Shown piece by piece: positions 1-64,000 of a stretch of DNA of 64,000 nt. The position numbers were made by a program, and so were the translations under genes. Each line of letters starts with the position of its first letter. Within the stretch, counting starts at the first letter, position 1. The stretch covers positions 1-64,000 of the forward strand of contig CAJBEZ010000038.1 in NCBI GenBank assembly GCA_903952205.1. The letters run 5' to 3'. This DNA comes from an uncultured Desulfomonile sp. (GTDB lineage Bacteria > Desulfobacterota > Desulfomonilia > Desulfomonilales > Desulfomonilaceae). The notes beneath the pieces are model-generated. The model did not search any database, was not told the origin of the DNA, and was given only the letters and a program-made list of their open reading frames with translations.

Positions 1-3000
1 AGTGGTCAGCCTCTATGTCCGTCACACTTAGCAAGTTGGCCCCTGTGAAGACCAGTGGCGTGTCCTCTGACGTCGTTACACTCGTTGGGACCGTAACCAC
101 TGGAGCGTCATCTACCGCAGCAACTGTGATCGAGATTGTTGAGTCCGCGGTTAACGGCTTGGCTGTGTCAGTTTCCACCGTATGGATCTTAATCGTAGCA
201 GGACCGTTGTATTCAGCCGCCGGCTTGAAGCTCAACGACGCCAGTTGCGAAGACACATCTGATGGCGATCCGGTTAATGTTATCGACGAAGATGTCGAAC
301 CGCCCGCTGTCAATGTCCCGTGATCAGCCGTCAAGGTCACAGACACCCTATCACTCTCAACGTCTGTTACTTTGATCAGGTTGGTTCCAGTAAACGATAT
401 CGGGGTATCCTCTGCGGTCGTCAGGTTGGTCGGAGCGGTCAATACCGGGGCGTCGTCCACTGGCGAAACATGGATATCAACCTTGGCGGGCTCGCCCAGT
501 CCCGATCCCCCTGTAGTAATACTTACGGAATTAATTTCAGCCTGGGCGGTATCCGTGGACGTATTGCTCCACGCTCTGAAACCAATTCCGCCCTCGGAGA
601 ATTTGCTGTCATAAAAATCCAGAACTTTAATCCCATCGACACTAATGACATGGTGCGAACCCTGCGCTGATATCGATATGTCATGTTCCGCGTTAAGATT
701 AAATATCTTCTCTCCATTAACGGTGACCCATGTATCTGTTCCGTCGACTAACGTCCCAACTTTGTCTGTTTTTGAATTGAAGCCTTCTTTCATGACCTGG
801 GCTATCGAAACACTGGCGGGAATGGAAGGTTCTTTTCCGTCAACAACTTCTCTCACAACAAATTTCATGCCCAATCCCGGGTCAATTTGAAAAGCATAAC
901 CAGTCGGAGTATTGCCTGTTCCTTCAGAGATCCTGTAATAAACAGCCATCCCACCACTTGTTCCACCAGTCAGCTCTGCGGAAACATCAAGAGTGAAGTC
1001 CGTGAGCGTGTCCCCGGCAACCATGACGGCTTCTCTCTGATATCCCTTCGCGGTTAAGTCTAAGGATCCGTCCAATTGATCAATTGTCCATTTTCCAGAG
1101 CTACCGAAGGCATGAACATCAGAGGCCTCGAAATGGTCATAGATGATATTTTGCGTGCCCGAATGATCGTCCGCTACATAACTGAAACTAAAATCTCGAC
1201 CCGATTGAGTTGAGTTCTCGTTGCCGTCGGCCTTGAACCAAACTTCGCCGCTAGACAGCGTTGTTCCAGCTATCAGAGGATTACGTCCGGCCAATGCGTC
1301 GGCCTGCGATGCATAAAGCTTTCCGTCGGCAGGAACCGATTTGATGACATAGGACAAACCAACCGAATCGACATCTGTGGCGCTTAAGGTAACTTTGACA
1401 GGAATATCTTCCGTCGCGTTCGCTGTTATAACAGTGGCCATAGGAAGATCATTTTCCGGGGTAACGTTTACATCTATCGTCTGGGTTCTAGTCGTGGTCG
1501 CGTCACTCACCGTCAGGGTCAGATCAGTCGCTCCATGGGCGTCATGAACTCCCGTTATCACTAACTTACCGTCAGACACGTGAGATTCCACAAGCGAGCC
1601 ATCAGATGACGTAACCTTGATATTCATTGCGCCGAAGTCCGTGTCCACGTCTGTTACGAAAGCCCTCAGGTCTATCGTTACACTTCCATCCTCAGCGAAC
1701 TTCTGAGGACCGATGTCAGTCAGCACCGGGGCGTCGTCTACCGCTGTAACTGTGACGTCTATCGTCTGGGACTTGGTGGTCGTGGCGTCCGACACTGTCA
1801 GCTTAAGCGCCGTTGCGCCAGAAGCGTTATCAATGCCTGTTACCACAAGCTTACCGTTCGTCACGTGAGATCCCACCAGCTTGCCGTCTTCGGATGTAAC
1901 GCTGATTTTCAGGGAGTTAAAATTAGTGTCCTTGTCCGTGACGTAATCCGCAAGATTAATTGCAATTTGGCCATCCTCGGCGAAGGCCTGAGTAGGAATC
2001 GGAGCGATTAACGGAGTCTGATCAATGTCGGCTACACTGAACGTAAAATCCTGAATAAGTGTATTGTGAGAGTCCGAGGCCTGAACCGTAATATTGTGGG
2101 AGCCTGAATAATTGTCCGGGAACTGGAAATTCAGGATACCGTCGGAAAGAGTGTAGGTAACCCCGCCATCAGTCAGTGAGGCGGATCCATCCGCTTGGTG
2201 CTTTATCGCATTACCTGCGCTGTCTAAGATGTCGAACTTAAGTGTTGAATCCGGATCCGCAAAGTAATCAGATAGTTTTATCTCGCTGTGAGGAGAAGTT
2301 ACTTCTACGGTCGTCGCTTCCTGGGTGACTGCCTCGGGAGCGTCATCAAATGTCAGATTTACGGCTTGATGATCACTGACAACGGACTGCGTCGATGTTT
2401 GTGATACCTGCAGATCATCCCAATATACTTTCCCCGTATCGTAACCCGGGGCCTTGTCTGTAGCCCCCCCAGCCCAATCACTTAAACCGACTTGCCCTGA
2501 AAACCCGATCGCGTTGTCGTTTTTGAAGTCTTGATCGAATATCGTAATCCCATCCACCTTGATGGTGTGATGAACGGTATCATGACCCTGGGTAAAGACA
2601 CCGTCATTATTCGAGTCTATATTTTTGACATCTATATCAATTGTGTGCCATGAATCATATATCGATTTTCCATCCATCGAATCGCCTGAGGCGCTCACGT
2701 TTTTCGCCCAACTGGCGAATGCGGTATTTTCGAATTGCGCCAATTCATCGGTGTTAGCGTTCTGATTGCCACTGACGACCTCAGATAAGCCGAATGATGT
2801 GTGCGATCCATGGGGGGTTATTTCAAATAAAAAGCCGGTGACTTTATCTGAAGCGCCTGCATCCGCGTAGTAATAGACACCGAAGCTAGGGCCCTGGTCG
2901 GCATTGAATTGAACGCTTACATGGTAATCGCTCGAATCGGCGTCCATACCCGTCATGAGATATGCCGTTTCACCGAAGTCCTTCGAGCTTTTTGATGGGT

Positions 3001-3688
3001 AGGTCAAAGTAGAAGTCAGAACCCCGTCCGTATCCCCTTCTTGTCCACCGCTGTCAGCCGTAGTCCATGTCGCTGATGATTTTGATGTTAAATGATCGAA
3101 CTGGTCACCCGAAAAGGAATCTCCTTTGTCAAAGGTTTCATTCAAGAGAACCTTTGTTTGAACTTGCGACTCGGTGGTGTGGAATTTTAGCTGCGTGTCT
3201 GTGAGTGTGCCGCCATCAGCTACGAAATAGACAGTGTCATCCTGAAGTTTCGTGGACGCGCCTTCGGCCCCTAAGCCAATTTCGTTTGTTCCTGCTTTGG
3301 CGTCCGCTTCCGTGTCATATAGTTTTCCAGCCCCGGGCATGGCGTCAATCCAGAATGCCTTCCCCCCCCCATCATCATCCGGGGCAAGGTCAATTTTTAC
3401 CGGATCACCATGCTGCGTCATTTGCTGCATTTCGGAAGATGTACCGAAATCAATGACAGCGGTCGCTATAGGAGGCGCCGCGTCAGGCGAGGCGGATGCG
3501 GCCTGAGCGCCACCAGATGGGGCTGGGGCCTCTCCTGAGGGGGCTTCAGCCTGAGCCTGAGCCTGCACTGTAACGGCGGCTACCGGTTCCGCGTTCGCGA
3601 CATCGGCCGCAAACACTATGCGGTCTTCCAGTTGCTCCATAATGATGTCAGGCTTTTTGACCCACGGTTTATCGTCAGATTTACTCAT
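1..3688 (-). CDS. Giant cadherin-like/LamG surface adhesin, 3' end beyond window
   Basis: Reading the minus strand from an ATG at 3688 gives about 1229 codons, open to the left edge, so the C-terminus is missing. A strong purine-rich ribosome site (GAGGGGAGA) lies 7 nt upstream. The N-terminus contains MEQLEDRIVFAADV, resembling the LEPR-type N-terminal motif of giant secreted proteins, followed by a low-complexity Ala/Pro/Gln stretch. Next comes a concanavalin/LamG-like segment (about residues 160-430), then tandem cadherin-like repeats ending in patterns such as AVDDAPV...EDT or AEDG, with Asp-rich linkers (DVDTDF) that suggest Ca2+ binding. A second LamG-like segment lies near residues 830-1020, followed by further repeats. 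Composition is Asp/Thr/Ser-rich and almost Cys-free. The likely role is an exported, surface-bound or released adhesin. It is the last gene of the operon that encodes its presumed exporter. The exact ligand is unknown. Confidence 0.85.
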   Translation of the reverse strand, partial: MSKSDDKPWVKKPDIIMEQLEDRIVFAADVANAEPVAAVTVQAQAQAEAPSGEAPAPSGGAQAASASPDAAPPIATAVIDFGTSSEMQQMTQHGDPVKIDLAPDDDGGGKAFWIDAMPGAGKLYDTEADAKAGTNEIGLGAEGASTKLQDDTVYFVADGGTLTDTQLKFHTTESQVQTKVLLNETFDKGDSFSGDQFDHLTSKSSATWTTADSGGQEGDTDGVLTSTLTYPSKSSKDFGETAYLMTGMDADSSDYHVSVQFNADQGPSFGVYYYADAGASDKVTGFLFEITPHGSHTSFGLSEVVSGNQNANTDELAQFENTAFASWAKNVSASGDSMDGKSIYDSWHTIDIDVKNIDSNNDGVFTQGHDTVHHTIKVDGITIFDQDFKNDNAIGFSGQVGLSDWAGGATDKAPGYDTGKVYWDDLQVSQTSTQSVVSDHQAVNLTFDDAPEAVTQEATTVEVTSPHSEIKLSDYFADPDSTLKFDILDSAGNAIKHQADGSASLTDGGVTYTLSDGILNFQFPDNYSGSHNITVQASDSHNTLIQDFTFSVADIDQTPLIAPIPTQAFAEDGQIAINLADYVTDKDTNFNSLKISVTSEDGKLVGSHVTNGKLVVTGIDNASGATALKLTVSDATTTKSQTIDVTVTAVDDAPVLTDIGPQKFAEDGSVTIDLRAFVTDVDTDFGAMNIKVTSSDGSLVESHVSDGKLVITGVHDAHGATDLTLTVSDATTTRTQTIDVNVTPENDLPMATVITANATEDIPVKVTLSATDVDSVGLSYVIKSVPADGKLYASQADALAGRNPLIAGTTLSSGEVWFKADGNENSTQSGRDFSFSYVADDHSGTQNIIYDHFEASDVHAFGSSGKWTIDQLDGSLDLTAKGYQREAVMVAGDTLTDFTLDVSAELTGGTSGGMAVYYRISEGTGNTPTGYAFQIDPGLGMKFVVREVVDGKEPSIPASVSIAQVMKEGFNSKTDKVGTLVDGTDTWVTVNGEKIFNLNAEHDISISAQGSHHVISVDGIKVLDFYDSKFSEGGIGFRAWSNTSTDTAQAEINSVSITTGGSGLGEPAKVDIHVSPVDDAPVLTAPTNLTTAEDTPISFTGTNLIKVTDVESDRVSVTLTADHGTLTAGGSTSSSITLTGSPSDVSSQLASLSFKPAAEYNGPATIKIHTVETDTAKPLTADSTISITVAAVDDAPVVTVPTSVTTSEDTPLVFTGANLLSVTDIEADH

Positions 3689-3917
3689 GGCAGATCTCCC
3701 CTCTACGCGCAGCTATATTTTTCAAAATGTGGGTCTTCCAAGGAGGATGTTACCGCGTTGTGTAGGACTATGGTCCTGGCGGCCTCTTCAGGGAAGTGTA
3801 ACTATCTAATTTTTTGGACAACAGAGCGGTTTTCCTGTTTCGCTCCTATTAAACAATTTATATACAGTGTGTAAAAGGATGCAAGATATTCTTTTGAGAT
3901 TCGGGAAATAAATCACT

Positions 3918-4304
3918 CTATCCTGATGGTAAAAATTGTAGCCCGAGCCTGTTAAGATAAATCCAGACGACTCGAGCCCGCATGGTCATATTCTCCGATT
4001 TCCGAGTTCCAATATCTTCTGACACGCTACAAGAGCCTAACCAGCGATCCTCCAGCGTCCGTAATATGTCTCTTGCATCCGGGTCCGCGATATCTTCCGA
4101 TTTCACAAGAAATTCAATCGTCACTAGGTCATTGGGGATCACGTCGAGAAACCGCGACATGTCATAATACTCAATACCAACGCCACCTGAACCGATATCG
4201 ACAAGGTCGGCCACGCAGGAACGAGACCCGGTCGAAATTTTTATAGCGCCGGGAAACCTTTTTCGATACCTCGGAGTAGCGCGTTTTTCCTTAAAATCGG
4301 ACAT
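3918..4304 (-). CDS. PilZ-domain protein (putative c-di-GMP receptor)
   Basis: 128 aa, essentially a single PilZ domain. The two c-di-GMP-contact motifs are visible: RATPR (R8xxxR12) near the N-terminus and DIGSGG (36-41), close to the canonical (D/N)x(S/A)xxG although the third position is Gly. GGGAG lies 8 nt before the ATG. The gene is 22 nt downstream of the GAF/HlyD gene and 229 nt upstream of the adhesin, all on the same strand. A PilZ receptor inside an adhesin-export operon suggests that export, anchoring or release of the adhesin responds to c-di-GMP, as in Lap-type adhesin systems, although no LapD/LapG homologue is visible. The family assignment is firm; the regulatory role is inference. 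Confidence 0.85.
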   Translation of the reverse strand: MSDFKEKRATPRYRKRFPGAIKISTGSRSCVADLVDIGSGGVGIEYYDMSRFLDVIPNDLVTIEFLVKSEDIADPDARDILRTLEDRWLGSCSVSEDIGTRKSENMTMRARVVWIYLNRLGLQFLPSG

Positions 4305-4326
4305 AGGTTTTACTCCCTAGAACATC

Positions 4327-5823
4327 CTAGAAATACAGAGAGAAGTAATTCCACGCGCCTTTAAGGCGTTGCGTGATGATGAACCAAAGACTCGTATCCA
4401 TAGTATGTATTTTGCCCACTCCTTTAAGACCAACTCTTATCGATTGTGGCGGGTCTGTGAATGGCGCTCGCACTCTGTAAACATTCCCCAACCTGGGTAT
4501 AATTTCCGGGGACGGAGCTATCTCCGCTACTCTAAGGGAATAACCCGTAAATGGAGCGCTATTCAGAAAGAACTCGATCTCCTGCTCCTTTTTCACATAG
4601 GTGATCTTACTTTCAGGCACGAGCACTTCAACCCATAACTGCCCAGGGACCGCTATCTCGCAAAACGGATCACCGGCCTTGAAACGCTTGCCCACAAGGC
4701 TGTCAACATCCCTCGTGATCACAATCCCTGAGACAGGCGCTGTTATGTCCAGAAACTGGGACCTCCATTTCAGAAACTGCAGTTCCTCCCAAATGCTCTT
4801 GCGTTTCAACTCCACCAGTTTACTCTCACCCAGCTTGGAAGGCTTTTCGCCGGCTTCCGCGCGTAGCATGGCCATTTCCCGGCTAAATACATCGAATTGA
4901 TTCTGGGCCTTTTTTATCTCAAAGGAAATATCTTTCTGATCGAGGCTGGCGAGTGTTTTACCCTGGGCAACCCGCGATCCTTCCTTCACAAATATCTTGT
5001 CGACCATACCGTCGATCTTGACAAAGGCGACGTACTTCTCCTTGGGCACAACGTCGGCCTCCCCACCAACGTTGAAATTCATTGGAATAAAGAAAAGGAC
5101 TATTATGATGAGCGCCACAAACATGCCAATGATCGGGGCCTGCCTCGTGACAATAGCCTTGAGCCTCTGGCCGGGCTTAAGTGATGGCAGTATGAACTGC
5201 TCGAGTTTTGGTTTTTTGGTCAAAAGCCACTTGTTGGCCAGGGCTGCCGCAAAAAATGGCGCGACGTTTATCATTGTAATAACGTGGATTTGGCTTGGCG
5301 GTTTGTTTTCAAGAAATTCAAAAATCAGATGGCCAACTATAGCCTTGCCCGTCTTGAGAGGCACACAGAAAAGAAACTGGCAGCCCGAGAATTCTATGTA
5401 TGACCGGAGTTCGATCTTTGCGGCCGGGTACAGCCCAAGGTCAGGGATTTTCATAGACTCGGGGTCTGATGAAAGCAACAGGCCTCGATCCATTTCCCTG
5501 ATTTGCTTACCTAGCCGCGCCACAGACTGATAGAATTTCGATTTCTTCTCTAGCAGCGGCTGATTGCTTGCGGCTGAAAACTGCGTCTTGCCGCCGAGGT
5601 GGACCACCAGGCACGCCCGGTCATACTCCATCAACGACCGTAAATCATTGGTGAGGATGAAAAAAAGTTCATCAAGCGAGCCCGCGTCCAGGGCCCTTTT
5701 CGATAATTCCAGCCCCATTGCCAAAGCTTTTTGTTTTTCGGCAACGGCAGGGGCGGCGGGACGCGGAGGCGCCGGAGGGGGAGCGGGAACCGCTGTTCCA
5801 GTGGGAATTTCGTTCTGACCCAT
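4327..5823 (-). CDS. GAF-domain/HlyD-type membrane-fusion hybrid protein
   Basis: 498 aa. After a Pro/Ala-rich start (10-28), residues about 30-205 form a GAF-like cytoplasmic domain. A single transmembrane helix follows (about 230-248, IIGMFVALIIIVLFF). The remainder is a HlyD-type periplasmic adaptor: first lipoyl half with the KEGSRVAQGKTLASLDQKD pattern, short helical hairpin, second lipoyl half (ITAPVSGIVITR), then a beta-barrel. GGAGG lies 4 nt before the ATG. It sits between the M50/HlyD gene and the pilZ gene. The topology places a possible ligand-sensing GAF domain in the cytoplasm, joined to a periplasmic adaptor, where a type I system would normally have an ABC ATPase. What the GAF domain binds cannot be told. 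Confidence 0.8.
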   Translation of the reverse strand: MGQNEIPTGTAVPAPPPAPPRPAAPAVAEKQKALAMGLELSKRALDAGSLDELFFILTNDLRSLMEYDRACLVVHLGGKTQFSAASNQPLLEKKSKFYQSVARLGKQIREMDRGLLLSSDPESMKIPDLGLYPAAKIELRSYIEFSGCQFLFCVPLKTGKAIVGHLIFEFLENKPPSQIHVITMINVAPFFAAALANKWLLTKKPKLEQFILPSLKPGQRLKAIVTRQAPIIGMFVALIIIVLFFIPMNFNVGGEADVVPKEKYVAFVKIDGMVDKIFVKEGSRVAQGKTLASLDQKDISFEIKKAQNQFDVFSREMAMLRAEAGEKPSKLGESKLVELKRKSIWEELQFLKWRSQFLDITAPVSGIVITRDVDSLVGKRFKAGDPFCEIAVPGQLWVEVLVPESKITYVKKEQEIEFFLNSAPFTGYSLRVAEIAPSPEIIPRLGNVYRVRAPFTDPPQSIRVGLKGVGKIHTMDTSLWFIITQRLKGAWNYFSLYF

Positions 5824-5880
5824 CAGGCCTCCAAAATATTGTTGTTGTTCAATTCTATCAATTTCCGCGCCACTAGGGAC

Positions 5881-7995
5881 CTAAAAAAATGACTCCCGAT
5901 TAAATACGTTAAATATCTGGTTGACGAATTTCATGAAAACAGTCTGGGGCGGAGCAGTGACCACTAACCTTCCCGTCATCCCTAGAGGAACTTCCTCTCT
6001 GTCATTGTTAAAATTAACTGAACATCTGTAAACAGCGTCGAGAGGAGAGTCCTTATGCCCCTCGCTGATGACCTCGGTGGCCAGTTCGCCGCCCATGCGA
6101 CTGGAAAACGGTGAATCCCGCAAGTCCTTTTCACTGTATGGCGCCACCTCGTCAACTTTTCCATCGAAAAAGAAACCCGTCCCGATGGGAAACCAGACCT
6201 CCGCTTCCATGCCAACCTTGACCCGATCTATGTTCAAAGCCGGGACAAGCGCGTGAACCACGCCATCTTTAATTGACTTGATTTCCCCGACGATTACTCC
6301 GTCAGCCGGCTTGTACCCCGGCTGCATACGGTAATCAAGCGAGGTCACCACACCGTTAAACGGGGCCACATTTCCGGTCCTGGCAGTCTTGAGATCTTCC
6401 TCGATCCGGCGGATTTCGTTGTCAACCTGTTTAAGCTCCGCTTCCTTGGACGGCGCCTTGCCCTTGTTCTCGTCATCAAGCAGGAGCAGTTGAACTTCCG
6501 CCTTTATTATCGAACGCTGTATCTGTTTTTGCCGTAGCGTCAGTTCGAGCTGAGTCGGGTCAAGTTCATAAAGTATCTGCCCCCTGGTTACTACTGAACC
6601 CAGCTCTATATAAACCTTGCGCACCATTGTGAGAAGCGGCACTGACAGCTTCTGGACCTGATTTGACGCCATGTAGCACGGGAATATGGACTTGCTCGAA
6701 AGTGGTATGAAAAGCGCCACAATGAAGACCGCCATAACACCCAGAAAAACCAGACCACCCTTGCGTTTAATCTTGATCTCTCCTCTCTTGGCGTAAATCG
6801 TTTTGGACCCAGTGTAGACCGGCTTAACAATGAAAAGAAAGAACGCCACAATCCCCAGTATAATGCCCAACAGCTTGTCAAACCGGTAGTAGACATTAAC
6901 CACTATCCCCGTATACAGGGAGATACGATAGGCGAAAAGGGCGAAACCATAAACTCCAAAGATTTTTCTTTCCCTGTCCGTGTTGGACGGGTCCGGATAA
7001 TTCGCCAACCCAAGGACCTTTTCCATCCATAAATGTTTTACATATTTCATGGATTTGGCCCAGAGGTTGGGAAGCTGCATATAATCGACGAATACAAAGT
7101 ACCCGTCAAATTTCATCAGTGGATTGCCATTGAAAAGCAAAGTTGAAACAAAAGACATCGCCATCATGTAAAACGCCAGCGAATTCACAATACCAGGCTT
7201 GGTGAATGTCCACACGAACGTGGCGAGGATCGCTATTACGGCTTCCGCTATTATCCCCGCGCCCGCTATCGCCATCCTTTGCCTGCGATCCCCCAACTGC
7301 CACGCGTCCGTAACGTTCGAATACAACACAGGGAAGAACATCAGGATACCAACCCCCATCTCGGGGACCCTGATTCCATAGTGTTTCGCCGTGTACGCGT
7401 GAGCGAACTCATGGATCAGCTTGCTCAATGCGATTGCCGTCCAGAGGATAAGCAGGTTATTAAAATTGAAAAAGAACAGGTAAACGTTCTTTAAGCTGTG
7501 AATGCCCGTAACCACAAAGTAAAGCGCCACAGGAAGGATTAGAAGCATGAACGTCGCAGTGTACTTGTTGACGAACAGGTCGAAGACCCACAGGGTGCGT
7601 TGCAGGAAATTGTCGGGATTAAATAGCGGTATATAACGAAAGTATACGCCGGAGAGCTGCTTCGTCCTCTTCTGCGCGTCCATCCTTTTTTTTGTGGTCG
7701 CCTGGAATTCGGACGTCCCATAACGGGTATTGAGTAGCAATCCCAGTTGTTCCGCCTTTGACATGACCAGCTTCGCGTCCGCAAGCTCGTAGAAATAACC
7801 CTGCGCCTTGAGTTTTTCCACCGCCTGCTCTATCGAGACCGTGCCATCGAGCGCCTTAAGCACGCGATACTCATATTCCGACATTCGGAAAAATTTCTCC
7901 GTGGCAAGGTCTTTGATGACGAACCTTTTGAGATCGCCTTCCTTTTCCTGGCGGAAAACCTTGAGGTCCATCCTGAGCTTGGGGTTTTGGCTCAT
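5881..7995 (-). CDS. PqqD-like / M50 site-2 protease / HlyD-like fusion
   Basis: 704 aa polytopic protein. Residues about 20-90 resemble a PqqD-like winged-helix peptide-binding domain. Residues 140-400 are membrane segments carrying an M50 site-2-protease active site: H195-E-F-A-H199 (HExxH) and N291-P-L-M-K-F-D297-G, the conserved Asp-Gly motif. A last transmembrane helix near 410-430 is followed by a HlyD-type lipoyl/coiled-coil/lipoyl/beta-barrel region (about 445-690). All catalytic residues expected of the family are present. Such PqqD-M50-HlyD hybrids are known in planctomycetes and Desulfobacterota near giant secreted proteins, but their function is not established. Here it probably handles or gates the adhesin, either cleaving it or acting as the inner-membrane part of the exporter. 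The gene starts 17 nt after the TolC-like gene ends. Confidence 0.85.
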   Translation of the reverse strand: MSQNPKLRMDLKVFRQEKEGDLKRFVIKDLATEKFFRMSEYEYRVLKALDGTVSIEQAVEKLKAQGYFYELADAKLVMSKAEQLGLLLNTRYGTSEFQATTKKRMDAQKRTKQLSGVYFRYIPLFNPDNFLQRTLWVFDLFVNKYTATFMLLILPVALYFVVTGIHSLKNVYLFFFNFNNLLILWTAIALSKLIHEFAHAYTAKHYGIRVPEMGVGILMFFPVLYSNVTDAWQLGDRRQRMAIAGAGIIAEAVIAILATFVWTFTKPGIVNSLAFYMMAMSFVSTLLFNGNPLMKFDGYFVFVDYMQLPNLWAKSMKYVKHLWMEKVLGLANYPDPSNTDRERKIFGVYGFALFAYRISLYTGIVVNVYYRFDKLLGIILGIVAFFLFIVKPVYTGSKTIYAKRGEIKIKRKGGLVFLGVMAVFIVALFIPLSSKSIFPCYMASNQVQKLSVPLLTMVRKVYIELGSVVTRGQILYELDPTQLELTLRQKQIQRSIIKAEVQLLLLDDENKGKAPSKEAELKQVDNEIRRIEEDLKTARTGNVAPFNGVVTSLDYRMQPGYKPADGVIVGEIKSIKDGVVHALVPALNIDRVKVGMEAEVWFPIGTGFFFDGKVDEVAPYSEKDLRDSPFSSRMGGELATEVISEGHKDSPLDAVYRCSVNFNNDREEVPLGMTGRLVVTAPPQTVFMKFVNQIFNVFNRESFF

Positions 7996-8012
7996 TGTTC
8001 CACCCGACGGCG

Positions 8013-9551
8013 CTACCGCGGCATTGGCTCCCTGAAATTGGTCCCCATTGCGCTTTCCAGTTCAGCGTACAGACCCATGGCCTCTCCCTGCGTTCTTATC
8101 TTTTCTATCTCTTCGTTGAGCAAATCTCCTTCTGATTCGAGTATTGCCAGCTTCTGCACCGAGTCAAGAGCCGCTCGCTCCCTCTGAATTCGCAAAACTT
8201 TCTCCGACATGCCGAGTGACTGGTCCGCTGTCTTGAGCTGATCCATAGCGTTCATGTACTTCATGGCCGAGGCCCGCACCTGAGAAGTGATGGCGAGAGC
8301 GACCGCGCCCATTTCCAGGTAAGCCTTTCTGTTTACCAGTTTTGAAGCCTTGTTCTCCCAGTAATTGACGACAAAGTCCATCAGGTCGAAATATATCTGG
8401 ACCCCTATCTCTTTCCATTCGCTGAAAAGCAGGTGAGTGTCCTCGTCTCTCGTATATCTCAGAAACAGGGTCGCTTTAGGTAAATACTTAACCATGGTTC
8501 GCTTCAGGTCATTCTCTGAATTTATGTGGTCAAGGCCCGCTTTGTAAGCCTCGGGCCTGTTCTGTATAGCAATCATTTCGAGGTGCCCGACATGATCTAT
8601 GCACGGCGGCTTGATCTCGCCCTTGAGGCAGAAGCCGCCGTCTGTGGACGCGTCCGGCGAGATGTACAGGGCTGACGCGAGCATGTTCCGCTGCTGCTCG
8701 GTTTCGTTGAGGAGATTCAGCAACATTCGCTCGGCCTTGAGGAGCTTCTGGTCCGCTTTCTGATAATCTTCTATCGACACCAGCTTCTGGCCGAACAGCT
8801 TCTGCATGCGGGAGGCCGCTTCCTTGCGGATCGACACCAGCTTCTGCGCCATTGGAACAGCTTTCTGCAGGGAGAGCATGCGGTAAAATGAGGAATCAAC
8901 AACGCCGAAGAGTTTCTGGGCTGTGCGCTCCCTAAGGTAATGTTTGTTTTTGGCGTCATTCCTGCTTGTTTTTGTCATGTAGTAAGCAAGCGCTGCGTCC
9001 GTCGGTCCCCATCGCATTTCAACGATGCTTCGGTTTATTTCCAGGTCCCGGCCCGCAGACCAAGTGCCCAGTTGGTTTACACTGTCGGAACGCGTACTTG
9101 CAGGTGAATTTCTGTTCGGAAACTTGTTCAGAGTACCATCCGCTTGAGGATACAACTGGCTAAATCCATACGAAAGAGCGTCTCTGACGCTGTATTCCCC
9201 GTTATACAGAAACTTGGGCAGCATCTTTGTGCGGTTACTGTATTCAATGGCTTTCTGGGTAAGGATTTCGAGCTGTCCCTGCTGCAGTTCAAGGCTGTTT
9301 ACCAGAGCCAGCCTGCGGCATTCATCGAGGGTAAGTTCCTTCTTCCCCAGCCTGGCCGTTGAAGGGACCAGCCTGTGTTTCTCGGTGTTGGCCATGACTA
9401 TGGACTGCGTAAGAGCCACGTCATCCACGGACTCGAACGGGTTCCTGAACATCTCCCCCATGGACGGGAGAAAGGAGCGGTTGCATGACGCCAAAAGGGA
9501 AACAACCCCTAGAAGCGTTACGCATAGGGCCGCTTTGACGGAGGACCTCAT
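8013..9551 (-). CDS. TolC-family outer-membrane channel lipoprotein
   Basis: 512 aa. It begins with a lipoprotein signal peptide ending in LLASC (C23). The body is mostly long amphipathic helices with the Leu/Ala/Gln/Lys pattern of outer-membrane efflux proteins, for example the stretches around DECRRLALVNSLELQQGQLE and LKAERMLLNLLNETEQQR. It is the only outer-membrane channel candidate of the operon and should form the exit duct used by the two HlyD-type proteins and the lipoprotein adaptor. Its start overlaps the stop of the upstream adaptor gene by 4 nt (ATGA), so translation is probably coupled. Confidence 0.85.
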   Translation of the reverse strand: MRSSVKAALCVTLLGVVSLLASCNRSFLPSMGEMFRNPFESVDDVALTQSIVMANTEKHRLVPSTARLGKKELTLDECRRLALVNSLELQQGQLEILTQKAIEYSNRTKMLPKFLYNGEYSVRDALSYGFSQLYPQADGTLNKFPNRNSPASTRSDSVNQLGTWSAGRDLEINRSIVEMRWGPTDAALAYYMTKTSRNDAKNKHYLRERTAQKLFGVVDSSFYRMLSLQKAVPMAQKLVSIRKEAASRMQKLFGQKLVSIEDYQKADQKLLKAERMLLNLLNETEQQRNMLASALYISPDASTDGGFCLKGEIKPPCIDHVGHLEMIAIQNRPEAYKAGLDHINSENDLKRTMVKYLPKATLFLRYTRDEDTHLLFSEWKEIGVQIYFDLMDFVVNYWENKASKLVNRKAYLEMGAVALAITSQVRASAMKYMNAMDQLKTADQSLGMSEKVLRIQRERAALDSVQKLAILESEGDLLNEEIEKIRTQGEAMGLYAELESAMGTNFREPMPR

Positions 9552-10684
9552 TTATCCTCCGGTTTTTCAATCTGCAGTGTCCCCACCATCCCTACAATGA
9601 GGCGCCCCCGCTCATTATCTATAAGGACCCAGACCCTTTTGGTGCGGGACTTGGGATCAATCATCGCGCCCATCTTTTCAACCGCCCCAGTGTACTTGAT
9701 CCCTTGAGCGTCTATGAAGGACGCTGGCACGCCTCTCTTGACTGCGGAAAGCGCATTTTCCGGCATGTTTGCGACAGCGAAAACCTTTGCGGTGTCAACG
9801 ATCGCGAATATCTTTTCCATCCTGTCTACAGGTTCAAATGTCTGTTTGTACTTGACGGCTATATACCCCTTAAACGGGGCTATTACCTGGCAGGCTTCCA
9901 AATTCAGTTCAGCCAGGCTCTTTTCCTTTATTGCCTTTTCCAGGCCGACCTTCGCCATCTCGAACTCTGTCTGCGCCTTGATCAGATCCTGTTTTGTGGC
10001 CGCTTCCTGGGCGAGAAGGTCCTGCATGATCTTAAGGCTTCTCTCAGCCCTTGAAACCGCCATCTCCAGCCCTTTGACCTCTTCCGCGGCCCTTTGCGCC
10101 AACAGTGTGTAGCGCTCCTTTGAAACCTCGCAGACTACCTGCCCGGAGCGGACCAGGTCCCCCTCCTCAGGATCGAAACGGTCGATGATCCCGGAGACTT
10201 CAGTTCCTATGTTGGCCGTCCTGTAGGGGTTTATGATGGTAGCCTCGACCGGTTCGCCCTCAGCCAGTTCCAGTGGCGGCAGTTCCGGTATCTTGACGCC
10301 TGAATCCGTAAACTCTATTTTTGGCGGAGCGCTTCTCCTACTTTGGGAAACGCCAGTTTGAGTCCTTTCGAAATCCTTGTCGTTGGGTTCCTCGTAAATG
10401 TTGAGGCCACCGTTTGAGCCGTTCACCGGCGGCGGACCGGGTTCAGTGGGAGGCGGCGCTAGAGGGAGGGGTTCCATTGGTTTGGATGAAACACTCGTCC
10501 CACTCGATCCTGCCGGCTGAGTCGAAGGCGTGGCCTCTCTCAACGGAACCGCGTCTGACTTGATTTCCTCTGAGGCCGGCTCTTTTTCGGGGAGGCCTTT
10601 GATTTCTTCCAATTTTGGGGATGAACAGGAAATTAAAGCGAGGAACACAAAGAGTACTGTTGCAATCCTGAGGCTCGGGGTCAT
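9548..10684 (-). CDS. RND/HlyD-type periplasmic adaptor lipoprotein
   Basis: 378 aa. Lipoprotein signal with LISC (C20), then a long Pro/Ser/Glu-rich linker to about residue 125, then a membrane-fusion protein core. The core has a first lipoyl half (about 145-190, IGTEVSGIIDRFDPEEGDLV), a helical hairpin (190-265), a second lipoyl half with APFKGYIAVKY, and a beta-barrel domain. It is the first gene of the minus-strand export operon, facing the divergent nitroreductase gene across 265 bp of AT-rich DNA that should contain the operon promoter. With the two other HlyD-containing proteins this locus has three adaptor-like proteins and one channel, an unusual ratio. Confidence 0.82.
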   Translation of the reverse strand: MTPSLRIATVLFVFLALISCSSPKLEEIKGLPEKEPASEEIKSDAVPLREATPSTQPAGSSGTSVSSKPMEPLPLAPPPTEPGPPPVNGSNGGLNIYEEPNDKDFERTQTGVSQSRRSAPPKIEFTDSGVKIPELPPLELAEGEPVEATIINPYRTANIGTEVSGIIDRFDPEEGDLVRSGQVVCEVSKERYTLLAQRAAEEVKGLEMAVSRAERSLKIMQDLLAQEAATKQDLIKAQTEFEMAKVGLEKAIKEKSLAELNLEACQVIAPFKGYIAVKYKQTFEPVDRMEKIFAIVDTAKVFAVANMPENALSAVKRGVPASFIDAQGIKYTGAVEKMGAMIDPKSRTKRVWVLIDNERGRLIVGMVGTLQIEKPEDK

Positions 10685-10949
10685 AAAGAAGTCACCTCGC
10701 CGTGTTAATAAACGCTATAGGGCCGCCGAAAGTACAGATTGGCTCTGTTATCAATATCATATACAATATATCTAGTCAATTGAATTTGTTATGGATAATA
10801 TTTCATACATTTATTAATGTCGTAAAAATGGAATCGTCTGAATTCCGGCAAGGTTAAACCGGTTAGTTTTTCAATAATTTTTGATATAAGATTGGATTTT
10901 GATTGAAATTAGACCCCTAAAATTGAGACCATTTTATTGGAGGCAAAAT

Positions 10950-11774
10950 ATGAGCTTGTTCCAGATTGACGAATCCAAGTGTAAACGCGACGGTTTTTGC
11001 GTTTCAGACTGTCCATCCGGACTCATCCGGATGAAAAACAAAGAATCCTTCCCAACCTCGATAGAAGGCGCCGAAGAGATTTGCATAAAATGCGGGCACT
11101 GTGTGGCTGTATGTCCAACCGAGGCGATAACACTCAATTTCCTGAGCCCCCAGGATTGCGGCCCGATGTCGAAGGATTTCCTTCCGTCCGAGGGGCAGAC
11201 TTCGTACCTGATGCGATCGAGGCGCTCCATAAGACGTTACAAAGACAAACCTGTGGATCGTTCGGCTATCATGGACCTGATTTCTGTGGCCTCTCACGCG
11301 CCTTCAGGCCACAACTCCCAGCCTGTTAACTGGCTCGTAATCGACAAAAAAAACGATATAAAGGACCTGGCCGCTATTGTAGTCGACTGGATGAAATTCA
11401 CGCTGACGGCCCAGCCCGAATTAGCGGCGGCCATGCATTTTGACCGGGTTATAGCGGCATGGGAAAAAGGCGAAGACCGGGTGCTGCGAGGCGCTCCAAC
11501 CCTTGTGACGGCTCATGCGCCCTCTAGTCTTCCCCCGTCACAGGCGGCGTGCACGATCGCATTGACCTATATGGAGCTTTACGCGGCGAGCAAAGGACTC
11601 GGGGCCTGCTGGGCGGGTTATTATAACGCTGCGGCCAATTTCTTCGATCCAATGAAAAAAGCGCTGGCGCTTCCTCCGGGCCATGTGACATTCGGCGCCC
11701 TGATGATCGGCTATCCGAGGAACCATTATCACAGGATACCGACCCGAATTCAGCCCAGGATAATTTGGCGTTAG
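10950..11774 (+). CDS. Ferredoxin-nitroreductase fusion flavoprotein
   Basis: 274 aa. I chose the ATG at 10950 because TTGGAGG lies 7 nt upstream and the ferredoxin domain begins at once. The N-terminal 60 residues hold two iron-sulfur motifs. The second is canonical (CIKCGHCVAVCP). In the first the second Cys is replaced by Asp14 (C11-x2-D14-x2-C17-x3-C21-P), as in some ferredoxins that bind a [3Fe-4S] cluster. From about residue 85 a nitroreductase-like FMN domain follows: RRSIRRYKD, SHAPSGHNSQPVNW and GLGACWAGYY are typical FMN-contact segments. The family transfers electrons from ferredoxin to FMN and then to nitro or other unsaturated compounds. The substrate is unknown. Confidence 0.85.
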   Translation: MSLFQIDESKCKRDGFCVSDCPSGLIRMKNKESFPTSIEGAEEICIKCGHCVAVCPTEAITLNFLSPQDCGPMSKDFLPSEGQTSYLMRSRRSIRRYKDKPVDRSAIMDLISVASHAPSGHNSQPVNWLVIDKKNDIKDLAAIVVDWMKFTLTAQPELAAAMHFDRVIAAWEKGEDRVLRGAPTLVTAHAPSSLPPSQAACTIALTYMELYAASKGLGACWAGYYNAAANFFDPMKKALALPPGHVTFGALMIGYPRNHYHRIPTRIQPRIIWR

Positions 11775-11888
11775 CCCGTTCAGGCCCGTGTATGTTTATA
11801 ATGTATCGGGTTTTAAGGTCCAGCGTGTCATTTTTGGTAACAACCAGACAATTCGTATGCCATTCGCAATCAAAGAGAGGATTGGACC

Positions 11889-13043
11889 ATGGATCACAAT
11901 GCGCCGGTAGTTAACGATAAACACAGGATAAGAACAGCCCAACTGGACCTTCCTCCAAGGCTGCTCCTTGGCCCCGGGCCTTCCAATTACAGCAACAGAG
12001 TCAGGCAGGCCCTGTCCACCAACGAGATCGGTCATCTCGACCCGAGATTCATAGACATTATGAACGAGACTCAGGAACTCCTGAGATATGTTTGGCAGAC
12101 GGACCATGCGTTCACCATTCCCGTGAGCGGGACCGGAAGCGCAGCCATGGAGGCTTCGCTCGCGAACCTCGTGGAACCGGGAGACGTAGTCCTGATAGGG
12201 GTAAACGGTTACTTCGGGGAGCGTCTGTGCGATATGGCGTCGAGATACGGGGCTGATGTTCGCCGTCTCGAAAAGGGCTGGGGCGAAGTGTTCACAACGG
12301 ACGAGATCGGTGAAGCCATCGAATTTCATCGCCCGTCGATACTTGGCCTGATTCACGCTGAAACAGCTACCGGCGCTCTACAGCCGATGGACCGTATAGG
12401 TAAGCTCTGCAGGGAGTTCAACTGTCTTCTCCTGCTGGATACTGTCACCAGCCTTGGCGGCGTTCCTGTGACGCTGGACCGCTGGCATGTTGACGTCGCG
12501 TACAGTGGCGGCCAGAAGTGCATAAGCTGCCCTCCCGGTATAGCGCCGCTGACGCTTGGGCCTCGAGCCCTTGAAAAACTCAACCGCCGCAAGACAAAAG
12601 TCGCCAACTGGTATCTGGACATGTCGCTTTTAAGCAAGTACTGGGGGCCTGAGAGGACATATCACCATACCGCTCCGGTGAATATGGTCTTTGCGTTAAG
12701 GGAGGCTCTGAGGATCATTGCGGAGGAGGGTCTCGAAGATCGCTGGGAACGTCATTCTCGCAACGCAACAGCGCTTTGGGAAGGGCTGGAAGAGATCGGC
12801 GTCAGTCCTTACGTGTCGGAAGAATGGCGCCTGCCGAGCCTGACAACGGCGATCGTGCCGGAAGGAGTGGACGCCAAGGCCGTAGCCGCGTATCTTCTCG
12901 AGCATTTTAACATTGAGATAGCCGGGGCGTTTGGACCACTCGCGGGGAAGGTCTGGAGAATAGGACTGATGGGTCATAACAGCCGCCACGAGAATGTGGT
13001 CCTGTTACTGGCGGCATTGAAGGAGGCGATGGATAATGCGTGA
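11889..13043 (+). CDS. Class V aminotransferase (serine-pyruvate/alanine-glyoxylate type)
   Basis: 384 aa, normal length for the AGXT-like family. Seen: LLLGPGPSNYS near the N-terminus, SGTGSAAMEA (PLP phosphate contacts, about 80-89), LLLDTVTSLGG with the PLP-ring Asp (D194), and AYSGGQKC with the Schiff-base Lys K210. AGAFGPLAGKVWRIGLMGH near the C-terminus carries the substrate-carboxylate Arg region. It should be a PLP enzyme moving an amino group between alanine or serine and glyoxylate or another 2-oxo acid. GAGAGG precedes the ATG. It lies 114 nt downstream of the nitroreductase, and a long repeat block begins directly after its stop. Confidence 0.88.
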   Translation: MDHNAPVVNDKHRIRTAQLDLPPRLLLGPGPSNYSNRVRQALSTNEIGHLDPRFIDIMNETQELLRYVWQTDHAFTIPVSGTGSAAMEASLANLVEPGDVVLIGVNGYFGERLCDMASRYGADVRRLEKGWGEVFTTDEIGEAIEFHRPSILGLIHAETATGALQPMDRIGKLCREFNCLLLLDTVTSLGGVPVTLDRWHVDVAYSGGQKCISCPPGIAPLTLGPRALEKLNRRKTKVANWYLDMSLLSKYWGPERTYHHTAPVNMVFALREALRIIAEEGLEDRWERHSRNATALWEGLEEIGVSPYVSEEWRLPSLTTAIVPEGVDAKAVAAYLLEHFNIEIAGAFGPLAGKVWRIGLMGHNSRHENVVLLLAALKEAMDNA

Positions 13044-13557
13044 CACAGGAGGGGGGCGGCGGCTGGCGCGAATATCCCATTACCGGGGCCAATACCAAAA
13101 TGCATTACCGGTACAATTACCGGGGCCGGTAATGGCGCCGGCGCCAATACCCAAAACCAATACAATACCCGGTACCCATAGCGATGCTATGGGCTAACAT
13201 ATTATGCCCCCGCTGGGGGCGATCAATCCAAAGAACAACCGGTTAGGTTACCCCCCAGATTCATGGTCTTTACCCCTGAAAGGGGTTACACCGGCAACCT
13301 CAACAACGCGACATTAATAGCCCCGCATGGGGCGGCGTCATAATAGCCCATGGCAACGCCGTGGGGGGTGCGCCGTGGGAGGAATTTATTTTCGGATATT
13401 TGCTACACCCGCCAATACCCATAGCGATGCTATGGGCTATTCTGTGTGACCCCTCCGGGGTCAATACACCTGCGACGCCGTCGGGATAACTTAAAACATT
13501 GCTCTTATAATCTTGATCGGCAATAATTAAAGTAGATGCGCAGAAATGGGGCACGAC
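13044..13557. repeat. Hairpin-rich repeat block left of the mntA/hepT pair
   Basis: No gene is seen here apart from the start region of mntA. The block begins with a degenerate run of CCGGTA/GGCGCC palindromes (13070-13170). From 13175 to 13445 it carries a 271-bp unit with successive stem-loops: CCCATAGCGATGCTATGGG, GCCCCCGCTGGGGGC, ACCCCTGAAAGGGGT, GCCCCGCATGGGGC, CCCATGGCAACGCCGTGGG and again CCCATAGCGATGCTATGGG. Most of this unit recurs right of the toxin-antitoxin genes at 14363-14584 in the same orientation; a 49-bp internal piece is absent from that copy but recurs directly after hepT. It belongs to the same dispersed hairpin family as the repeats at 35.6, 53, 57.2 and 58.1 kb. Confidence 0.85.
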
Positions 13558-13845
13558 ATGGATAAGAGCATTGATGACAAAAGAGACGCTATCCTTAAAA
13601 TAGCTCAAAAATATGGTGTTAAACGAGTAAGCGTGTTCGGATCAATGGCAAGAGGAGATTGCGCCTCGAACAGTGACGTTGATTTTATCATTGAGGTGGA
13701 TGGCCAACCAAAGGCGCCGTGGTTTCCGGGTGGGCTTGTAGCCGAATTGGAGAGGTTACTCGGGAAGCGTGTTGATGTAGTGGAGATCGATTCGATCAAC
13801 CCGAGGCTCCGGGATAATGTTCTACGGGAAGCCCAACCACTATGA
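13558..13845 (+). CDS. mntA: MntA-type nucleotidyltransferase antitoxin
   Basis: 95 aa minimal nucleotidyltransferase. From the chosen ATG at 13558 the active-site motif is G28-S-M-A-R-G-D with S39-D40-V-D42-F, the two metal-binding aspartates. An ATG four codons earlier (13546) is also possible; I prefer 13558 because GGGG lies 6 nt upstream. In characterised MNT/HEPN pairs this enzyme adds AMP units to a Tyr of the HEPN toxin and so neutralises it. The stop overlaps the start of the HEPN gene (13842-13845), the usual arrangement. The pair is bracketed by long direct repeats. Confidence 0.85.
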   Translation: MDKSIDDKRDAILKIAQKYGVKRVSVFGSMARGDCASNSDVDFIIEVDGQPKAPWFPGGLVAELERLLGKRVDVVEIDSINPRLRDNVLREAQPL

Positions 13846-14186
13846 AACGCGATATAGTTCACCTTGAGCACATCCGCGAATGTATTAACGCCATTGAAGA
13901 ATACACTCTGTCAGGAAAAGATTTTTTCCTAAACGACCGCAAAACGCAAAAAGCCACTTTGAGGGAGCTTCAGGAACTTGCGGAATCCACCCAGCGTCTC
14001 TCATCCCAGCTCAAGGAAAATTGTCCAGACACCCCCTGGTTTGCCATAGCTGGATTTAGGAATATCCTTGTGCATGATTATCTTGGCATAAATATGTCAC
14101 AAATCTGGGACATAGTTAATCGCGATGTTCCTGATCTAAAATTGGCCGTGAACATGTTGATATCCGAGTCGGAACCTTTTGAATAG
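13842..14186 (+). CDS. hepT: HepT-type HEPN ribonuclease toxin
   Basis: 114 aa all-helical HEPN (DUF86) protein. The RNase motif is R73-N-I-L-V-H78-D-Y80, matching the RNxxVHxY pattern, including the Tyr that is the known site of AMP addition by the partner. It is translationally coupled to mntA by a 4-nt overlap. Family knowledge: HEPN toxins of this group cleave RNA (tRNA or mRNA) when not modified. The target here is not predictable. A hairpin element starts on the base after the stop codon, so the downstream repeat may also act as transcript end. Confidence 0.87.
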   Translation: MKRDIVHLEHIRECINAIEEYTLSGKDFFLNDRKTQKATLRELQELAESTQRLSSQLKENCPDTPWFAIAGFRNILVHDYLGINMSQIWDIVNRDVPDLKLAVNMLISESEPFE

Positions 14187-14606
14187 CCGGCAACGCCAAC
14201 AACGCGACATCAATAGCCCCGGAAGGGGCGGCGTCATAATAGCCCATGGCGACGCCGGGGGGGATGCGCCGGGGGAGCGCTAATCATGAAATATCAAACC
14301 CTGGCTTTGATTTTTCACATATTACAATACCAAAGATATAGATGTAGCGATACCAACCAATACCCATAGCGATGCTATGGGCTAACATATTATGCCCCCG
14401 TTGGGGGCGATCAATCCAAAGAATAACCGGTTAGGTTACCCACAGATTCATGGTCTTTACCCCTGAAAGGGGTTACATAATTTAGCCCATGGCGACGCCG
14501 GGGGGGATGCGCCGTGGGAGGAATTTATTTTCGGATATTTGCTACGCCCGCCAATACCCATAGCGATGCTATGGGCTATTCTGTCACACAGGGGACCAAT
14601 TGGCCC
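14187..14606. repeat. Hairpin-rich repeat block right of the mntA/hepT pair
   Basis: There is no gene in this stretch. The first 80 bp (from 14187) match the segment at 13291-13370 of the left block (CCGGCAAC...AACGCGACAT...AGCCCC). An AT-rich 70-bp spacer follows. From 14363 to 14584 there is a direct copy of the left-hand unit, with CCCATAGCGATGCTATGGG at both ends, GCCCCCGTTGGGGGC and ACCCCTGAAAGGGGT. The two copies agree almost base for base over roughly 220 bp. Confidence 0.85.
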
Positions 14607-15407
14607 TTAATCCCCCAAAAATGCTCGGACAAGGTTCGCTGAAGAGAACAGCCCATCGGTGATTGAGTCAAAGACGCTCTCTGAACCGAAAAGACGATTG
14701 ACGATTTCCGGAACGCTCATGCCCTGTGAAGCGAGTTTCCGGGCCTGTTCCATGAGCCCCTCAAAGTGTCGGGCAAAATCCATCAGCGTCTTGCGGCCAT
14801 CGAAACGAACCGTCCTAAGAGCCGTGAACATTATTGTTTCGTCGTCCATGACGCTTATGAGGCGATTTATGGATTCCAGCATATCGGAGACATTCGTCTC
14901 GGGTCCCGCGACCGAAAGTTCCCTGCCAACATAAAGGTCCCCGGAAAAGACCCATCCCTGTTCCCTTTCAACCAAACACACGTGGTCCGGGCTGTGGCCG
15001 GGAGTATCAATGACCTCAAAACGAAACCTGTCGGTTTCAACGACCGCTTGAAGCGGCAGAGGATTGCTGGGTTCCGCCGGCCCCCATACCTGATTAAGAT
15101 ACCAAGGTGTTTTCGGTGGGTCCTGAATGAGCGGGATGGCCAACTTACCAGCATAAACCGGCAACCGCAATTCTTTCTGGATTAGGCTATTTGCGCCAAT
15201 ATGGTCCTGGTGGCTGTGAGTATTTACAACAAGGTCAATCTTCGCCTTTCTCAGAAAATTAGAAAACTCCGGCAACGCTTTTGAGCATCCCGTGTCAATT
15301 AACAATCCATCGACCAGGTACGCCGAAACCCAGTAATAAGGTTCTCCATTATGCTCTGACGCCAGGCGGATCTGTGTAATTTCACCAATATTGTTTATTT
15401 CTATCAT
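14607..15407 (-). CDS. Metallo-beta-lactamase-fold hydrolase
   Basis: 266 aa with the zinc motif H64-S-H66-Q-D68-H69 (THSHQDHIGAN), a second-shell His in DTPGHSPDH and the Asp of FSGDLYVG, so both metal sites are complete. The C-terminal 80 residues are helical, as in LACTB2/glyoxalase-II-like enzymes. Family members hydrolyse thioesters, lactones or nucleic acids. Next to an enoyl-CoA hydratase a thioesterase-like role is plausible, but this is inference. It is divergent from the enoyl-CoA hydratase gene, with a 206-bp AT-rich intergenic region holding both promoters. Confidence 0.82.
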   Translation of the reverse strand: MIEINNIGEITQIRLASEHNGEPYYWVSAYLVDGLLIDTGCSKALPEFSNFLRKAKIDLVVNTHSHQDHIGANSLIQKELRLPVYAGKLAIPLIQDPPKTPWYLNQVWGPAEPSNPLPLQAVVETDRFRFEVIDTPGHSPDHVCLVEREQGWVFSGDLYVGRELSVAGPETNVSDMLESINRLISVMDDETIMFTALRTVRFDGRKTLMDFARHFEGLMEQARKLASQGMSVPEIVNRLFGSESVFDSITDGLFSSANLVRAFLGD

Positions 15408-15613
15408 TATAAAAAATCCTATCCATTGCTTTCTCCAATTTTTATAAATTATCTGAAATAACGATGAGGTTTCAAGTGCTTTAGACTCAAAAGCCTTACT
15501 AATTTAAAACTAGCGGGATTTGTTTCAGGCGCATGACTGTGAATCTGGTCGGTCTTGCTTATGAGAAGAAGATCAGGGTATTATTACCCCGCGTAGAATT
15601 GGAGGAATCAGAG

Positions 15614-16384
15614 ATGGGATATCAGTCAATTCTTCTGACCAGGGAAGCGGGAACATGCCTAATCGTTCTGAACCGCCCTGAGGCGATGAACGCAGTCAAC
15701 GACGAGATGCGCCTGGAACTGACTGAAGCGCTATGCGAACTTAAATCTGACCCTGAAACAAAAGTCCTTGTAGTGAGCGGATCGGGAAAAGCATTCTGCG
15801 CCGGAGCCGACCTGAAGCACATCAAGTTTCTTTACGAGGAGTATAGAAGAACCGGAAACGACACACCGTATGGGGGCCCGGAATTGGCCAAAGTTTTTTT
15901 CAGTTTTCCCAAACCAATAATAGTCGCTGTTAACGGAGTCTCTGTAGGCTGGGGGATGACCATGCCTCTGGCGGGCGACATTCGCATCGCCTCAACAAAA
16001 GCGAGATTCTCCGCGGCTTTTGTTCGTGCAGGCTTGACGCCGGAGTTCGGTAGCAGCTACTTACTCCCACGGCTCATTGGCTATAGTCGTGCAGCGGAAC
16101 TCATATTCACGTGTCGAATGGTCCAGGCGGAGGAAGCGTTACAACTTGGTTTGGTAAATCGTGTAGTCCCTCACGACCAACTCATGACGGAATCTATGTC
16201 CCTGGCGCGCCGTATCGCCGATCAACCAACCGAGGCTTTGATCAAGTCAAAATCATTGTTAAGAGGAGGCATGGACGCTGCCCTCGGGCATTGGATCGAA
16301 CATGAGGCGCTCATTTTCAAGGAGCGTATGACCAGTAAGGAACATTACGAGGCGCTTACAAAACTGCTGGCAGATTTGAATTAA
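15614..16384 (+). CDS. Enoyl-CoA hydratase/isomerase family protein
   Basis: 256 aa from the ATG at 15614, which has TTGGAGG 8 nt upstream; an in-frame upstream GTG/ATG region lacks a ribosome site and has no family similarity. Crotonase features: RPEAMNAV, GKAFCAGADLKHI (oxyanion-hole strand), VNGVSVGWGMTMPLAGDIRIAS (second oxyanion Gly region) and GLTPEFGSSYLLPRLIG with the catalytic-region Glu. It acts on 2-enoyl-CoA esters or related CoA thioesters in the cytoplasm. It fits with the acyl-CoA ligase, thiolase and acyl-CoA dehydrogenase found within 11 kb. Confidence 0.86.
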   Translation: MGYQSILLTREAGTCLIVLNRPEAMNAVNDEMRLELTEALCELKSDPETKVLVVSGSGKAFCAGADLKHIKFLYEEYRRTGNDTPYGGPELAKVFFSFPKPIIVAVNGVSVGWGMTMPLAGDIRIASTKARFSAAFVRAGLTPEFGSSYLLPRLIGYSRAAELIFTCRMVQAEEALQLGLVNRVVPHDQLMTESMSLARRIADQPTEALIKSKSLLRGGMDAALGHWIEHEALIFKERMTSKEHYEALTKLLADLN

Positions 16385-16477
16385 CATAGAGACACCGGCC
16401 ATTGCCCCTTCTCTTTTCGATTAGTTAAATCATTTTCAGTTTGCTCAACCATATTGTCCCTTTGCAGGACTTGGCTT

Positions 16478-16515
16478 CTCGCAATGACATCTGCGTGGCG
16501 AGATGTCATTGCGAG
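16478..16515. terminator. Perfect 15-bp inverted repeat between convergent genes
   Basis: CTCGCAATGACATCT (16478-16492) and AGATGTCATTGCGAG (16501-16515) pair perfectly around an 8-nt loop. It lies between the convergent enoyl-CoA hydratase and livK genes and may serve as a bidirectional terminator, though no T-run follows. The GTCATTGCGAG core resembles a dispersed repeat common in related genomes and the GTCATTTCGA/GTCATCTCGA repeats elsewhere in this window. Confidence 0.5.
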
Positions 16516-16576
16516 TGCTTTGAGGCTGTTTCCAAATGAAATTAACGTTTAAGTGATTATACACCTAACGGCAGTT

Positions 16577-17782
16577 CTATTTCATCTCTTTCGGGGATCT
16601 CCAATCAGTTATAGGGGCCATAACTCCCTTATCAGGGGCCGCGCGGTATAGACGTGCGACTGTGGTCGGGGCATGACTGGTGGAACTGTATGTAACAGGT
16701 GGAACAATCCCCCCGGTTTCAAAATTATTCAAGGTTTCCATGCCATCCTTGTAGGATTCCGGCGTGAGGTCTTGACCCGCCCGTTTCATGCCTTCAGCTA
16801 AGACAGTGGCTGTTCCTACGCCAATGGTGTATAAAGAGGTAAGCATTTTGGCGGGATCACGATCATTTTTCTTCGCAAGTTCTCTGACCCGTTTCATGCC
16901 CGGAGTGTCATCCTCCCACCCACCGACGAAATTGACGCCGATATAATTCTTGGAAGCGTCTTTGCACGCTTTAACCACCATGTCATCGCAGGACCAGCTT
17001 ATACCGAAAGTGGTAGGCCAGTAGTCATATTTTTCCGCAGTCTTGAGAAAAGTGATTATCGGTGGAACTAGATTGCATGTTACCACGTAATCCACGTTGT
17101 CCTTTTTCAGCGATAAAACCTGTGAGCTTGCGTCCACCGACCCTATGTTCAGGACCAGCTCGGAAACCAGCTTTATCCCATATTGTTCGGCACGTTTCCT
17201 GGCGGCTTCCAGACCCTTCTTGCCGAATTCCGTCTCGGCGTAAACAACTGCAATCCTGGGATCTTTGGCTTTAAGGTCATTCATGATGTAGTCGAACATC
17301 AGTTCTATTTGTGTCTCGTAAGAAGCGCCCAGGACAAACACATAAGGCTTGTGGGGTTTATAAAATTCTTCGGCCAAGGCGTTGGGAATATTTACCACAT
17401 GATGCTTGTCGATCAGGTCGAATAGGGCGATGGTTTGGGGTGTGCCGCCCATGCAGGTTATTGACAGCACTTTGTCACGAAAGATCAGCTTATTAAAAGC
17501 GGAGATTGAAAGCGGCGTCTTAAACTGGTCATCTTCCCAGATCAGGTTGATCTTGCGTCCATTAACGCCTCCCGTTTGGTTGATCTCGTCGAACGTGTCC
17601 TGAATGCCCCAACCTTCAGGTAGACCAAGAGCAGCGACCGGCCCGGTCTTTACCAGGATCATGCCCATCTGGATGGCGTCCTTGGTAACTCCTCGGGTTT
17701 CAGGAAAAGCGCTGCCGGCTCCAAAAAGTCCGAGGCACATTACCACGGATACAACCAGCTTCCAGTTTCTAATAGTCTTCAT
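16577..17782 (-). CDS. livK: Branched-chain-type ABC transporter substrate-binding protein
   Basis: 401 aa with a Sec signal peptide (about 1-28, ending near GSAFPETRG) and a type I periplasmic-binding fold. GMILVKTGPVAALG, NGRKINLIWEDDQFK and YAETEFGKKGLEAARKRAEQYG are typical of the LivK/Leu-Ile-Val-binding family. GGAGGG lies 9 nt before the ATG. In Desulfobacterota, LivK-like proteins beside acyl-CoA ligases often bind organic or aromatic acids rather than amino acids, so the ligand may be a carboxylic acid. It heads the livK-livM-livH order on the map but is transcribed last, 142 nt after livM. Confidence 0.85.
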   Translation of the reverse strand: MKTIRNWKLVVSVVMCLGLFGAGSAFPETRGVTKDAIQMGMILVKTGPVAALGLPEGWGIQDTFDEINQTGGVNGRKINLIWEDDQFKTPLSISAFNKLIFRDKVLSITCMGGTPQTIALFDLIDKHHVVNIPNALAEEFYKPHKPYVFVLGASYETQIELMFDYIMNDLKAKDPRIAVVYAETEFGKKGLEAARKRAEQYGIKLVSELVLNIGSVDASSQVLSLKKDNVDYVVTCNLVPPIITFLKTAEKYDYWPTTFGISWSCDDMVVKACKDASKNYIGVNFVGGWEDDTPGMKRVRELAKKNDRDPAKMLTSLYTIGVGTATVLAEGMKRAGQDLTPESYKDGMETLNNFETGGIVPPVTYSSTSHAPTTVARLYRAAPDKGVMAPITDWRSPKEMK

Positions 17783-17924
17783 TCTCGTTTTCCCTCCTTG
17801 AACGGTTATTTTGGGTCATATACCAAGGAATCACTTCTTCCAAATTAAAGACAGCGTTCTTATCAGCTCCTTTTATGGTGGCCGGGAAACCAGAACCGCG
17901 ACATTCGAGCTACAAAAACCGCTT

Positions 17925-18971
17925 TTAGTATGTGAACGGCCAATTTTTAAAGCTGGTCTTGATACGAGTCCAGATCCCGTTAAGACCGGTAGGTTCGACA
18001 ATTAAAAAGATCATTATCAGGAGTCCGAACGCGGCGATGTTCCATTCCTCATCATACCGGCCATGAAGAAATACGAATTGGCGCCCCATAAAATCCGCAA
18101 AGCCCTTTATGATATCCGGCATCGCTGTCAGAAAAACCGCACCGAAGATGGACCCCAAAATAGACCCGAGGCCACCGATAATAATCATGGCTATGTATTC
18201 GATAGAGAGCAGAAGCGTGAAATTCTCCGGATGGAGATAGGTCGTTGAATAGGAGTAAAGCCCTCCGGCGACTCCTCCGTAAAAAGAACTGATCGCAAAG
18301 GCCATCACTTTGTATTTGGTCAGGTTTATGCCGATAACTTCGGCCGCCACATCCCGATCACGGATTGCCACAAAGGCTCGCCCGATCCTTGTCCTGGCGA
18401 GATTTTTGGCCCCTAGGGTTAGAATGGTCACAAAAAAGATCGTAACATAAAAAAGTTTGGACGGATCTCCCAAAGTGTAGCCGAAAATGGTCGGAGCGGG
18501 AACTGAAATTCCTCGAACACCCATGGTCAAAGAGTCCCAATGGGTTATGCCATATTCCACAACCACTCCGAAAGACATCGTGGCCATGGCGAGGTAGAGC
18601 CCTTTCAGACGAAGACAGGGGAACCCCAGGAGGATCCCAAAAAATGCCGCTACGATACCTCCAGCGGGGATGGTCAGCCAAAAAGGCGTGTTCAATTTGG
18701 ATGCCAGGATTGCCGAGGTATAGGCGCCTATGGCCACGAAGGCCGCATGCCCCAAAGAGATCTGCCCTGTAAGACCAGTAAGAATGTTCAATCCTATAGC
18801 CGCAATTACTGCAATCCCGGATATATTGACCATGTAGATTATGTATGGATCAGCCCAGAGCGGCAGAGACAATAGCGCTAAGCAAAACAGGATCAACCAG
18901 AGCTTGCCCCAGATCGTCTGGAAGATTCTCATGTCTTCTCTATAGGATTCTCTAAAAGTTTTGCTTCTCAT
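17925..18971 (-). CDS. livM: Branched-chain-type ABC transporter permease LivM
   Basis: 348 aa with about nine hydrophobic segments. GLNILTGLTGQISLGHAAFVAIGAY is the LivM signature, and the EAA-like loop is in GRAFVAIRDRDVAAEVIGIN. GAAGGA lies 5 nt before the ATG at 18971. A later ATG (18932) is possible but lacks a better ribosome site. It pairs with LivH to form the transmembrane channel and is energised by LivG/LivF. Confidence 0.88.
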   Translation of the reverse strand: MRSKTFRESYREDMRIFQTIWGKLWLILFCLALLSLPLWADPYIIYMVNISGIAVIAAIGLNILTGLTGQISLGHAAFVAIGAYTSAILASKLNTPFWLTIPAGGIVAAFFGILLGFPCLRLKGLYLAMATMSFGVVVEYGITHWDSLTMGVRGISVPAPTIFGYTLGDPSKLFYVTIFFVTILTLGAKNLARTRIGRAFVAIRDRDVAAEVIGINLTKYKVMAFAISSFYGGVAGGLYSYSTTYLHPENFTLLLSIEYIAMIIIGGLGSILGSIFGAVFLTAMPDIIKGFADFMGRQFVFLHGRYDEEWNIAAFGLLIMIFLIVEPTGLNGIWTRIKTSFKNWPFTY

Positions 18972-19031
18972 AGTTCCTTCAGGATAGGCGCCAAAATCGC
19001 CTCTCCGTTTCCTAGCCCAAACACAGTCAAG

Positions 19032-19922
19032 TTACACCCGCTCTATTTCCTTTTTCCCGAACAACCCATAGGGCCTGATCATGAGAACCAGAAACAGCAC
19101 GACAAAAGCTGTCAAATCTTTTACACCCGGCATCGTCTGGTCCAGATAACCACCCACCAAAGTTTCCAGCACGCCTATCACCAGCCCGCCGACGATGGCC
19201 CCGGGAATGCTCTCCAGCCCGCCGAGAATAACTGCGGGAAAAGCCTTGATGGCCACCAGACAAATGGCTATGTTAAGCACCATTACATTGGCCAGGAAGA
19301 TCCCCGCCACAGCAGCGATGGCGAACGAAAGGCCCCAAGTTAGCGCAAACACTCTCTTGACACTGATTCCCATCAACATTGCAGTGTCCTGATCGTTGGC
19401 CACACCTCGCATTGCGAGCCCCACTCGTGAAAATCGAAAGAAAAGAAAAAACAGAATAACCATCAGCCCTGATATGAGCATCGCCCAGAGGTGAGTATAT
19501 GACAGCACCAAACCTTTGAGGACCAGTGTCTGTTCTGAAAGCTGTGAAGGGAATATCTTGTTGTCATGTCCGAAAATGATTCCGGAAACGCTCCTCAAGA
19601 ATATTGACAGACCAATCGTGACCATGACAACGGCAAATTGAGGTTCCCCAATCATGGGTCGCAGGATGAGTCGTTCGGTAGCCAGCCCGAAGAACATGGC
19701 AATCACTGTGGTCATCAGAACGGCCCAAAGAAAAGGAATTCCCGCAACAACAAGGGCATAACAAACAAAGGCGCCCACCATCATCGCCTCACCGTGAGCG
19801 AAGTTCATAATATCGGTGGCCTTATAAATTAGAACAAATCCAAGCGCCACCAGCGCATACAAGCTTCCAACAGCTATGCCTGATATTACGAGCTGTAAAA
19901 AGTAAATGGCCCCTTCAGTCAA
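19032..19922 (-). CDS. livH: Branched-chain-type ABC transporter permease LivH
   Basis: 296 aa inner-membrane protein of eight or so helices. GIAVGSLYALVALGFVLIYKATDIMNFAHGEAMMVGAF is the LivH N-terminal hallmark, and GMRGVANDQDTAMLMGISVKRV is the ATPase-contact loop. The start is a TTG at 19922 with GGGAG upstream; no ATG gives a complete N-terminus. It lies 98 nt downstream of the acyl-CoA synthetase gene in the same operon and 60 nt before livM. Confidence 0.88.
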   Translation of the reverse strand: MTEGAIYFLQLVISGIAVGSLYALVALGFVLIYKATDIMNFAHGEAMMVGAFVCYALVVAGIPFLWAVLMTTVIAMFFGLATERLILRPMIGEPQFAVVMVTIGLSIFLRSVSGIIFGHDNKIFPSQLSEQTLVLKGLVLSYTHLWAMLISGLMVILFFLFFRFSRVGLAMRGVANDQDTAMLMGISVKRVFALTWGLSFAIAAVAGIFLANVMVLNIAICLVAIKAFPAVILGGLESIPGAIVGGLVIGVLETLVGGYLDQTMPGVKDLTAFVVLFLVLMIRPYGLFGKKEIERV

Positions 19923-20020
19923 CTTGGATATGCTCCCTTCAGTCCGTAAATATGATGTTCATGACAAATTGTTCGCCGAAAATCATGTAAAGGGAATTAA
20001 CTGAGTCTCAAATGTTCGAA

Positions 20021-21817
20021 TTAGTACATCGACTCAATCAGGTCTTTAAATTTCTTTTCTATGTTGGCCCTTTTCACTTTCATGGTCGCTGTCAATTCTT
20101 CGTCGTCCTGATCCAGTTCCTTGTCCAATATGACAAACTTTTTGATCTTTTCCACTTGAGCAAAGTTGCTGTTGGTCTTTCCGACCTCAGCCTGAATTAG
20201 TTTTCTCACCTCTGGGTGGGTCGCCAGGCTTTTGTAATTGGTATAAGCAATCCGATTATTCTGAGCCCAGTAAGCTACATTCTCCAGTTCGATCTGAATA
20301 AGGCACGACACATACTTGCGACGATCACCAATCACTATGGCTTCTTTGATATAGGGGCTGAATTTTAGGCTGTTCTCCAACTCCGACGGCGCAATGTTTT
20401 TTCCACCAGCGGTGATAATTATATCCTTCTTCCTGTCCGTTATCTTCAAGTGCCCGTCGTCATCCAATTCCCCCACATCCCCTGTGTGGAGCCATCCGTC
20501 GATTACAACCTCCCTGGTCGCTTCTGGGGCTCCGTAATAACCGGCGAAAACGGAATCCCCTCTCTGAAGGATCTCTCCATCTTCCGCCAGCTTGATTTCT
20601 ACTCCAGGTATAGGTTTCCCTACACCGCCAATCTTGATTTCTCCGTCTCGTGGCACGAACGAAATACCGCTCATTTCAGTCATACCGTAGCATTCGCGCA
20701 CGGGCACGCCTATAGCATGGTAGAATCTCATCAGATCAGGGGATAATGGAGCCGCTCCACTGACGAAAATACGGGCGTCCAGAAGCCCCAGATGGTTTCG
20801 CAAAGGTCTAAAGAGAAGTAAGTACGCCATCCCGTATAGGGCTTTCCAATGGAGTGGAATCGGTCTCTTTTTTAACTTCAACTCGGAAACCTTCATGCCG
20901 ATTGGAAACATGGCGCTAAAGATCCATCGCTTGAAAAATATTGAATCCTGAACCTTTATCATGACATTAGAGTGCATCTTCTCCCATATACGGGGAACAT
21001 TGAGAAAGGCTGTAGGTGAAATCTCGCTTAGATCCTCCTGAAGAGTCGCTACACTCTCCGCAAAATTGACAGCGCATCCAGCCCACATGGGGAAAATCAG
21101 CGAAAACATTCGCTCCGCTATATGACAAAGAGGCAATGCGGAAACAAAGGAGTCCGTGTAACGGAAGTTCAGGACCTCGGCAAGGCCTCGAATCATCGCT
21201 ATCATGTTCTTGTGTGTAATCATGGCGCCTTTCGGCTGCCCCGTGGTTCCGGAAGTATATACTATAATGGCTGGATCATCGGGCCTGGTCTCGTTTACCA
21301 TTTGCTCGAACAAGTGAGGTTCTTTTGTGTTGATTTCGAAGCCTAGGGACTCAACATCCTTGAAACTTATGACCATCGTATCCCTGTATCGGCGAAGCCC
21401 CTTCATATCCACGACTATGATCTTCTTCAACCTTGGAAGACTGTCTTTGACCTCCAGGATCTTGTCGACCTGTTCCTGGTCCTTGGCCACGATAAAGCTG
21501 GATTCTGAGTTTTCCAGTATATACCGCACCTGGGACGCTACATCCGTGGGATATATACCAACTGTGACAGCCGAAGAACTCTGAGTCGCCAGATCCGCAT
21601 AAAGCCATTCCCGACAGTTATCACCTAAGATCGAGAGTTTGTCGCCTTTCTCCAATCCGAGTTTCTTGATGCCCAGAGCGAAATAGCATACATGGTCCCA
21701 GTACTCATCCCAAGTGGTGCGTTGCCAGATCCCCAGGTCCTTTTCTCTGAGCGCCACCCTGTCGGAATACAGTTTGCTGTTTCTCGCCAAGAGCTTTGGT
21801 ATGGTGTCGAGTTCCAT
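20021..21817 (-). CDS. Long-chain-type acyl-CoA synthetase (AMP-binding)
   Basis: 598 aa from the ATG at 21817, with AAAGGG 6 nt upstream; a GTG five codons earlier is less likely. Adenylate-forming enzyme: P-loop-like IVYTSGTTGQPKGAMITHK, the A5 motif ECYGMTEMSG, WLHTGDVGELDDDGHLKITDRKKDIIITAGGKNIAPSELE (A7-A8), and the C-terminal catalytic-Lys region in TATMKVKRANIEKKF. It converts a carboxylic acid, ATP and CoA to acyl-CoA. Its position between livG and livH suggests that the acid is taken up by this transporter and activated at once. Confidence 0.88.
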   Translation of the reverse strand: MELDTIPKLLARNSKLYSDRVALREKDLGIWQRTTWDEYWDHVCYFALGIKKLGLEKGDKLSILGDNCREWLYADLATQSSSAVTVGIYPTDVASQVRYILENSESSFIVAKDQEQVDKILEVKDSLPRLKKIIVVDMKGLRRYRDTMVISFKDVESLGFEINTKEPHLFEQMVNETRPDDPAIIVYTSGTTGQPKGAMITHKNMIAMIRGLAEVLNFRYTDSFVSALPLCHIAERMFSLIFPMWAGCAVNFAESVATLQEDLSEISPTAFLNVPRIWEKMHSNVMIKVQDSIFFKRWIFSAMFPIGMKVSELKLKKRPIPLHWKALYGMAYLLLFRPLRNHLGLLDARIFVSGAAPLSPDLMRFYHAIGVPVRECYGMTEMSGISFVPRDGEIKIGGVGKPIPGVEIKLAEDGEILQRGDSVFAGYYGAPEATREVVIDGWLHTGDVGELDDDGHLKITDRKKDIIITAGGKNIAPSELENSLKFSPYIKEAIVIGDRRKYVSCLIQIELENVAYWAQNNRIAYTNYKSLATHPEVRKLIQAEVGKTNSNFAQVEKIKKFVILDKELDQDDEELTATMKVKRANIEKKFKDLIESMY

Positions 21818-21841
21818 GATCGACCCTTTCACGCTGACGTC

Positions 21842-22600
21842 CTACTGTCCCAGATAGGCTGCAATCACTTTCGGATTTGATTGTACCTCTAATGGTGATC
21901 CCTCGCCGATTTTGGACCCGAAGTCCAGAACCGTGACCGTGTCCGCAATATCCATTACCACTCCCATATCATGTTCCACCATTATAATGGTGATCCCCAT
22001 TTCCTCTTTTATATCGAGTACAAAACGGGCGATATCCTCCGTTTCCTCCACATTCATCCCGGCCACCGGTTCATCGAGCAAAAGGATCTTGGGTTTCATT
22101 GCCAGCGCCCGGCCAAACTCTACCCGTTTCTGAATTCCGTATGGAAGAGAGCCCACCGCTTTCTTGCGGACTTTCTCAATCTCAAGAAAATCAATAATTC
22201 TCTCTACCTGAAGCCTACTCTCCTCCTCCTGTCTCAAGGCTTTGCCGAAGAAGAGCGAGCATGATAAAATACCAGAAGTCATGTGGGTATGGCAGCCCAG
22301 CATCAGGTTATCTATCACGCTCATGTTGGCAAACAGTTCTATGTTCTGAAATGTGCGGGCAATTCCCTTTTCAGCAATCTCGTTGGGTTTAAGATGGGAA
22401 ATATTCTCGCCCCTAAGGAGTATTTCACCCAACGTTGGATGATAGACACCGCTGATGCAGTTAAAAAGAGATGTCTTCCCGGCCCCGTTAGGGCCAATCA
22501 CAGCATGCAATTCCCCTTCCCTGACGGTCATGTCTAGTGCGGTAAGGGCTATAATCCCACCAAAACGCAGCGAAAGGTTTTTGATCTCAAGTAGTTCCAT
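21842..22600 (-). CDS. livG: Branched-chain-type ABC transporter ATPase LivG
   Basis: 252 aa from ATG 22600, with GGTGA just upstream; a GTG two codons earlier is an alternative. Walker A GPNGAGKTS, signature LPYGIQKRVEFGRAL, Walker B ILLLDEPVAGMN, H-loop VEHDMGVVMDIAD. The long insert after the Q-loop and the C-terminal SPLEVQSNPKVIAAYLG are typical of LivG. The signature motif is the YG-type usual for this subfamily. It lies 24 nt upstream of the acyl-CoA synthetase gene. Confidence 0.88.
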   Translation of the reverse strand: MELLEIKNLSLRFGGIIALTALDMTVREGELHAVIGPNGAGKTSLFNCISGVYHPTLGEILLRGENISHLKPNEIAEKGIARTFQNIELFANMSVIDNLMLGCHTHMTSGILSCSLFFGKALRQEEESRLQVERIIDFLEIEKVRKKAVGSLPYGIQKRVEFGRALAMKPKILLLDEPVAGMNVEETEDIARFVLDIKEEMGITIIMVEHDMGVVMDIADTVTVLDFGSKIGEGSPLEVQSNPKVIAAYLGQ

Positions 22601-22615
22601 TATCACCGAATTCCG

Positions 22616-23410
22616 TTAAGACAACCAGCGTTTGCGTCGTTTATAGTGTTTGACGCCAGCGTAACTTTTTCTCTCTTGGTCGTCGCTCACGCCCAGGTAA
22701 AATTCCTTGACATCGTCGTTTTCGAGTAAGCTCTCACTAGGTCCATCCAGAACCATTTTCCCGCCCTCCATGATGTACCCGTATTGGGCAAATTTAAGGG
22801 CAACAAGAGCGTTCTGTTCCACAAGCAATATCGATGTCTTCTGTTCACTGTTAATGCGCCTGAGTATGTCGAAAATCTCCTTTACCAGCATCGGAGCAAG
22901 TCCGAGTGATGGTTCGTCGAGCATGAGCAACTTAGGACGCGACATCAAAGCTCTCCCAATCGCCAGCATCTGCTGCTCCCCTCCGCTCAAAAGCACCGCT
23001 TGCTGCTTGTAACGGCGACGAAGGTTGGGGAAATACTCCATCACCATATCGAGATCCTGCTTTGCGCCATCACGGTCTCTGCGGGTGTGCGCTCCAATCC
23101 ATAGATTTTCAACCACGTTCAGATCCGAGAAAACACGTCTACCTTCAGGAACAAGACAAATTCCCATCCTTACTATCGCGTCAGGGTCGTGAGTCGCGAT
23201 GGATCGACCCTTAAATTCAATGTCCCCCTCTGAGAGTTCACCATTCTGAAACCTGAGTATGCCGCAAATGGTTTTGAGCGTAGTAGTTTTACCTGCGGCG
23301 TTCGCTCCCAGTAGCGCGACAACTTGCCCGTCGGCAACTTCCAGTGAGATCCCTTTCAAGACCATGATCACGTTATTATAAACTACCTGGATATTGTTTA
23401 CCTTGAGCAT
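22616..23410 (-). CDS. livF: Branched-chain-type ABC transporter ATPase LivF
   Basis: 264 aa. Walker A GANAAGKTT (Ala in place of the usual Gly), signature LLSGGEQQMLAIGRAL, Walker B LLMLDEPSLGLAP, and VEQNALVALKFAQYGYIMEGG. A basic tail of about 20 residues beyond the usual end (KSYAGVKHYKRRKRWLS) is unusual for LivF. GGAGAG lies 9 nt before the ATG. It is 15 nt upstream of livG and first of the transport genes in transcription order. Confidence 0.87.
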   Translation of the reverse strand: MLKVNNIQVVYNNVIMVLKGISLEVADGQVVALLGANAAGKTTTLKTICGILRFQNGELSEGDIEFKGRSIATHDPDAIVRMGICLVPEGRRVFSDLNVVENLWIGAHTRRDRDGAKQDLDMVMEYFPNLRRRYKQQAVLLSGGEQQMLAIGRALMSRPKLLMLDEPSLGLAPMLVKEIFDILRRINSEQKTSILLVEQNALVALKFAQYGYIMEGGKMVLDGPSESLLENDDVKEFYLGVSDDQERKSYAGVKHYKRRKRWLS

Positions 23411-23519
23411 AAATAGCGCTCTCCATCTCTAAGAAGAGAAAAACATGCGACGCCTATTGCGTGCAAAGAACTCAAGCCCGGACCAACGAGCTGAATCTGG
23501 GTCAACTTTCCGTCTTCGT

Positions 23520-24692
23520 CTAAATCCTTTCCAAAACTACGGCAAAGCCCATGCCGCCGCCAGCGCAGAGGGACGCGACTCCCAGATTCAGATTATCTGC
23601 GAGCATACCGTGGAAAAGCGTGACAATTAGCCTACAGCCAGTTGCCCCTACTGGATGACCCAGCGCAATTCCACTTCCGTAAGGGTTGGTTTTGTCGCGA
23701 TCCAGTCCAAGTTCCCGTTCGCACGCTAAATATTGAGCTGCAAAGGCTTCGTTGATTTCGAAGCGATCTATGTCGCTGAGTCCAAGTCCAGACGCCTTAA
23801 GTGCGCCCCTTATGGCCGGGACAGGACCGATGCCCATGATATTCGGATCAACCCCGACCACACTGTATCCCTTGATCTGCATCAATGGCTGGAGCCCTAT
23901 TTCTTTGGCCCTCGCGAGGGTAGTAACAATGACGGCGGCGGCGGCGTCGTTCATCCCGCACGCATTGCCGGCTGTCACAGTGCCGTCCTTCTTGAATGCC
24001 GGAGGAAGCTTGGCAAGTTGCTCCAGTGTCAGATTAGGCCTAACGTGTTCATCACTATCGAATAAGAATTGTTCTTTCTTGGATCTCGTCACCGGGACAG
24101 GAATGATTTCCGATTTGAACCTGCCCTCCTGAATGGCTCTTGCGGCTCTATGATGGCTTAAAAGGGCAAATTCATCCTGTTCCTGACGGGAAATATCGTG
24201 CTTTTCCGCAAGGTTCTCGGCTGTAAGTCCCATGCCCACTCCGATGGGGTGCTCTTGCATGCCTTTCCAAAGAAGATCATAAGCCTGAAGGTGCTTAATA
24301 CGCTGCCCCCATCGAGCGGATTCCATTATATAGGGCGCATTGCTCATGCTTTCGACACCCCCTGCCAGAGCGATATCGACTTCACCGCAATGAACAGCCT
24401 GAACAGCGCTTATCACTGCCTGCATGGAAGAACCGCAAGTGGAGTTGATGGTGAATCCCGGCACACTGACTGGAATCCCGGTCCGATAGGCGGCAATTCG
24501 CGCTATATTCTGGTCCAGGGGAGCAAAACAGTTACCGAAGATAACTTTACCGATTGGCAAAGTCTCGCCTGTCGCTTTTACGGCCTTATCCATCACCAGT
24601 TGAGCCAGGTCAGCGGCAGGCACGGCTTTCAGCGTGCCTCCAAAATCGCCCAAAGGGGTTCTATAGGCATTTGCAATGACAATTCTATCCAT
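23520..24692 (-). CDS. Acetyl-CoA C-acetyltransferase (thiolase)
   Basis: 390 aa, full length. Catalytic Cys C86 in NSTCGSSMQA, GHPVGATG with the catalytic His near the C-terminus, and the second Cys in LCAGGGMG. NEAFAAQ, the thiolase active-site Asn loop, is also present. It catalyses thiolytic cleavage of 3-oxoacyl-CoA or acetoacetyl-CoA formation. GGAGG lies 9 nt before the ATG. Directly upstream is only a truncated hydroxyacyl-CoA dehydrogenase, so the usual dehydrogenase-thiolase pair is broken. Confidence 0.9.
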   Translation of the reverse strand: MDRIVIANAYRTPLGDFGGTLKAVPAADLAQLVMDKAVKATGETLPIGKVIFGNCFAPLDQNIARIAAYRTGIPVSVPGFTINSTCGSSMQAVISAVQAVHCGEVDIALAGGVESMSNAPYIMESARWGQRIKHLQAYDLLWKGMQEHPIGVGMGLTAENLAEKHDISRQEQDEFALLSHHRAARAIQEGRFKSEIIPVPVTRSKKEQFLFDSDEHVRPNLTLEQLAKLPPAFKKDGTVTAGNACGMNDAAAAVIVTTLARAKEIGLQPLMQIKGYSVVGVDPNIMGIGPVPAIRGALKASGLGLSDIDRFEINEAFAAQYLACERELGLDRDKTNPYGSGIALGHPVGATGCRLIVTLFHGMLADNLNLGVASLCAGGGMGFAVVLERI

Positions 24693-24715
24693 AGCTTATC
24701 GACCTCCTGCCTGAT

Positions 24716-25042
24716 TCAACGGTAACAACAGCGAAGCTGATTGGAATTATAATCCTCATAAACGGCCTCAATTATCAGGTCACAATCGCTCATTGCCTCA
24801 AGAGCAGAGGAGCCCCTTATCCTAGAAAGAATGTTCTCCGGAACAGTTTCCGGGAAAATGCCTTTTTCGACCATCCGTTGCAAAGAAGAGGCAATCCGCG
24901 CGATTGAACGATCCACCAAACTTTTTTCCGAGTCCAGTGCCACTACATCGTAGTCGGCCATTGCGGCTACCTGCGCTATGCCTGTCCCCATTAAGCCCAA
25001 CCCGACAACGCCTATGACTTTAAATCCCGCCACTGGTACCAT
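24716..25042 (-). pseudogene. 3-hydroxyacyl-CoA dehydrogenase, C-terminally truncated
   Basis: From an ATG at 25042 (AAGG upstream), 108 codons read as the N-terminal NAD-binding half of a 3-hydroxyacyl-CoA dehydrogenase: IGVVGLGLMGTGIAQVAA (Rossmann Gly-rich loop) and ALEAMSDCDLIIEAVYED. The reading then turns to unrelated residues (NSNQLRCCYR) and stops 23 nt before the thiolase ATG. The family is about 280-310 aa with an essential His/Glu in the missing part, so the product should not be active as dehydrogenase. The pattern suggests an internal deletion joining the gene's first third to the thiolase leader. Its start overlaps the end of the TetR gene by 23 nt. Confidence 0.75.
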
Positions 25043-25694
25043 TTTCTGAGCCTTTGCTTGAATTCGATTGCATTTGTTCAACCGTTCTCTCAATCGAGAT
25101 TTCCTCTCTTACCAGGCCGTTAAGAAAAACCTCTCGGAATGTTCTGACATAAAGCTCTCCGTCCAGATGGTATCTGTTGAGAACCCACTGATGGAGCACC
25201 CCGTCATGAAGCGCCATGAAGGTCAAAGCCGCAACGTCAGGGTCAAGATTTTTCTTGAAAAGTCCCTGTCGTATTCCCTGGCTGATTATTTCACTGATTA
25301 CCTTGCGATATTCAAGGTATGTACCTTTGAGCGCGGGTTCAAAATCCACGTCCGCGTTAAGTTCCGTAGTAAGAAATGTCAGAAATACACATAAATGCTG
25401 GTTGTCCTGCGCAAATCTCGAATTGAAGCTGATGACGTCATGAATCCGATTTAAAGCGTTGCCGGAACTTTGCTTAAGGGTGTCAACCATGCCCCCTATG
25501 AATCGGGACTTGAATTCGTCAATAATCCTTAGAAGAAGATCCCCTTTGCCGCTGAAATGGGAATAGAGGGCCCCTTTTGTAAGGCCGGCCTTTGATGTGA
25601 TCTCGTGAACGGATGTGCCGTGATATCCCTTTCGGACAAATATCTCGAGAGCAGCCTGAATGATTTTGTTTTCGGTGTCGCCGCGTCGCTTCAT
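25020..25694 (-). CDS. TetR/AcrR-family transcriptional regulator
   Basis: 224 aa from the ATG at 25694. A TTG six codons earlier is possible but extends into the putative operator. The N-terminal HTH is clear: ENKIIQAALEIFVRKGYHGTSVHEITSKAGLTKGALYSHFSGKGDLL. The C-terminal helical domain is of the type found in fatty-acid and acyl-CoA regulators. It is divergent from the acyl-CoA dehydrogenase gene and leads the thiolase and liv/ligase genes, so it probably controls both transcription units in response to an acyl-CoA or acid ligand (inference). Confidence 0.87.
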   Translation of the reverse strand: MKRRGDTENKIIQAALEIFVRKGYHGTSVHEITSKAGLTKGALYSHFSGKGDLLLRIIDEFKSRFIGGMVDTLKQSSGNALNRIHDVISFNSRFAQDNQHLCVFLTFLTTELNADVDFEPALKGTYLEYRKVISEIISQGIRQGLFKKNLDPDVAALTFMALHDGVLHQWVLNRYHLDGELYVRTFREVFLNGLVREEISIERTVEQMQSNSSKGSENGTSGGI

Positions 25695-25708
25695 GTTCAG
25701 ATGATACC

Positions 25709-25726
25709 CCAATACTGACCGATTGG
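25709..25726. promoter_or_regulatory. Candidate TetR operator
   Basis: CCAAT-8 nt-ATTGG inverted repeat (25709-25726) around ACTGACCG, directly at the TetR start region and inside the divergent intergenic region. Spacing and position are those of a TetR self-regulation site. This is inferred from symmetry and context only. Confidence 0.35.
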
Positions 25727-25971
25727 TATTTAAATCTTTAATGGGTCGACTGTGATTTTGTCAAGATGTTTTGGAGATGTCACACAATGACTGGCTTTCA
25801 CTCAAGTTAACTAACTGATAGTGTTGATTAAGTGATATCAACATCCCTGTTTTTTTGTGACGGACAATTTGCAGATACATGCGGTTTTTCCTTGACAATT
25901 GTCGGCGCCAAGCAAAAATAAATGATCGTTTAGTATCTTAACTCGTTTAGATTCATGATAGGAGGTTTCTG

Positions 25972-27120
25972 ATGGACTACTCGCTCACTGATGAACAGAA
26001 ACAAATAGTGGAAGCCGCTCGAAAATTCGCGCTTAAAGAGTTCCCAAAAATCGCCAGAGAATGTGATAAAGAGGAAAGGTTTCCGAAAGACATTTGGCAA
26101 AAAGCAGGCGAACTTGGTTTTATGGGCATCTTTACCTCCACGGAATATGGCGGATTAGGCCTCGGGTGCCTGGAGCACGCCATGGTCATGGAAGAGTTCT
26201 GGCGGGTGGACCCTGGCGTCGGAAACATCCTACTGGCTGTTTTCGGCGCTGAAATCCTAGGAAGTTTCGGCACTCCGGACCAGAAGGAAAAATATTTGAG
26301 GCCCGTTGCAGAAGGCAAGGCGATCATCGGATGCGCGATCACTGAACCCAATGCGGGAAGCGACATCTTTGGAGTTAGGACGCGTGCGGTCAGAACAGAC
26401 AATGGCTATGTCATCAACGGCGGCAAGCAGTTTATAACGAATGGTAGCGTAGCCGATTTCCTGTTGGTTTTTTGTCTTACAAACCCCGAGGCTGGGAAGC
26501 CGGCGGAGCGCTTCAGCTTCCTAGTAGTTGAACGAGGTCGTAAAGGTTTCACCGCTAACAAACTCAAGGGTAAAATGGGCATTAGAGCCTCAGACACAGC
26601 GGAACTGGCGTTCGATGACGTTGAAGTGCCCATGGAAAATCTTATTGGCGGCACAGAAGGAAATGGCTTTATCCAGGTCATGCGCCTGTTCAACATCAAC
26701 CGCATGGTGGCCTCGGCCCAAGGAGTTGGTGTGGCGCAGGGAGCAATGGACAAGGCCGTAGCTTATATTCGGGAGCGGACTCAGTTTGGCGCTCCTCTGG
26801 CATCATTTCAGGGACTTCAGTTCAAAATAGCCAAGATGGCCGCTCGTGTGGAAAGCGCTCGTCTGCTTTACCACAAGGCCGCCTGGCTGATGGATCATGG
26901 ACAGGTGGATCGGAAGCTTGTTTCCATAGCCAAGTTAGTCGCGGGAGAAACAGCAGTGCGCGTCACCGACGAAGCGCTTCAGTTGCACGGCGGATACGGA
27001 TACATGGATGAATACGACGTGGAAAGATTTTATAGGGACGCCAAAATAGTTGAAATTTACGAAGGAACCAAAGAAATCGAAAAAATAACAATCGCCAGAG
27101 AAATTTTGGGCAGGATCTAA
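25972..27120 (+). CDS. Acyl-CoA dehydrogenase
   Basis: 382 aa, full length. Signatures: CAITEPNAGSD (FAD and substrate loop), GGKQFITNGSVADF, GFIQVMRLFNINRM, LQLHGGYGYMDEYDVERFYRDAKIVEIYEGTKEIEKITIAREILGR. The catalytic Glu is at the IYEGT segment, as in short- and medium-chain enzymes. AGGAGG lies 7 nt before the ATG. It oxidises acyl-CoA to 2-enoyl-CoA using electron-transfer flavoprotein. It is divergent from the TetR gene and probably under its control. Confidence 0.9.
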   Translation: MDYSLTDEQKQIVEAARKFALKEFPKIARECDKEERFPKDIWQKAGELGFMGIFTSTEYGGLGLGCLEHAMVMEEFWRVDPGVGNILLAVFGAEILGSFGTPDQKEKYLRPVAEGKAIIGCAITEPNAGSDIFGVRTRAVRTDNGYVINGGKQFITNGSVADFLLVFCLTNPEAGKPAERFSFLVVERGRKGFTANKLKGKMGIRASDTAELAFDDVEVPMENLIGGTEGNGFIQVMRLFNINRMVASAQGVGVAQGAMDKAVAYIRERTQFGAPLASFQGLQFKIAKMAARVESARLLYHKAAWLMDHGQVDRKLVSIAKLVAGETAVRVTDEALQLHGGYGYMDEYDVERFYRDAKIVEIYEGTKEIEKITIAREILGRI

Positions 27121-27175
27121 GCCCCACCGCACTGACTTTCATTGCGGCGTTTCAGATATTGAGGAGGTAAATATC

Positions 27176-27637
27176 ATGGCTATGCTAAAAGCGGGAGACA
27201 AGGCCCCGGACTTTTCGTTGACCGATCAAAACGGCGACACTGTGAAATTGTCCCAATTCAAGGGCGGGAAATTGCTGGTTTACTTCTATCCAAAGGCGGA
27301 CACGTCCGGATGCGTGAAACAGGCGTGCAGTATTCGTGACGCTGCCCCGGACTTCGGTGGTTTAAGTGTCGCGGCTGTGGGAATCAGCCCTGACAAGCCG
27401 GACAAGCAGAAGAAATTTGACGCAAAATACTCTCTTGGATTCCCCTTACTTTCCGATGTGGACAACTCTGTAGCAAAGGCTTTCGGCGCGTGGGGCGAGA
27501 AAAAGATGTACGGAAAGACTTATGAGGGTATAATCAGGTCAGCTTTCCTTATAGATGAAAATAGCGTTATACTTAATGTTTGGTACAAAGTGAGTCCAGC
27601 GGACACGGCTTCCAACGTAATGAAAGCCCTATCATAG
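27176..27637 (+). CDS. bcp: Peroxiredoxin, BCP/PrxQ type
   Basis: 153 aa thioredoxin-fold peroxidase. Peroxidatic C46 in ADTSGC, where Ser replaces the usual Pro of TPGC, and resolving C51 five residues later, so it is the atypical two-Cys form. KAPDFSLTDQNG and YPKADTSGC are family signatures. GAGGAGG lies 10 nt upstream of the ATG. It reduces hydroperoxides with thioredoxin and lies 55 nt downstream of the acyl-CoA dehydrogenase gene. Peroxide defence in an anaerobe is the likely role. Confidence 0.88.
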   Translation: MAMLKAGDKAPDFSLTDQNGDTVKLSQFKGGKLLVYFYPKADTSGCVKQACSIRDAAPDFGGLSVAAVGISPDKPDKQKKFDAKYSLGFPLLSDVDNSVAKAFGAWGEKKMYGKTYEGIIRSAFLIDENSVILNVWYKVSPADTASNVMKALS

Positions 27638-27682
27638 GCGTCGAGCTCTTGAACATGCAAACAGAGCGACGGGGATTATATA

Positions 27683-28681
27683 TTGAAATTTGTTGATCAG
27701 GCCAAAATCAAGGTGACATCCGGCAAAGGCGGCCACGGGTGCATAAGCTTCCGCAGGGAGGCTTTTGTTCCAATGGGCGGCCCCGATGGAGGCGACGGCG
27801 GAAAAGGCGGCGATGTTATTATCCGAGCGGATGAATCGCTTAATACGCTCCTTGACTGCCAGTATCAGCAATTGTACCGGGCAAAAAAGGGCGCTGACGG
27901 AATGGGCAAGAACAAAACCGGCCGGTCGGCGGATGACCTTATCATAAATGTTCCACCAGGGACTCAGATATATGACGCGGCCAGCGCTGAACTCATTGCG
28001 GACCTTGATGAGTCCAACAGTTCCGCTGTTGTGGCCAAGGGAGGAAGAGGCGGCCAGGGAAACGCCAGGTTCGCCACATCCCGAAACCAGGCCCCAAGGA
28101 AGGCGCAGCCGGGTGGCCCGGCCGTGGAACTCGAACTTCGCCTTGAGCTTAAACTCATTGCGGATGTTGGTCTTGTGGGGCTTCCAAACAGCGGCAAGTC
28201 GACTCTCATATCCTGCGTCAGCAACGCAAGGCCCAAGATTGCGGATTATCCATTTACCACCAAGGTCCCCGGACTTGGTGTTGTACGGGCGGCCGACGGC
28301 CGTGATTTTGTAATGGCGGACATCCCGGGCCTTATCGAAGGCGCTCATGAGGGAGCGGGTATGGGGGACCTTTTCCTGAGACATATTGAAAGGACACGAA
28401 TACTCCTGCACCTTGTGGATCCTGGGCCACTGGTCGAACCACCCGCTATCGAGAGATTTCGGGTTATCATGTCCGAACTCGATTCTTACAGCCCTGAACT
28501 CTCTTCCAGACAAATGATCGTGGTCCTCACCAAGATGGACATTACTGAGAACAGGCCGGCCGCTGAAGAACTTTCCAAATTTATTGAAGCGCAAAACCTG
28601 CCTGTCCTCAGGATTTCCGCGATATCTGGAGAAGGTGTCAGGGAACTGCTCCTGCAGGTTTCAAAAATGCTCAAGGTCTAG
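27683..28681 (+). CDS. obg: GTPase Obg/CgtA
   Basis: 332 aa starting at TTG 27683 (KFVDQAKIKVTSGKGGHGC), with GGGG upstream. The N-terminal Gly-rich Obg fold (1-158) is complete. The G domain has GLPNSGKST (G1), DIPGLIEGAHEGAGMG (G3/switch II) and LTKMD (G4). There is no C-terminal OCT domain, which is a common short form. It is needed for 50S ribosome maturation and stress signalling. The obg-proB order with a 10-nt gap is typical of many bacteria; rplU-rpmA are not upstream here. Confidence 0.93.
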   Translation: MKFVDQAKIKVTSGKGGHGCISFRREAFVPMGGPDGGDGGKGGDVIIRADESLNTLLDCQYQQLYRAKKGADGMGKNKTGRSADDLIINVPPGTQIYDAASAELIADLDESNSSAVVAKGGRGGQGNARFATSRNQAPRKAQPGGPAVELELRLELKLIADVGLVGLPNSGKSTLISCVSNARPKIADYPFTTKVPGLGVVRAADGRDFVMADIPGLIEGAHEGAGMGDLFLRHIERTRILLHLVDPGPLVEPPAIERFRVIMSELDSYSPELSSRQMIVVLTKMDITENRPAAEELSKFIEAQNLPVLRISAISGEGVRELLLQVSKMLKV

Positions 28682-28691
28682 GGCCCCGGAA

Positions 28692-29825
28692 ATGAACTGC
28701 CACGAAATAAGATCAAGTATCATTTCTCATGTCCGCAGGGTCGTCGTAAAACTCGGCTCCAGCGTTGTGACAACTCAAAACGGGTTGGACCGTAAAATCA
28801 TAAATGGGCTTGCGGATGAAATATGTTCATACAGGAACAAGGGAAAAGAATTCATCATAGTTTCCTCCGGGGCTGTAGCCGCGGGCGTCAGGCGGATGAA
28901 GCTCAAAGAGGGAGCGAGGACGATCCCTCAGAAACAGGCGGCTGCGTCTGTCGGGCAGAGTAGGCTCATGGCCGCGTATGACGAGGCTTTCTCACTACAT
29001 GGGGCCCGTGTGGGCCAGATGCTGCTCACCCGTGACGACCTTTCGCACCGGCGTCGCTATCTCAACGCCAGAAACACCCTTATGACGCTCCTTTCATGGG
29101 GGGTTACCCCCATAATTAATGAAAACGACACAGTCGTCGTTGATGAGATCAAGCTGGGTGACAATGACAACCTGTCGGCGCTTGTGGCCGTGCTCGCGTC
29201 CGCGGACCTCCTGCTGACACTTACGGACATGGAAGGGTTTATGGACTGCGACCCGCGGATAAACTCGAACGCCTGCCTCATAGAGGTGATTGACGATATT
29301 ACGCCTGAAATTTGCTGCCAGGCCGGTGGTTCTTCGTCATCCGTCGGCCGTGGAGGCATGGCTTCCAAGATTGAAGCCGCGACCAAGGTACGCATGTCCG
29401 GTATTCCCATGATTATCGCCAAAGGCAAGACTCCCAACCTTATAAGCCGTGTCCTTGAAGGCGAACACATCGGGACACTCGTCCTGCCGGCGAAAGAAAA
29501 AATATCGGCCCGCAAACACTGGATAAGGTACAACCTTGAGCCGGAAGGGACACTGCATGTGGACAACGGGGCTGTAAGGGCCATAAAGTCCAGCGGAAAG
29601 AGTTTGCTGCCCATCGGCGTCACAGAAATCGAAGGCGAATTTGAAGACGGCTCCGCTGTCAGCATCATGGGACCCGAAGGCACAGCGCTGGCCGTGGGAC
29701 TCACCAATTATTCGTCGGACGAATTACGGAAGATCATTGGGAGACAGACCCCGGAGATTGACTGGATTCTGGGTTACCGACGCAATGATGAGGCTGTTCA
29801 CGCCGATAATCTTGTCGTCCTGTAA
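28692..29825 (+). CDS. proB: Glutamate 5-kinase
   Basis: 377 aa from the ATG at 28692. Amino-acid-kinase domain: VVVKLGSSVVT, VSSGAVAAG, INENDTV, GDNDNLSALVA and GRGGMASKIEAA. A C-terminal PUA domain (from about 280: GTLHVDNGAVRAIKSSGKSLLPIGV) is present, as in the long bacterial form. It phosphorylates glutamate in the first step of proline synthesis. An upstream in-frame extension lies inside obg and is not used. proA is not adjacent. Confidence 0.93.
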   Translation: MNCHEIRSSIISHVRRVVVKLGSSVVTTQNGLDRKIINGLADEICSYRNKGKEFIIVSSGAVAAGVRRMKLKEGARTIPQKQAAASVGQSRLMAAYDEAFSLHGARVGQMLLTRDDLSHRRRYLNARNTLMTLLSWGVTPIINENDTVVVDEIKLGDNDNLSALVAVLASADLLLTLTDMEGFMDCDPRINSNACLIEVIDDITPEICCQAGGSSSSVGRGGMASKIEAATKVRMSGIPMIIAKGKTPNLISRVLEGEHIGTLVLPAKEKISARKHWIRYNLEPEGTLHVDNGAVRAIKSSGKSLLPIGVTEIEGEFEDGSAVSIMGPEGTALAVGLTNYSSDELRKIIGRQTPEIDWILGYRRNDEAVHADNLVVL

Positions 29826-29849
29826 TACCATTTTGTGACGGATACATTG

Positions 29850-29950
29850 TGGCGTGACTGTGGAACTGAACGAAGATTTGACGGCCTCGCGACACTCGTA
29901 GTGAAGGTCCTCAGTCATGCCTGCGCCGGCAAAGGCGCCTGTTCAAAAGT
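29850..29950 (-). repeat. Dispersed structured repeat, copy 1 (core TTCACTACGAGTG)
   Basis: On the minus strand the core reads CTTCACTACGAGTGTCGCG, then GCCGTCAAATCTTCGTTCAG, preceded by GAACAGGCGCCTT. The ends of the core are flanked by short imperfect inverted arms (GGCATGACTG / CAGTCACGCC). Copies 2 and 3 are at 37.7 and 42.05 kb. Arms differ between copies but still pair. Confidence 0.7.
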
Positions 29951-30041
29951 AAATCACTATAACGCCAGGCTTTAATCCCAGGCTTTAATTGACACATTAG
30001 TCCTTAAACTGTAAAATAGCATAAGTTGGGGAGGGAAATCC

Positions 30042-31034
30042 TTGGTTTCCGGAAGGATTTTCATCCCTATGGGTTTGACAAGTCAAAGCCATATCGCCCG
30101 CCGCTCCTTGACAGCGCCTATCAACGGCGTTCTCTCAAGATTCCTTGGAGCGCTGCTTGTTTTCGCGCTCGTAACTTCCCTCGGATCTTGCTCATTAGTT
30201 TCCTACTCAATGGCTGTCCGGAACCAGATGGATATCCCGGAACTCACTGAAAAACATCTTGTCACTGATGACAACGGGGAAATCCCTTACCAGCGTTACA
30301 GGCTGGATCCCTGGAGTGATGATTTCCGATACGTTTGGATGGTGGGGAATTATGATTTCCGTAAATTCGACAATCTCGAACTGATACTCTATTTCCACGG
30401 TATGAGTTCCAAAGATTACTACACGGCTTTCCGCAAGGAGATCAACGCGCTTGCCGCCAAGAGACCGGACCGCCCGTTCCTGTTTGTAGGGTTCGTGGAC
30501 ACGCCTTTCGTATCAACGGCCAATCGTTCCAAGGCCCGTTGGAGTTCTTTCGCAATCAAGGACGGAGATTATCCTGAACTTCTTTTCAAGTCCGTCAACA
30601 GCATTTTCAAATCACTAAAAAGGACTTTCCCCAACATTAAGTCGGATAGAACGACAATGACGCTCGCGGGTTTCTCGGGCGGAGGCCGAGTCCTTGACGC
30701 CGTAGGAAGCTGGCTTGCGAAAAGCCCAAAGGAAGACCCTTACGCTGAAGTATTCAGGGCGAGGCTTTCAAAAATAGTCTATTTTGACTGCTGGTTCGAC
30801 AAAGACGTCGTGGACACCATACCCGCCCTTTTGGAAAGCAACCCCGGCATCAAGATCGTGGGCACGGTGCACATGAAGAAACCCTCTGAGCTGGCCTTGA
30901 TCCTTGCCGACAGATTCAAAATGAAGCGGCACAGGAAGACTAACGACCTTGTAGGCGCAAATGGTAGGATCGTCATATACCACGGCGACTCACACTGGGA
31001 CGCGATGATATCCAGGCTGGCGCAATCCCTTTAG
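30042..31034 (+). CDS. Putative alpha/beta-hydrolase-like lipoprotein
   Basis: 330 aa from TTG 30042 (GGGAGG 7 nt upstream); ATG 30069 is an alternative start. The long signal ends at LVTSLGSC, a lipobox, so an outer- or inner-membrane lipoprotein is likely. The mature part reads LELILYFHGMSSKDYYTAFRKEI (oxyanion-type HG), LAGFSGGGRVLD (G-x-S-x-G-like nucleophile elbow) and a late IVIYHGDSHWDAM that could carry the His. Together these suggest an alpha/beta-hydrolase fold with unknown substrate. It lies between proB and folC with its own leader. Confidence 0.6.
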   Translation: MVSGRIFIPMGLTSQSHIARRSLTAPINGVLSRFLGALLVFALVTSLGSCSLVSYSMAVRNQMDIPELTEKHLVTDDNGEIPYQRYRLDPWSDDFRYVWMVGNYDFRKFDNLELILYFHGMSSKDYYTAFRKEINALAAKRPDRPFLFVGFVDTPFVSTANRSKARWSSFAIKDGDYPELLFKSVNSIFKSLKRTFPNIKSDRTTMTLAGFSGGGRVLDAVGSWLAKSPKEDPYAEVFRARLSKIVYFDCWFDKDVVDTIPALLESNPGIKIVGTVHMKKPSELALILADRFKMKRHRKTNDLVGANGRIVIYHGDSHWDAMISRLAQSL

Positions 31035-31217
31035 GAATCAGGCGCCGGTCTGACCGTAGCCGGGAGCGTCCATCGGCCATAACCACTCTCGCTGACGGGC
31101 ATACTTGGCAGTTTATTAATCAATACAATATATTAGCCATTTTCCGTCCTTGACGCGTCAAGCGCGCTATGATATTAGAATCATTTAGAACTTGCATCAT
31201 TGCCCGGAGGAAATTCA

Positions 31218-32522
31218 ATGCCACAGGCAGAGGCGTTCCCTGTCGATGTAGACCGGGAATATTCCAGGACCATTGATTTTTTATATAGTTTCGAGCGCTT
31301 CGGAATACTACTCGGCCTTGAGAACATTTCATCACTGCTGGCGGCCATTGGGAACCCGCAGGACCAGTTCAGGTCTGTTCACGTCGCAGGGAGTAACGGC
31401 AAAGGATCGACTTCTTCCCTGATCGAGGCAATGGCCGGCGGCTCAGGTTTGACCACGGCGCTCTACACTTCCCCCCATTTGAATGATTTCAGGGAACGAA
31501 TCCGCATCAACGGCAAGTTCGTGTCAAAAGAAGAAATCATCGGAGCGACCAAAAAGATACTGCCGATCTACGACCATGAAAGGACTACCTTCTTCGAGTA
31601 TACGACGGCCATAGCCTTTGACTGTATAGCCCACGCAAAACCCGACCTCGGGATAATCGAGGTTGGTCTGGGCGGCAGGCTTGACGCCACCAACACGATC
31701 AAACCTCTAGTGAGTGTGATCACGGACATTTCCAGGGAACACGAAGATTATCTTGGCGTCGGCATAAAAGCGGTAGCGACTGAAAAGGCCGGGATAATAA
31801 AGGAAAACACGCCTGTAGTGACCGGGGCGAGCCGCAAGGAGGCACGAGAGGTCATATTATCCACGGCGTCGGCGCTGAATGCCCCTGTATATGAATTCGG
31901 CCGTGAATTCAGGGGGACTCGGACGTCCCTGAACACGTTTGACTACAGGTCCAGCGGTATGTCGCTCCCCGGACTGCGCATGGCCATGACCGGCGCTCAT
32001 CAGATGAAGAACGCTTCTCTCGCCATACGGTCAGTCGAGGAACTCGTAAGGAAAGGCTACAAAATATCACCCGAGGCCATCAGGAAAGCGGTTGAGACGA
32101 CTCAGTTCCCCGGCCGCTTCGAACTGCTGCGGCGCAACCCCGACGTCATCATAGACGGGGCGCACACGCCGGAAGGCATGAGGCTGCTGAAAAGCGCCTT
32201 GCTCAAACTGTATCCTCTCCGAAACATCTTTCTTTTGCTCGGCATTCTGAAAGACAAGTACGTTGACACGCTTGTCCGCACGATCGTACCAATAGCAAAG
32301 AAAATCGTTTGTGTGGCCCCTCACAGCGACAGGAGCCTTGAGCCGGAGGCGCTAGCCCGTAAGGTCGGGGATATGGGGGCTGAGGCCCTGGCCGCGGATT
32401 CAATTGAAGAAGGATTTATGGCGTTGATGGAAGAAGCCGGAAAAGACGACGCCATCGTCGCAGCGGGCTCATTGTACATGATAGGACCAGTCCGAAGGGC
32501 CTGTGGGAAAAGTGACGAGTGA
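31218..32522 (+). CDS. folC: Bifunctional folylpolyglutamate/dihydrofolate synthase
   Basis: 434 aa from ATG 31218 with CGGAGG 8 nt upstream. Mur-ligase fold: P-loop VAGSNGKGSTSS, TSPHLNDFRERI (family signature), GLGGRLDATNTI, KAGIIKENTPVVTG, FPGRFELL and IIDGAHTPEGM. It adds glutamate to folates in an ATP-dependent step. The stop overlaps the GTG start of lptD by 4 nt. Confidence 0.93.
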   Translation: MPQAEAFPVDVDREYSRTIDFLYSFERFGILLGLENISSLLAAIGNPQDQFRSVHVAGSNGKGSTSSLIEAMAGGSGLTTALYTSPHLNDFRERIRINGKFVSKEEIIGATKKILPIYDHERTTFFEYTTAIAFDCIAHAKPDLGIIEVGLGGRLDATNTIKPLVSVITDISREHEDYLGVGIKAVATEKAGIIKENTPVVTGASRKEAREVILSTASALNAPVYEFGREFRGTRTSLNTFDYRSSGMSLPGLRMAMTGAHQMKNASLAIRSVEELVRKGYKISPEAIRKAVETTQFPGRFELLRRNPDVIIDGAHTPEGMRLLKSALLKLYPLRNIFLLLGILKDKYVDTLVRTIVPIAKKIVCVAPHSDRSLEPEALARKVGDMGAEALAADSIEEGFMALMEEAGKDDAIVAAGSLYMIGPVRRACGKSDE

Positions 32523-34783
32523 TACCTCGTAGAGTTCAAATCCTTAATTTGTTTCGTTTAGGAGCAATCCTGGCCGGCGCCTTGATTGTATTCGCCGCGT
32601 CGTCTTCTGCAGTGGCCCAGGAAAAGGGGACCACGGAAACAACAATACCAGGATCAATACTGTCAGGCAATTCGCCCGTGCAGATGTCGGCGGAGCGACT
32701 TTCGTACAATCACCAGACAGGCGTATATACGGCAAGGGGCAATGTCACTCTCGGGCAGGGCAGCATCCGGCTTCGGGCGGACAGCATTGTTTTCGAGGCG
32801 AAAACCGGAGAACTTACAGCTTCCGGCGGGGTAATAGTGAGGGCCGGGACTCATGTCGTAGAAGCTGAAAAGGTGGCGATAAACCTTAAAGAGGCCACAG
32901 GCGTGCTCTTCAACGGAAAGTTGCTCATGACAAGGCAGCACATTTACCTTGAGGGCAAGAAGATCGAAAAGAAGGGATCATCTGAATACAGTGTTCAGGA
33001 AGGCAGTTTCACAACGTGTGATGGGCCTACTCCTGATTGGAAAATAACAGGAAGGGACCTTGACGTCACTGTCGAAGGTTATGGCACACTCAAGCACGGG
33101 TTCTTCCACATAAAGGACATCCCTGTCTTTTATCTGCCGTGGCTGATTTATCCGGCGAAACGGGAGCGGCAGACCGGTTTGCTAATGCCGTCGACGTCCA
33201 CCAGCACCATGAGGGGACTCGATGTTCGCCTGCCGTTGTTCATCAATATTTCGCCCAGCGTGGACGCCACCGTTTCACCGAGGTACTGCTCAAACAGGGC
33301 CGTCCAGTGCGGGCTTGAACTTCGCTACAACCCGACTGAGGACTTAAAGGGCCGCTTTTACGGGGAATACACTTATGACCGGCAGTTTGGCCCGCCGAAC
33401 GACCCCGAAAAAAATCTCTTCTACGCAACCTGGCGTCATGACCAGGATTTTTCTGGGGCCGCTCGTCTCAAAACCAATCTTCAGTGGGTATCTGATCGAA
33501 ACTACTTTGATGTATGGGGTGGAAGATTCGATAAACGCCTTCGGGTGCGCTACATGGAATCCAACGCCATTCTTTACAGACAGTCGACCAACTTCCTGTT
33601 TCAGGGTGAAGCGAGATATTTCGACAATCTTGACCTGGCGGACAACGCAAAGACCGTGCAGAATACTCCTACACTGACGGCGACACTGTTCAACAGGCAG
33701 GTCCCATACACCCCGTTTTACGTGAACTCGAGCGTCACCTACAATTACTTTCACGCCCCAATAATGAACGAGGCGTGGCTTGGAGCGAGGGTGCAATGGG
33801 ACACCCGTCTTAGCCTTCCGGTTTCCCTGGGGCAATATCTCAAGTTTGACCCCTCCATAACCTATCTTGGCAGAGGATACGCCGCGGATTTTTACGAGCG
33901 CGGGAAAAGCGTGAGTTCGGTAAACTCCGTGAGGACGGACCTTTATCAGGTCAGGACTGACGCATTCACGGACATTAACAAAGTTTATGGGGGTCCTTCT
34001 CTAGGTTTTCAGAAGATCAAGCATTCGGTAAGACCCAGAGTCGCGTGGACTTACAGACCGGTGAGGAGTCGCCAGAAATATCCTTATTTTGATGAGACCG
34101 ACCGCATGGATGAGGTCAGTTTGCTGACGGCTGAAATGAGACAGTCGCTTGTCGGACGGATCGCTCCCGGCCAGTATCTTGATATTGCTTCGTTCAACAT
34201 CAGTCAGGGATACGATTTCTTCAACACGAGGACGGCGGAAGATCCCCTTGGAGAAAGGTCCCCTCTCAAGTCGCACTGGACGTACACCCAGGCCGAGCTT
34301 TCGATAAAACCGCACTCGCTATTTGATTTGCGGGCGCAAGCTGAATATGACCCGGTCATGAATCGTGCAAGGAGCTATTCAATAAATCTTGGAGTCATGG
34401 ATCATAGGGGTGACACTTTCCAGGTGCTGCACCAGTTTGCGGAGGATGACTTTCGTGAGGAGTTGAACCGTCAGACGAACCTGAACCTGCAGGTTAAGGT
34501 GTCATCCGCCCTGGATCTTTTTCTCGAGAACCAGTATACACACCAGTTTAACTTCGCCTATTTCACCAGCGTCGGAATTAACTACCACCCGCAGTGCTGG
34601 AGCGTTCTACTCAAATATTCGGAATCACGGGAACAGGACCCCCTGACTCAGAAAATCAGGGACGTGGACCAGACGGTTTTTGTCACGCTCTCGTTGTATG
34701 GGCTTGGCCAGGTTTACAGGTTCACGAGGGATTGGAGCGACATGTTCGGCCCAAGCGCCGATCTTGGAGCGAACTTCTTTTGA
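32519..34783 (+). CDS. lptD: LPS-assembly outer-membrane protein LptD
   Basis: 754 aa, GTG start overlapping folC. Signal peptide (about 1-34, ending SSAVAQ). LptA/OstA-like beta-taco domain about 50-180 (SAERLSYNHQTGVYTARGNV, EAKTGELTASGGV). Conserved VQEGSFTTCDGPTPDWKI, DIPVFYLPWLIYPAKRERQTGLLMP, then a long beta-barrel to the C-terminal F. It inserts lipopolysaccharide into the outer leaflet together with LptE, which shows that the organism has an LPS outer membrane. Confidence 0.92.
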   Translation: MIPRRVQILNLFRLGAILAGALIVFAASSSAVAQEKGTTETTIPGSILSGNSPVQMSAERLSYNHQTGVYTARGNVTLGQGSIRLRADSIVFEAKTGELTASGGVIVRAGTHVVEAEKVAINLKEATGVLFNGKLLMTRQHIYLEGKKIEKKGSSEYSVQEGSFTTCDGPTPDWKITGRDLDVTVEGYGTLKHGFFHIKDIPVFYLPWLIYPAKRERQTGLLMPSTSTSTMRGLDVRLPLFINISPSVDATVSPRYCSNRAVQCGLELRYNPTEDLKGRFYGEYTYDRQFGPPNDPEKNLFYATWRHDQDFSGAARLKTNLQWVSDRNYFDVWGGRFDKRLRVRYMESNAILYRQSTNFLFQGEARYFDNLDLADNAKTVQNTPTLTATLFNRQVPYTPFYVNSSVTYNYFHAPIMNEAWLGARVQWDTRLSLPVSLGQYLKFDPSITYLGRGYAADFYERGKSVSSVNSVRTDLYQVRTDAFTDINKVYGGPSLGFQKIKHSVRPRVAWTYRPVRSRQKYPYFDETDRMDEVSLLTAEMRQSLVGRIAPGQYLDIASFNISQGYDFFNTRTAEDPLGERSPLKSHWTYTQAELSIKPHSLFDLRAQAEYDPVMNRARSYSINLGVMDHRGDTFQVLHQFAEDDFREELNRQTNLNLQVKVSSALDLFLENQYTHQFNFAYFTSVGINYHPQCWSVLLKYSESREQDPLTQKIRDVDQTVFVTLSLYGLGQVYRFTRDWSDMFGPSADLGANFF

Positions 34784-34838
34784 GTGTTGGGGGCCGCGGG
34801 CCTTTTTCATGCAATCGTCACGACCGGCGGAGGCGAAT

Positions 34839-34880
34839 TGTCATTTCGAGCGAGCGTAGCGACGAGAAATCTTACCCGCG
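34839..34880 (+). repeat. GTCATTTCGAGCGAGCGTAG dispersed repeat
   Basis: GTCATTTCGAGCGAGCGTAG continues with CGACGAGAAATCTTACC. Related copies with GTCATCTCGAGCGAGCG...CGACGAGAGATC lie at 48.43, 55.12 and 62.15 kb. GTCATTTCGA / GAAATGAC ends also border other repeat blocks. It forms an imperfect hairpin (GATTTCTCG/CGAG-type arms). Confidence 0.65.
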
Positions 34881-34932
34881 TCTGTTCAGAGGTTTGGTGG
34901 GCTAAACATCTATTCCGCAAAAGATCGGTTTT

Positions 34933-35259
34933 TTAAATAGCGGCTCTCTTTACCTCGTGGTCAATCCGTTCTGAGAGCTTTTCCTGAGTTGTCTCAAGAT
35001 CATAATCAGATTGTAGTCCCATCCAGAACTGGGCGGATATTCCGAAATACTTCGCCAGTCGAAGCGCAGTGTCGGCTGTGATGGACCTCCTGCCGTGGAT
35101 GATCTCATTTATTCGTCGGGGAGAAACGCCGAGGTCTCGACCAAGCCGATTCTGGGAAATTCCCATCGGACTCATAAATTCTTTAAACAATACTTCCCCT
35201 GGATGAAGCGGGGCTAATTTCGGAGCAATCATTTTTTTGTCGCCAAAGCTTTTGATCAT
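34933..35259 (-). CDS. higA: HigA-family antitoxin, orphan, fused to a toxin-start remnant
   Basis: 108 aa from ATG 35259. Residues 10 onward (MIAPKLAPLHPGEVLFKEFM) are the standard HigA start, with an XRE HTH (ISQNRLGRDLGVSPRRINEIIHGRRSITADTALRLAKYFG) and the HigA-specific FWMGLQSDYDLE. The first nine residues, MIKSFGDKK, look like the beginning of a HigB toxin (these often begin MIKSF...). No toxin gene lies between this start and the upstream operator-promoter, so most of higB seems to have been deleted in frame. A start at 35232 would give a normal 99-aa HigA. Confidence 0.82.
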   Translation of the reverse strand: MIKSFGDKKMIAPKLAPLHPGEVLFKEFMSPMGISQNRLGRDLGVSPRRINEIIHGRRSITADTALRLAKYFGISAQFWMGLQSDYDLETTQEKLSERIDHEVKRAAI

Positions 35260-35270
35260 ATAGATTATAG

Positions 35271-35289
35271 TATAACGTTTGACGTTATA
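35271..35289. promoter_or_regulatory. HigA-type operator palindrome
   Basis: TATAACGT-TTG-ACGTTATA, perfect 8-bp arms with a 3-nt centre. Its left edge overlaps the TATACTATAATC -10-like sequence lying 7-15 nt before the ATG of the orphan higA. In higBA operons such a palindrome sits in front of higB and is bound by HigA, which fits loss of the toxin gene. Confidence 0.7.
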
Positions 35290-35295
35290 AACCAA

Positions 35296-35771
35296 GTAAA
35301 ATTCCGAACACTTCGGGCCGGGTAATCAAAATACCGGAAACACCAATCGCCCGGCGATGCCGGGGGCTGAATTAGGTTACCCCGTCCGGGGTAAAGGCAA
35401 TCGTCGGCCACAGGCCGACCTACGTTATGATCACATCCAACCAGCGACCGTCAGTGAATGTCATTTCGACCCTTGGGAGAAATCCGACCCAGCCGCTATA
35501 GATGCGCAGACCTGAAACGTAGGGATGATCCGGGTACGGCGGGGGCTCAAGATTTTGAGCCCCTACAGCGGGGACCTATCCTGTAACGGTGTTTATTACA
35601 CTCGCCCGGCCCCTCCCACGGCGTTGCCGTGGGCTAACATATCATGCCCCCGTTGGGGGCGATCAGACCATGCATGGTAACCATTGGGCCCCTCGCCCAC
35701 AATCGTCTTTACCCCGACAGGGGTTACATAATTGAACCCCTACAGAGTTATACGTTACCATCGCGGCCCCT
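35296..35771. repeat. Repeat-filled intergenic block
   Basis: No gene is seen. It contains GTCGGCCACAGGCCGAC (35402-35418), the 24-bp palindrome GGGGCTCAA-GATT-TTGAGCCCC (35541-35564), a TATCC-TGTAACGGTGTTTATTAC segment found again at 48.2, 57.4, 58.3 and 59.15 kb, then the hairpin unit CCCACGGCGTTGCCGTGGG, ATGCCCCCGTTGGGGGCGATCA and ACCCCGACAGGGGT that also occurs at 13.2, 14.4 and 53 kb. Confidence 0.8.
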
Positions 35772-36647
35772 TCAGCGGGTGTAAATAATCGTCACGCCGG
35801 AAAGCATTATCATAGCGCCCATCAAACGCCACCTAATATTCTCCTCCCTGAAGAACAACCATCCAAATATTACCGCGATCACCATGCTGATTCTTTTTAC
35901 CGAGATCATGTACGCCACCGGCGCCATGCTTATCGCGACAAAATGAGTAATCTCCTGGATGGCCATTACTGCGGAACCAAGAGAGAAAAAGCCGATAGTT
36001 CTGTTTTCCATTACCAGAACACTATCCCCGCTTAAAAGCCGAACCGCGGCGACGACGACGAAAACCGCCGTTAGCAGACCCGTTAGGAGCAGGCCAAACT
36101 CGATAGCCCCGTACATGTTCACGCCGCCTTTGCCTAAAGTGCTTGTCAAAGCCCAGATCAGCGACACAAGCAACATCCGCCTGGCCCCAGGTTCCGACGA
36201 AACAGCCTTCAAAGGCCCGAGAAAACTCAGGCGCTCCGGGTCCAAGTTTAATACATACGCCCCAATCGTAACCAGGCCTACACCAAACATTCCAACCGGG
36301 CCAATCTCCTCGCCGAGCGCCAACCACGAGGTTAGTATGGTTACAGCGGGTGTAAAAGAAAGCAACGGCACAGTAAGCGACAGAGGAGACAATCGGATTG
36401 CGGTCAAAAAAAGATAGTAGGCCAGAGCTTCCAATGGCAAAGTGACGGCAAGAAGGAGCGCCAGTTCACGGGTAATGGGATTGAAATCCACGATGAAAAA
36501 CAGGGGAGAAAGCAGCGCCAACGCTCCGACCAGCATACCAGCGCCGGTCAACCATTCATCGTTGTCACGCATTATGAATTTGGAGACAGTATCGCAGCAG
36601 GCTGCAAAGAAAGCGCAGCATAGACCCACCATGATCCAGGTCGGCAA
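35772..36647 (-). CDS. EamA-family (DMT) transporter
   Basis: 291 aa, about ten hydrophobic helices in two EamA halves (for example LLAVTLPLEALAYYLFLTAIRLSPLSLTVPLLSFTPAVTILTSWLALGEEIGP). It starts at TTG 36647 with AAGGAG just upstream. Family members export metabolites such as amino acids or nucleotide sugars; the substrate is not predictable. The start lies 24 nt from the stop of the radical SAM gene, so the two are probably co-transcribed. Confidence 0.82.
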   Translation of the reverse strand: MPTWIMVGLCCAFFAACCDTVSKFIMRDNDEWLTGAGMLVGALALLSPLFFIVDFNPITRELALLLAVTLPLEALAYYLFLTAIRLSPLSLTVPLLSFTPAVTILTSWLALGEEIGPVGMFGVGLVTIGAYVLNLDPERLSFLGPLKAVSSEPGARRMLLVSLIWALTSTLGKGGVNMYGAIEFGLLLTGLLTAVFVVVAAVRLLSGDSVLVMENRTIGFFSLGSAVMAIQEITHFVAISMAPVAYMISVKRISMVIAVIFGWLFFREENIRWRLMGAMIMLSGVTIIYTR

Positions 36648-36671
36648 TTGATCTCCTTGAATCCGGACAGC

Positions 36672-37577
36672 TTAGAAAAATATCTTCATTCCGGTCATTA
36701 TAGATTCCATGTTTCCGTTGAAAGCGAGAGATATTTCATTATGCGCCGAAAACCCGCACATCTCACAGACGGATGGGCCACGGTTCTTCAGGTAGCACCC
36801 CCGATTGACCGAGCCATCGGGTTCGGCGTTCGCCAGCAATTCGTTGGAGCACTTCCAGCGTGTCTTCTTCATGTCGGTCAGACTGCTGAATGAATTGGCT
36901 ACTGGATAGCCTTCCTTTTTGAGCTGCATCAATTCATCAAGTATCGGGCCTCTCTCAGCCGCTGTTATAAAAAGCGGGTCCGGCAGACCGGAGTAAGGGT
37001 AATAGAACTGGACCGTCACACCGGCGACTCGGCCCTTGAGTATTCTGAGAAGGTCCGACACGGTGGAGCGGTTCATGCGGCTAATGGTGAAGCTGATAAA
37101 GGAATTGCGCTTACCCTCGGTTTCAAGGTTTTTCCAGACCTTCGAAAAAACCCCATGCCCCCGGACTCTGTCATGAATTTCCTCAGTTCCGTCAAGGCTT
37201 ACCCATACACGGTCAAGCGCCAGGTCTCCATACGGCAGCGTCCCATTGGTCGTCATGCACACAGAGGGGAAAAGTCCCCTGGCGTGATCAATCACATCAG
37301 CGATTCCCCATGCGCCATCCCTCCACAGAATGGGTTCTCCACCCTCAAGAATAAGTATCTTCACCCCCATATCCCGCAATAATCCCAATGCTCGTTTGAC
37401 GCCCTCAAAATCGGATTCCCCGCCGACACGCTTCCAGTAAGGGCAGTGCAGGCATTTCAGGTTGCACCGATGCGTTATCTTGTAACCTGAAAGAGTCGGT
37501 GTCGGTCTACCTGTAATCAGGTGTTTTAAAAACGGCGTTGTGAAGCGCCACAACGATTTTCCTATAGCTCTGATCAT
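36672..37577 (-). CDS. Radical SAM protein with C-terminal Cys cluster
   Basis: 301 aa from ATG 37577 (AAGGAAA upstream). The radical SAM motif is C38-NLK-C42-LH-C45, followed by ILEGGEPILW (SAM-binding GGEP), MTTNGTL and VWVSLDGTEEIHDRVRG. The C-terminus has further Cys (WKCSNELL, RGCYLKN, VCEMCGF) that suggest a SPASM-like auxiliary cluster. The product is probably a peptide- or small-molecule-modifying enzyme; no peptide substrate gene was found beside it. It is co-directional with the EamA transporter, which might export its product (inference). Confidence 0.85.
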   Translation of the reverse strand: MIRAIGKSLWRFTTPFLKHLITGRPTPTLSGYKITHRCNLKCLHCPYWKRVGGESDFEGVKRALGLLRDMGVKILILEGGEPILWRDGAWGIADVIDHARGLFPSVCMTTNGTLPYGDLALDRVWVSLDGTEEIHDRVRGHGVFSKVWKNLETEGKRNSFISFTISRMNRSTVSDLLRILKGRVAGVTVQFYYPYSGLPDPLFITAAERGPILDELMQLKKEGYPVANSFSSLTDMKKTRWKCSNELLANAEPDGSVNRGCYLKNRGPSVCEMCGFSAHNEISLAFNGNMESIMTGMKIFF

Positions 37578-37690
37578 TTTCCTTAAAATTCCGCTGAAGA
37601 GGTTTTCCAATGAGCTGTTGACCGACCCGTGACTCCCGACCATAATTGAAACAAGAAGACACAAAACTTCCAATTACTCATGATTTCGTG

Positions 37691-37787
37691 TTCGAACAGG
37701 CGCCTTGAAAAGACCGTTATGACGTGTGGCCTTCACTACGAGTGACGCGGAGCCGTCAAATCTTCGTTCAGCGCCACCGTCATAACT
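37691..37787 (+). repeat. Dispersed structured repeat, copy 2
   Basis: GAACAGGCGCCTTG precedes arms GTTATGACGTGTGGC (37716-37730) and GCCACCGTCATAAC (37773-37786), which pair around the core CTTCACTACGAGTGACGCGG...GCCGTCAAATCTTCGTTCAG. The core matches copy 1 (29.9 kb, inverted) and copy 3 (42.07 kb). It lies at the left border of the phage-like cluster. Confidence 0.75.
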
Positions 37788-37882
37788 CATTAGCGCCTGC
37801 TTGTGGGAGAAATCACAACACGCATCCAACATCAAGACTTTCGATCCATCTTAACAGTTTTTTTATCAAGGGGGTACCAACC

Positions 37883-38137
37883 GTGATTCATTCATTTTAC
37901 ACCGGCGTAGAGCCGACGATGGAGAAAAGGAAACTCCAGAGACTGACCCGTCTGGAACTCAAAACACTCGTAGCCAACAAGGATAACCTTGACCATGATT
38001 TCCCGGAGCATTCCAAGACAATTGAAAGCACGGATTTCTGGGAGATAGCGCAGAAGAAAACTTTCGAAAAACTCTCTCTGCCTCTCTGGGCAATCGAAGC
38101 TGTGAGCACTGCGCCGGGCGTGTCGACTTCGGTATAG
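37883..38137 (+). CDS. Small protein preceding the portal gene
   Basis: 84 aa from GTG 37883 (GGGGG 8 nt upstream); ATG 37919 is an alternative. Charged and Lys/Glu-rich (TMEKRKLQRLTRLELKTLVANKDNLDHDFPEHSKTIE). It ends 8 nt before the portal start, on the same strand, so it belongs to the phage-like operon. I do not recognise the family. Confidence 0.5.
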   Translation: MIHSFYTGVEPTMEKRKLQRLTRLELKTLVANKDNLDHDFPEHSKTIESTDFWEIAQKKTFEKLSLPLWAIEAVSTAPGVSTSV

Positions 38138-38145
38138 GAAACAAG

Positions 38146-40146
38146 ATGAATCACTCTTCCCAAAAAAACCAGACAGAGAACCACGAAGACAAAAACATTG
38201 AACATCTGGCAACGTCGGCAATGGACTACCTCGGGCCGTGGTTGAAAAGTTCGAGGGAATTCTCCCTGCGACGATTTTACAGATGGAAGCTTCTGGAAGA
38301 CCTTTACCATAACCGACGCGATCTTGGGTCGTGGAACGCAAGGGAACCCATCTCAAACCTAGGCGAATCATTCGCAGGCAATAGCGAGCGGTCGGGAAAA
38401 CAGCGGGCATGGCAGTCCGACATCATCCTGTGCCCGTCCTACATCGTGGATACATGGGCTGACAGAGCCTATCAGGCAATATTAAACGGCCCGGAATGGC
38501 TAGCCGTAATCCCGGAGAAATCCTTCTATCCTACGCCGGCGGATGTCAGGTTCCCGACGTCCTTCAAGCTTCAGGAACTGCTCATCAACAGGCTATCCCA
38601 GGGCGGCGTCCACATGAGGCTGTACGAGGCGTTACAGAGTCTGTGCCTTTATGGGACGGTGTTCGCCAAGATTTCCTGGCGGCCACATTCGTGTCCCGCA
38701 AAAAGATGGGACCGGGATTCCTTCGACATAATCGAGGAGGACTCCGAGTTTTACGACTGCCCGATCATCGAGCTAATACCCCTCGACAGGGTCCTGCTCG
38801 ACTGGCGCGCGACTCATAATGATATCCAGCGGCATTCCGGCATCGGTCATATTGTTGAGAAGTCTTACGAAGAAATCATCGAGATGTTTGATCTCGGTGT
38901 TTACAATGTCAATTATGAAGAGTTCTCGAATGAATGGAAAAACTCCGGCTCTTCCGACCATCAGGGGGAATCTCTCGGGACTCCTGATGAAACACAGGGG
39001 CTGGCGTCCCCTGAAAAGTCACGTTTCTCGGTATGGGAATGGCACGGACGAATCCCCACAAATGACGGTAAAAAGGAGATCATCTGCGCAATTGTCACCG
39101 AGTTGGACGCCGATTCAGTCGATAATGGTCTGATGATAAGGATCTCCGATTCTCCTGCGCTATGGTCCGGTCTGCGTCCTTTTGTCTGCGCCCATTACAC
39201 GCCGGTCCCAGGGCCTCTCGGGATTGGGGCGGTCGAAACGAACCTCGATCTTATTCACTCAATTTCCCAGTTCCTCAGCCAGTCGCAGGATAACGCCAGG
39301 CTCACAGCGAACGCCCAGTTGATAGTCCGAAGAGGCTCTTCAGCAGCCCGCAGCCTTTCCGGCGGCGATGATTTCGTTTACCCCGGCAAGGTTTGGCTTG
39401 TGGATGACCCCGACGACATACAGCCGTTCCCGTCAATGGGGTTCCCGCAGGCCGAAGTGAACTCGCTGATAAATTACCTGAACGTGCTCCTCGAAAAACG
39501 CACCAGCGTTTCCGACACGACGATGGGTGTGTCTTCGCGTGACAAGACCGCCACCGAAGCTCACATCCTTCAGGAAGCGTCGATGAACACGTTCGCCACT
39601 CGGGCGGACCTTTTCGCTCGCAGTTTCGTCGAACCGCTGGGCAGACTCGCTCTATCGATGATCCAGCAGTTTATCATTGACGACCAGGTCATAGCCGTGC
39701 GGGACCATAGCGGCGTGGACGTCCCCCTTACGGTTACGATGGATGAGATACAGTCGGGCAGATACAACGTGGTCGCGACCGTGACAAGACAGGATTCCAC
39801 GAGGCTCGCCAAGGCCCAGAGTATAGAGCGCGCATTGCCGACCCTTTCGCAATTCACCCCTGTGCTCGCTCAGGAAGGCGTGAGGGTGTCTTTCTCCGAG
39901 CTTATCAAGAGATACCTCGACCTCCTCGGAATAGACGCAGTTGACAGGGTGTTCACCCGTGTCAGCCCCAACAACACTGAGGAGGGCGCTCAACCCGACG
40001 ATCTCGCTCCGGGCGCCCACGTTCCCGATATAAACGGGCAACCTTCCCCACCGAGACTCGTTGAAAATGGAGGGCCGTTCGGCGCTTACCCCGATGACAT
40101 GAACGCAATCGCGCAGTTCCTTCAAATGGCGGCAAACCCTAAATGA
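38146..40146 (+). CDS. Phage portal protein (P22-like podovirus type)
   Basis: 666 aa, near the size of the long P22-type portal. Recognised by the order WAERAYQAILNGPEWLAV-like entry (here WADRAYQAILNG), YGTVFAKISWRP, IELIPLDRVLLDWRATH, VETNLDLIHSISQFLSQSQDN, TSVSDTTMGVSSRDKTATEAHILQEASMNTF, and the long C-terminal helical part. The portal forms the dodecameric DNA gate of the capsid. Its stop overlaps an ATG (ATGA), but the next gene has a better start 27 nt on. Confidence 0.78.
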   Translation: MNHSSQKNQTENHEDKNIEHLATSAMDYLGPWLKSSREFSLRRFYRWKLLEDLYHNRRDLGSWNAREPISNLGESFAGNSERSGKQRAWQSDIILCPSYIVDTWADRAYQAILNGPEWLAVIPEKSFYPTPADVRFPTSFKLQELLINRLSQGGVHMRLYEALQSLCLYGTVFAKISWRPHSCPAKRWDRDSFDIIEEDSEFYDCPIIELIPLDRVLLDWRATHNDIQRHSGIGHIVEKSYEEIIEMFDLGVYNVNYEEFSNEWKNSGSSDHQGESLGTPDETQGLASPEKSRFSVWEWHGRIPTNDGKKEIICAIVTELDADSVDNGLMIRISDSPALWSGLRPFVCAHYTPVPGPLGIGAVETNLDLIHSISQFLSQSQDNARLTANAQLIVRRGSSAARSLSGGDDFVYPGKVWLVDDPDDIQPFPSMGFPQAEVNSLINYLNVLLEKRTSVSDTTMGVSSRDKTATEAHILQEASMNTFATRADLFARSFVEPLGRLALSMIQQFIIDDQVIAVRDHSGVDVPLTVTMDEIQSGRYNVVATVTRQDSTRLAKAQSIERALPTLSQFTPVLAQEGVRVSFSELIKRYLDLLGIDAVDRVFTRVSPNNTEEGAQPDDLAPGAHVPDINGQPSPPRLVENGGPFGAYPDDMNAIAQFLQMAANPK

Positions 40147-40169
40147 CAACAAAAAAATCGGAGGACCCA

Positions 40170-40919
40170 ATGGACGAAGAAATCTCTTTCACAGACGAAG
40201 ACGTTCTTGCGCCTGAGCCACAACTTTCAGGACCGGACACAGCCCCTGTATTGCCGGACAACGGCGCATCCGCCGATGACACGAGCGAGCAAAAGACCGG
40301 TCACACCCCTGACGTCCCGGAACAGGAAATAAACTCCGCAATACAGGATCTGATCAAACAGTCGATTCAAACAAGAGCGGAACTCTCGGAAACCAGGGAC
40401 ATGTTCAGGAAGATCGTGGAAAAGGAACGGGTTACCGAGAGCAGGGCGGTTGACGACGATTTTCTGAAACAGGCGAGGGAACACTACCATGCCGACCCAT
40501 TCCAGGGGGCCGCTATGCTAGTGGGAAAGGCTCGGGACGATCTCGCCAGGCTTATGGACGAAAAGATTTACGAGGCCTTCGGCGCTCGCGAACAATTCAA
40601 CCGGCTCATGGATGACTTCCTCGATGACCCTTCGAATAATTCCCTGAAAGGATTCAGGGATGAACTGGAATTCCTGATCCGTGACAGAGGAATTGAACCG
40701 AAAGAAGCCGCCGGTTTCCTCAAGACAGTCGAGTCAAAAACCCGTAAATCCGCGACACGTAAAAGTGAGGCGCTCCGTGAGGTTCGCACGCGTTCCATGA
40801 CGGAATCGGGAGGACAACCCCTTCAGACGGGTGACCCTGACAGGGAACTGACTCGCGCCCTTCGGCAGGCCAAGAGTCTTGATGATATGTTCGCGGCGCT
40901 CAAACGCTCGTCATCCTGA
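40170..40919 (+). CDS. Putative phage scaffolding protein
   Basis: 249 aa from ATG 40170 with GGAGG 6 nt upstream. The N-terminus is acidic and disordered (about 1-60). Long amphipathic helices follow (INSAIQDLIKQSIQTRAELSETRDMFRKIVEKE), then a basic, Arg-rich C-terminus (ESKTRKSATRKSEALREVRTR). Composition and position directly after the portal fit a capsid scaffold. No protease motif is seen. The function is inferred from place and composition only. Confidence 0.5.
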   Translation: MDEEISFTDEDVLAPEPQLSGPDTAPVLPDNGASADDTSEQKTGHTPDVPEQEINSAIQDLIKQSIQTRAELSETRDMFRKIVEKERVTESRAVDDDFLKQAREHYHADPFQGAAMLVGKARDDLARLMDEKIYEAFGAREQFNRLMDDFLDDPSNNSLKGFRDELEFLIRDRGIEPKEAAGFLKTVESKTRKSATRKSEALREVRTRSMTESGGQPLQTGDPDRELTRALRQAKSLDDMFAALKRSSS

Positions 40920-40938
40920 TCAACAGGAGGAACCGGCC

Positions 40939-41262
40939 ATGAATCAAGATACAAGTGTAAATAGCCAGTGGCTTGATGAACGTTTCAATCACGTCAACAC
41001 GATCCTTGTTCACATAAGGGAGACGGTGGACCATCTACGAGAGACGCAGGCGGAATTCATGAACCGTTGCTCGACCCAGATATCGGACCTGAGCGCGCGT
41101 GTCCAAAAAGCGGAACACAAACAGGCCGTTCAGTTTGGGCATGACGAAAACCATCTTCGTTACGAAGCTTCCCAGAACCTGCGGTGGCAGATGATAATTG
41201 CCATCGGCACGGCCATTTCAGGGGCGGCTGCGTTCGTAGGGTACTTCATGGGGAGAGGATGA
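40939..41262 (+). CDS. Small coiled-coil protein with C-terminal membrane anchor
   Basis: 107 aa from ATG 40939 (AGGAGG 9 nt upstream). Helical coiled-coil body (ILVHIRETVDHLRETQAEFMNRCSTQISDLSARVQKAE), then one transmembrane helix at the C-terminus (MIIAIGTAISGAAAFVGYFMG). The topology resembles phage membrane-associated lysis accessories. The TGATG overlap with the next gene indicates coupling. Confidence 0.6.
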   Translation: MNQDTSVNSQWLDERFNHVNTILVHIRETVDHLRETQAEFMNRCSTQISDLSARVQKAEHKQAVQFGHDENHLRYEASQNLRWQMIIAIGTAISGAAAFVGYFMGRG

Positions 41263-41570
41263 TGAAAGCTGAATTCATGAGAGTCCTGGCCATAGTTGTG
41301 TCGGCCGCCGCGGGACTGGTCGGTCTCCTGTATATAAGCGTCTTCTCCCCCCTGATCATGGGTGAGGACCCATATTCACTGATGCGTTACGTCCTGATCC
41401 GACTGGCGGCGCTGCTTATCGCCGCTCCCTTTCTTACCGGACTCATGCTTGTCGTGGATTTCGTCACGCCCGGCGACTGGATGGAGAGTATCAGGAATGA
41501 CCCAAAAGCGTGTTCTTACGTTATGGCTTCTGTCGTGCTTGTTATTGGCGCAATCCTCTGCTGGTCATGA
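41262..41570 (+). CDS. Three-helix membrane protein, holin candidate
   Basis: 102 aa from ATG 41262, overlapping the previous stop by one base. Three hydrophobic segments (VLAIVVSAAAGLVGLLYISV, LIRLAALLIAAPFLTGLMLVV, YVMASVVLVIGAILCW). Its 3' end overlaps the start of the NlpC/P60 gene by 74 nt. Position and topology fit a holin or antiholin; no sequence family is recognised. Confidence 0.55.
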   Translation: MKAEFMRVLAIVVSAAAGLVGLLYISVFSPLIMGEDPYSLMRYVLIRLAALLIAAPFLTGLMLVVDFVTPGDWMESIRNDPKACSYVMASVVLVIGAILCWS

Positions 41571-42012
41571 GACGGCGTGGGCATTCGGAAAGGCTTATCG
41601 TGATTCATTCAGGAGACAGCTATCTTTCATCGTTTCCAAAAAACCGGCGTACGCCTGGGGTGGTTCAGCCTCCGTTGAGCAGGGACTTGACTGCTCGGGT
41701 TATCTCTTCCTCGCCGCCAAATGGGCGGGGCTCCCTGGTATCACACGCACAACAGCCCACCGCATGTCTCTTGGGCTTGGCGGCTGGGATTCCAACCCTG
41801 CTCGACTTGGGCAAATTCAGGAATGCGACCTTGTCTTCTGGACCTTTTCAGCGGCAAGGCCAAATGGGCATCTCGGCGCCTTCCTTGAGGATCATGCGGG
41901 CGGACACAAGGTTACGCACGCTTCAACCAGCCGCGGCGTAATATCCGAACCATTCACAGCGAGCCTGAGAAAAAACCTGACTTCGGTACGCAGGCTCACG
42001 ATCGGCGATTAA
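41497..42012 (+). CDS. NlpC/P60-family cell-wall hydrolase (endolysin candidate)
   Basis: 171 aa from ATG 41497 (AGGA upstream). Hydrophobic N-terminus (LTLWLLSCLLLAQS), probably a signal or signal-anchor sequence. Catalytic C66 in LDCSGYLFLAAKWAGL and the His in ARPNGHLGAFLE give the NlpC/P60 Cys-His pair. It should cleave peptidoglycan peptide links. Lying among holin-like genes it is the best endolysin candidate. An alternative is a virion-associated peptidoglycan hydrolase. Confidence 0.75.
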   Translation: MTQKRVLTLWLLSCLLLAQSSAGHETAWAFGKAYRDSFRRQLSFIVSKKPAYAWGGSASVEQGLDCSGYLFLAAKWAGLPGITRTTAHRMSLGLGGWDSNPARLGQIQECDLVFWTFSAARPNGHLGAFLEDHAGGHKVTHASTSRGVISEPFTASLRKNLTSVRRLTIGD

Positions 42013-42042
42013 ACGATCGCTGCGTGTTTGACCCGGTAAGAT

Positions 42043-42123
42043 CGAAGCGCAGCCACGCCGGCAGTCCTTCACTACGAGCGACGCAAAGCCGTAGAATCTT
42101 CGTTCAGGCCTGCCGTCATGGCT
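42043..42123 (+). repeat. Dispersed structured repeat, copy 3, inside the phage cluster
   Basis: Core CCTTCACTACGAGCGACGC...AGCCGTAGAATCTTCGTTCAG (42066-42107) flanked by pairing arms GCCACGCCGGCAG and CTGCCGTCATGGC. Arm bases differ from copies 1 and 2 while still pairing. It sits between the endolysin and the small holin-like gene. Confidence 0.72.
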
Positions 42124-42189
42124 CAATGTCAACTGTCCATAGGCAAACTTTTAGGGAAGATGTCATTTCAAACATACGGAGGACATATT

Positions 42190-42375
42190 ATGCAGGATAC
42201 GAAAAACTGGTGGGCTTCAAAAACAATCTGGATCAACCTGATAGCGCTGGCGGGCTCAATCGCGATCTCTCTCGGGGTCGAGCCCGGCCGTTGGGCCGAA
42301 ATCTCGACAGTGACGCTGGCCGCTGCGAATCTTGCTCTGCGACTGATCACAAAAGAGGAAATAACACTGAATTAA
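42190..42375 (+). CDS. Small holin-like/phage membrane protein
   Basis: 61 aa from ATG 42190 with CGGAGGAC 8 nt upstream. It begins MQDTKNWWASKTIWINLIALAGSIAISLG and ends AANLALRLITKEEITLN, a pattern common to small proteins of tailed phages (WW.SKT.W.N...N..LR..TK..I). Probably two membrane helices. It is likely a holin-type or accessory protein and follows repeat copy 3 directly. Confidence 0.68.
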   Translation: MQDTKNWWASKTIWINLIALAGSIAISLGVEPGRWAEISTVTLAAANLALRLITKEEITLN

Positions 42376-42433
42376 ATCAACTCGCCAAGAACAGCCAAGT
42401 GCGCTTATGGCGAACAAGTAAAGGCGCTGAATA

Positions 42434-43573
42434 ATGGCTACAATAAACATCGACACGCTTGGGGCCACAGATGGGCCATCCCCTTCGAACCGTTACGAAC
42501 CCGAGTCATCACTGAGTTTCATTGAATGGCGGCCCGGAGATCAGGCCCTCCTGATGTTCCGTGTTCCCGACGATTTTGATACTGCCGGCTCAATCTCACT
42601 GAGGTTTGACGAGCTTGTCCCATCATCGGCGTTCGCTTATTCGTGGGAGACAACTACCGGCGTCCGCAAGAATGGATCGAATCCGGGCGATGTCTCTTCA
42701 ACGGCCCAAAATTCGGCAAGTTTCGACTCCTATAACGCCGTGACTTCCGGGTCCATTGTCACGAGGTCCATGTCCGTCAATCAAGACGATCTTGCGATTG
42801 CGCCCGGAGACATCGTGTCTGTCCGGCTTGAATACTCATGTGTTGAAGATAAACCCTGCCCGGAACATTTACTGACGCTTGCGTACCGTGTCGTCACGCT
42901 GGAGGGCGAACCAACTGTCCCGACGCCTGTTAGTTCGGGCAGACTCGCTGAAATCACACGTGAAGCGCGAGATCTGTTTAATGAGGAAGCCGGCGTTTTT
43001 CTATCCGACGAATTTGTTGTACGGGCGGTAAACTCCTGTGTGAGAGACATTGCGCGGGAGAACTACTGGTCGGCCGAAACCTGGATCGCCGCAATTGAGG
43101 GGCAGGACACGATCGATGTTTCGCAGGCGATACCCGACGCACAGGAAATTCATCGTATATGGTTCCGAGACGTGGCGACGCCGATGACCCGTCTCGAAAC
43201 ATTCGACGCATTAATCGAAATCAGCCGCCAATGCCCTAAGACCGGCGTCCCGGAATACTATCTCGCCCGTGACAATCTTATCAGGATAGTCCCGGGGCCT
43301 TCCCTGAACTTGGAACATGGTTTTTACGTTCATTATTCGCGTATACCGCGGCCGCTGGGGTTGTCGTTGGGCGACAGAGCGGAGCCGCCAGTTCCGAGAT
43401 CGTATGATTCGCTCTTCACGCTGTTCGTCCTGAGACAGGCTTTTCTGAGGGATCGGAACGCCCCGGGCGCTGACCTTAAATTCCGCGAATACTCGCAGCT
43501 TTACGAGATCGAAAAAAGGCGTCTGCTCGAATCGGCTCAGCCCGCAAGCGTGAAGCTGCGGACATTACGGTGA
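42434..43573 (+). CDS. Phage head-tail adaptor fused to an N-terminal beta domain
   Basis: 379 aa. Residues about 1-165 look like a beta-sandwich (SLSFIEWRPGDQALLMFRVPDDFDTAGSISLRFDEL...VSVRLEYSCVEDKPCPEHLLTLAYRV). A helical second half follows (RLAEITREARDLFNEEAGVFLSDEFVVRAVNSCVRDIARENYW ... YDSLFTLFVLRQAFLRDRNAPG) that resembles P22 gp4-type adaptors. An adaptor normally connects portal and tail. The N-terminal domain is extra and could be a decoration or capsid-binding part. The family call is moderate. Confidence 0.55.
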   Translation: MATINIDTLGATDGPSPSNRYEPESSLSFIEWRPGDQALLMFRVPDDFDTAGSISLRFDELVPSSAFAYSWETTTGVRKNGSNPGDVSSTAQNSASFDSYNAVTSGSIVTRSMSVNQDDLAIAPGDIVSVRLEYSCVEDKPCPEHLLTLAYRVVTLEGEPTVPTPVSSGRLAEITREARDLFNEEAGVFLSDEFVVRAVNSCVRDIARENYWSAETWIAAIEGQDTIDVSQAIPDAQEIHRIWFRDVATPMTRLETFDALIEISRQCPKTGVPEYYLARDNLIRIVPGPSLNLEHGFYVHYSRIPRPLGLSLGDRAEPPVPRSYDSLFTLFVLRQAFLRDRNAPGADLKFREYSQLYEIEKRRLLESAQPASVKLRTLR

Positions 43574-43628
43574 GGACGACCCCAGACCAAAAACCGTAAC
43601 GCCATTTTACCCACGGATAGTCTAGACA

Positions 43629-46154
43629 TTGCGAATCCACATATCAGACTTGTGGTTGAGGGAGGCCGTCATCGAATCAATTTCCGGAAATTACAGCCTG
43701 TTCGACTGGACCAGGGGAGTCCATGACCGGGCGTCCAATCCTCTGGCGCCACAGGAAGCCTCTCTCGCGGCGGGCGAAAACATCGACATTTCAAACGCAG
43801 GTCTCGCCGTGCGAAATGGGCTGACGCGCATGGCCGGCGAGGCGTTCTCAGACCCGGTCGTCCATCTCGAATCTGTCAGGCTCCCAACCAGTGGGGCCAC
43901 GTATCTTATCGCCCAGACCCTGGCCGCAAACTCGGCCTCACGAATATACGCGACCGTAATCCCTGCGGCGCCCTTTCATACGCTTGAATGGACGCGGATA
44001 TATGATCTCGGCGAGGGAGCGAATGTCATTTCCATGACGGCCCTGAATGACAGAGTGATACTAACGGAAGGCATGGCGTCTGTCCCGCTGGTTTTTGCGG
44101 GCTGTCTCGAACCGTCAGGGTCGGACTGGGCCGCTCCGCTCGCCGCCATGTTTACGACAGATGGCGGAGAAAACTGGATTGACGTCTCGGATAGCGCTTT
44201 GGACACGGACGCCGAATCAATTGCGGAAATCGGGTCAGGTCCCGGCTCAGGACTTATCCAGTTGGCGATATGCGTCGACACGCCGGTTGTGACGGGACTG
44301 TTCTTTGATGTCACACCGGGCGACAGTGGCGTGGTTTCTCTGAATGTCGAGGCCTATTCCGGCGCCTGGCTAAGCGTGGAAAACGTTTCCGACGGAACAG
44401 CCGGATTGAGTCAGTCCGGCGTCATAACCTGGCCGTCAGGCCAATCCCAACTCAAGGCCACATCGATCAATGGAGTTGAAGGCTTCTGGATCAGGCTCGT
44501 CCTGACACGCGAGGAAACCGCCGCATTTTCCCTCAGGCGTATATTGTTTCGAGCGCCATGCCAGCCATTAAATGTCCTTGGGAACGGGGCCCCGGATTCG
44601 CCGCTCGGCTTCATATTCTGGGATGAGTCCGCAAAGTCCGCCAAGGATTTTACCATCGAGGTTCAGGACTTCACATACCCATCCTTCGCAAGGCTCAATG
44701 ACGGCGACCTTGAAAGCCCGCAAGCGATGGGGACGGAGGACTTTATATACATAGGATACCTCACGGCCTTCAGTTCAGTAGAACTGAGCGTCCACAATGA
44801 TTATCACAATGTCAACGTTTCCTCGCTCGCAGGATCATACTGGAACGGCCAAGGCTGGTCCGCTCTCACGAACATTATTGACGGGACAGCGGACGAGGGC
44901 TCCGTGACCCTGAGTACAAGGGGCAAAGTGTCGTGGGATCTTCCCGACGAATGGAAACCCAACCGCCCGATCTCGGGATCGTATCCTTACGGCTACTGGA
45001 TGAGGCTTGGAGTTTCATCGGAGTTGACCGCCAGGACCTTCATCAGCGAGGCCGCCGTGACCCCTGTCTTTGATCCTCTCAAGAAATACCGTTTCGCCAT
45101 CACTGTCCGGGACCGTGTCATCCTTCTTAACAGATCGGACTCGTGCGACAGGATCGAGATCTCACGCCCTTTGGAGGAATATGGATTCTCGGGCGCTGAT
45201 TCGGCTTATCTGAGAATTGGCGGGACCGGCGATATAGTGGCTGTCATCGAGGTTTTCAACCAGGGCTTTATCGCCAAGACCGACGACTGGTACCTGCTGA
45301 ACGGTTATAGCCCACCGACATTTTCCGTAGAACGCGCCGAAGCGGCGGGGCAGGCGCCGATCAACAACCGTGTCCTCGTTCGGGCGCCTCACATGGAGGC
45401 GGATTCCAAAAACCTCATGGGGCTCTATTATATAAACCAGCGGGGCGCATGGCATTTCGCCGGCCTAAAGGTCTACCGGATAAGCGACCAGGTCTCATGG
45501 TGGGACATGGCGTCAAACGGCGTGAAGATAGACGTCCGTAACCTCGGATCGGCCTGCGGGGTGTACTGGGCGTCACGGAACTGGATAATATGGGCTGTCC
45601 CCATGATTACCCGCTCAGAAAATATCGGCGCAAACAACCGCCTGATTATTTACGATCTCAATCTTGGCGCGTGGCTCCCGCCCTTCACCGTCAGCGCCAG
45701 CTCGCTCGCCACTGTTTCCACCCACTCGCCTGCCGGCGCGGCCGGCAATGTCACTCTGCTTGCGGGCGATTATCATGGGGGAATCTCCGAACTTTTCACG
45801 CATGACTCTTACGCCGACGGGACTGAGGTTGTCCGTGGGTGGGCGGAAACACCGTGGCTTCACTTCGGGGCGCCGAACGTCGAAAAATCGCTTCGGGTCT
45901 TAACGGCGATCGGCTGGATTGATTCGCAGGAACGTTTGCGGGTTGAGATTTTTACTGACGGCGTCCTTGAGCGGCCCTGCGTCGTCGAGTTCAACAGGCT
46001 TCACGGATCAGGCGCCGACGGCTTTGGACTTGAACAGAAGTCGCTCGCCGCTCATGGCCGATTTTTCAAGTTCCGGATCAAACTTAACGGGAATTCTAGA
46101 CTTTATGGCTTGCAGGCTACAATCCTCGGCATTCGTGAATGGGGAGCGATGTAA
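43629..46154 (+). CDS. Large phage structural protein, possibly stopper/tail-hub
   Basis: 841 aa, start assumed at TTG 43629 with only a weak upstream GGA. The N-terminus (SLFDWTRGVHDRASNPLAPQEASLAAGENIDISNAGLAVRNGLTRM) resembles the entry of P22 gp10-like packaged-DNA stabilising proteins. The remainder is rich in beta strands and Gly/Ser, with repeated W and D motifs that may form propeller or jelly-roll units. It follows the adaptor, where a stopper protein is expected. Longer than gp10 (about 470 aa), so extra domains are present. Confidence 0.55.
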   Translation: MRIHISDLWLREAVIESISGNYSLFDWTRGVHDRASNPLAPQEASLAAGENIDISNAGLAVRNGLTRMAGEAFSDPVVHLESVRLPTSGATYLIAQTLAANSASRIYATVIPAAPFHTLEWTRIYDLGEGANVISMTALNDRVILTEGMASVPLVFAGCLEPSGSDWAAPLAAMFTTDGGENWIDVSDSALDTDAESIAEIGSGPGSGLIQLAICVDTPVVTGLFFDVTPGDSGVVSLNVEAYSGAWLSVENVSDGTAGLSQSGVITWPSGQSQLKATSINGVEGFWIRLVLTREETAAFSLRRILFRAPCQPLNVLGNGAPDSPLGFIFWDESAKSAKDFTIEVQDFTYPSFARLNDGDLESPQAMGTEDFIYIGYLTAFSSVELSVHNDYHNVNVSSLAGSYWNGQGWSALTNIIDGTADEGSVTLSTRGKVSWDLPDEWKPNRPISGSYPYGYWMRLGVSSELTARTFISEAAVTPVFDPLKKYRFAITVRDRVILLNRSDSCDRIEISRPLEEYGFSGADSAYLRIGGTGDIVAVIEVFNQGFIAKTDDWYLLNGYSPPTFSVERAEAAGQAPINNRVLVRAPHMEADSKNLMGLYYINQRGAWHFAGLKVYRISDQVSWWDMASNGVKIDVRNLGSACGVYWASRNWIIWAVPMITRSENIGANNRLIIYDLNLGAWLPPFTVSASSLATVSTHSPAGAAGNVTLLAGDYHGGISELFTHDSYADGTEVVRGWAETPWLHFGAPNVEKSLRVLTAIGWIDSQERLRVEIFTDGVLERPCVVEFNRLHGSGADGFGLEQKSLAAHGRFFKFRIKLNGNSRLYGLQATILGIREWGAM

Positions 46155-46158
46155 TATT

Positions 46159-47853
46159 ATGAGCGGAAGATACACAGCCTTTCACGTCTATCAGAATTTG
46201 AGTTTCCAGGAGGCGAACAATGCGGCGACACGGCCATACAAACTGCCGGAATACAGATGCGCCCATTCTCAGCGGGGCTATCTATTCCAGTTCGAAAGCA
46301 TGGCGGAGAGAAACCACTTCGACGCGGCCACGACCACCTGTTGTAACGAACCTGTCCTCAACTTCCAGAATAAGCCACAGTATGCGTCGAGCGCCAAACC
46401 GATGAACCCGCGAGACTGTTCGAATCGTGCCCAATCAAGAGGATGTGAGACGCTGGCGGTTTCGATAGAGGATTCCTCCGGTATTTGCGCTAACGAGTCA
46501 TCAAGGATACGGCGCATAAAGATAAAATGTCCGACGGCATGCCCTGAATTCCGAAATATACAGAACGGTGGTTCTTTCAGGGGCCGTTATGGCGTATTCC
46601 GAAGCCTTGGGATGGAAGCCGGCGAAATCCTCATCCTTGACTATTCGCCGGATAGGGAAACGGTCGACTCCGTCTATGATTACTGTCGTGGGACCGTCAC
46701 TTTTACCGAAGAATTCTGCAATGGCCGAGCGTTAAGTTTTGAAGTCCGGGGTGGTCTCGATTTTCCAGGCGGCTGCGGCTGCGATTGTTGCGGCGAACGT
46801 GGCGTCTACCCTGCGCCGCTCATTAACCTGAGCGCTGCGGAGAGTGTCGATGGAGGGCTGGGGAATTCCGTCGGGTCTGGCATGATCGTGACAGCGGACC
46901 CCGCGTGTCGGGGCGCTGATATTACCGGCGTGTTCCACGGAATAGCCGGATCTGGCGATGTAGCCTGGGATAATCCCACGGTTTACAATTCCGACGGAGC
47001 GACAAGGTTCGTCACACGGGACCGGCCATTGATAGGGGACGCGGGAAACCCCGCCTGCTGCGGGGGCCGAGTTGAGTGGACGGCCACAGATGGCTGCGCC
47101 TCCAGTAATACGGGATTCACTAACGTGGCCGCCGGCATAGGAGCGTCGAGCGTGTGGCCGCTGGACGGGACCACCCTGTACGAGGGCGACGGATATTCTT
47201 TTAACGGGATGGGTGCGTGTTCATATTCTGAGGCCGCTGGCCTCGGGATTGAAACCGAATGCATCTCCAACACACAGTCGGATCTATACCGGTTCGACGG
47301 ATTACTTGCCCGCAATATGGATTCGACACTTGCTTTTCATGACGAACACGCCTGTTCCGGGTGCTGCGGAAACGGAAACGTAACGCTTACCTTCGCCAAT
47401 GGGTGCGGCCCTGTGATTACAGCGAACTACCCGGTGCGACGGTGGTTTTCGGATTCGGCCTATTCCGACTCTGTCGGGCGGGTGTTCAAGTGTGAAAGAT
47501 TTTTCCGGTCGTTTGCGCCGATTGGCTACTATTACCGGCTCGCTGTCGCCGATCTGACGTGTGACGGCAATCACGGAGAATTCAGCAATCCGTACGGAGG
47601 CTATTACAGCGAGATCGCAGACTGTCTCGCGTTGATAAACGGCCCGTCGGCCACCGCAATTACAGGGTCAATGGGTTGCCCGAGCCTGAACGGAGGCGAG
47701 TCATGCTGTTTCTACGCCGACAATGGCCTGGAGGGCCTGGAATTCACATCGAGCGTCGTGAGCGTATCAGGGCCAAAATGCTGCCGGTTCGACACTGCGA
47801 ACGGCTCCTGGGTGAACGGCGGACCCGCTGCGGGTTGCTGCCCGAATGGATAA
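46159..47853 (+). CDS. Cysteine-rich putative phage structural protein
   Basis: 564 aa from ATG 46159, four bases after the previous stop. About 34 cysteines (6%), many as CC or CxC pairs (TTTCCNE, GGCGCDCCGERG, HACSGCCGNG, ESCCFYAD, PKCCRFD, AAGCCPNG), and Gly/Ser/Asn-rich beta-type sequence. No signal peptide. The last 200 residues contain related blocks (a Cys pair, then a TLTFANGC- or VEWTATDGC-like strand). Such Cys content is rare in a cytosolically assembled phage protein; metal binding or disulfides formed on lysis are possible. The family is not recognised. Confidence 0.6.
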   Translation: MSGRYTAFHVYQNLSFQEANNAATRPYKLPEYRCAHSQRGYLFQFESMAERNHFDAATTTCCNEPVLNFQNKPQYASSAKPMNPRDCSNRAQSRGCETLAVSIEDSSGICANESSRIRRIKIKCPTACPEFRNIQNGGSFRGRYGVFRSLGMEAGEILILDYSPDRETVDSVYDYCRGTVTFTEEFCNGRALSFEVRGGLDFPGGCGCDCCGERGVYPAPLINLSAAESVDGGLGNSVGSGMIVTADPACRGADITGVFHGIAGSGDVAWDNPTVYNSDGATRFVTRDRPLIGDAGNPACCGGRVEWTATDGCASSNTGFTNVAAGIGASSVWPLDGTTLYEGDGYSFNGMGACSYSEAAGLGIETECISNTQSDLYRFDGLLARNMDSTLAFHDEHACSGCCGNGNVTLTFANGCGPVITANYPVRRWFSDSAYSDSVGRVFKCERFFRSFAPIGYYYRLAVADLTCDGNHGEFSNPYGGYYSEIADCLALINGPSATAITGSMGCPSLNGGESCCFYADNGLEGLEFTSSVVSVSGPKCCRFDTANGSWVNGGPAAGCCPNG

Positions 47854-47907
47854 TTGCGGCGGCGGCGTCCTGGAAGATAGATCGCAAATCATTTCAAGGG
47901 GTGATGA

Positions 47908-48135
47908 ATGTCTGATGGAACATCATTGGCCAATTATACGGGATTTCTGGAATATCTTGCGGCCGTAATCAAACGGACCGGCGGCGTGCCGGCGCTTGAG
48001 GCGAAATGTCCCGAATGCGGCGGCACGTGGTCGATATGGAAGAAGGTTTGCGCTTCGAGCGAGGAATACGCTTGCGGATATCGGGCCATCTGGAAATGCG
48101 AGAATGCGGATTGCGGGGAAATGGAAATCCGGTGA
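47908..48135 (+). CDS. Small zinc-ribbon-like protein
   Basis: 75 aa from ATG 47908 (AAGGGGTGATGA upstream). CPECGG (33-38), CASSEEYACGY, and KCENADCGEME near the end give a CxxC...C...CxxxxC pattern suggestive of a zinc ribbon. It may be a nucleic-acid or metal-binding accessory of the phage cluster. It is separated from the next phage gene by a 400-bp repeat block. Confidence 0.6.
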   Translation: MSDGTSLANYTGFLEYLAAVIKRTGGVPALEAKCPECGGTWSIWKKVCASSEEYACGYRAIWKCENADCGEMEIR

Positions 48136-48541
48136 ATGGGGGGGGGATTGGGTATATATGACACGGGAATTTACCCACGACATATCGAGCAATCCCGTCG
48201 CGTAGGGGTTCAAAATTTTGAACCCCCGCTACGGCGTTTATTACACGCGGCGCCCCACCCACGGTAGAACCGTGGGCTCATGAACTTTGCCCCGTCAAGA
48301 GGGGCAAATATGAATGCTCTTAAACCTATTCCCCTTTGGGCCGCTCCTGCGGTCCAACGTTCGTGAGCCCATGGCTGCGCCGTGGGTTCTTTGGGATAAT
48401 TGCATTTGCCAAGCGTGAAAACAACAACCATGTCATCTCGAGCGAGCGCAGCGACGAGAGATCCAACCAGGGCTCAAAATTTTGAGCCCCTACCCAAGGC
48501 CCCAGGCGATAAAACCACACAAACCAATACGAGGAGATACC
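48136..48541. repeat. Repeat block inserted in the phage cluster
   Basis: No gene is seen. In order: palindrome GGGGTTCAA/TTGAACCCC (48204-48227), CTACGGCGTTTATTAC segment, the 129-bp composite hairpin element (48258-48386), GTCATCTCGAGCGAGCGCAG repeat (48431-48465), and GGCTCAAA/TTTGAGCC palindrome (48470-48490). The next phage gene resumes at 48542 with its own ribosome site (GAGGAG). Confidence 0.82.
48258..48386 (+). repeat. Composite hairpin element, copy 1 (subtype with CCCCTTTGGG)
   Basis: It starts with hairpin CCCACGGTAGAACCGTGGG and ends with CCCATGGCTGCGCCGTGGG. GGGCTCATGAAC near the start pairs with GTTCGTGAGCCC near the end. Inside are TTTGCCCC/GGGGCAAA and CCGC/GCGG hairpins. 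In this copy the middle is TTAAACCTATTCCCCTTTGGG instead of the GGGGCTCAA palindrome. Other copies are at 56.05, 58.36, 59.18 and 61.97 kb. Confidence 0.85.
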
Positions 48542-49294
48542 ATGGCGCCTGATCCATTCGCTACATCGCTCGATCAGATCAACACGCTGATCAACGAGCT
48601 GCTCACGAAATATTCATCGTTCAAGACGCCTGCATCGTATAGGGGCGAAGACGATCCTATCATCCAGGCTTACCTGTCGCAGGCTTATGGTGGGGCGCTG
48701 GACCTTGCCGATTCGTACTCGTCACGGACGTCCGGGCAAACGGCGCGTGGATCATATAACGCTGGGAACGCTGCGCTTTCGCAATCCGAAGCGCGACATC
48801 AGGCGCTCAAGGCGCTGGCCGCTGAATACTCAGGCAAATACGGTGAGGCCGTCAGGAACGCCAATTCGACAAGAGAATCCGAATACACCGCAAGGAAGGA
48901 CGTTCTGGCCGGCCTGAACGATCTTATCGCCAACCGTAACAAGCTTCTTGCCGCTCAAAAGGACTGGCTCACGAAGTCTGATGAACTTCAATTTAACCGG
49001 GACCAGGCTTCATTCCAGAATGATCTCGCAAGTCAGGAGAACCAGAGGGAGATCGCAAGATTCAACACCGAGGCGGAACAAAGGAACGCGGAACATGACG
49101 AAAAGCTCTCTCTGGAAAACCGGTGGCGCAGTTTAACGGCCAAGGCCCGGCTCGTGTCAAAAATCGGCAGGACCGCCGCCGGATGGACAAACTCGGACGA
49201 TCTGCTCTCCGACCGCCTGGGCGTTCAGCTTGGCTACTACGATCCATGGCAAAGGAAACTCGAGGTTCGCGTCGGCAATACAGGCCGCAAATAG
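48542..49294 (+). CDS. Phage coiled-coil structural/internal protein
   Basis: 250 aa from ATG 48542 (GAGGAG 7 nt upstream). Almost wholly helical and polar, Ala/Asn/Gln/Glu-rich (LASQENQREIARFNTEAEQRNAEHDEKLSLENRWRSL), without transmembrane segments. Such proteins near the terminase end of podovirus-like clusters are often internal virion or ejection proteins. The function is inferred from composition and context. Confidence 0.55.
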   Translation: MAPDPFATSLDQINTLINELLTKYSSFKTPASYRGEDDPIIQAYLSQAYGGALDLADSYSSRTSGQTARGSYNAGNAALSQSEARHQALKALAAEYSGKYGEAVRNANSTRESEYTARKDVLAGLNDLIANRNKLLAAQKDWLTKSDELQFNRDQASFQNDLASQENQREIARFNTEAEQRNAEHDEKLSLENRWRSLTAKARLVSKIGRTAAGWTNSDDLLSDRLGVQLGYYDPWQRKLEVRVGNTGRK

Positions 49295-49515
49295 GGGTTT
49301 TAAATTTTGAAGTTGACATTTGGACCAATATGATTCAACAAAACTATTGCCAAAAATTTTTTAACCCGTCTCCTGAATCTCATCTTTATAGTCGTATTCA
49401 TAACCCCATTCAAAATGATGGGGGGGTCCTTTTTACTTCAATCCCGGTAGACCGCTCAGGCTCCGCTGCGCGTCCTGCGGTCTCCATCCAACTTGGTTTG
49501 AAGAGGAGAACTATC

Positions 49516-49746
49516 ATGCCAACTCCGGTTAACCATCTGAAATTGATGTCCAATAACTTTGATAAACTTCATGAACAACTTTCCGCGCTTGCGACCCACG
49601 TCAAAACGCTAGATGACCCGGAAGCCGAGGAACTGCTGAAGCAGATGGAGATTGGTCTTCTGGCCCCGATGCGCAGGCTTCGGCACAGACTGGAAATTCC
49701 CTATGACTGGCATGAGAAAGCTGAGCCGAGAGAGGTGTTATTATGA
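49516..49746 (+). CDS. Small helical phage-cluster protein
   Basis: 76 aa from ATG 49516 with AGAGGAG 7 nt upstream. Helical (NFDKLHEQLSALATHVKTLDDPEAEELLKQMEIGLLAPMRRLRHRLE). It overlaps the next small gene by ATGA. Family not recognised. The 221-bp gap before it holds a GGGGTTTTAAATTTTGAAG degenerate palindrome and no gene. Confidence 0.6.
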   Translation: MPTPVNHLKLMSNNFDKLHEQLSALATHVKTLDDPEAEELLKQMEIGLLAPMRRLRHRLEIPYDWHEKAEPREVLL

Positions 49747-49934
49747 GACACAACATGTTCTGCATGGAAAGCCTCCGTCTTTGGCCTGGTTACCATCACG
49801 AAGAATTCCCGTCTTGTTTCATTGGTGATCCACCGCCACCGGACGATCGCCGGATTCATTGCCCCGGCATGTTCGACCGCGGATGCGTCCATTTAACGCC
49901 CTGTCGCTGGGGTAGATGGAGCGCCGTAATTTGA
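49743..49934 (+). CDS. Small Cys/His/Pro-containing hypothetical protein
   Basis: 63 aa, ATG overlapping the previous stop (ATGA). Contains four Cys and several His (MFCMESLRLWPGYHHEEF, CFIGDPPPPDDRRIHCPGMFDRGCVHLTPC), which could bind a metal. Its 3' end overlaps the next start by 19 nt. Tight coupling on both sides supports a real gene, but no family is recognised. Confidence 0.45.
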   Translation: MRHNMFCMESLRLWPGYHHEEFPSCFIGDPPPPDDRRIHCPGMFDRGCVHLTPCRWGRWSAVI

Positions 49935-50278
49935 GCGACGAGAACATGAGTGATGGTTATAGCGATGAACTGGAGCGGACACTTGCCGGCCTCGGCGCGG
50001 GTGGTCTGACAGCGGACGCGGCTTTACGCGTGGTCGCCATGCTTATCGCGGAAGCGCCAGACGCGTCACGCCAGAAGATAGACCAGCTCAAGATCATGGA
50101 CAAACTTATAAACACATCGAGAGGCCTTATGGAAACACGAATGAAAACCGGTGAAGCTGAAGCGCTCGCTCAAAAACTCGAGTCGCTTGAAAATGAACTC
50201 GAAGGGCTGGCGACACATAGGAAAACGCCTAAAAAAGCCGGTCGGGTCGCCGATTTCTTCTCGTTTCTAATGGCTTGA
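49916..50278 (+). CDS. Putative small terminase subunit
   Basis: 120 aa from ATG 49916 (GGGG 3 nt upstream); ATG 49946 is an alternative. Helical, with a central coiled-coil-like stretch (SRQKIDQLKIMDKLINTSRGLMETRMKTGEAEALAQKLESLENELEGL), ending 6 nt before terL. Position and size fit TerS, but no DNA-binding HTH is obvious. Confidence 0.5.
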   Translation: MERRNLSDENMSDGYSDELERTLAGLGAGGLTADAALRVVAMLIAEAPDASRQKIDQLKIMDKLINTSRGLMETRMKTGEAEALAQKLESLENELEGLATHRKTPKKAGRVADFFSFLMA

Positions 50279-50284
50279 GGCGCT

Positions 50285-52003
50285 ATGGCGCTGACAACCT
50301 TAAACCGGCGCGCCGACAGGCTCGCCCAACGCATAGACAGCGTCAGTCATTGGATTGTTGCGGCTGACGCTGAATTCGAACTTCAGCCCTTCATCGAGGA
50401 GCTGAAGATCATCAATAAACGCGGGGAGCTTGTTTCACTCATAATGAACAGATCGCAGGAAATAGTTCTGGAAAAGGTGCTTGAAGCAAGGGAGAAACGG
50501 GCGCCCGCGCGTTTTATTCTCCTCAAGGCGAGGCAGTTGGGTATTTCAACGCTTATAGAAGCAATCATCTTTTCGTTGGTCACCGTCTTTGCCCGCCGGT
50601 TTGGAATGGTGGCCGCGCATTGTTTTTCGAGCGCACAATCGCTTTTCGCAATGACACAGAGGTTCCACGCTCATCTTCCTGAAGATCGCAGGCCCCCGCT
50701 TGCGAAGAACAACGCACGCGTGCTTGAATACGCGGCCCCTCATTATTCAAGCATACGTGTGGACACAGCGGCCAACGCCACGCTTGCCAGAGGCGCCACA
50801 TTTCATTACGCTCACGCTTCCGAGGTGGCCTTCTGGGAGCGCGCGGAAGACGCGGCGCTGGCGATCAACCAGGCTACGCCCCAGACCTGGGACACGCTCC
50901 TTTTCTGGGAATCCACGGCCAATGGAATGAATAATCTCTTTCACAGGATGTGGATTGCGGCTGAACGCGGTGAGAATGACATTGAACCCATCTTTTTGAC
51001 ATGGAAAGATTTCCCCGCATACAGCCTGCCTACGCCGGCGGGTCACGCCAAACGTGAACTTACCGACATGGAGCGCGAATACTCGGAGCTTGCCAGCCTG
51101 AACGTTGACCAGCTCAACTGGGCCATACACACAAGGAAGAACCAGTGTCAGGATTCCTGGGACAAGTTCCACCAGGAATACCCGGCCGTGGCCGCTCTTG
51201 CCTTCGCATTCACTTCCACGCCCTGGTTCAGTCAGGCGATACTTCAAAAGTGGGTTGAAGATAACGCCCAGGATAAGGATCGTATCTCCGGGAGGATTGA
51301 ATGGTCAGACGGCTTGGATGGTCAGCAGCCGAAACCCTTTTTTGTGAAGGATGATCGTGGCCAAGTTTCCGTGTGGAGAATACCCGAACCAGGGCGGGCT
51401 TATTGCCTCGGCATGGATGTCGGCGAAGGTGTCGGCCAGGATTACACTGTGATACAGGTGATGGACACGGAGACGGGAATGGTCGTCGCAACTTACCGTT
51501 CCAACCGGACTCGACCGGAAATGGCCGGAATGGACGCTGTCAGCCTGGCGACGTTCTATAATTATGGATTGCTCGGCATTGAGCGCAATGGGCCGGGTCT
51601 GGCCACACTGGTCGCATGCGAACGCGGACTCGCCCAGTACCCGTGGATGACGGGATACACCAACCTGTATTACCAGAAGCGGCTCGACACCAAACTACCC
51701 GATGAATCCGAGCGTCTCGGCTGGTTGACCACCAGACCGGTCAAGGAAGCCATGCTTTCCAGGCTGGGCGGAGCGATCGAGCGGGAAGAGATCAGAGTGT
51801 ATGATCATGTCACTCTGCTGGAATTGCAGGGGCTCGTATGGGACGCGGAAAACAGGCTCTTCCGGCAGCATTATCGTGAGCCTGGTTGTAAATTGACCCA
51901 CGACGATTCCGTGATCGCGCTGGCAATAGCGAACGAGATGAGACGAACCCTGGTCAGCGACAGGTTTATTTCGACTCGTTTCGACGCTTCGGGCAACCTG
52001 TGA
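50285..52003 (+). CDS. Phage terminase large subunit
   Basis: 572 aa. ATPase domain with KARQLGIST (81-89) in the place of the classical Walker A (as in several TerL groups), and FHYAHASEVAFWE as Walker B/coupling region near 180. Nuclease domain from about 375: CLGMDVGEGVGQDYTVIQVMD with the first metal Asp, and THDDSVIALAIA with the last acidic pair. It cuts and packages phage DNA into the portal. Lying last in the cluster, 10 kb after the portal gene, is an unusual order. Confidence 0.85.
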   Translation: MALTTLNRRADRLAQRIDSVSHWIVAADAEFELQPFIEELKIINKRGELVSLIMNRSQEIVLEKVLEAREKRAPARFILLKARQLGISTLIEAIIFSLVTVFARRFGMVAAHCFSSAQSLFAMTQRFHAHLPEDRRPPLAKNNARVLEYAAPHYSSIRVDTAANATLARGATFHYAHASEVAFWERAEDAALAINQATPQTWDTLLFWESTANGMNNLFHRMWIAAERGENDIEPIFLTWKDFPAYSLPTPAGHAKRELTDMEREYSELASLNVDQLNWAIHTRKNQCQDSWDKFHQEYPAVAALAFAFTSTPWFSQAILQKWVEDNAQDKDRISGRIEWSDGLDGQQPKPFFVKDDRGQVSVWRIPEPGRAYCLGMDVGEGVGQDYTVIQVMDTETGMVVATYRSNRTRPEMAGMDAVSLATFYNYGLLGIERNGPGLATLVACERGLAQYPWMTGYTNLYYQKRLDTKLPDESERLGWLTTRPVKEAMLSRLGGAIEREEIRVYDHVTLLELQGLVWDAENRLFRQHYREPGCKLTHDDSVIALAIANEMRRTLVSDRFISTRFDASGNL

Positions 52004-52056
52004 CATTGATTGGCGTTTGGCGAATCACTTTGGCTTCAGGGGAAACGGCGTAAATT

Positions 52057-52728
52057 ATGCGAGCCTGTCTCAAACAAAACGGCCTGATTATGGTACACGG
52101 GGATGTCCGGTCGGAGTCGTTCACATCGGTCCATGCCGGGGTCGGCTGGCCGGACGGGGAGCCTGGCGGGTTAGTTGTGGTCGGGCGACGCGAAGATGGC
52201 CGCTATCACATACTTGAGGAAAAAAGGGGAAGGCTGTTTGAAATTACGGGAGCTGCCGTTGAGATCTCGTCGCGGTTGCTGGTGGACACCTTCTGGATCG
52301 ATTCGACGGACACCCTAAGCACGGCCTACTTCCGGGGCGACGATGGCCCGCTCGGGCCGTTGGACGTGGGGAAAAACGCAACAGAGAATGGTGTCGGGTC
52401 ATCCATGCGAATAGTAAGCCGTGGGTCGTCAATCATTACCACGGATTTGGCGCCGATTGTCAGGTCGGTTTCGGACGCGATCCTGAGGAATTTCGTGTCC
52501 GCCCTTGAGAGGGTCAGAGGTATGATCGCACAGGAGCGGGCGCTCATAAATGAGAAACGATGCCCGTCAATAATGTACGCAATGAGGCAGCCGATGGATT
52601 ACGCTTTGGCGTCTCCCGTGATGGCGGCTTTGGCGCTTGGGTTGCTGTCGATGGTTGGCGCCGGCGACGACGATCATGCGTTGGACATGCCACGTCAGTG
52701 GTATGACAACCGTCGGCGATCGAGATGA
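52057..52728 (+). CDS. Hypothetical protein following TerL
   Basis: 223 aa from ATG 52057. N-terminal half beta-rich (ESFTSVHAGVGWPDGEPGGLVVVGRREDGRYHILEE). C-terminal half helical (SVSDAILRNFVSALERVRGMIAQERALINEKR), then a short hydrophobic segment (PVMAALALGLLSMVGAG). Same strand and codon style as the phage genes. Family not recognised; it is likely the last gene of the phage-like operon. Confidence 0.5.
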   Translation: MRACLKQNGLIMVHGDVRSESFTSVHAGVGWPDGEPGGLVVVGRREDGRYHILEEKRGRLFEITGAAVEISSRLLVDTFWIDSTDTLSTAYFRGDDGPLGPLDVGKNATENGVGSSMRIVSRGSSIITTDLAPIVRSVSDAILRNFVSALERVRGMIAQERALINEKRCPSIMYAMRQPMDYALASPVMAALALGLLSMVGAGDDDHALDMPRQWYDNRRRSR

Positions 52729-52734
52729 CAACAA

Positions 52735-53005
52735 ACAAACCCACAGGCGGTTGCACAGAAGGGGCTCAAGATTTTGAGCCCCTACCCAAGACAACATCGA
52801 TGTCATCCCGCGTAGGGGTTCAAAATCTTGAACCCCACCCCCCCAGGTACAATTCTCAATACTGCAAGGCTCCCACGGTAGAACCGTGGGTCTTTTTTTT
52901 CGGTCAAGGGTCGAAATGACATTTTGTGGGTCGGCGCCCCACGCGACCACCCACGGCGTCGCCGTGGGCTAACATATCATGCCCCCGTTGGGGGCGATAA
53001 AACAA
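52735..53005. repeat. Repeat block right of the phage cluster
   Basis: No gene. GGGGCTCAA/TTGAGCCCC palindrome (52761-52782), GGGGTTCAA/TTGAACCCC palindrome (52814-52836), a minimal form of the composite element (CCCACGGTAGAACCGTGGG at 52872-52890 followed by TCTTTTTTTT, terminator-like), GGTCGAAATGAC, then CCCACGGCGTCGCCGTGGG and ATGCCCCCGTTGGGGGCGAT (52953-53000). Confidence 0.82.
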
Positions 53006-53209
53006 GACGGTCGGTCCGCGGCAAATAATGGGCGTTTTCACATGCGGCGCGACAAAAATGTCGGCCACGGCCCGCCCTTGTATAACAAATCCATGGCATC
53101 CCGAACATGTCGCGCACCGGGCCAATCGAATCATTTCATTTTTTGTTATGATCGTTTATGATCTCTTTTTACGAAGCCCCGTCATGGGTTATAGGAAAGG
53201 GAGGCTGAT

Positions 53210-53518
53210 TTGAACCCTATGTTTTTGCCGCCCTCCGGTGGTACAACCGGATCAGTTTATAGTGGGATCATTGATCCCTTGCCTGTTTTCGCTCAGGGCC
53301 CTCCTGATGATCAGGACGACGACATAAATATAGACGAATTGGACGAGGAGGACAGCGATGAGCTGGACGATTACGACGTAGATGATTTAGATCTTTACCT
53401 GGACGATGACGACCTAGATCTTGAAGAAGACCCTACGGACGACGATACCGATGAATACTGGGATGAGGACGACGACATCCTGGATGACACCGATTTCGAG
53501 GAGGACGACGAAGAATAA
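53210..53518 (+). CDS. Hyper-acidic small protein
   Basis: 102 aa from TTG 53210 (GGGAGG 5 nt upstream); ATG 53219 is the alternative. The first 32 residues are neutral and hydrophobic (MFLPPSGGTTGSVYSGIIDPLPVF). The last 70 residues contain about 46 Asp/Glu (DDYDVDDLDLYLDDDDLDLE...), with almost no basic residues. Such tails mimic nucleic acid or bind Ca2+ or basic proteins. There is no signal peptide of normal form. No family recognised. A ribosome site and clean start-stop support a real gene, although low complexity calls for caution. Confidence 0.55.
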   Translation: MNPMFLPPSGGTTGSVYSGIIDPLPVFAQGPPDDQDDDINIDELDEEDSDELDDYDVDDLDLYLDDDDLDLEEDPTDDDTDEYWDEDDDILDDTDFEEDDEE

Positions 53519-54058
53519 TGACCGGAGGAACGGTTAAACCGGCGTAAGGTCGTAAACGTCTATGAACAGCTTATGTTAGGGCTGCGTAATACCGGGTGTT
53601 GCGAGCGAGCCGGACAAAACCTGGAACCTTCCCCACCCTTTCAGACACTCGGGCCAAAAATACCATCCCCTGATATTTTACCGTGTGTCGAGATTCCGAG
53701 TATCAGCCGTTTCGCTCGTGCAACAAGCCGGGACATCGCAAGGTTGGATTTTCCACTTAATTATATAGGCGCCAGTAAGATAGCCCCGCCTGCGATGGAA
53801 AGATCATGACTTATTACGACCGATTTATCAAGTTAATTATGACATAAAATACATTATAACTTACCGTTTGTATCATGGTCATAAACATAGCTCACAGTCC
53901 CATAAAACCTGATAGCGCCGTAATAAGCCACCAAACTAACTATATCTTACAAGTAAGTCAGTTCCTGTCTCGTTTTTTGGCGCGGCCGGAGCAGCGCGCT
54001 TTAACCGCGTACGCGCGCCTTTTTCCTGGAGGGTGTGTCTCAATAAGAGTGTTGTTTT
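53519..54058. other. 540-bp stretch without a recognised gene
   Basis: AT-rich from about 53,750 to 53,960, with no repeat-family hairpin and no convincing ribosome site or coding pattern. A GCGCGC-rich piece (53,970-54,030) next to the end of the minus-strand nuclease gene may contain its transcript end. Otherwise I see nothing. Confidence 0.5.
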
Positions 54059-55015
54059 TTATTCCAGAATGGCGGGACTAAAATCCGTGGCGTAAGAATA
54101 AAGAATTATTCCGTCACGTTTAATGACCTTTTTCGCATTAGCGCTGACCATTGGGGAAATTATCACCAGGGCGCCGGCTTTCCGGTTACGGCTTTTCTCG
54201 TAAATTCGGGCTTTTCTGACAAATGTGGCTACATCGCCTGCGCTGACCGACGATTTTATCTCTACGATAAAGAACTTGCCGTTCTTGACGACGATATCAA
54301 GTTCGATTTGACTCGGATGTCCGAAAACAACGCCGGATTCATCTTTTTCAATAACTCGCTCAACTTTGTATTCTGTGGTTTCTTCGAGTATACCCTTTAA
54401 AGCGTTACGGAAGGACCTTTCCGAATACAAACCCCATCGCGTTCCCAAGGCCCCAATTGTTTGATCATATTTTGCGCCAAGCGCCTTTACATCAGTTTTA
54501 ATTGCGCTTATTTCGTCCAGCGTTCGTTCTATGACCTTCTGGTTTTCATCCCATTTGCGGTTGTTCTCAGCCCATTCCTTGGTGTTTTCTGCCCATTTAC
54601 GAGCGTTTTCTTCTCGATCTTTGCCGATTTCATCCCATTTACGGTCATTTTCAACTAACTTCTTCTGGTTTTCCTCCCACTTGCGGTTGTTCTCGGCCCA
54701 TTCCTTGGTGCTTTCGTCCCATTTACGGTCGTTTTCAACTAGCTTTTGTTGGTTTTCATCCCATTTACGGTCGTTTTCAACTAATTTCTTCTGGTTTTCC
54801 TCCCACTTGCGGTTGTTTGCCTCCCACCGCTCATCGCTTTTCTCGCGTGCGATACGAATTTCATTCAGGATCCGGTCGAAACGCTCGTCAAACGATTCTT
54901 TTCCCCCAAAACGTTCCGAGACTACGTTATTCACAGCGTCACGGACTTCTTCATTCGAATTGATGGATTCTGCGACTTGTTTTTCGAATTTGTCTTTAAA
55001 GCTTATTGTTTTCAT
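54059..55015 (-). CDS. Trp-heptad coiled-coil / PD-(D/E)XK nuclease-like protein (DUF3782-like), copy 1
   Basis: 318 aa. Residues 1-60 are a charged helical head (MKTISFKDKFEKQVAESINS...FDERFDRIL). About 62-160 is a run of some 14 seven-residue repeats of the form KWDENxx / KLVENDR / EWAENNR, giving a Trp-rich coiled coil. A short helix follows, then a PD-(D/E)XK-type core: ALGTRWGLYSERSFRNALKGIL, QIELDIVVKNGKFFIVEIKSS with the D...ExK residues, and ARIYEKSRNRKAGALVIISP. The catalytic set looks complete. The family resembles DUF3782-type proteins of unknown role. Two paralogues lie at 62.4 and 63.7 kb with the same promoter. A DNA-cutting or selfish role is inference. Confidence 0.75.
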   Translation of the reverse strand: MKTISFKDKFEKQVAESINSNEEVRDAVNNVVSERFGGKESFDERFDRILNEIRIAREKSDERWEANNRKWEENQKKLVENDRKWDENQQKLVENDRKWDESTKEWAENNRKWEENQKKLVENDRKWDEIGKDREENARKWAENTKEWAENNRKWDENQKVIERTLDEISAIKTDVKALGAKYDQTIGALGTRWGLYSERSFRNALKGILEETTEYKVERVIEKDESGVVFGHPSQIELDIVVKNGKFFIVEIKSSVSAGDVATFVRKARIYEKSRNRKAGALVIISPMVSANAKKVIKRDGIILYSYATDFSPAILE

Positions 55016-55041
55016 GACCCGCCCCTATTTTGTTTCCAATT

Positions 55042-55069
55042 ATAATAGCATCTTGGCGCAAAATGACAA
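55042..55069 (-). promoter_or_regulatory. Conserved promoter of the Trp-heptad nuclease family, copy 1
   Basis: On the minus strand: TTGTCA (55069-55064), 16-nt spacer containing TTTTGCGCCAAGATGC, TATTAT (55047-55042), with the ATG 27 nt beyond. The same spacer sequence and boxes precede the two paralogues at 62.33 and 63.65 kb. Confidence 0.65.
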
Positions 55070-55079
55070 GAATTTCGAT

Positions 55080-55258
55080 TTAACCCACCCACGGTCCGAC
55101 GCAAGAATGAATCCATGTCATCTCGAGCGAGCGTAGCGACGAGAGATCCAACCAGGGTTCAAGATTTTGAGCCTACGGCGCCGCATCCCACGGCGATGCC
55201 GCGGGTTCTTTGGGTTTGTTTCCGATTTTTCCCCCCGAGGTCGAAATGACATTGGGGA
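55080..55258. repeat. Repeat block between nuclease-like genes
   Basis: No gene. GTCATCTCGAGCGAGCGTAG repeat (55118-55150), a degenerate GGGTTCAA/TTGAGCC palindrome (55154-55172), CCCACGGCGATGCCGCGGG hairpin (55188-55206), then GGTTCTTTGGGTTTG...GGTCGAAATGACATTGGGG, which is repeated nearly identically at 56,171-56,228 before the paralogous gene. Confidence 0.78.
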
Positions 55259-55963
55259 TCAGAATTCGGTGGGTTTAAAGCCTGGCTCGTTCATCACGTC
55301 CATCAATTCGTCGCCAACAGCAAGGATCAGTATTCCTTCTCTTGAAGCGCGCTTAATTAGGCTCTCATGAGCGTAGAGTGTCGCCAGACAACCTAGAAGT
55401 TTCTTATCCGTGTATTCCGGGAAATAGTCGCGAAATTCCCGAATTGTCTCTTTTAGTTCCGAAATATCCTTAGCATTGGGAGTGCTTTTCGTCTGGGTCA
55501 CCAGAACATAGCCCTCGCATTCGGCTATAACGTCGAATTCCTTGCTTTGCTGGCGATTCTTCGAATTAAAACGGCCTATTCGCTCAGCCCGGTTACATCC
55601 GCATGATTCCGGCAGGTTCATGGCCTCTCTAAGGATGCGGCAAATACTTGGCGCCACGAGGTCTTCGGTCATGCGGCCCTGCTTATGGGCAATATCGCCC
55701 AGTTCCCTGTTGAACCTCAACTGCTCCAGTTTACGTTCATGACTGTCCTGGTCCATCTTGTCTCTGAATTCGCGCATCTCCTCTTTGAACGCCGCCATCT
55801 CGTCCTTGGAGTGCCTGCGATCTTCCTGCATCTCCTCCTTGAACGCCGCCATCTCTATGGATGTTTGCGCAGCGATTCTGGAAGTGTTCTCTGATGTGGC
55901 TATCAGGTCGGCCATCATTTCTTCGAGGCTTCTCACACGTTTGTCCATTAACGGGATATTCAT
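55259..55963 (-). CDS. Coiled-coil nuclease-like protein, paralogue 1 (catalytic Glu lost)
   Basis: 234 aa, GGAGG 6 nt before ATG. N-terminal MNIPLMDKRVRSLEEMMADLIATSE, helical coiled coil with EEMQEDRRHSKDEMAAFKEEMREF-type repeats (to about 95), then HKQGRMTEDLVAPSICRILREAMN and an endonuclease-like core: SKEFDVIAECEGYVLVTQTKS. The equivalent segment of the neighbour at 56,230 reads VVETKS, so the ExK Glu has become Gln here (CAG for GAG). The overall fold looks intact, including the DVMNEPGF tail. Probably an inactive or regulatory paralogue in a tandem duplication. Confidence 0.7.
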   Translation of the reverse strand: MNIPLMDKRVRSLEEMMADLIATSENTSRIAAQTSIEMAAFKEEMQEDRRHSKDEMAAFKEEMREFRDKMDQDSHERKLEQLRFNRELGDIAHKQGRMTEDLVAPSICRILREAMNLPESCGCNRAERIGRFNSKNRQQSKEFDVIAECEGYVLVTQTKSTPNAKDISELKETIREFRDYFPEYTDKKLLGCLATLYAHESLIKRASREGILILAVGDELMDVMNEPGFKPTEF

Positions 55964-56049
55964 GGTTTACCTCCTTACCCCCTTGTCTACTCGCTTTAAG
56001 GATGAATTATTGGGAGGCTCACGTCAAGAAGAATTGGTACACAGGGCGC

Positions 56050-56176
56050 CCCACGGTAGAACCGTACGCTCATGAACTTTGCCCCATTAAGAGGGGCAAA
56101 TATGGGGGCTCAAGATTTTGAGCCCCTACGCCGCTCGTGCGGTCCAACATTCGTGAGCCCGTGGCTGCGCCGTGGG
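56050..56176 (+). repeat. Composite hairpin element, copy 2
   Basis: 127 bp, from CCCACGGTAGAACCGTACG (first hairpin damaged) to GCTGCGCCGTGGG. Contains TTTGCCCC/GGGGCAAA, the GGGGCTCAA-GATT-TTGAGCCCC palindrome, CCGC/GCGG and the GTGAGCCC closing arm. It lies between the two coiled-coil nuclease-like paralogues. Confidence 0.85.
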
Positions 56177-56229
56177 TTCTTTGGGTTTGTTTCCGATTTT
56201 TCCCCCCGAGATCGAAATGACATTGGGGA

Positions 56230-57054
56230 TCAGAATTCGGTGGGCACAAATCCGGGTTCGTTCATCACGTCCATCAATTCGTCGCCGACCGCAAGGATCA
56301 GTATTCCCTTGCGCGAAGCGAATCTTATGAGGCTCTTGTCAGCATACAACATCGCCAAACCACCAAAGACTCTCCTGTCCTTGTATTCAGGCCAATACTC
56401 GCGGAATACCCCAATAGTCTTCAGTAGTTTGGGAATGTCTTTTGAGTCGGGAGAACTTTTTGTCTCGACAACAAGAACATAATCCCCACATTCGGCTACA
56501 ACATCGAACTCCTTTATCCGGCCTCTGTTCTTCGGATCGATCCGCTTCAATCTGACGTTGGCTGCGCACCCATAAGTCTCTGGAACATGAAAAGTTTCCC
56601 TCAGTATGCGGCAGATGCTCGGCGAAACAAGGTCCTCGGCCATCCGGCCCTGTTTATGAGCGATCTCCCCAAGTTTTTTGTTGAACTCACGATTCTCCAG
56701 GCGCATTTCCTCTTTGAAGGATGCCATACTGTCTTTAAATTCGTGAGTCTCCTCCCCGGATTTCTTTCGGTCTGCCTGCATCGCCTCCCTAAATTCGCGC
56801 ATCTCCTCCTTGAAGCTTTGACGATCTTGTTGCATCTCTTCCCTGAATTGGCGCATCTCCTCCCCAGATTTCTTCCGGTCTGCCTGCATCGCCTCCTTGT
56901 AGTTCATGCGATCAGCGCGTCCCTCTTCTATGGAACGATCCACCCTGTCCCCGAATTCCTTCATCGCCACGGATGTTTGCGTACTGACAGCTATCAGGTC
57001 GGCCATCATTTCTTCGAGGCTTCTCACACGTTTGTCCATTAACGGGATATTCAT
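56230..57054 (-). CDS. Coiled-coil nuclease-like protein, paralogue 2 (catalytic residues kept)
   Basis: 274 aa, GGAGG before ATG. Same plan as paralogue 1 but with a longer coiled coil (about 40-140) made of repeated EEMREFREAMQADRKKSGEE blocks. The core IKEFDVVAECGDYVLVVETKSSPDSKDIPKLLKT holds D and ExK of a PD-(D/E)XK-type site. Conserved HKQGRMAEDLVSPSICRILRE and FRKGILILAVGDELMDVMNEPGF-like ends (SRKGILILAVGDEL). The roughly 75 bp before the start and the repeat after the stop are the same as for paralogue 1, showing tandem duplication of a gene-plus-flank unit. Function unknown. Confidence 0.72.
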   Translation of the reverse strand: MNIPLMDKRVRSLEEMMADLIAVSTQTSVAMKEFGDRVDRSIEEGRADRMNYKEAMQADRKKSGEEMRQFREEMQQDRQSFKEEMREFREAMQADRKKSGEETHEFKDSMASFKEEMRLENREFNKKLGEIAHKQGRMAEDLVSPSICRILRETFHVPETYGCAANVRLKRIDPKNRGRIKEFDVVAECGDYVLVVETKSSPDSKDIPKLLKTIGVFREYWPEYKDRRVFGGLAMLYADKSLIRFASRKGILILAVGDELMDVMNEPGFVPTEF

Positions 57055-57176
57055 GTTTTACCTCCTTACCCCCTTGTCTACTCGCTTTAAGGATGAATTA
57101 TTGGGAGGCTCACGTCAAGAAGAATTGGTTCCCATGGCGATGCCGTGGGCCGACGTAAGAGAGAACATCGACGTCA

Positions 57177-57404
57177 CCCTCGGCGCCGCATCCCACGGCG
57201 ATGCCGTGGGCTATTCTGACGCCGCCCCGTACGGGGCTGGCCGGGTATTCACCAACGCGAATTTATTGACCCCGGAGGGGTCACACATAATAGCCCATGG
57301 CTGCGCCGTGGGTCTTTTAGTGTAGCCAATATATCCATGTCATCTCGCGTAGGGGTTCAAAATTTTGAACCCCTAGTGCAGAGATCTATCCCGCAACGGT
57401 GTTT
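57177..57404 (+). repeat. 228-bp direct repeat left of the DUF4258/YgiT pair
   Basis: CCCACGGCGATGCCGTGGG, GCCCCGTACGGGGC, GACCCCGGAGGGGTC, CCCATGGCTGCGCCGTGGG, CATGTCATCTCGCG, GGGGTTCAA/TTGAACCCC palindrome, and ATCCCGCAACGGTGTTT in order. The same succession, differing at a few bases, stands at 58084-58312 on the other side of the toxin-antitoxin genes. Confidence 0.88.
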
Positions 57405-57446
57405 AAAATTATTGAAATAATATTTCAAAACATGACCATACGCTCT

Positions 57447-57668
57447 CTAAGCGGCGTAACTAATTACCTCCAGCTCCGCAGCGGTATCCACCTTGGCAAG
57501 GATCGTTTCCACTCGATCAATGACAGAGTCACCTAACAAGAACTGGCTACAGTTGTCGCATTGAAATATTGGAAGGCCTTTCACGATCACAATAGTTGTT
57601 TCGCTTACCTTGAAAGGCAAATCCGTGACTAGAGAAGTCAGATTCGAGCCGCAAACACCACACTTCAT
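57447..57668 (-). CDS. YgiT/MqsA-type zinc-finger protein (antitoxin candidate)
   Basis: 73 aa from ATG 57668 (AAGGAGAG 8 nt upstream, within the preceding gene). Two CxxC knuckles, C3/C6 and C37/C40 (MKCGVCG, FQCDNCSQF), form a YgiT-type zinc site. The C-terminal helix (DSVIDRVETILAKV) resembles the interface part of this family. No HTH is present. Its start overlaps the DUF4258 stop by 4 nt, the common gene order for DUF4258-YgiT pairs. Confidence 0.8.
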   Translation of the reverse strand: MKCGVCGSNLTSLVTDLPFKVSETTIVIVKGLPIFQCDNCSQFLLGDSVIDRVETILAKVDTAAELEVISYAA

Positions 57669-58009
57669 GGCGAAACTCTCCTTGTTTTGAAATCTTCCTC
57701 CCACTGTGTCGGGCTGGGTCGATAGGCTGTAATGATCCGTACGTTATCACCCTCAGTGTCAATTGCAAAAAGTATGTGTATCTGTTCGCCCTGATACTCA
57801 GAATAAATGAGATAACTGGGAAGATACTTGTCTCCCGGATACTCCTCGATAACCTCATAACTTGAGTACGCCGCCAGGATGATTTCTCGCGGAATGTAAC
57901 GACCTCTCATACGCATGTTTACATGATAGGTCCAAAAGATTTTTTTCTGGGCCACGCAGCGTCGGATGAACTCCAACGGGTCCAATAGTGGCGCTCTTTC
58001 CTGAATCAT
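57665..58009 (-). CDS. DUF4258-family protein (toxin candidate)
   Basis: 114 aa from ATG 58009 with GAGG 6 nt upstream; longer versions run into the flanking repeat. The core (VAQKKIFWTYHVNMRMRGRYIPREIILAAYSSYEVIEEYPGDKYLPSYLIYSEYQGEQIHILFAID) has the H...R.R pattern and the IHILFAIDTEGDNVRIITAY strands of DUF4258, a small RelE/BrnT-like fold. Paired with a YgiT protein it is presumably an RNA-cutting toxin (inference). The 228-bp direct repeat stands 75 bp upstream of its start. Confidence 0.78.
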   Translation of the reverse strand: MIQERAPLLDPLEFIRRCVAQKKIFWTYHVNMRMRGRYIPREIILAAYSSYEVIEEYPGDKYLPSYLIYSEYQGEQIHILFAIDTEGDNVRIITAYRPSPTQWEEDFKTRRVSP

Positions 58010-58083
58010 CCGATACCTCGGGGGTCGTTCGGGACGGCCATGCTTTGAACTGAGTATGGCCTTTGGGGCGCCTAAACGCAAGC

Positions 58084-58312
58084 CCCTCGGCGCCGCATCC
58101 CACGGCGATGCCGTGGGCTATTCTGACGTCGCCCCGTACGGGGCTGGTCGGGTATTCACCAACGCGGATTTATTGACCCCGGAGGGGTCACACATAATAG
58201 CCCATGGCTGCGCCGTGGGTCTTTTAGTGTAGCCAATATATCCATGTCATCTCGCGTAGGGGTTCAAAATTTTGAACCCCTAGTGCAGAGGACTATCCCG
58301 CTACGGTGTTTT
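58084..58312 (+). repeat. 228-bp direct repeat right of the DUF4258/YgiT pair
   Basis: Near-identical to 57177-57404, same orientation and same order of hairpins, ending CCCGCTACGGTGTTTTTTACC. Differences are scattered single bases (for example GACGTCGCC for GACGCCGCC). Confidence 0.88.
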
Positions 58313-58360
58313 TTACCCTCTCCCAGGCCCCACACGCGGCCCCCACCCCACGGCAAGGCT

Positions 58361-58489
58361 CCCACGGTAGAACCGTGGGCTCATGAACTTTGCCCCGTCA
58401 AGAGGGGCAAATATGATTGCTCTTAAACCTATTCCCCTTTGGGCCGCTCCTGCGGTCCAACATTCGTGAGCCCATGGCTGCGCCGTGGG
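58361..58489 (+). repeat. Composite hairpin element, copy 3
   Basis: 129 bp, same subtype as copy 1 (TTAAACCTATTCCCCTTTGGG centre), from CCCACGGTAGAACCGTGGG to CCCATGGCTGCGCCGTGGG. It stands left of hicBA. Confidence 0.88.
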
Positions 58490-58627
58490 TCTTCTCGGTC
58501 TGTGGTCGATGCTCCCCGAGGTCGAAACGACATCAGCGAATGGGCGCTTCTTTCGTTCATCGTTTTATTTTGACTATACTTTTGCTATAAACCATTTTTG
58601 AATTGAACACTTTATGGAGGACCAAAC

Positions 58628-58843
58628 ATGATTTTCAAGGTCATCATAAGACCTGACGCGGAAGATGGCGGATTCAATGTTAGCTGTCCCGCTCTGCCGG
58701 GTTGCCATTCGCAGGGAGACTCCGAGGAAGAAGCTCTGGCTAATATCAGGGAAGCCATATTGGGATGTCTGGAGGTCCTTAATGAACGGGCCATTCCACA
58801 GACTGCCGCTGCTGAAAGAATCTTGGAGGTAGCAATCAATTGA
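58628..58843 (+). CDS. hicB: HicB-family antitoxin
   Basis: 71 aa short HicB: FKVIIRPDAEDGGFNVSCPALPGCHSQGDSEEEALANIREAILGCLEVL is the degenerate RNase-H-like HicB core. No C-terminal HTH or arc domain, so DNA binding may be absent. GGAGG lies 7 nt before the ATG. The stop overlaps the TTG start of hicA by 4 nt. Order hicB-hicA. It neutralises HicA by direct binding. Confidence 0.88.
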   Translation: MIFKVIIRPDAEDGGFNVSCPALPGCHSQGDSEEEALANIREAILGCLEVLNERAIPQTAAAERILEVAIN

Positions 58844-59067
58844 GAAGTTTGGGATCGTATTCCGGGGAGAGAATGATCAAAGCTTTTCAAAAATGGGGCT
58901 GGCAGATAGCTCGACAGAAGGGTAGTCATGTAATACTTCAGAAAGAAGGGAGTGACGCTATACTCTCCATACCAATACACGCCGGCAAAACCGTTAAACG
59001 AGGGACACTACGGGCATTGATCAAAGACTCGGGGCTTACGGTAGCCGAGTTCCTGGATCTTGTTTGA
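58840..59067 (+). CDS. hicA: HicA-family mRNA interferase toxin
   Basis: 75 aa from TTG 58840, overlapping hicB. This start gives the complete family N-terminus (LGSYSGERMIKAFQKWGWQIARQKGSHVILQKEG), with the dsRBD-like fold and catalytic His in KGSH. SIPIHAGKTVKRGTLRALIKDSGLT is the typical second half. It cleaves mRNA or tmRNA when free of HicB. Confidence 0.9.
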   Translation: MRSLGSYSGERMIKAFQKWGWQIARQKGSHVILQKEGSDAILSIPIHAGKTVKRGTLRALIKDSGLTVAEFLDLV

Positions 59068-59084
59068 CTAGTTTTAGAGACAAA

Positions 59085-59180
59085 ATGCCGCGACGAGAGT
59101 TCTAACCAGGGTTAAAGATTTTGAACCCCAGCGGCACGGATCTAACCCGCTACGGTGTGTTTATTACCCACGCAAGGCCT
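59085..59180. repeat. Degenerate GTCATCTCGAG-type and GGGTTAAAG repeats
   Basis: GCGACGAGAGTTCTAACCAGGG followed by a degenerate palindrome (GTTAAAGATTTTGAACCCC) and GATCTAACCCGCTACGGTGTGTTTATTACC, the same succession seen at 57.35-57.4 and 58.26-58.3 kb but decayed. Confidence 0.6.
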
Positions 59181-59307
59181 CCCACGGTAGAACCGTGGGC
59201 TCATGAATTTTGCCCCATCAAGAGGGGCAAATATGTGGGCTCAAGATTTTGAGCCCCTACGCCGCTCCTGCGGTCCAACATCGGTGAGCCCATGGCTGCG
59301 CCGTGGG
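59181..59307 (+). repeat. Composite hairpin element, copy 4
   Basis: 127 bp, palindrome subtype: CCCACGGTAGAACCGTGGG ... TTTGCCCC/GGGGCAAA ... GGGCTCAA-GATT-TTGAGCCC ... CCCATGGCTGCGCCGTGGG. It stands right of hicBA, so hicBA is bracketed by copies 3 and 4. An isolated GGGGTTCAA/TTGAACCCC palindrome follows at 59456-59480. Confidence 0.88.
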
Positions 59308-59568
59308 TCTTTTTGTGGCCCCGAATATCCCCAGCGGCGAACGGGTCGTCCGGGACGCCGCGTTTGTGCCCGACCCTACCCCTGAGCGTTCCCTCGTTGG
59401 CCAACACCCACGAAATTCCATATCCGTTTATCATCGCCGGCCCGTACATAGCGATAGGGGTTCAAGATCTTGAACCCCTATCTGAGGAAAAGCGGCAGGA
59501 TGCCGCTTCTACTTTAATTTGTGTTAACCGGCGGTGTCCGGGGCGTAAATCAATCAAATTTATTCAAG

Positions 59569-59602
59569 AAAAAAGCCCGAAGGCGGCCACCCTCGGGCTT
59601 TT
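59569..59602 (-). terminator. Intrinsic terminator of the porin gene
   Basis: On the minus strand AAAGCCCGAGGG, a GC loop, then a TCGGGCTTT arm followed by a T-run (TTTTTTC). It begins 24 bp after the porin stop. The stem also has A/T flanks on the other side, so it could work in both directions. Confidence 0.85.
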
Positions 59603-59625
59603 GTGGGTTATCTAAATCGGGGGAT

Positions 59626-61527
59626 TTAGAAGTCTATTGTTAGGCTGCCTCTGACTGCCTGGATCGGGTCACGTCCGACCAGTATGCCACCACCAGCCAT
59701 ACCGTTGGCGCCGACGCCACCAATAACGTTGTTCCCTGTAAAGGCCTGATACGCCTGGTCAAACCAGGGGCCAAGCTGCCAGTAGGAGTAGGCCATCTGC
59801 ATGCTGAAGTTTTCGAGCAGTTTCCAATCCACACCGGCCTGAGCTTCCCAACCGATGAAATCATCAGCCACAAACGGGTCCACATTGCCTGTTCCGTATT
59901 GGCCTTTGAAAGCCACCGCTCGCTGTGGGGACTCGGCGGGATTCCCAGCGGCTGCCCCCCCGAAAGAACTTGGATACGTGTTTCCAATTTGGTATACTGC
60001 CGTGCCAAGAGTACCAAGGGCATTGAACGAACCCGCCCAGTATCCGTGTTTTTCCGCACGTCTCGCATGAATGTATGAACCCCACAGGTTCAAGTTCGCG
60101 GCCGCGGCGTAATCAATGCGTCCCGCCAGAGCGAAGGCATCGCCCATTTGACCGGTCCCGTCGTTGTTAAAACGGTTATTACCACCACCGTAAGTCGGGA
60201 ACATCAGGAAACTGTATGGCTGCAGCACCTGGTAATTCGCATCGGTAATCGCGTACTGTTTCGTCGCATTAAAAACGCTCGTGTTGTTAACGTTAACTCC
60301 CGGAAGCACCTGGCCACTTGAATACGCAGCGAAGGCGGTAATCTTGGCGGGGCCCATCAGTGCGCCAATTTCAGCCATCCACTTGTACGCTTCGGTGTAG
60401 CGAGGGCCGCTCAAGCCCGCGTTAAGGCCAAGACCAGCAAGGTTATTATAGTTGTAGGTGGTGCTGGAGTTTTGAGACATGTATTCAAGATTCGCAAAGA
60501 ACCGACCGTTGTTGTATTTCAGGAAAACATTCCAGGGCATCCCGAAGGTATCGGCGGACGCACCCGCAGCCGCCAAACCAAAGGCTCCAACGCCACCCAT
60601 GCCAGGGGCGGCAAGGGGTCTGATCATGCTCCTGAACTGTGGCAGAAAGATCGCTCCGAAACTAAGCGGACCATTCTCATAGGTAAAACCCGGTCCGATT
60701 CTCCAGTTCAACTTTCTGTCAACGTCAGGCACGGAATCCCAACCCAGGAACGCCTGCTCATTGAGCATTGTGGCGAAAAGAAAACGGAATGGGCCGTAAG
60801 GAACAACAAGCAACGTTGAACTTGTAGCAGAATTCTGGGCAAAAGAGAGGCCTGTGCCGAAGGGGAAGTCCCTATGGCCTATCGCGATTGTGCCATATGG
60901 GACCTGAATCGTGGCCCTGACCTGTTCCCAACTACCTACGGCCACGGTGTTAAACGCAGATGAACTCTCCGAAAGCGTCCCGTACCTTTCGAACGGCGGT
61001 ATACCTGCGGAAAGAGGAGTGCCGGGGACGTCATTCTGGAGGAACTTGTTCCTGAAACCACCTACCGTGTACAGACCGCTGATCCTGATCGCGTTGTTGA
61101 CCCGGATCGATGGTGCGAAGGTCAGCCTCTGGTCACCAATCCATGCGGCGTCTCCATATGTGGAAAAACCACCACGGTTTATAGCCATTCGGACGTTAGG
61201 AAGTCCCAGCGCAGGAAGTCCGCCTGCCTGATCGGTGGGCTGGCCTACCGGCTGCGCTCCAACATTTCCTAACACACCTCCTACCGGTGCAAAATACGTG
61301 TAAATATTCGGGCCGGCAAAACCTATAAATTGTCCGGTCGCTGCGGGATTTAACATTTGGGCATCCTGCACGCTAGCGTCACCAAAGATATCCTTGGTTC
61401 CCATCCTGCTAATGTATTGCTGTCTCCATTGAAATTCGCCCGTCATGGAATATTCCCATGCGAACGATGGCGCGACAAAAACGACAACCAACAGTGTCGC
61501 TAAAATGCCCAACCAAAGTTTTCTCAT
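59626..61527 (-). CDS. Large outer-membrane beta-barrel (porin-like) protein
   Basis: 633 aa from ATG 61527 (GGGAGGAT 5-12 nt upstream). Signal peptide MRKLWLGILATLLVVVFVAPSFAW. The mature part is rich in aromatic and Gly residues with alternating strands (YSMTGEFQWRQQYISRMGTKDIFGDASV, WRIGPGFTYENGPLSFGAIFLPQF, FSMQMAYSYWQLGPWFDQ) and ends in RGSLTIDF, the C-terminal Phe used by the Bam machinery. Likely a porin-like barrel of about 20 or more strands; substrate unknown. It stands inside the repeat island, yet its composition is ordinary, and its own terminator and leader mark it as an independent transcription unit. Confidence 0.75.
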   Translation of the reverse strand: MRKLWLGILATLLVVVFVAPSFAWEYSMTGEFQWRQQYISRMGTKDIFGDASVQDAQMLNPAATGQFIGFAGPNIYTYFAPVGGVLGNVGAQPVGQPTDQAGGLPALGLPNVRMAINRGGFSTYGDAAWIGDQRLTFAPSIRVNNAIRISGLYTVGGFRNKFLQNDVPGTPLSAGIPPFERYGTLSESSSAFNTVAVGSWEQVRATIQVPYGTIAIGHRDFPFGTGLSFAQNSATSSTLLVVPYGPFRFLFATMLNEQAFLGWDSVPDVDRKLNWRIGPGFTYENGPLSFGAIFLPQFRSMIRPLAAPGMGGVGAFGLAAAGASADTFGMPWNVFLKYNNGRFFANLEYMSQNSSTTYNYNNLAGLGLNAGLSGPRYTEAYKWMAEIGALMGPAKITAFAAYSSGQVLPGVNVNNTSVFNATKQYAITDANYQVLQPYSFLMFPTYGGGNNRFNNDGTGQMGDAFALAGRIDYAAAANLNLWGSYIHARRAEKHGYWAGSFNALGTLGTAVYQIGNTYPSSFGGAAAGNPAESPQRAVAFKGQYGTGNVDPFVADDFIGWEAQAGVDWKLLENFSMQMAYSYWQLGPWFDQAYQAFTGNNVIGGVGANGMAGGGILVGRDPIQAVRGSLTIDF

Positions 61528-61972
61528 TTCTAATCCTCCCAATCAAGAAAATAAAATTGCCCGAAGGCATGAAAAACCCTTACGCCGCACAATTTTTAGG
61601 AGGCCTTTCGCGAACTATTTTAACCCCTGATCCGGCCAAGATCGGGAGAAAACAGCCGTTGAGACCTTTTATACGGCGAACCTATACTTTTTAACAAGCC
61701 TAATATTTTGACATTCTTGTAACATGTAAAAGACGGGAAAGTCAACAAGAAAATTTTAGTGAGGTTCCAACAGGGGCGATTTTTTTGAGGAGGGTCATAA
61801 TCATGGAATTTTTGTCGTTCATTTTTCAGGGATATTAACAGATTTATGGGGGGATGGGAAGGCGAAAACAAAACACAAAACCAAAATTCCGGAAATCGCG
61901 CAATACAGGGCGGACAACCGCACGGCGTCATCCCCAACCGCATCCACATTGAATACCCCAGGGCGCGGTCTT
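61528..61972. other. Leader/upstream region of the porin gene
   Basis: No gene is seen. A weak minus-strand promoter candidate is TTGACT (61745-61740), 17-nt spacer, TTACAA (61722-61717), which would give a leader of about 185 nt. The rest is AT-rich, and no repeat-family hairpin occurs until 61973. Confidence 0.4.
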
Positions 61973-62099
61973 CCCACGGTAGAACCGTGGGCTCATGAAC
62001 TTTGCCCCATCAAGAGGGGCAAATATGGGGGCTCAAGATTTTGAGCCCCTACGCCGCTCCTGCGGTCCAACATTCGTGAGCCCATGGCTGCGCCGTGGG
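61973..62099 (+). repeat. Composite hairpin element, copy 5 (complete)
   Basis: 127 bp and the cleanest copy: hairpin 1 CCCACGGTAGAACCGTGGG; closing arms GGGCTCATGAA / TTCGTGAGCCC (11 bp with one G-U); inside them TTTGCCCC/GGGGCAAA, GGGGCTCAA-GATT-TTGAGCCCC and CCGC/GCGG; hairpin 5 CCCATGGCTGCGCCGTGGG. The whole can be drawn as a three-armed cloverleaf flanked by two hairpins. It lies left of Trp-heptad gene copy 2. Confidence 0.88.
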
Positions 62100-62330
62100 T
62101 GTTGGGCGGGTGTTGGCATTTGCCGTGGGCGTGGTGTGGCCACCAATGTCATCTCGACAGAGCCTTGCGACGAGAGATCTAATCAGGGCCCTGTCAGCCT
62201 GTACGTTCGAGATTTCAGCGTATAAGCCGCTGGGTTGGATTGATCTCCCGGGGGTCGAAATGACATGGGGGGGTGTGGCCCCTCCTGGTGGCAAATACAC
62301 CGCGCCGTGGGCCGCTCCCTGGATTGAATT
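62100..62330. repeat. Repeat remnants before the second Trp-heptad gene
   Basis: No gene. GTCATCTCGACAGAGCCTTG...CGACGAGAGATC (62149-62179), GGGGGTCGAAATGACAT (62254-62270), and a CACCGCGCCGTGGGCCGCTCC remnant (62300-62320). Confidence 0.6.
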
Positions 62331-62332
62331 TC

Positions 62333-62360
62333 TTGTTTTTTTGCGCCAAAATGCTATTAT
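62333..62360 (+). promoter_or_regulatory. Conserved promoter of the Trp-heptad nuclease family, copy 2
   Basis: TTGTTT (62333-62338), 16-nt spacer with TTTTGCGCCAAAATGC, TATTAT (62355-62360), then 26 nt to the ATG with CAGGGGTGGGTC as ribosome site. Confidence 0.65.
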
Positions 62361-62386
62361 TAATGCAAACACAACAGGGGTGGGTC

Positions 62387-63439
62387 ATGAAATCAATCAG
62401 TTTTAAAGACAAAATCGAAAAAGACATTGTAGAAACAATTCAATCAAACGAACAGGTTCACGACGCCATCAATAACGTCGTAAAGGACAAGTTCGTCGAG
62501 AAGGAAACGTTCGACCAACGTTTCGACCGTATCCTCGAGGAAATGCGCTCCGATAGAGAAGACCGCGCTAAAGATCGCGAAGAAGGCGCTCGTAAGTGGG
62601 ATGAATCGCGGAAGCAGTGGGAGGAGAACAACCAGAAGTGGGCAGAAAGCGTAAAGCAGACTGAGGAAACCAACCGTAAGTGGGATGAGTCCCAGAAGCA
62701 TTGGGAAGAAAGCAACCAGAAGTGGCATGAAAACCAGACGAAATTAGTAGCAAACGACCAGAAGTGGGCAGAAAGCGTAAAGCAGACTGAGGAAACCAAC
62801 CGTAAGTGGGATGAATCCCGGAAGCAGTGGGCGGAAAACAACCGTAAGTGGGATGAAAGCGTTAAAGATCGAGAAGAAAACGCGCATAAGTGGGATGAAA
62901 GCACCAAAGAATGGGCCGAATCCCGAAAGCGATGGGAAGATAATGACCGGAAATGGCACGAAAACCAGAAGGCTATTAATGACCTTATTTCAAAAATGGA
63001 TACAAAATTCGAAAATCTCACTGACTCTATCAAATCGACGGTCGGCGCTCTTGGCGCCCGCTGGGGAATCAGAACGGAACAATCCTTCCGTAACGCATTA
63101 AAGGGTATCCTCGAAAAAAACACGGACTTTAAGGTTCTTCATGTTGTCGAACGCGATGAATCAGGGGTCGTGTTCGGACGGCCGGAGCAAATTGAACTCG
63201 ACATCGTTGTAAAAAACGGGAAGTTACTGATCATCGAGATCAAATCATCGGTGGGTTCAGGCGATGTTCTCCTGTTTGCGAAAAAGGCCGAATTTTACCA
63301 GGAAAGACACAGCAAAAGGGCGACCGCTCTGGTTATGATTTCTCCGATGATAGACGACAAAGGTTTTGAGTATATAGCTCATTACGGGATGATCGCTTAT
63401 TCTTACGCTTCCGAGGTTGACCCCGTCATTCTTGATTGA
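62387..63439 (+). CDS. Trp-heptad coiled-coil / PD-(D/E)XK nuclease-like protein, copy 2
   Basis: 350 aa from ATG 62387; the reading frame is open upstream, but the conserved promoter and GGGGTGGG ribosome site fix this start. Head MKSISFKDKIEKDIVETIQSNEQ, then some 18 heptads (KWDESRK, QWEENNQ, KWAESVK, QTEETNR, KWHENQT...), four more than copy 1, with an internally duplicated block (KWAESVKQTEETNRKWDES twice). The nuclease core has GALGARWGIRTEQSFRNALKGIL, QIELDIVVKNGKLLIIEIKSS (D, ExK) and FEYIAHYGMIAYSYASEVDPVILD. The catalytic residues appear intact. The heptad number differs between copies, suggesting slippage of 21-bp units. Confidence 0.76.
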   Translation: MKSISFKDKIEKDIVETIQSNEQVHDAINNVVKDKFVEKETFDQRFDRILEEMRSDREDRAKDREEGARKWDESRKQWEENNQKWAESVKQTEETNRKWDESQKHWEESNQKWHENQTKLVANDQKWAESVKQTEETNRKWDESRKQWAENNRKWDESVKDREENAHKWDESTKEWAESRKRWEDNDRKWHENQKAINDLISKMDTKFENLTDSIKSTVGALGARWGIRTEQSFRNALKGILEKNTDFKVLHVVERDESGVVFGRPEQIELDIVVKNGKLLIIEIKSSVGSGDVLLFAKKAEFYQERHSKRATALVMISPMIDDKGFEYIAHYGMIAYSYASEVDPVILD

Positions 63440-63700
63440 AAGCTCCGTTACAAATCAAATGCCGCAAATCTAGAATACAGGGTAGACACACGGGTCTGCC
63501 CTCACGCCAAGACACAATTGTCGGGCACGGCCCGACCTACGGGACAAACCAAAGCCGCTGGGAATATGATCGGGATTGATCGCCCCCAACGGGGGCATAA
63601 TATGTGAGCCCATGGCAGCGCCGTGAGCCGCTCCCCAGAATGAATTTCTTGTTTTTTTGCGCCAAAATGCTATTATAAATGCAAACACAACAGGGGTGGG
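63440..63700. repeat. Repeat block between Trp-heptad genes 2 and 3
   Basis: No gene. GTCGGGCACGGCCCGAC (63520-63536), an inverted copy of the ATCGCCCCCAACGGGGGCAT unit (63579-63598) with a CCCATGGCAGCGCCGTGAG hairpin (63610-63628), then the duplicated promoter: TTGTTT (63649-63654), 16 nt, TATTAT (63671-63676). Confidence 0.7.
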
Positions 63701-63702
63701 TC

Positions 63703-64000
63703 ATGAAATCAATCAGTTTTAAAGACAAAATCGAAAAAGACATTGTAGAAACAATTCAATCAAACGAACAGGTTCACGACGCGATCAATAACGTCGTAAA
63801 GGACCACTTCGTCGAGAAGGAAACGTTCGACCAACGTTTTGACCGTATCCTCGCGGAAATGCGCTCCGATAGAGAAGAAAGCGCTAGAAATCGTGAAGAA
63901 AACGCTCGTAATTGGGATGAAAACACCAAGGAGTGGGCCGAATCCCGGAAGCGATGGGAAGAAAATGACCGGAAATGGCACGAAAATCAGAAGGTTATTA
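63703..64000 (+). CDS. Trp-heptad coiled-coil protein, copy 3, 3' end beyond window
   Basis: 99 codons visible from ATG 63703. The head is almost identical to copy 2 (one K to H and one E to A change in the first 52 residues). Only four or so heptads (NWDENTK, EWAESRK, RWEENDR, KWHENQK) are seen before the repeat seems to end, against 18 in copy 2. Leader and promoter are duplicated base for base over more than 60 bp. The nuclease domain should lie to the right of the window. Confidence 0.75.
   Translation, partial: MKSISFKDKIEKDIVETIQSNEQVHDAINNVVKDHFVEKETFDQRFDRILAEMRSDREESARNREENARNWDENTKEWAESRKRWEENDRKWHENQKVI

Follow-up and report, generated by a model that had tools for sequence, protein, structure and literature searches.

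How does a bacterium bring a giant adhesin to its surface from a locus that has an outer-membrane channel and three adaptors, and no ABC ATPase? The question is raised by the left end of the window, a stretch of 64,000 nucleotides from an uncultured Desulfomonile sp. (contig C38, whose base 1 is window position 1). The original prediction described here six co-directional genes for a TolC-like channel, three proteins with HlyD-type domains, a PilZ protein and a giant adhesin. The reading frames agree with this: all six genes are on the minus strand, with gaps of 17, 57, 22 and 229 bases, and the adaptor and channel genes overlap by 4 bases. The right-hand neighbour is divergent, as had been said, and its frame begins at 10899. 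The features are as follows.

9548..10684, minus strand: lipoprotein periplasmic adaptor of RND-MFP type (TIGR01730, 124.5 bits against a cut-off of 94.9)
8013..9551, minus strand: TolC-like outer-membrane efflux protein, OEP (Pfam OEP, 1.9e-14)
5881..7995, minus strand: RRE/PqqD-M50 site-2 protease-HlyD fusion of 704 aa, the core of the cassette (Pfam M50 and HlyD)
7726..7995, minus strand: N-terminal PqqD-like/RRE domain of the fusion, aa 1-90, predicted to be cytosolic
7099..7413, minus strand: M50 active-site region of the fusion, from HEFAH (aa 195-199, nt 7399-7413) to NPLMKFDGY (aa 291-299, nt 7099-7125)
5944..6708, minus strand: periplasmic HlyD/MFP domain of the fusion (Foldseek and PDB profile match)
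4327..5823, minus strand: GAF-HlyD adaptor with a cytosolic GAF-like domain, one TM helix (aa 222-245) and a periplasmic HlyD domain
3918..4304, minus strand: PilZ-domain protein (Pfam PilZ, 1.8e-5)
2..3688, minus strand: cadherin-type giant, the putative cargo; first 1,229 aa, open at the contig edge
3605..3631, minus strand: LExR tag of the giant, LEDRIVFAA, aa 20-28

Four genes (channel, lipoprotein adaptor, GAF-HlyD and PqqD(RRE)-M50-HlyD) form a machine upstream of the cadherin-type giant. The TolC-like channel was confirmed by its Pfam OEP match, the HlyD-type domains by HlyD_D23/HlyD_3 (Pfam) and, in the lipoprotein adaptor, by TIGR01730, and the intact M50 site by Peptidase_M50 (4e-9) with HEFAH and NPLMKFDGY both present. 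The adaptor has a hydrophobic N-terminus and the lipobox LISC, and the OEP has the lipobox LASC. The GAF assignment is weak in the window protein alone (E 0.008) and is backed by the structure model and by relatives, 4 of the 38 family members matching GAF (best 2e-6). The PqqD part of the fusion is likewise sub-threshold in the window protein; 8 of 59 relatives match Pfam PqqD, and 7 match TIGR03859. The giant had been called a cadherin/LamG adhesin. Its cadherin half stands (Cadherin_4 in Pfam, 3.7e-22, with tand_rpt_95 in NCBIfam), while LamG gave no Pfam match. The LEPR-like motif is present as MEQLEDRIVFAADVA (aa 17-31) and is common to the cassette-linked giants.

No ABC exporter was found in the window flank examined, where the nucleotide-binding domains (NBDs) at 21845-23428 are frames of 257 and 270 aa with about 50 bits. 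The original prediction had also proposed looking left of position 1. At the right end of contig C36 there is a 430-aa minus-strand frame with an open 5' end (L147:18390-19682), whose repeats resemble those of the window giant with 62% identity over 52 aa and 35% over 135 aa; it is the sole other open-ended frame with such repeats found in a search of the genome. A sequence overlap between C36 and C38 was looked for and not found, and the join is based on repeat similarity and matching open ends, so that the frame is probably the 3' end of the window giant. If C36 joins C38, the giant is followed on its left by genes for a TRAP transporter (dctPQM) and a penicillin-binding protein, both named from sequence, and not by an ATPase.

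Relatives of the fusion were found by an alignment-based search, which was needed since a single-sequence scan of genome contigs gave no match. The first set had 103 distinct M50-HlyD loci from several phyla with 1.64 Mb of flank, and the later set had 64 loci with 1.0 Mb, of which two have the core in common with the first set. GAF-HlyD was found in 93 of the 103 and 60 of the 64 loci, the RND-type adaptor in 74 and 54, and the OEP in 56 and 37; the OEP and adaptor counts are lower bounds, as many loci end at contig edges. The fusion occurs in about a quarter of sampled Pseudomonadota (90 of 399 genomes), and also in Nitrospirota, Desulfobacterota and Planctomycetota. Gene order is OEP-adaptor-GAF-HlyD-M50 in Proteobacteria and Nitrospirota, adaptor-OEP-M50-GAF-HlyD in Desulfomonilaceae, the family of the window, and GAF-HlyD-adaptor-M50 in Planctomycetes. 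A search for the cassette in phages gave no match.

How often an ABC ATPase is missing had been left to be counted, and the exporter is not a regular member of these loci. A HlyB-type ABC ATPase was found in one of the 103 loci, L018, where it has its own HlyD and belongs to another, divergently transcribed operon on the opposite strand; the 64 later loci (1.0 Mb) have none. Three other long first-set frames with an ABC-like stretch (L027, L071, L074) scored 62-107 bits, against at least 258 bits for known ABC exporters in the same search. The refuting conditions named in the original prediction do not overturn it, and at the level of gene content the absence of an ABC exporter from the locus is supported; in function, the fusion may stand in for the ATPase.

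The ATPase could also come from elsewhere. The locus would then belong to a type I secretion system of the usual kind that shares an ABC exporter encoded at a distance, and the cassette would contribute adaptors, channel and processing protease only. Unlinked type I secretion system (T1SS) genes are reported in Legionella (PMC7730722), an LssB-type ABC over the cut-off is encoded elsewhere in 11 of 28 cassette records, and PrtD types are present in two of the re-tested cassette genomes. However, in the window genome (99.99% complete) the best LssB-model score was 315 bits against a cut-off of 693, and no PrtD match reached E 1e-90. LssB or PrtD over the cut-off was also absent from family relatives, SAR11-type genomes, Alteromonas lipolytica, Variovorax dokdonensis and Polynucleobacter, in a screen that used these two models and in which the single-cell genomes were partial. 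RTX nonapeptides, moreover, are almost absent from the giants (only L019, with 7, and L071, with 1). We consider a shared exporter unlikely.

Outside the core, the recurrent neighbours that stood out were of two kinds, frames that look like regulators, in 27 loci, and NBDs of generic ABC type, in 16. Among the clusters that could be assigned, a hidden conserved motor beside the cassette was considered and rejected, as only these two kinds stand out, and no MacB, RND or MFS inner-membrane transporter was recognised. The kinase/regulator-like cluster of the 27 loci is seen, for example, at L020:2684-4471.

The AF2 model of the fusion (pLDDT 88.8) has an RRE-like part, then a membrane region with HExxH, and then an MFP domain. 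Its N-terminal domain consists of three strands and three helices, which is the wing-plus-helix fold of RRE/PqqD. The profile of this domain gave 12 PDB matches, the best being TbiB1 (5v1u, E 0.027), with lesser matches to PqqD (3g2b, 0.73), PaaA (0.76) and TfuB1 (0.91), all of which we take to be leader-peptide-binding RRE proteins; unrelated proteins are among the 12 as well. The resemblance to leader-peptide-binding RRE domains is suggestive, no single match being significant. Helix counting would place the domain in the cytosol.

The HExxH motif was kept in 58 of 58 relatives checked, and H195, E196, H199, P292, D297, G298 and Y299 were invariant across 59 aligned rows. The NP..DGY motif had helped to pick the candidates, and HExxH played no part in selection. 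Both motifs of an M50 site-2 protease, HExxH and the NPDG-type second motif, are conserved. The HlyD domain of the fusion matched MacA (3fpp, Foldseek E 2.6e-14) and a MacA-MexA chimera (PDB profile, 2e-19). The AF2 model of GAF-HlyD (pLDDT 88.2, pTM 0.49) shows a separate alpha/beta domain N-terminal to the single TM helix, and its Foldseek match was also MacA (2.1e-17).

The nearest named protease models are those of RiPP maturation, daptide and YydH/LiaK epipeptide proteases, which have the M50 core in common with the fusion. The daptide_HExxH model (NF041824) matched aa 22-390, including most of the PqqD-like domain, with E 1e-44 and 152.7 bits, under the curated cut-off of 300 bits. It could mean that the cassette is a RiPP-like peptide exporter, whose substrate is the cleaved N-terminal tag, unconnected with export of the giant. 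The fusion differs from these families in its added HlyD domain and in scores far under their curated cut-offs. Its linkage is to giants rather than small precursors, and no modifying or other RiPP enzymes were recognised among the recurrent neighbours, which makes a peptide exporter very improbable.

The giants have an N-terminal LExR tag in common, without a Sec signal, which is a new observation. A strict pattern, E[PEQSD]R[IMLVFY][MLVFA][FLYA][DA][GA], written after the motifs had been seen, gave 39 matches in 1.49 million translated residues, while one shuffle gave 2. Of the 39 matches, 38 fell in the N-terminal 150 residues of reading frames that reach 300 aa or more. In the later set the strict tag was found in 10 of 16 giants with a visible N-terminus, with 2 matches elsewhere. 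In 11 cassette-bearing Planctomycete genomes LExLExRxLL[AS] had 31 matches against 1 for a reversed control pattern; 25 of the 29 that were fetched lay at most 75 residues from the frame start, and many proteins unlinked to the cassette start with the same tag.

Could the giants simply use Sec with an atypical signal, the cassette serving as outer-membrane exit only? The cassette has no inner-membrane motor, which would suit such a route. However, 57 tagged frames (56 giants and one GAF-HlyD frame) were scanned for a Sec-type segment of 12 residues with mean hydropathy at least 2.0, and none has one ahead of the motif; 2 of the 57 have such a segment within 90 residues. The RRE and GAF domains are also predicted to be cytosolic. 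Sec-dependent export hardly seems credible.

At the other end of the giants, a [FL]SxQ[LV]-like motif is suggestive. The pattern was set post hoc on proteobacterial giants, where 22 of 28 had such residues in the last 60 aa against 2.4 expected; in held-out giants it was 8 of 25 against 1.9 expected. As a separate observation, giants of the window's family (L122, L021 and the C36 fragment) have a short repeated C-terminal element of the type [IF]Dxxxx[FVL]x[DE]L.

The LEPR-XLL/DUF4347 giants belong to the same cargo class, with the same kind of N-terminal tag and DUF4347 in many. Unlike the cassette, LEPR-XLL/DUF4347 is a named protein domain, with no export system described in the open-access literature searched. 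A Vibrio giant of this type carries RTX (PMC10868602). Among 297 Desulfobacterota genomes the fusion was present in 14, DUF4347 in 13 and both in 11, where chance gives about 0.6, and several of the pairs are physically linked, one with a 15,080-aa frame. This open frame (G170:C1:95473, start in L150:19125) has the N-terminus FETLENRVLLSG and is followed by M50-HlyD at 142686. In Variovorax (CP063167, L015:1-10694) a cassette-linked tandem-95 gene is annotated across 48.7 kb of the record.

The window genome has a second cassette on contig C71, with adaptor, OEP, M50-HlyD (47% identity to the window fusion) and GAF-HlyD, divergent from a giant of 5,102 aa with DUF4347 and the N-terminus FEQLEERIVLDAA. 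A third tagged N-terminus, LEERIVLDA, is on C105 as a 335-aa stump (L148:9084-10088), possibly of a broken giant, next to a minus-strand frame resembling a transposase by sequence. The same genome has four long ABC exporter frames of 735-983 aa in succession at G000:C8:44823-59930, whose lengths and partial matches to LssB resemble those of bacteriocin-type exporters that contain a peptidase.

In E. coli the cassette is a compact five-gene mobile unit. The four export genes were found at 99.8% identity in 24 of 5,426 genomes, mostly plasmid-borne, and 22 genomes cover at least 80% of the query. Remnants of IS and Tn3 elements flank one chromosomal copy, which is accompanied by its giant, starting MTTIKNSRLRPRAHRFALESRQLFDGAA. 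Near-identical cassettes were seen in E. coli, Citrobacter and Hafnia, on plasmids as well as in chromosomes (L214:8918-26296, E. coli KMi029; L017). These near-identical enterobacterial copies point to recent horizontal spread. IncHI RSP Ig-like proteins were considered as the same system and rejected, as the published work reports that they leave the cell by way of the T4SS ATPase TrhC and says nothing of TolC or HlyD (PMC6764697, PMC8730810).

The PilZ gene had led the original prediction to an alternative in which the M50 protein processes an anchor of the adhesin in response to c-di-GMP. No homologue of the window PilZ was found at E<=1e-3 in the other first-set loci. The PilZ gene is a local addition to the window operon, outside the conserved core, and c-di-GMP control was rejected as a core feature. 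Of the earlier interpretation, the ABC-less locus holds, and c-di-GMP response as a general feature is not supported.

Even so, the cassette might retain and release giants that arrive otherwise, the HlyD and channel parts holding the tag until M50 cuts it. This is an analogy with LapD/LapG, where a protease also meets a giant adhesin with N-terminal handling, and the conserved, intact protease, the tag being N-terminal and not internal, and the PilZ in the window operon would fit it. The Lap protease, LapG, is a cysteine protease of the periplasm whose activity is controlled through c-di-GMP (PMC7730722), whereas the cassette protease is an intramembrane metalloprotease and PilZ is in the window operon only. 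In addition, the loci show no second route of export, a Sec-type signal is missing from the giants, and a full OEP with three adaptors exceeds the needs of a tether. A retention device is thus a rather improbable explanation.

Among known systems, the T1SS of giant adhesins (LapA/LapBCE, SiiE, RTX) is alike in its TolC-like channel, HlyD-type adaptor, giant repeat adhesin in the locus and cargo without a Sec signal. The cassette has this adaptor and channel but no HlyB/LapB ABC ATPase; it has three adaptors instead of one, an RRE-M50 fusion and an N-terminal tag, with RTX almost absent. It therefore fails T1SS membership on the defining feature, the ABC exporter. MacAB, RND and EmrAB pumps share the adaptor and channel folds (best Foldseek matches MacA, MexA and EmrA). 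The cassette may work in part like a tripartite exporter, but it has no recognised MacB, RND or MFS transporter and its cargo is a giant protein. No described export route for the cassette was found in the open-access literature searched.

What is observed is a four-gene set that is conserved and linked to tagged giants, the tag itself, the domains of the fusion, its conserved protease residues and the lack of a linked ABC. From these we favour, with some reserve, a self-contained export or display machine for giant surface proteins with an N-terminal LExR tag, whose secretion function and mechanism we infer from sequence. The giant would be made without a Sec signal, and in the cytosol the RRE/PqqD part of the fusion would bind its tag, as RRE domains do with RiPP leader peptides. 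Binding of peptides by RRE domains is described in PMC12710340. The M50 membrane domain would engage the tagged N-terminus and cut it, either when the giant docks or later, to set the complete protein free. Stacked on the TolC-like channel, the HlyD domain of the fusion, GAF-HlyD and the lipoprotein adaptor would form a periplasmic funnel, and the GAF domain would be a cytosolic input. The giant would be threaded outward and fold outside with its cadherin/Ig-type repeats, and folding could give part of the driving force. The fuller proposal is somewhat less probable than its opposite: a distinct pathway, in which RRE reads LExR and an ABC-free M50-HlyD/GAF-HlyD complex moves giants across both membranes, and which in Planctomycetes would serve unlinked tagged proteins.

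If true, a large share of Gram-negative bacteria would export their largest proteins by a machine that is annotated piecemeal as "efflux adaptor", "TolC" and "peptidase". One sorting signal and one receptor would serve both the LEPR/DUF4347 giants and the LExLExRxLL proteins of Planctomycetes, and RRE domains would extend from peptide natural products to protein export. It would then also have to be asked, and could be tested, how proteins as long as 15,000 residues move without a dedicated ATPase.
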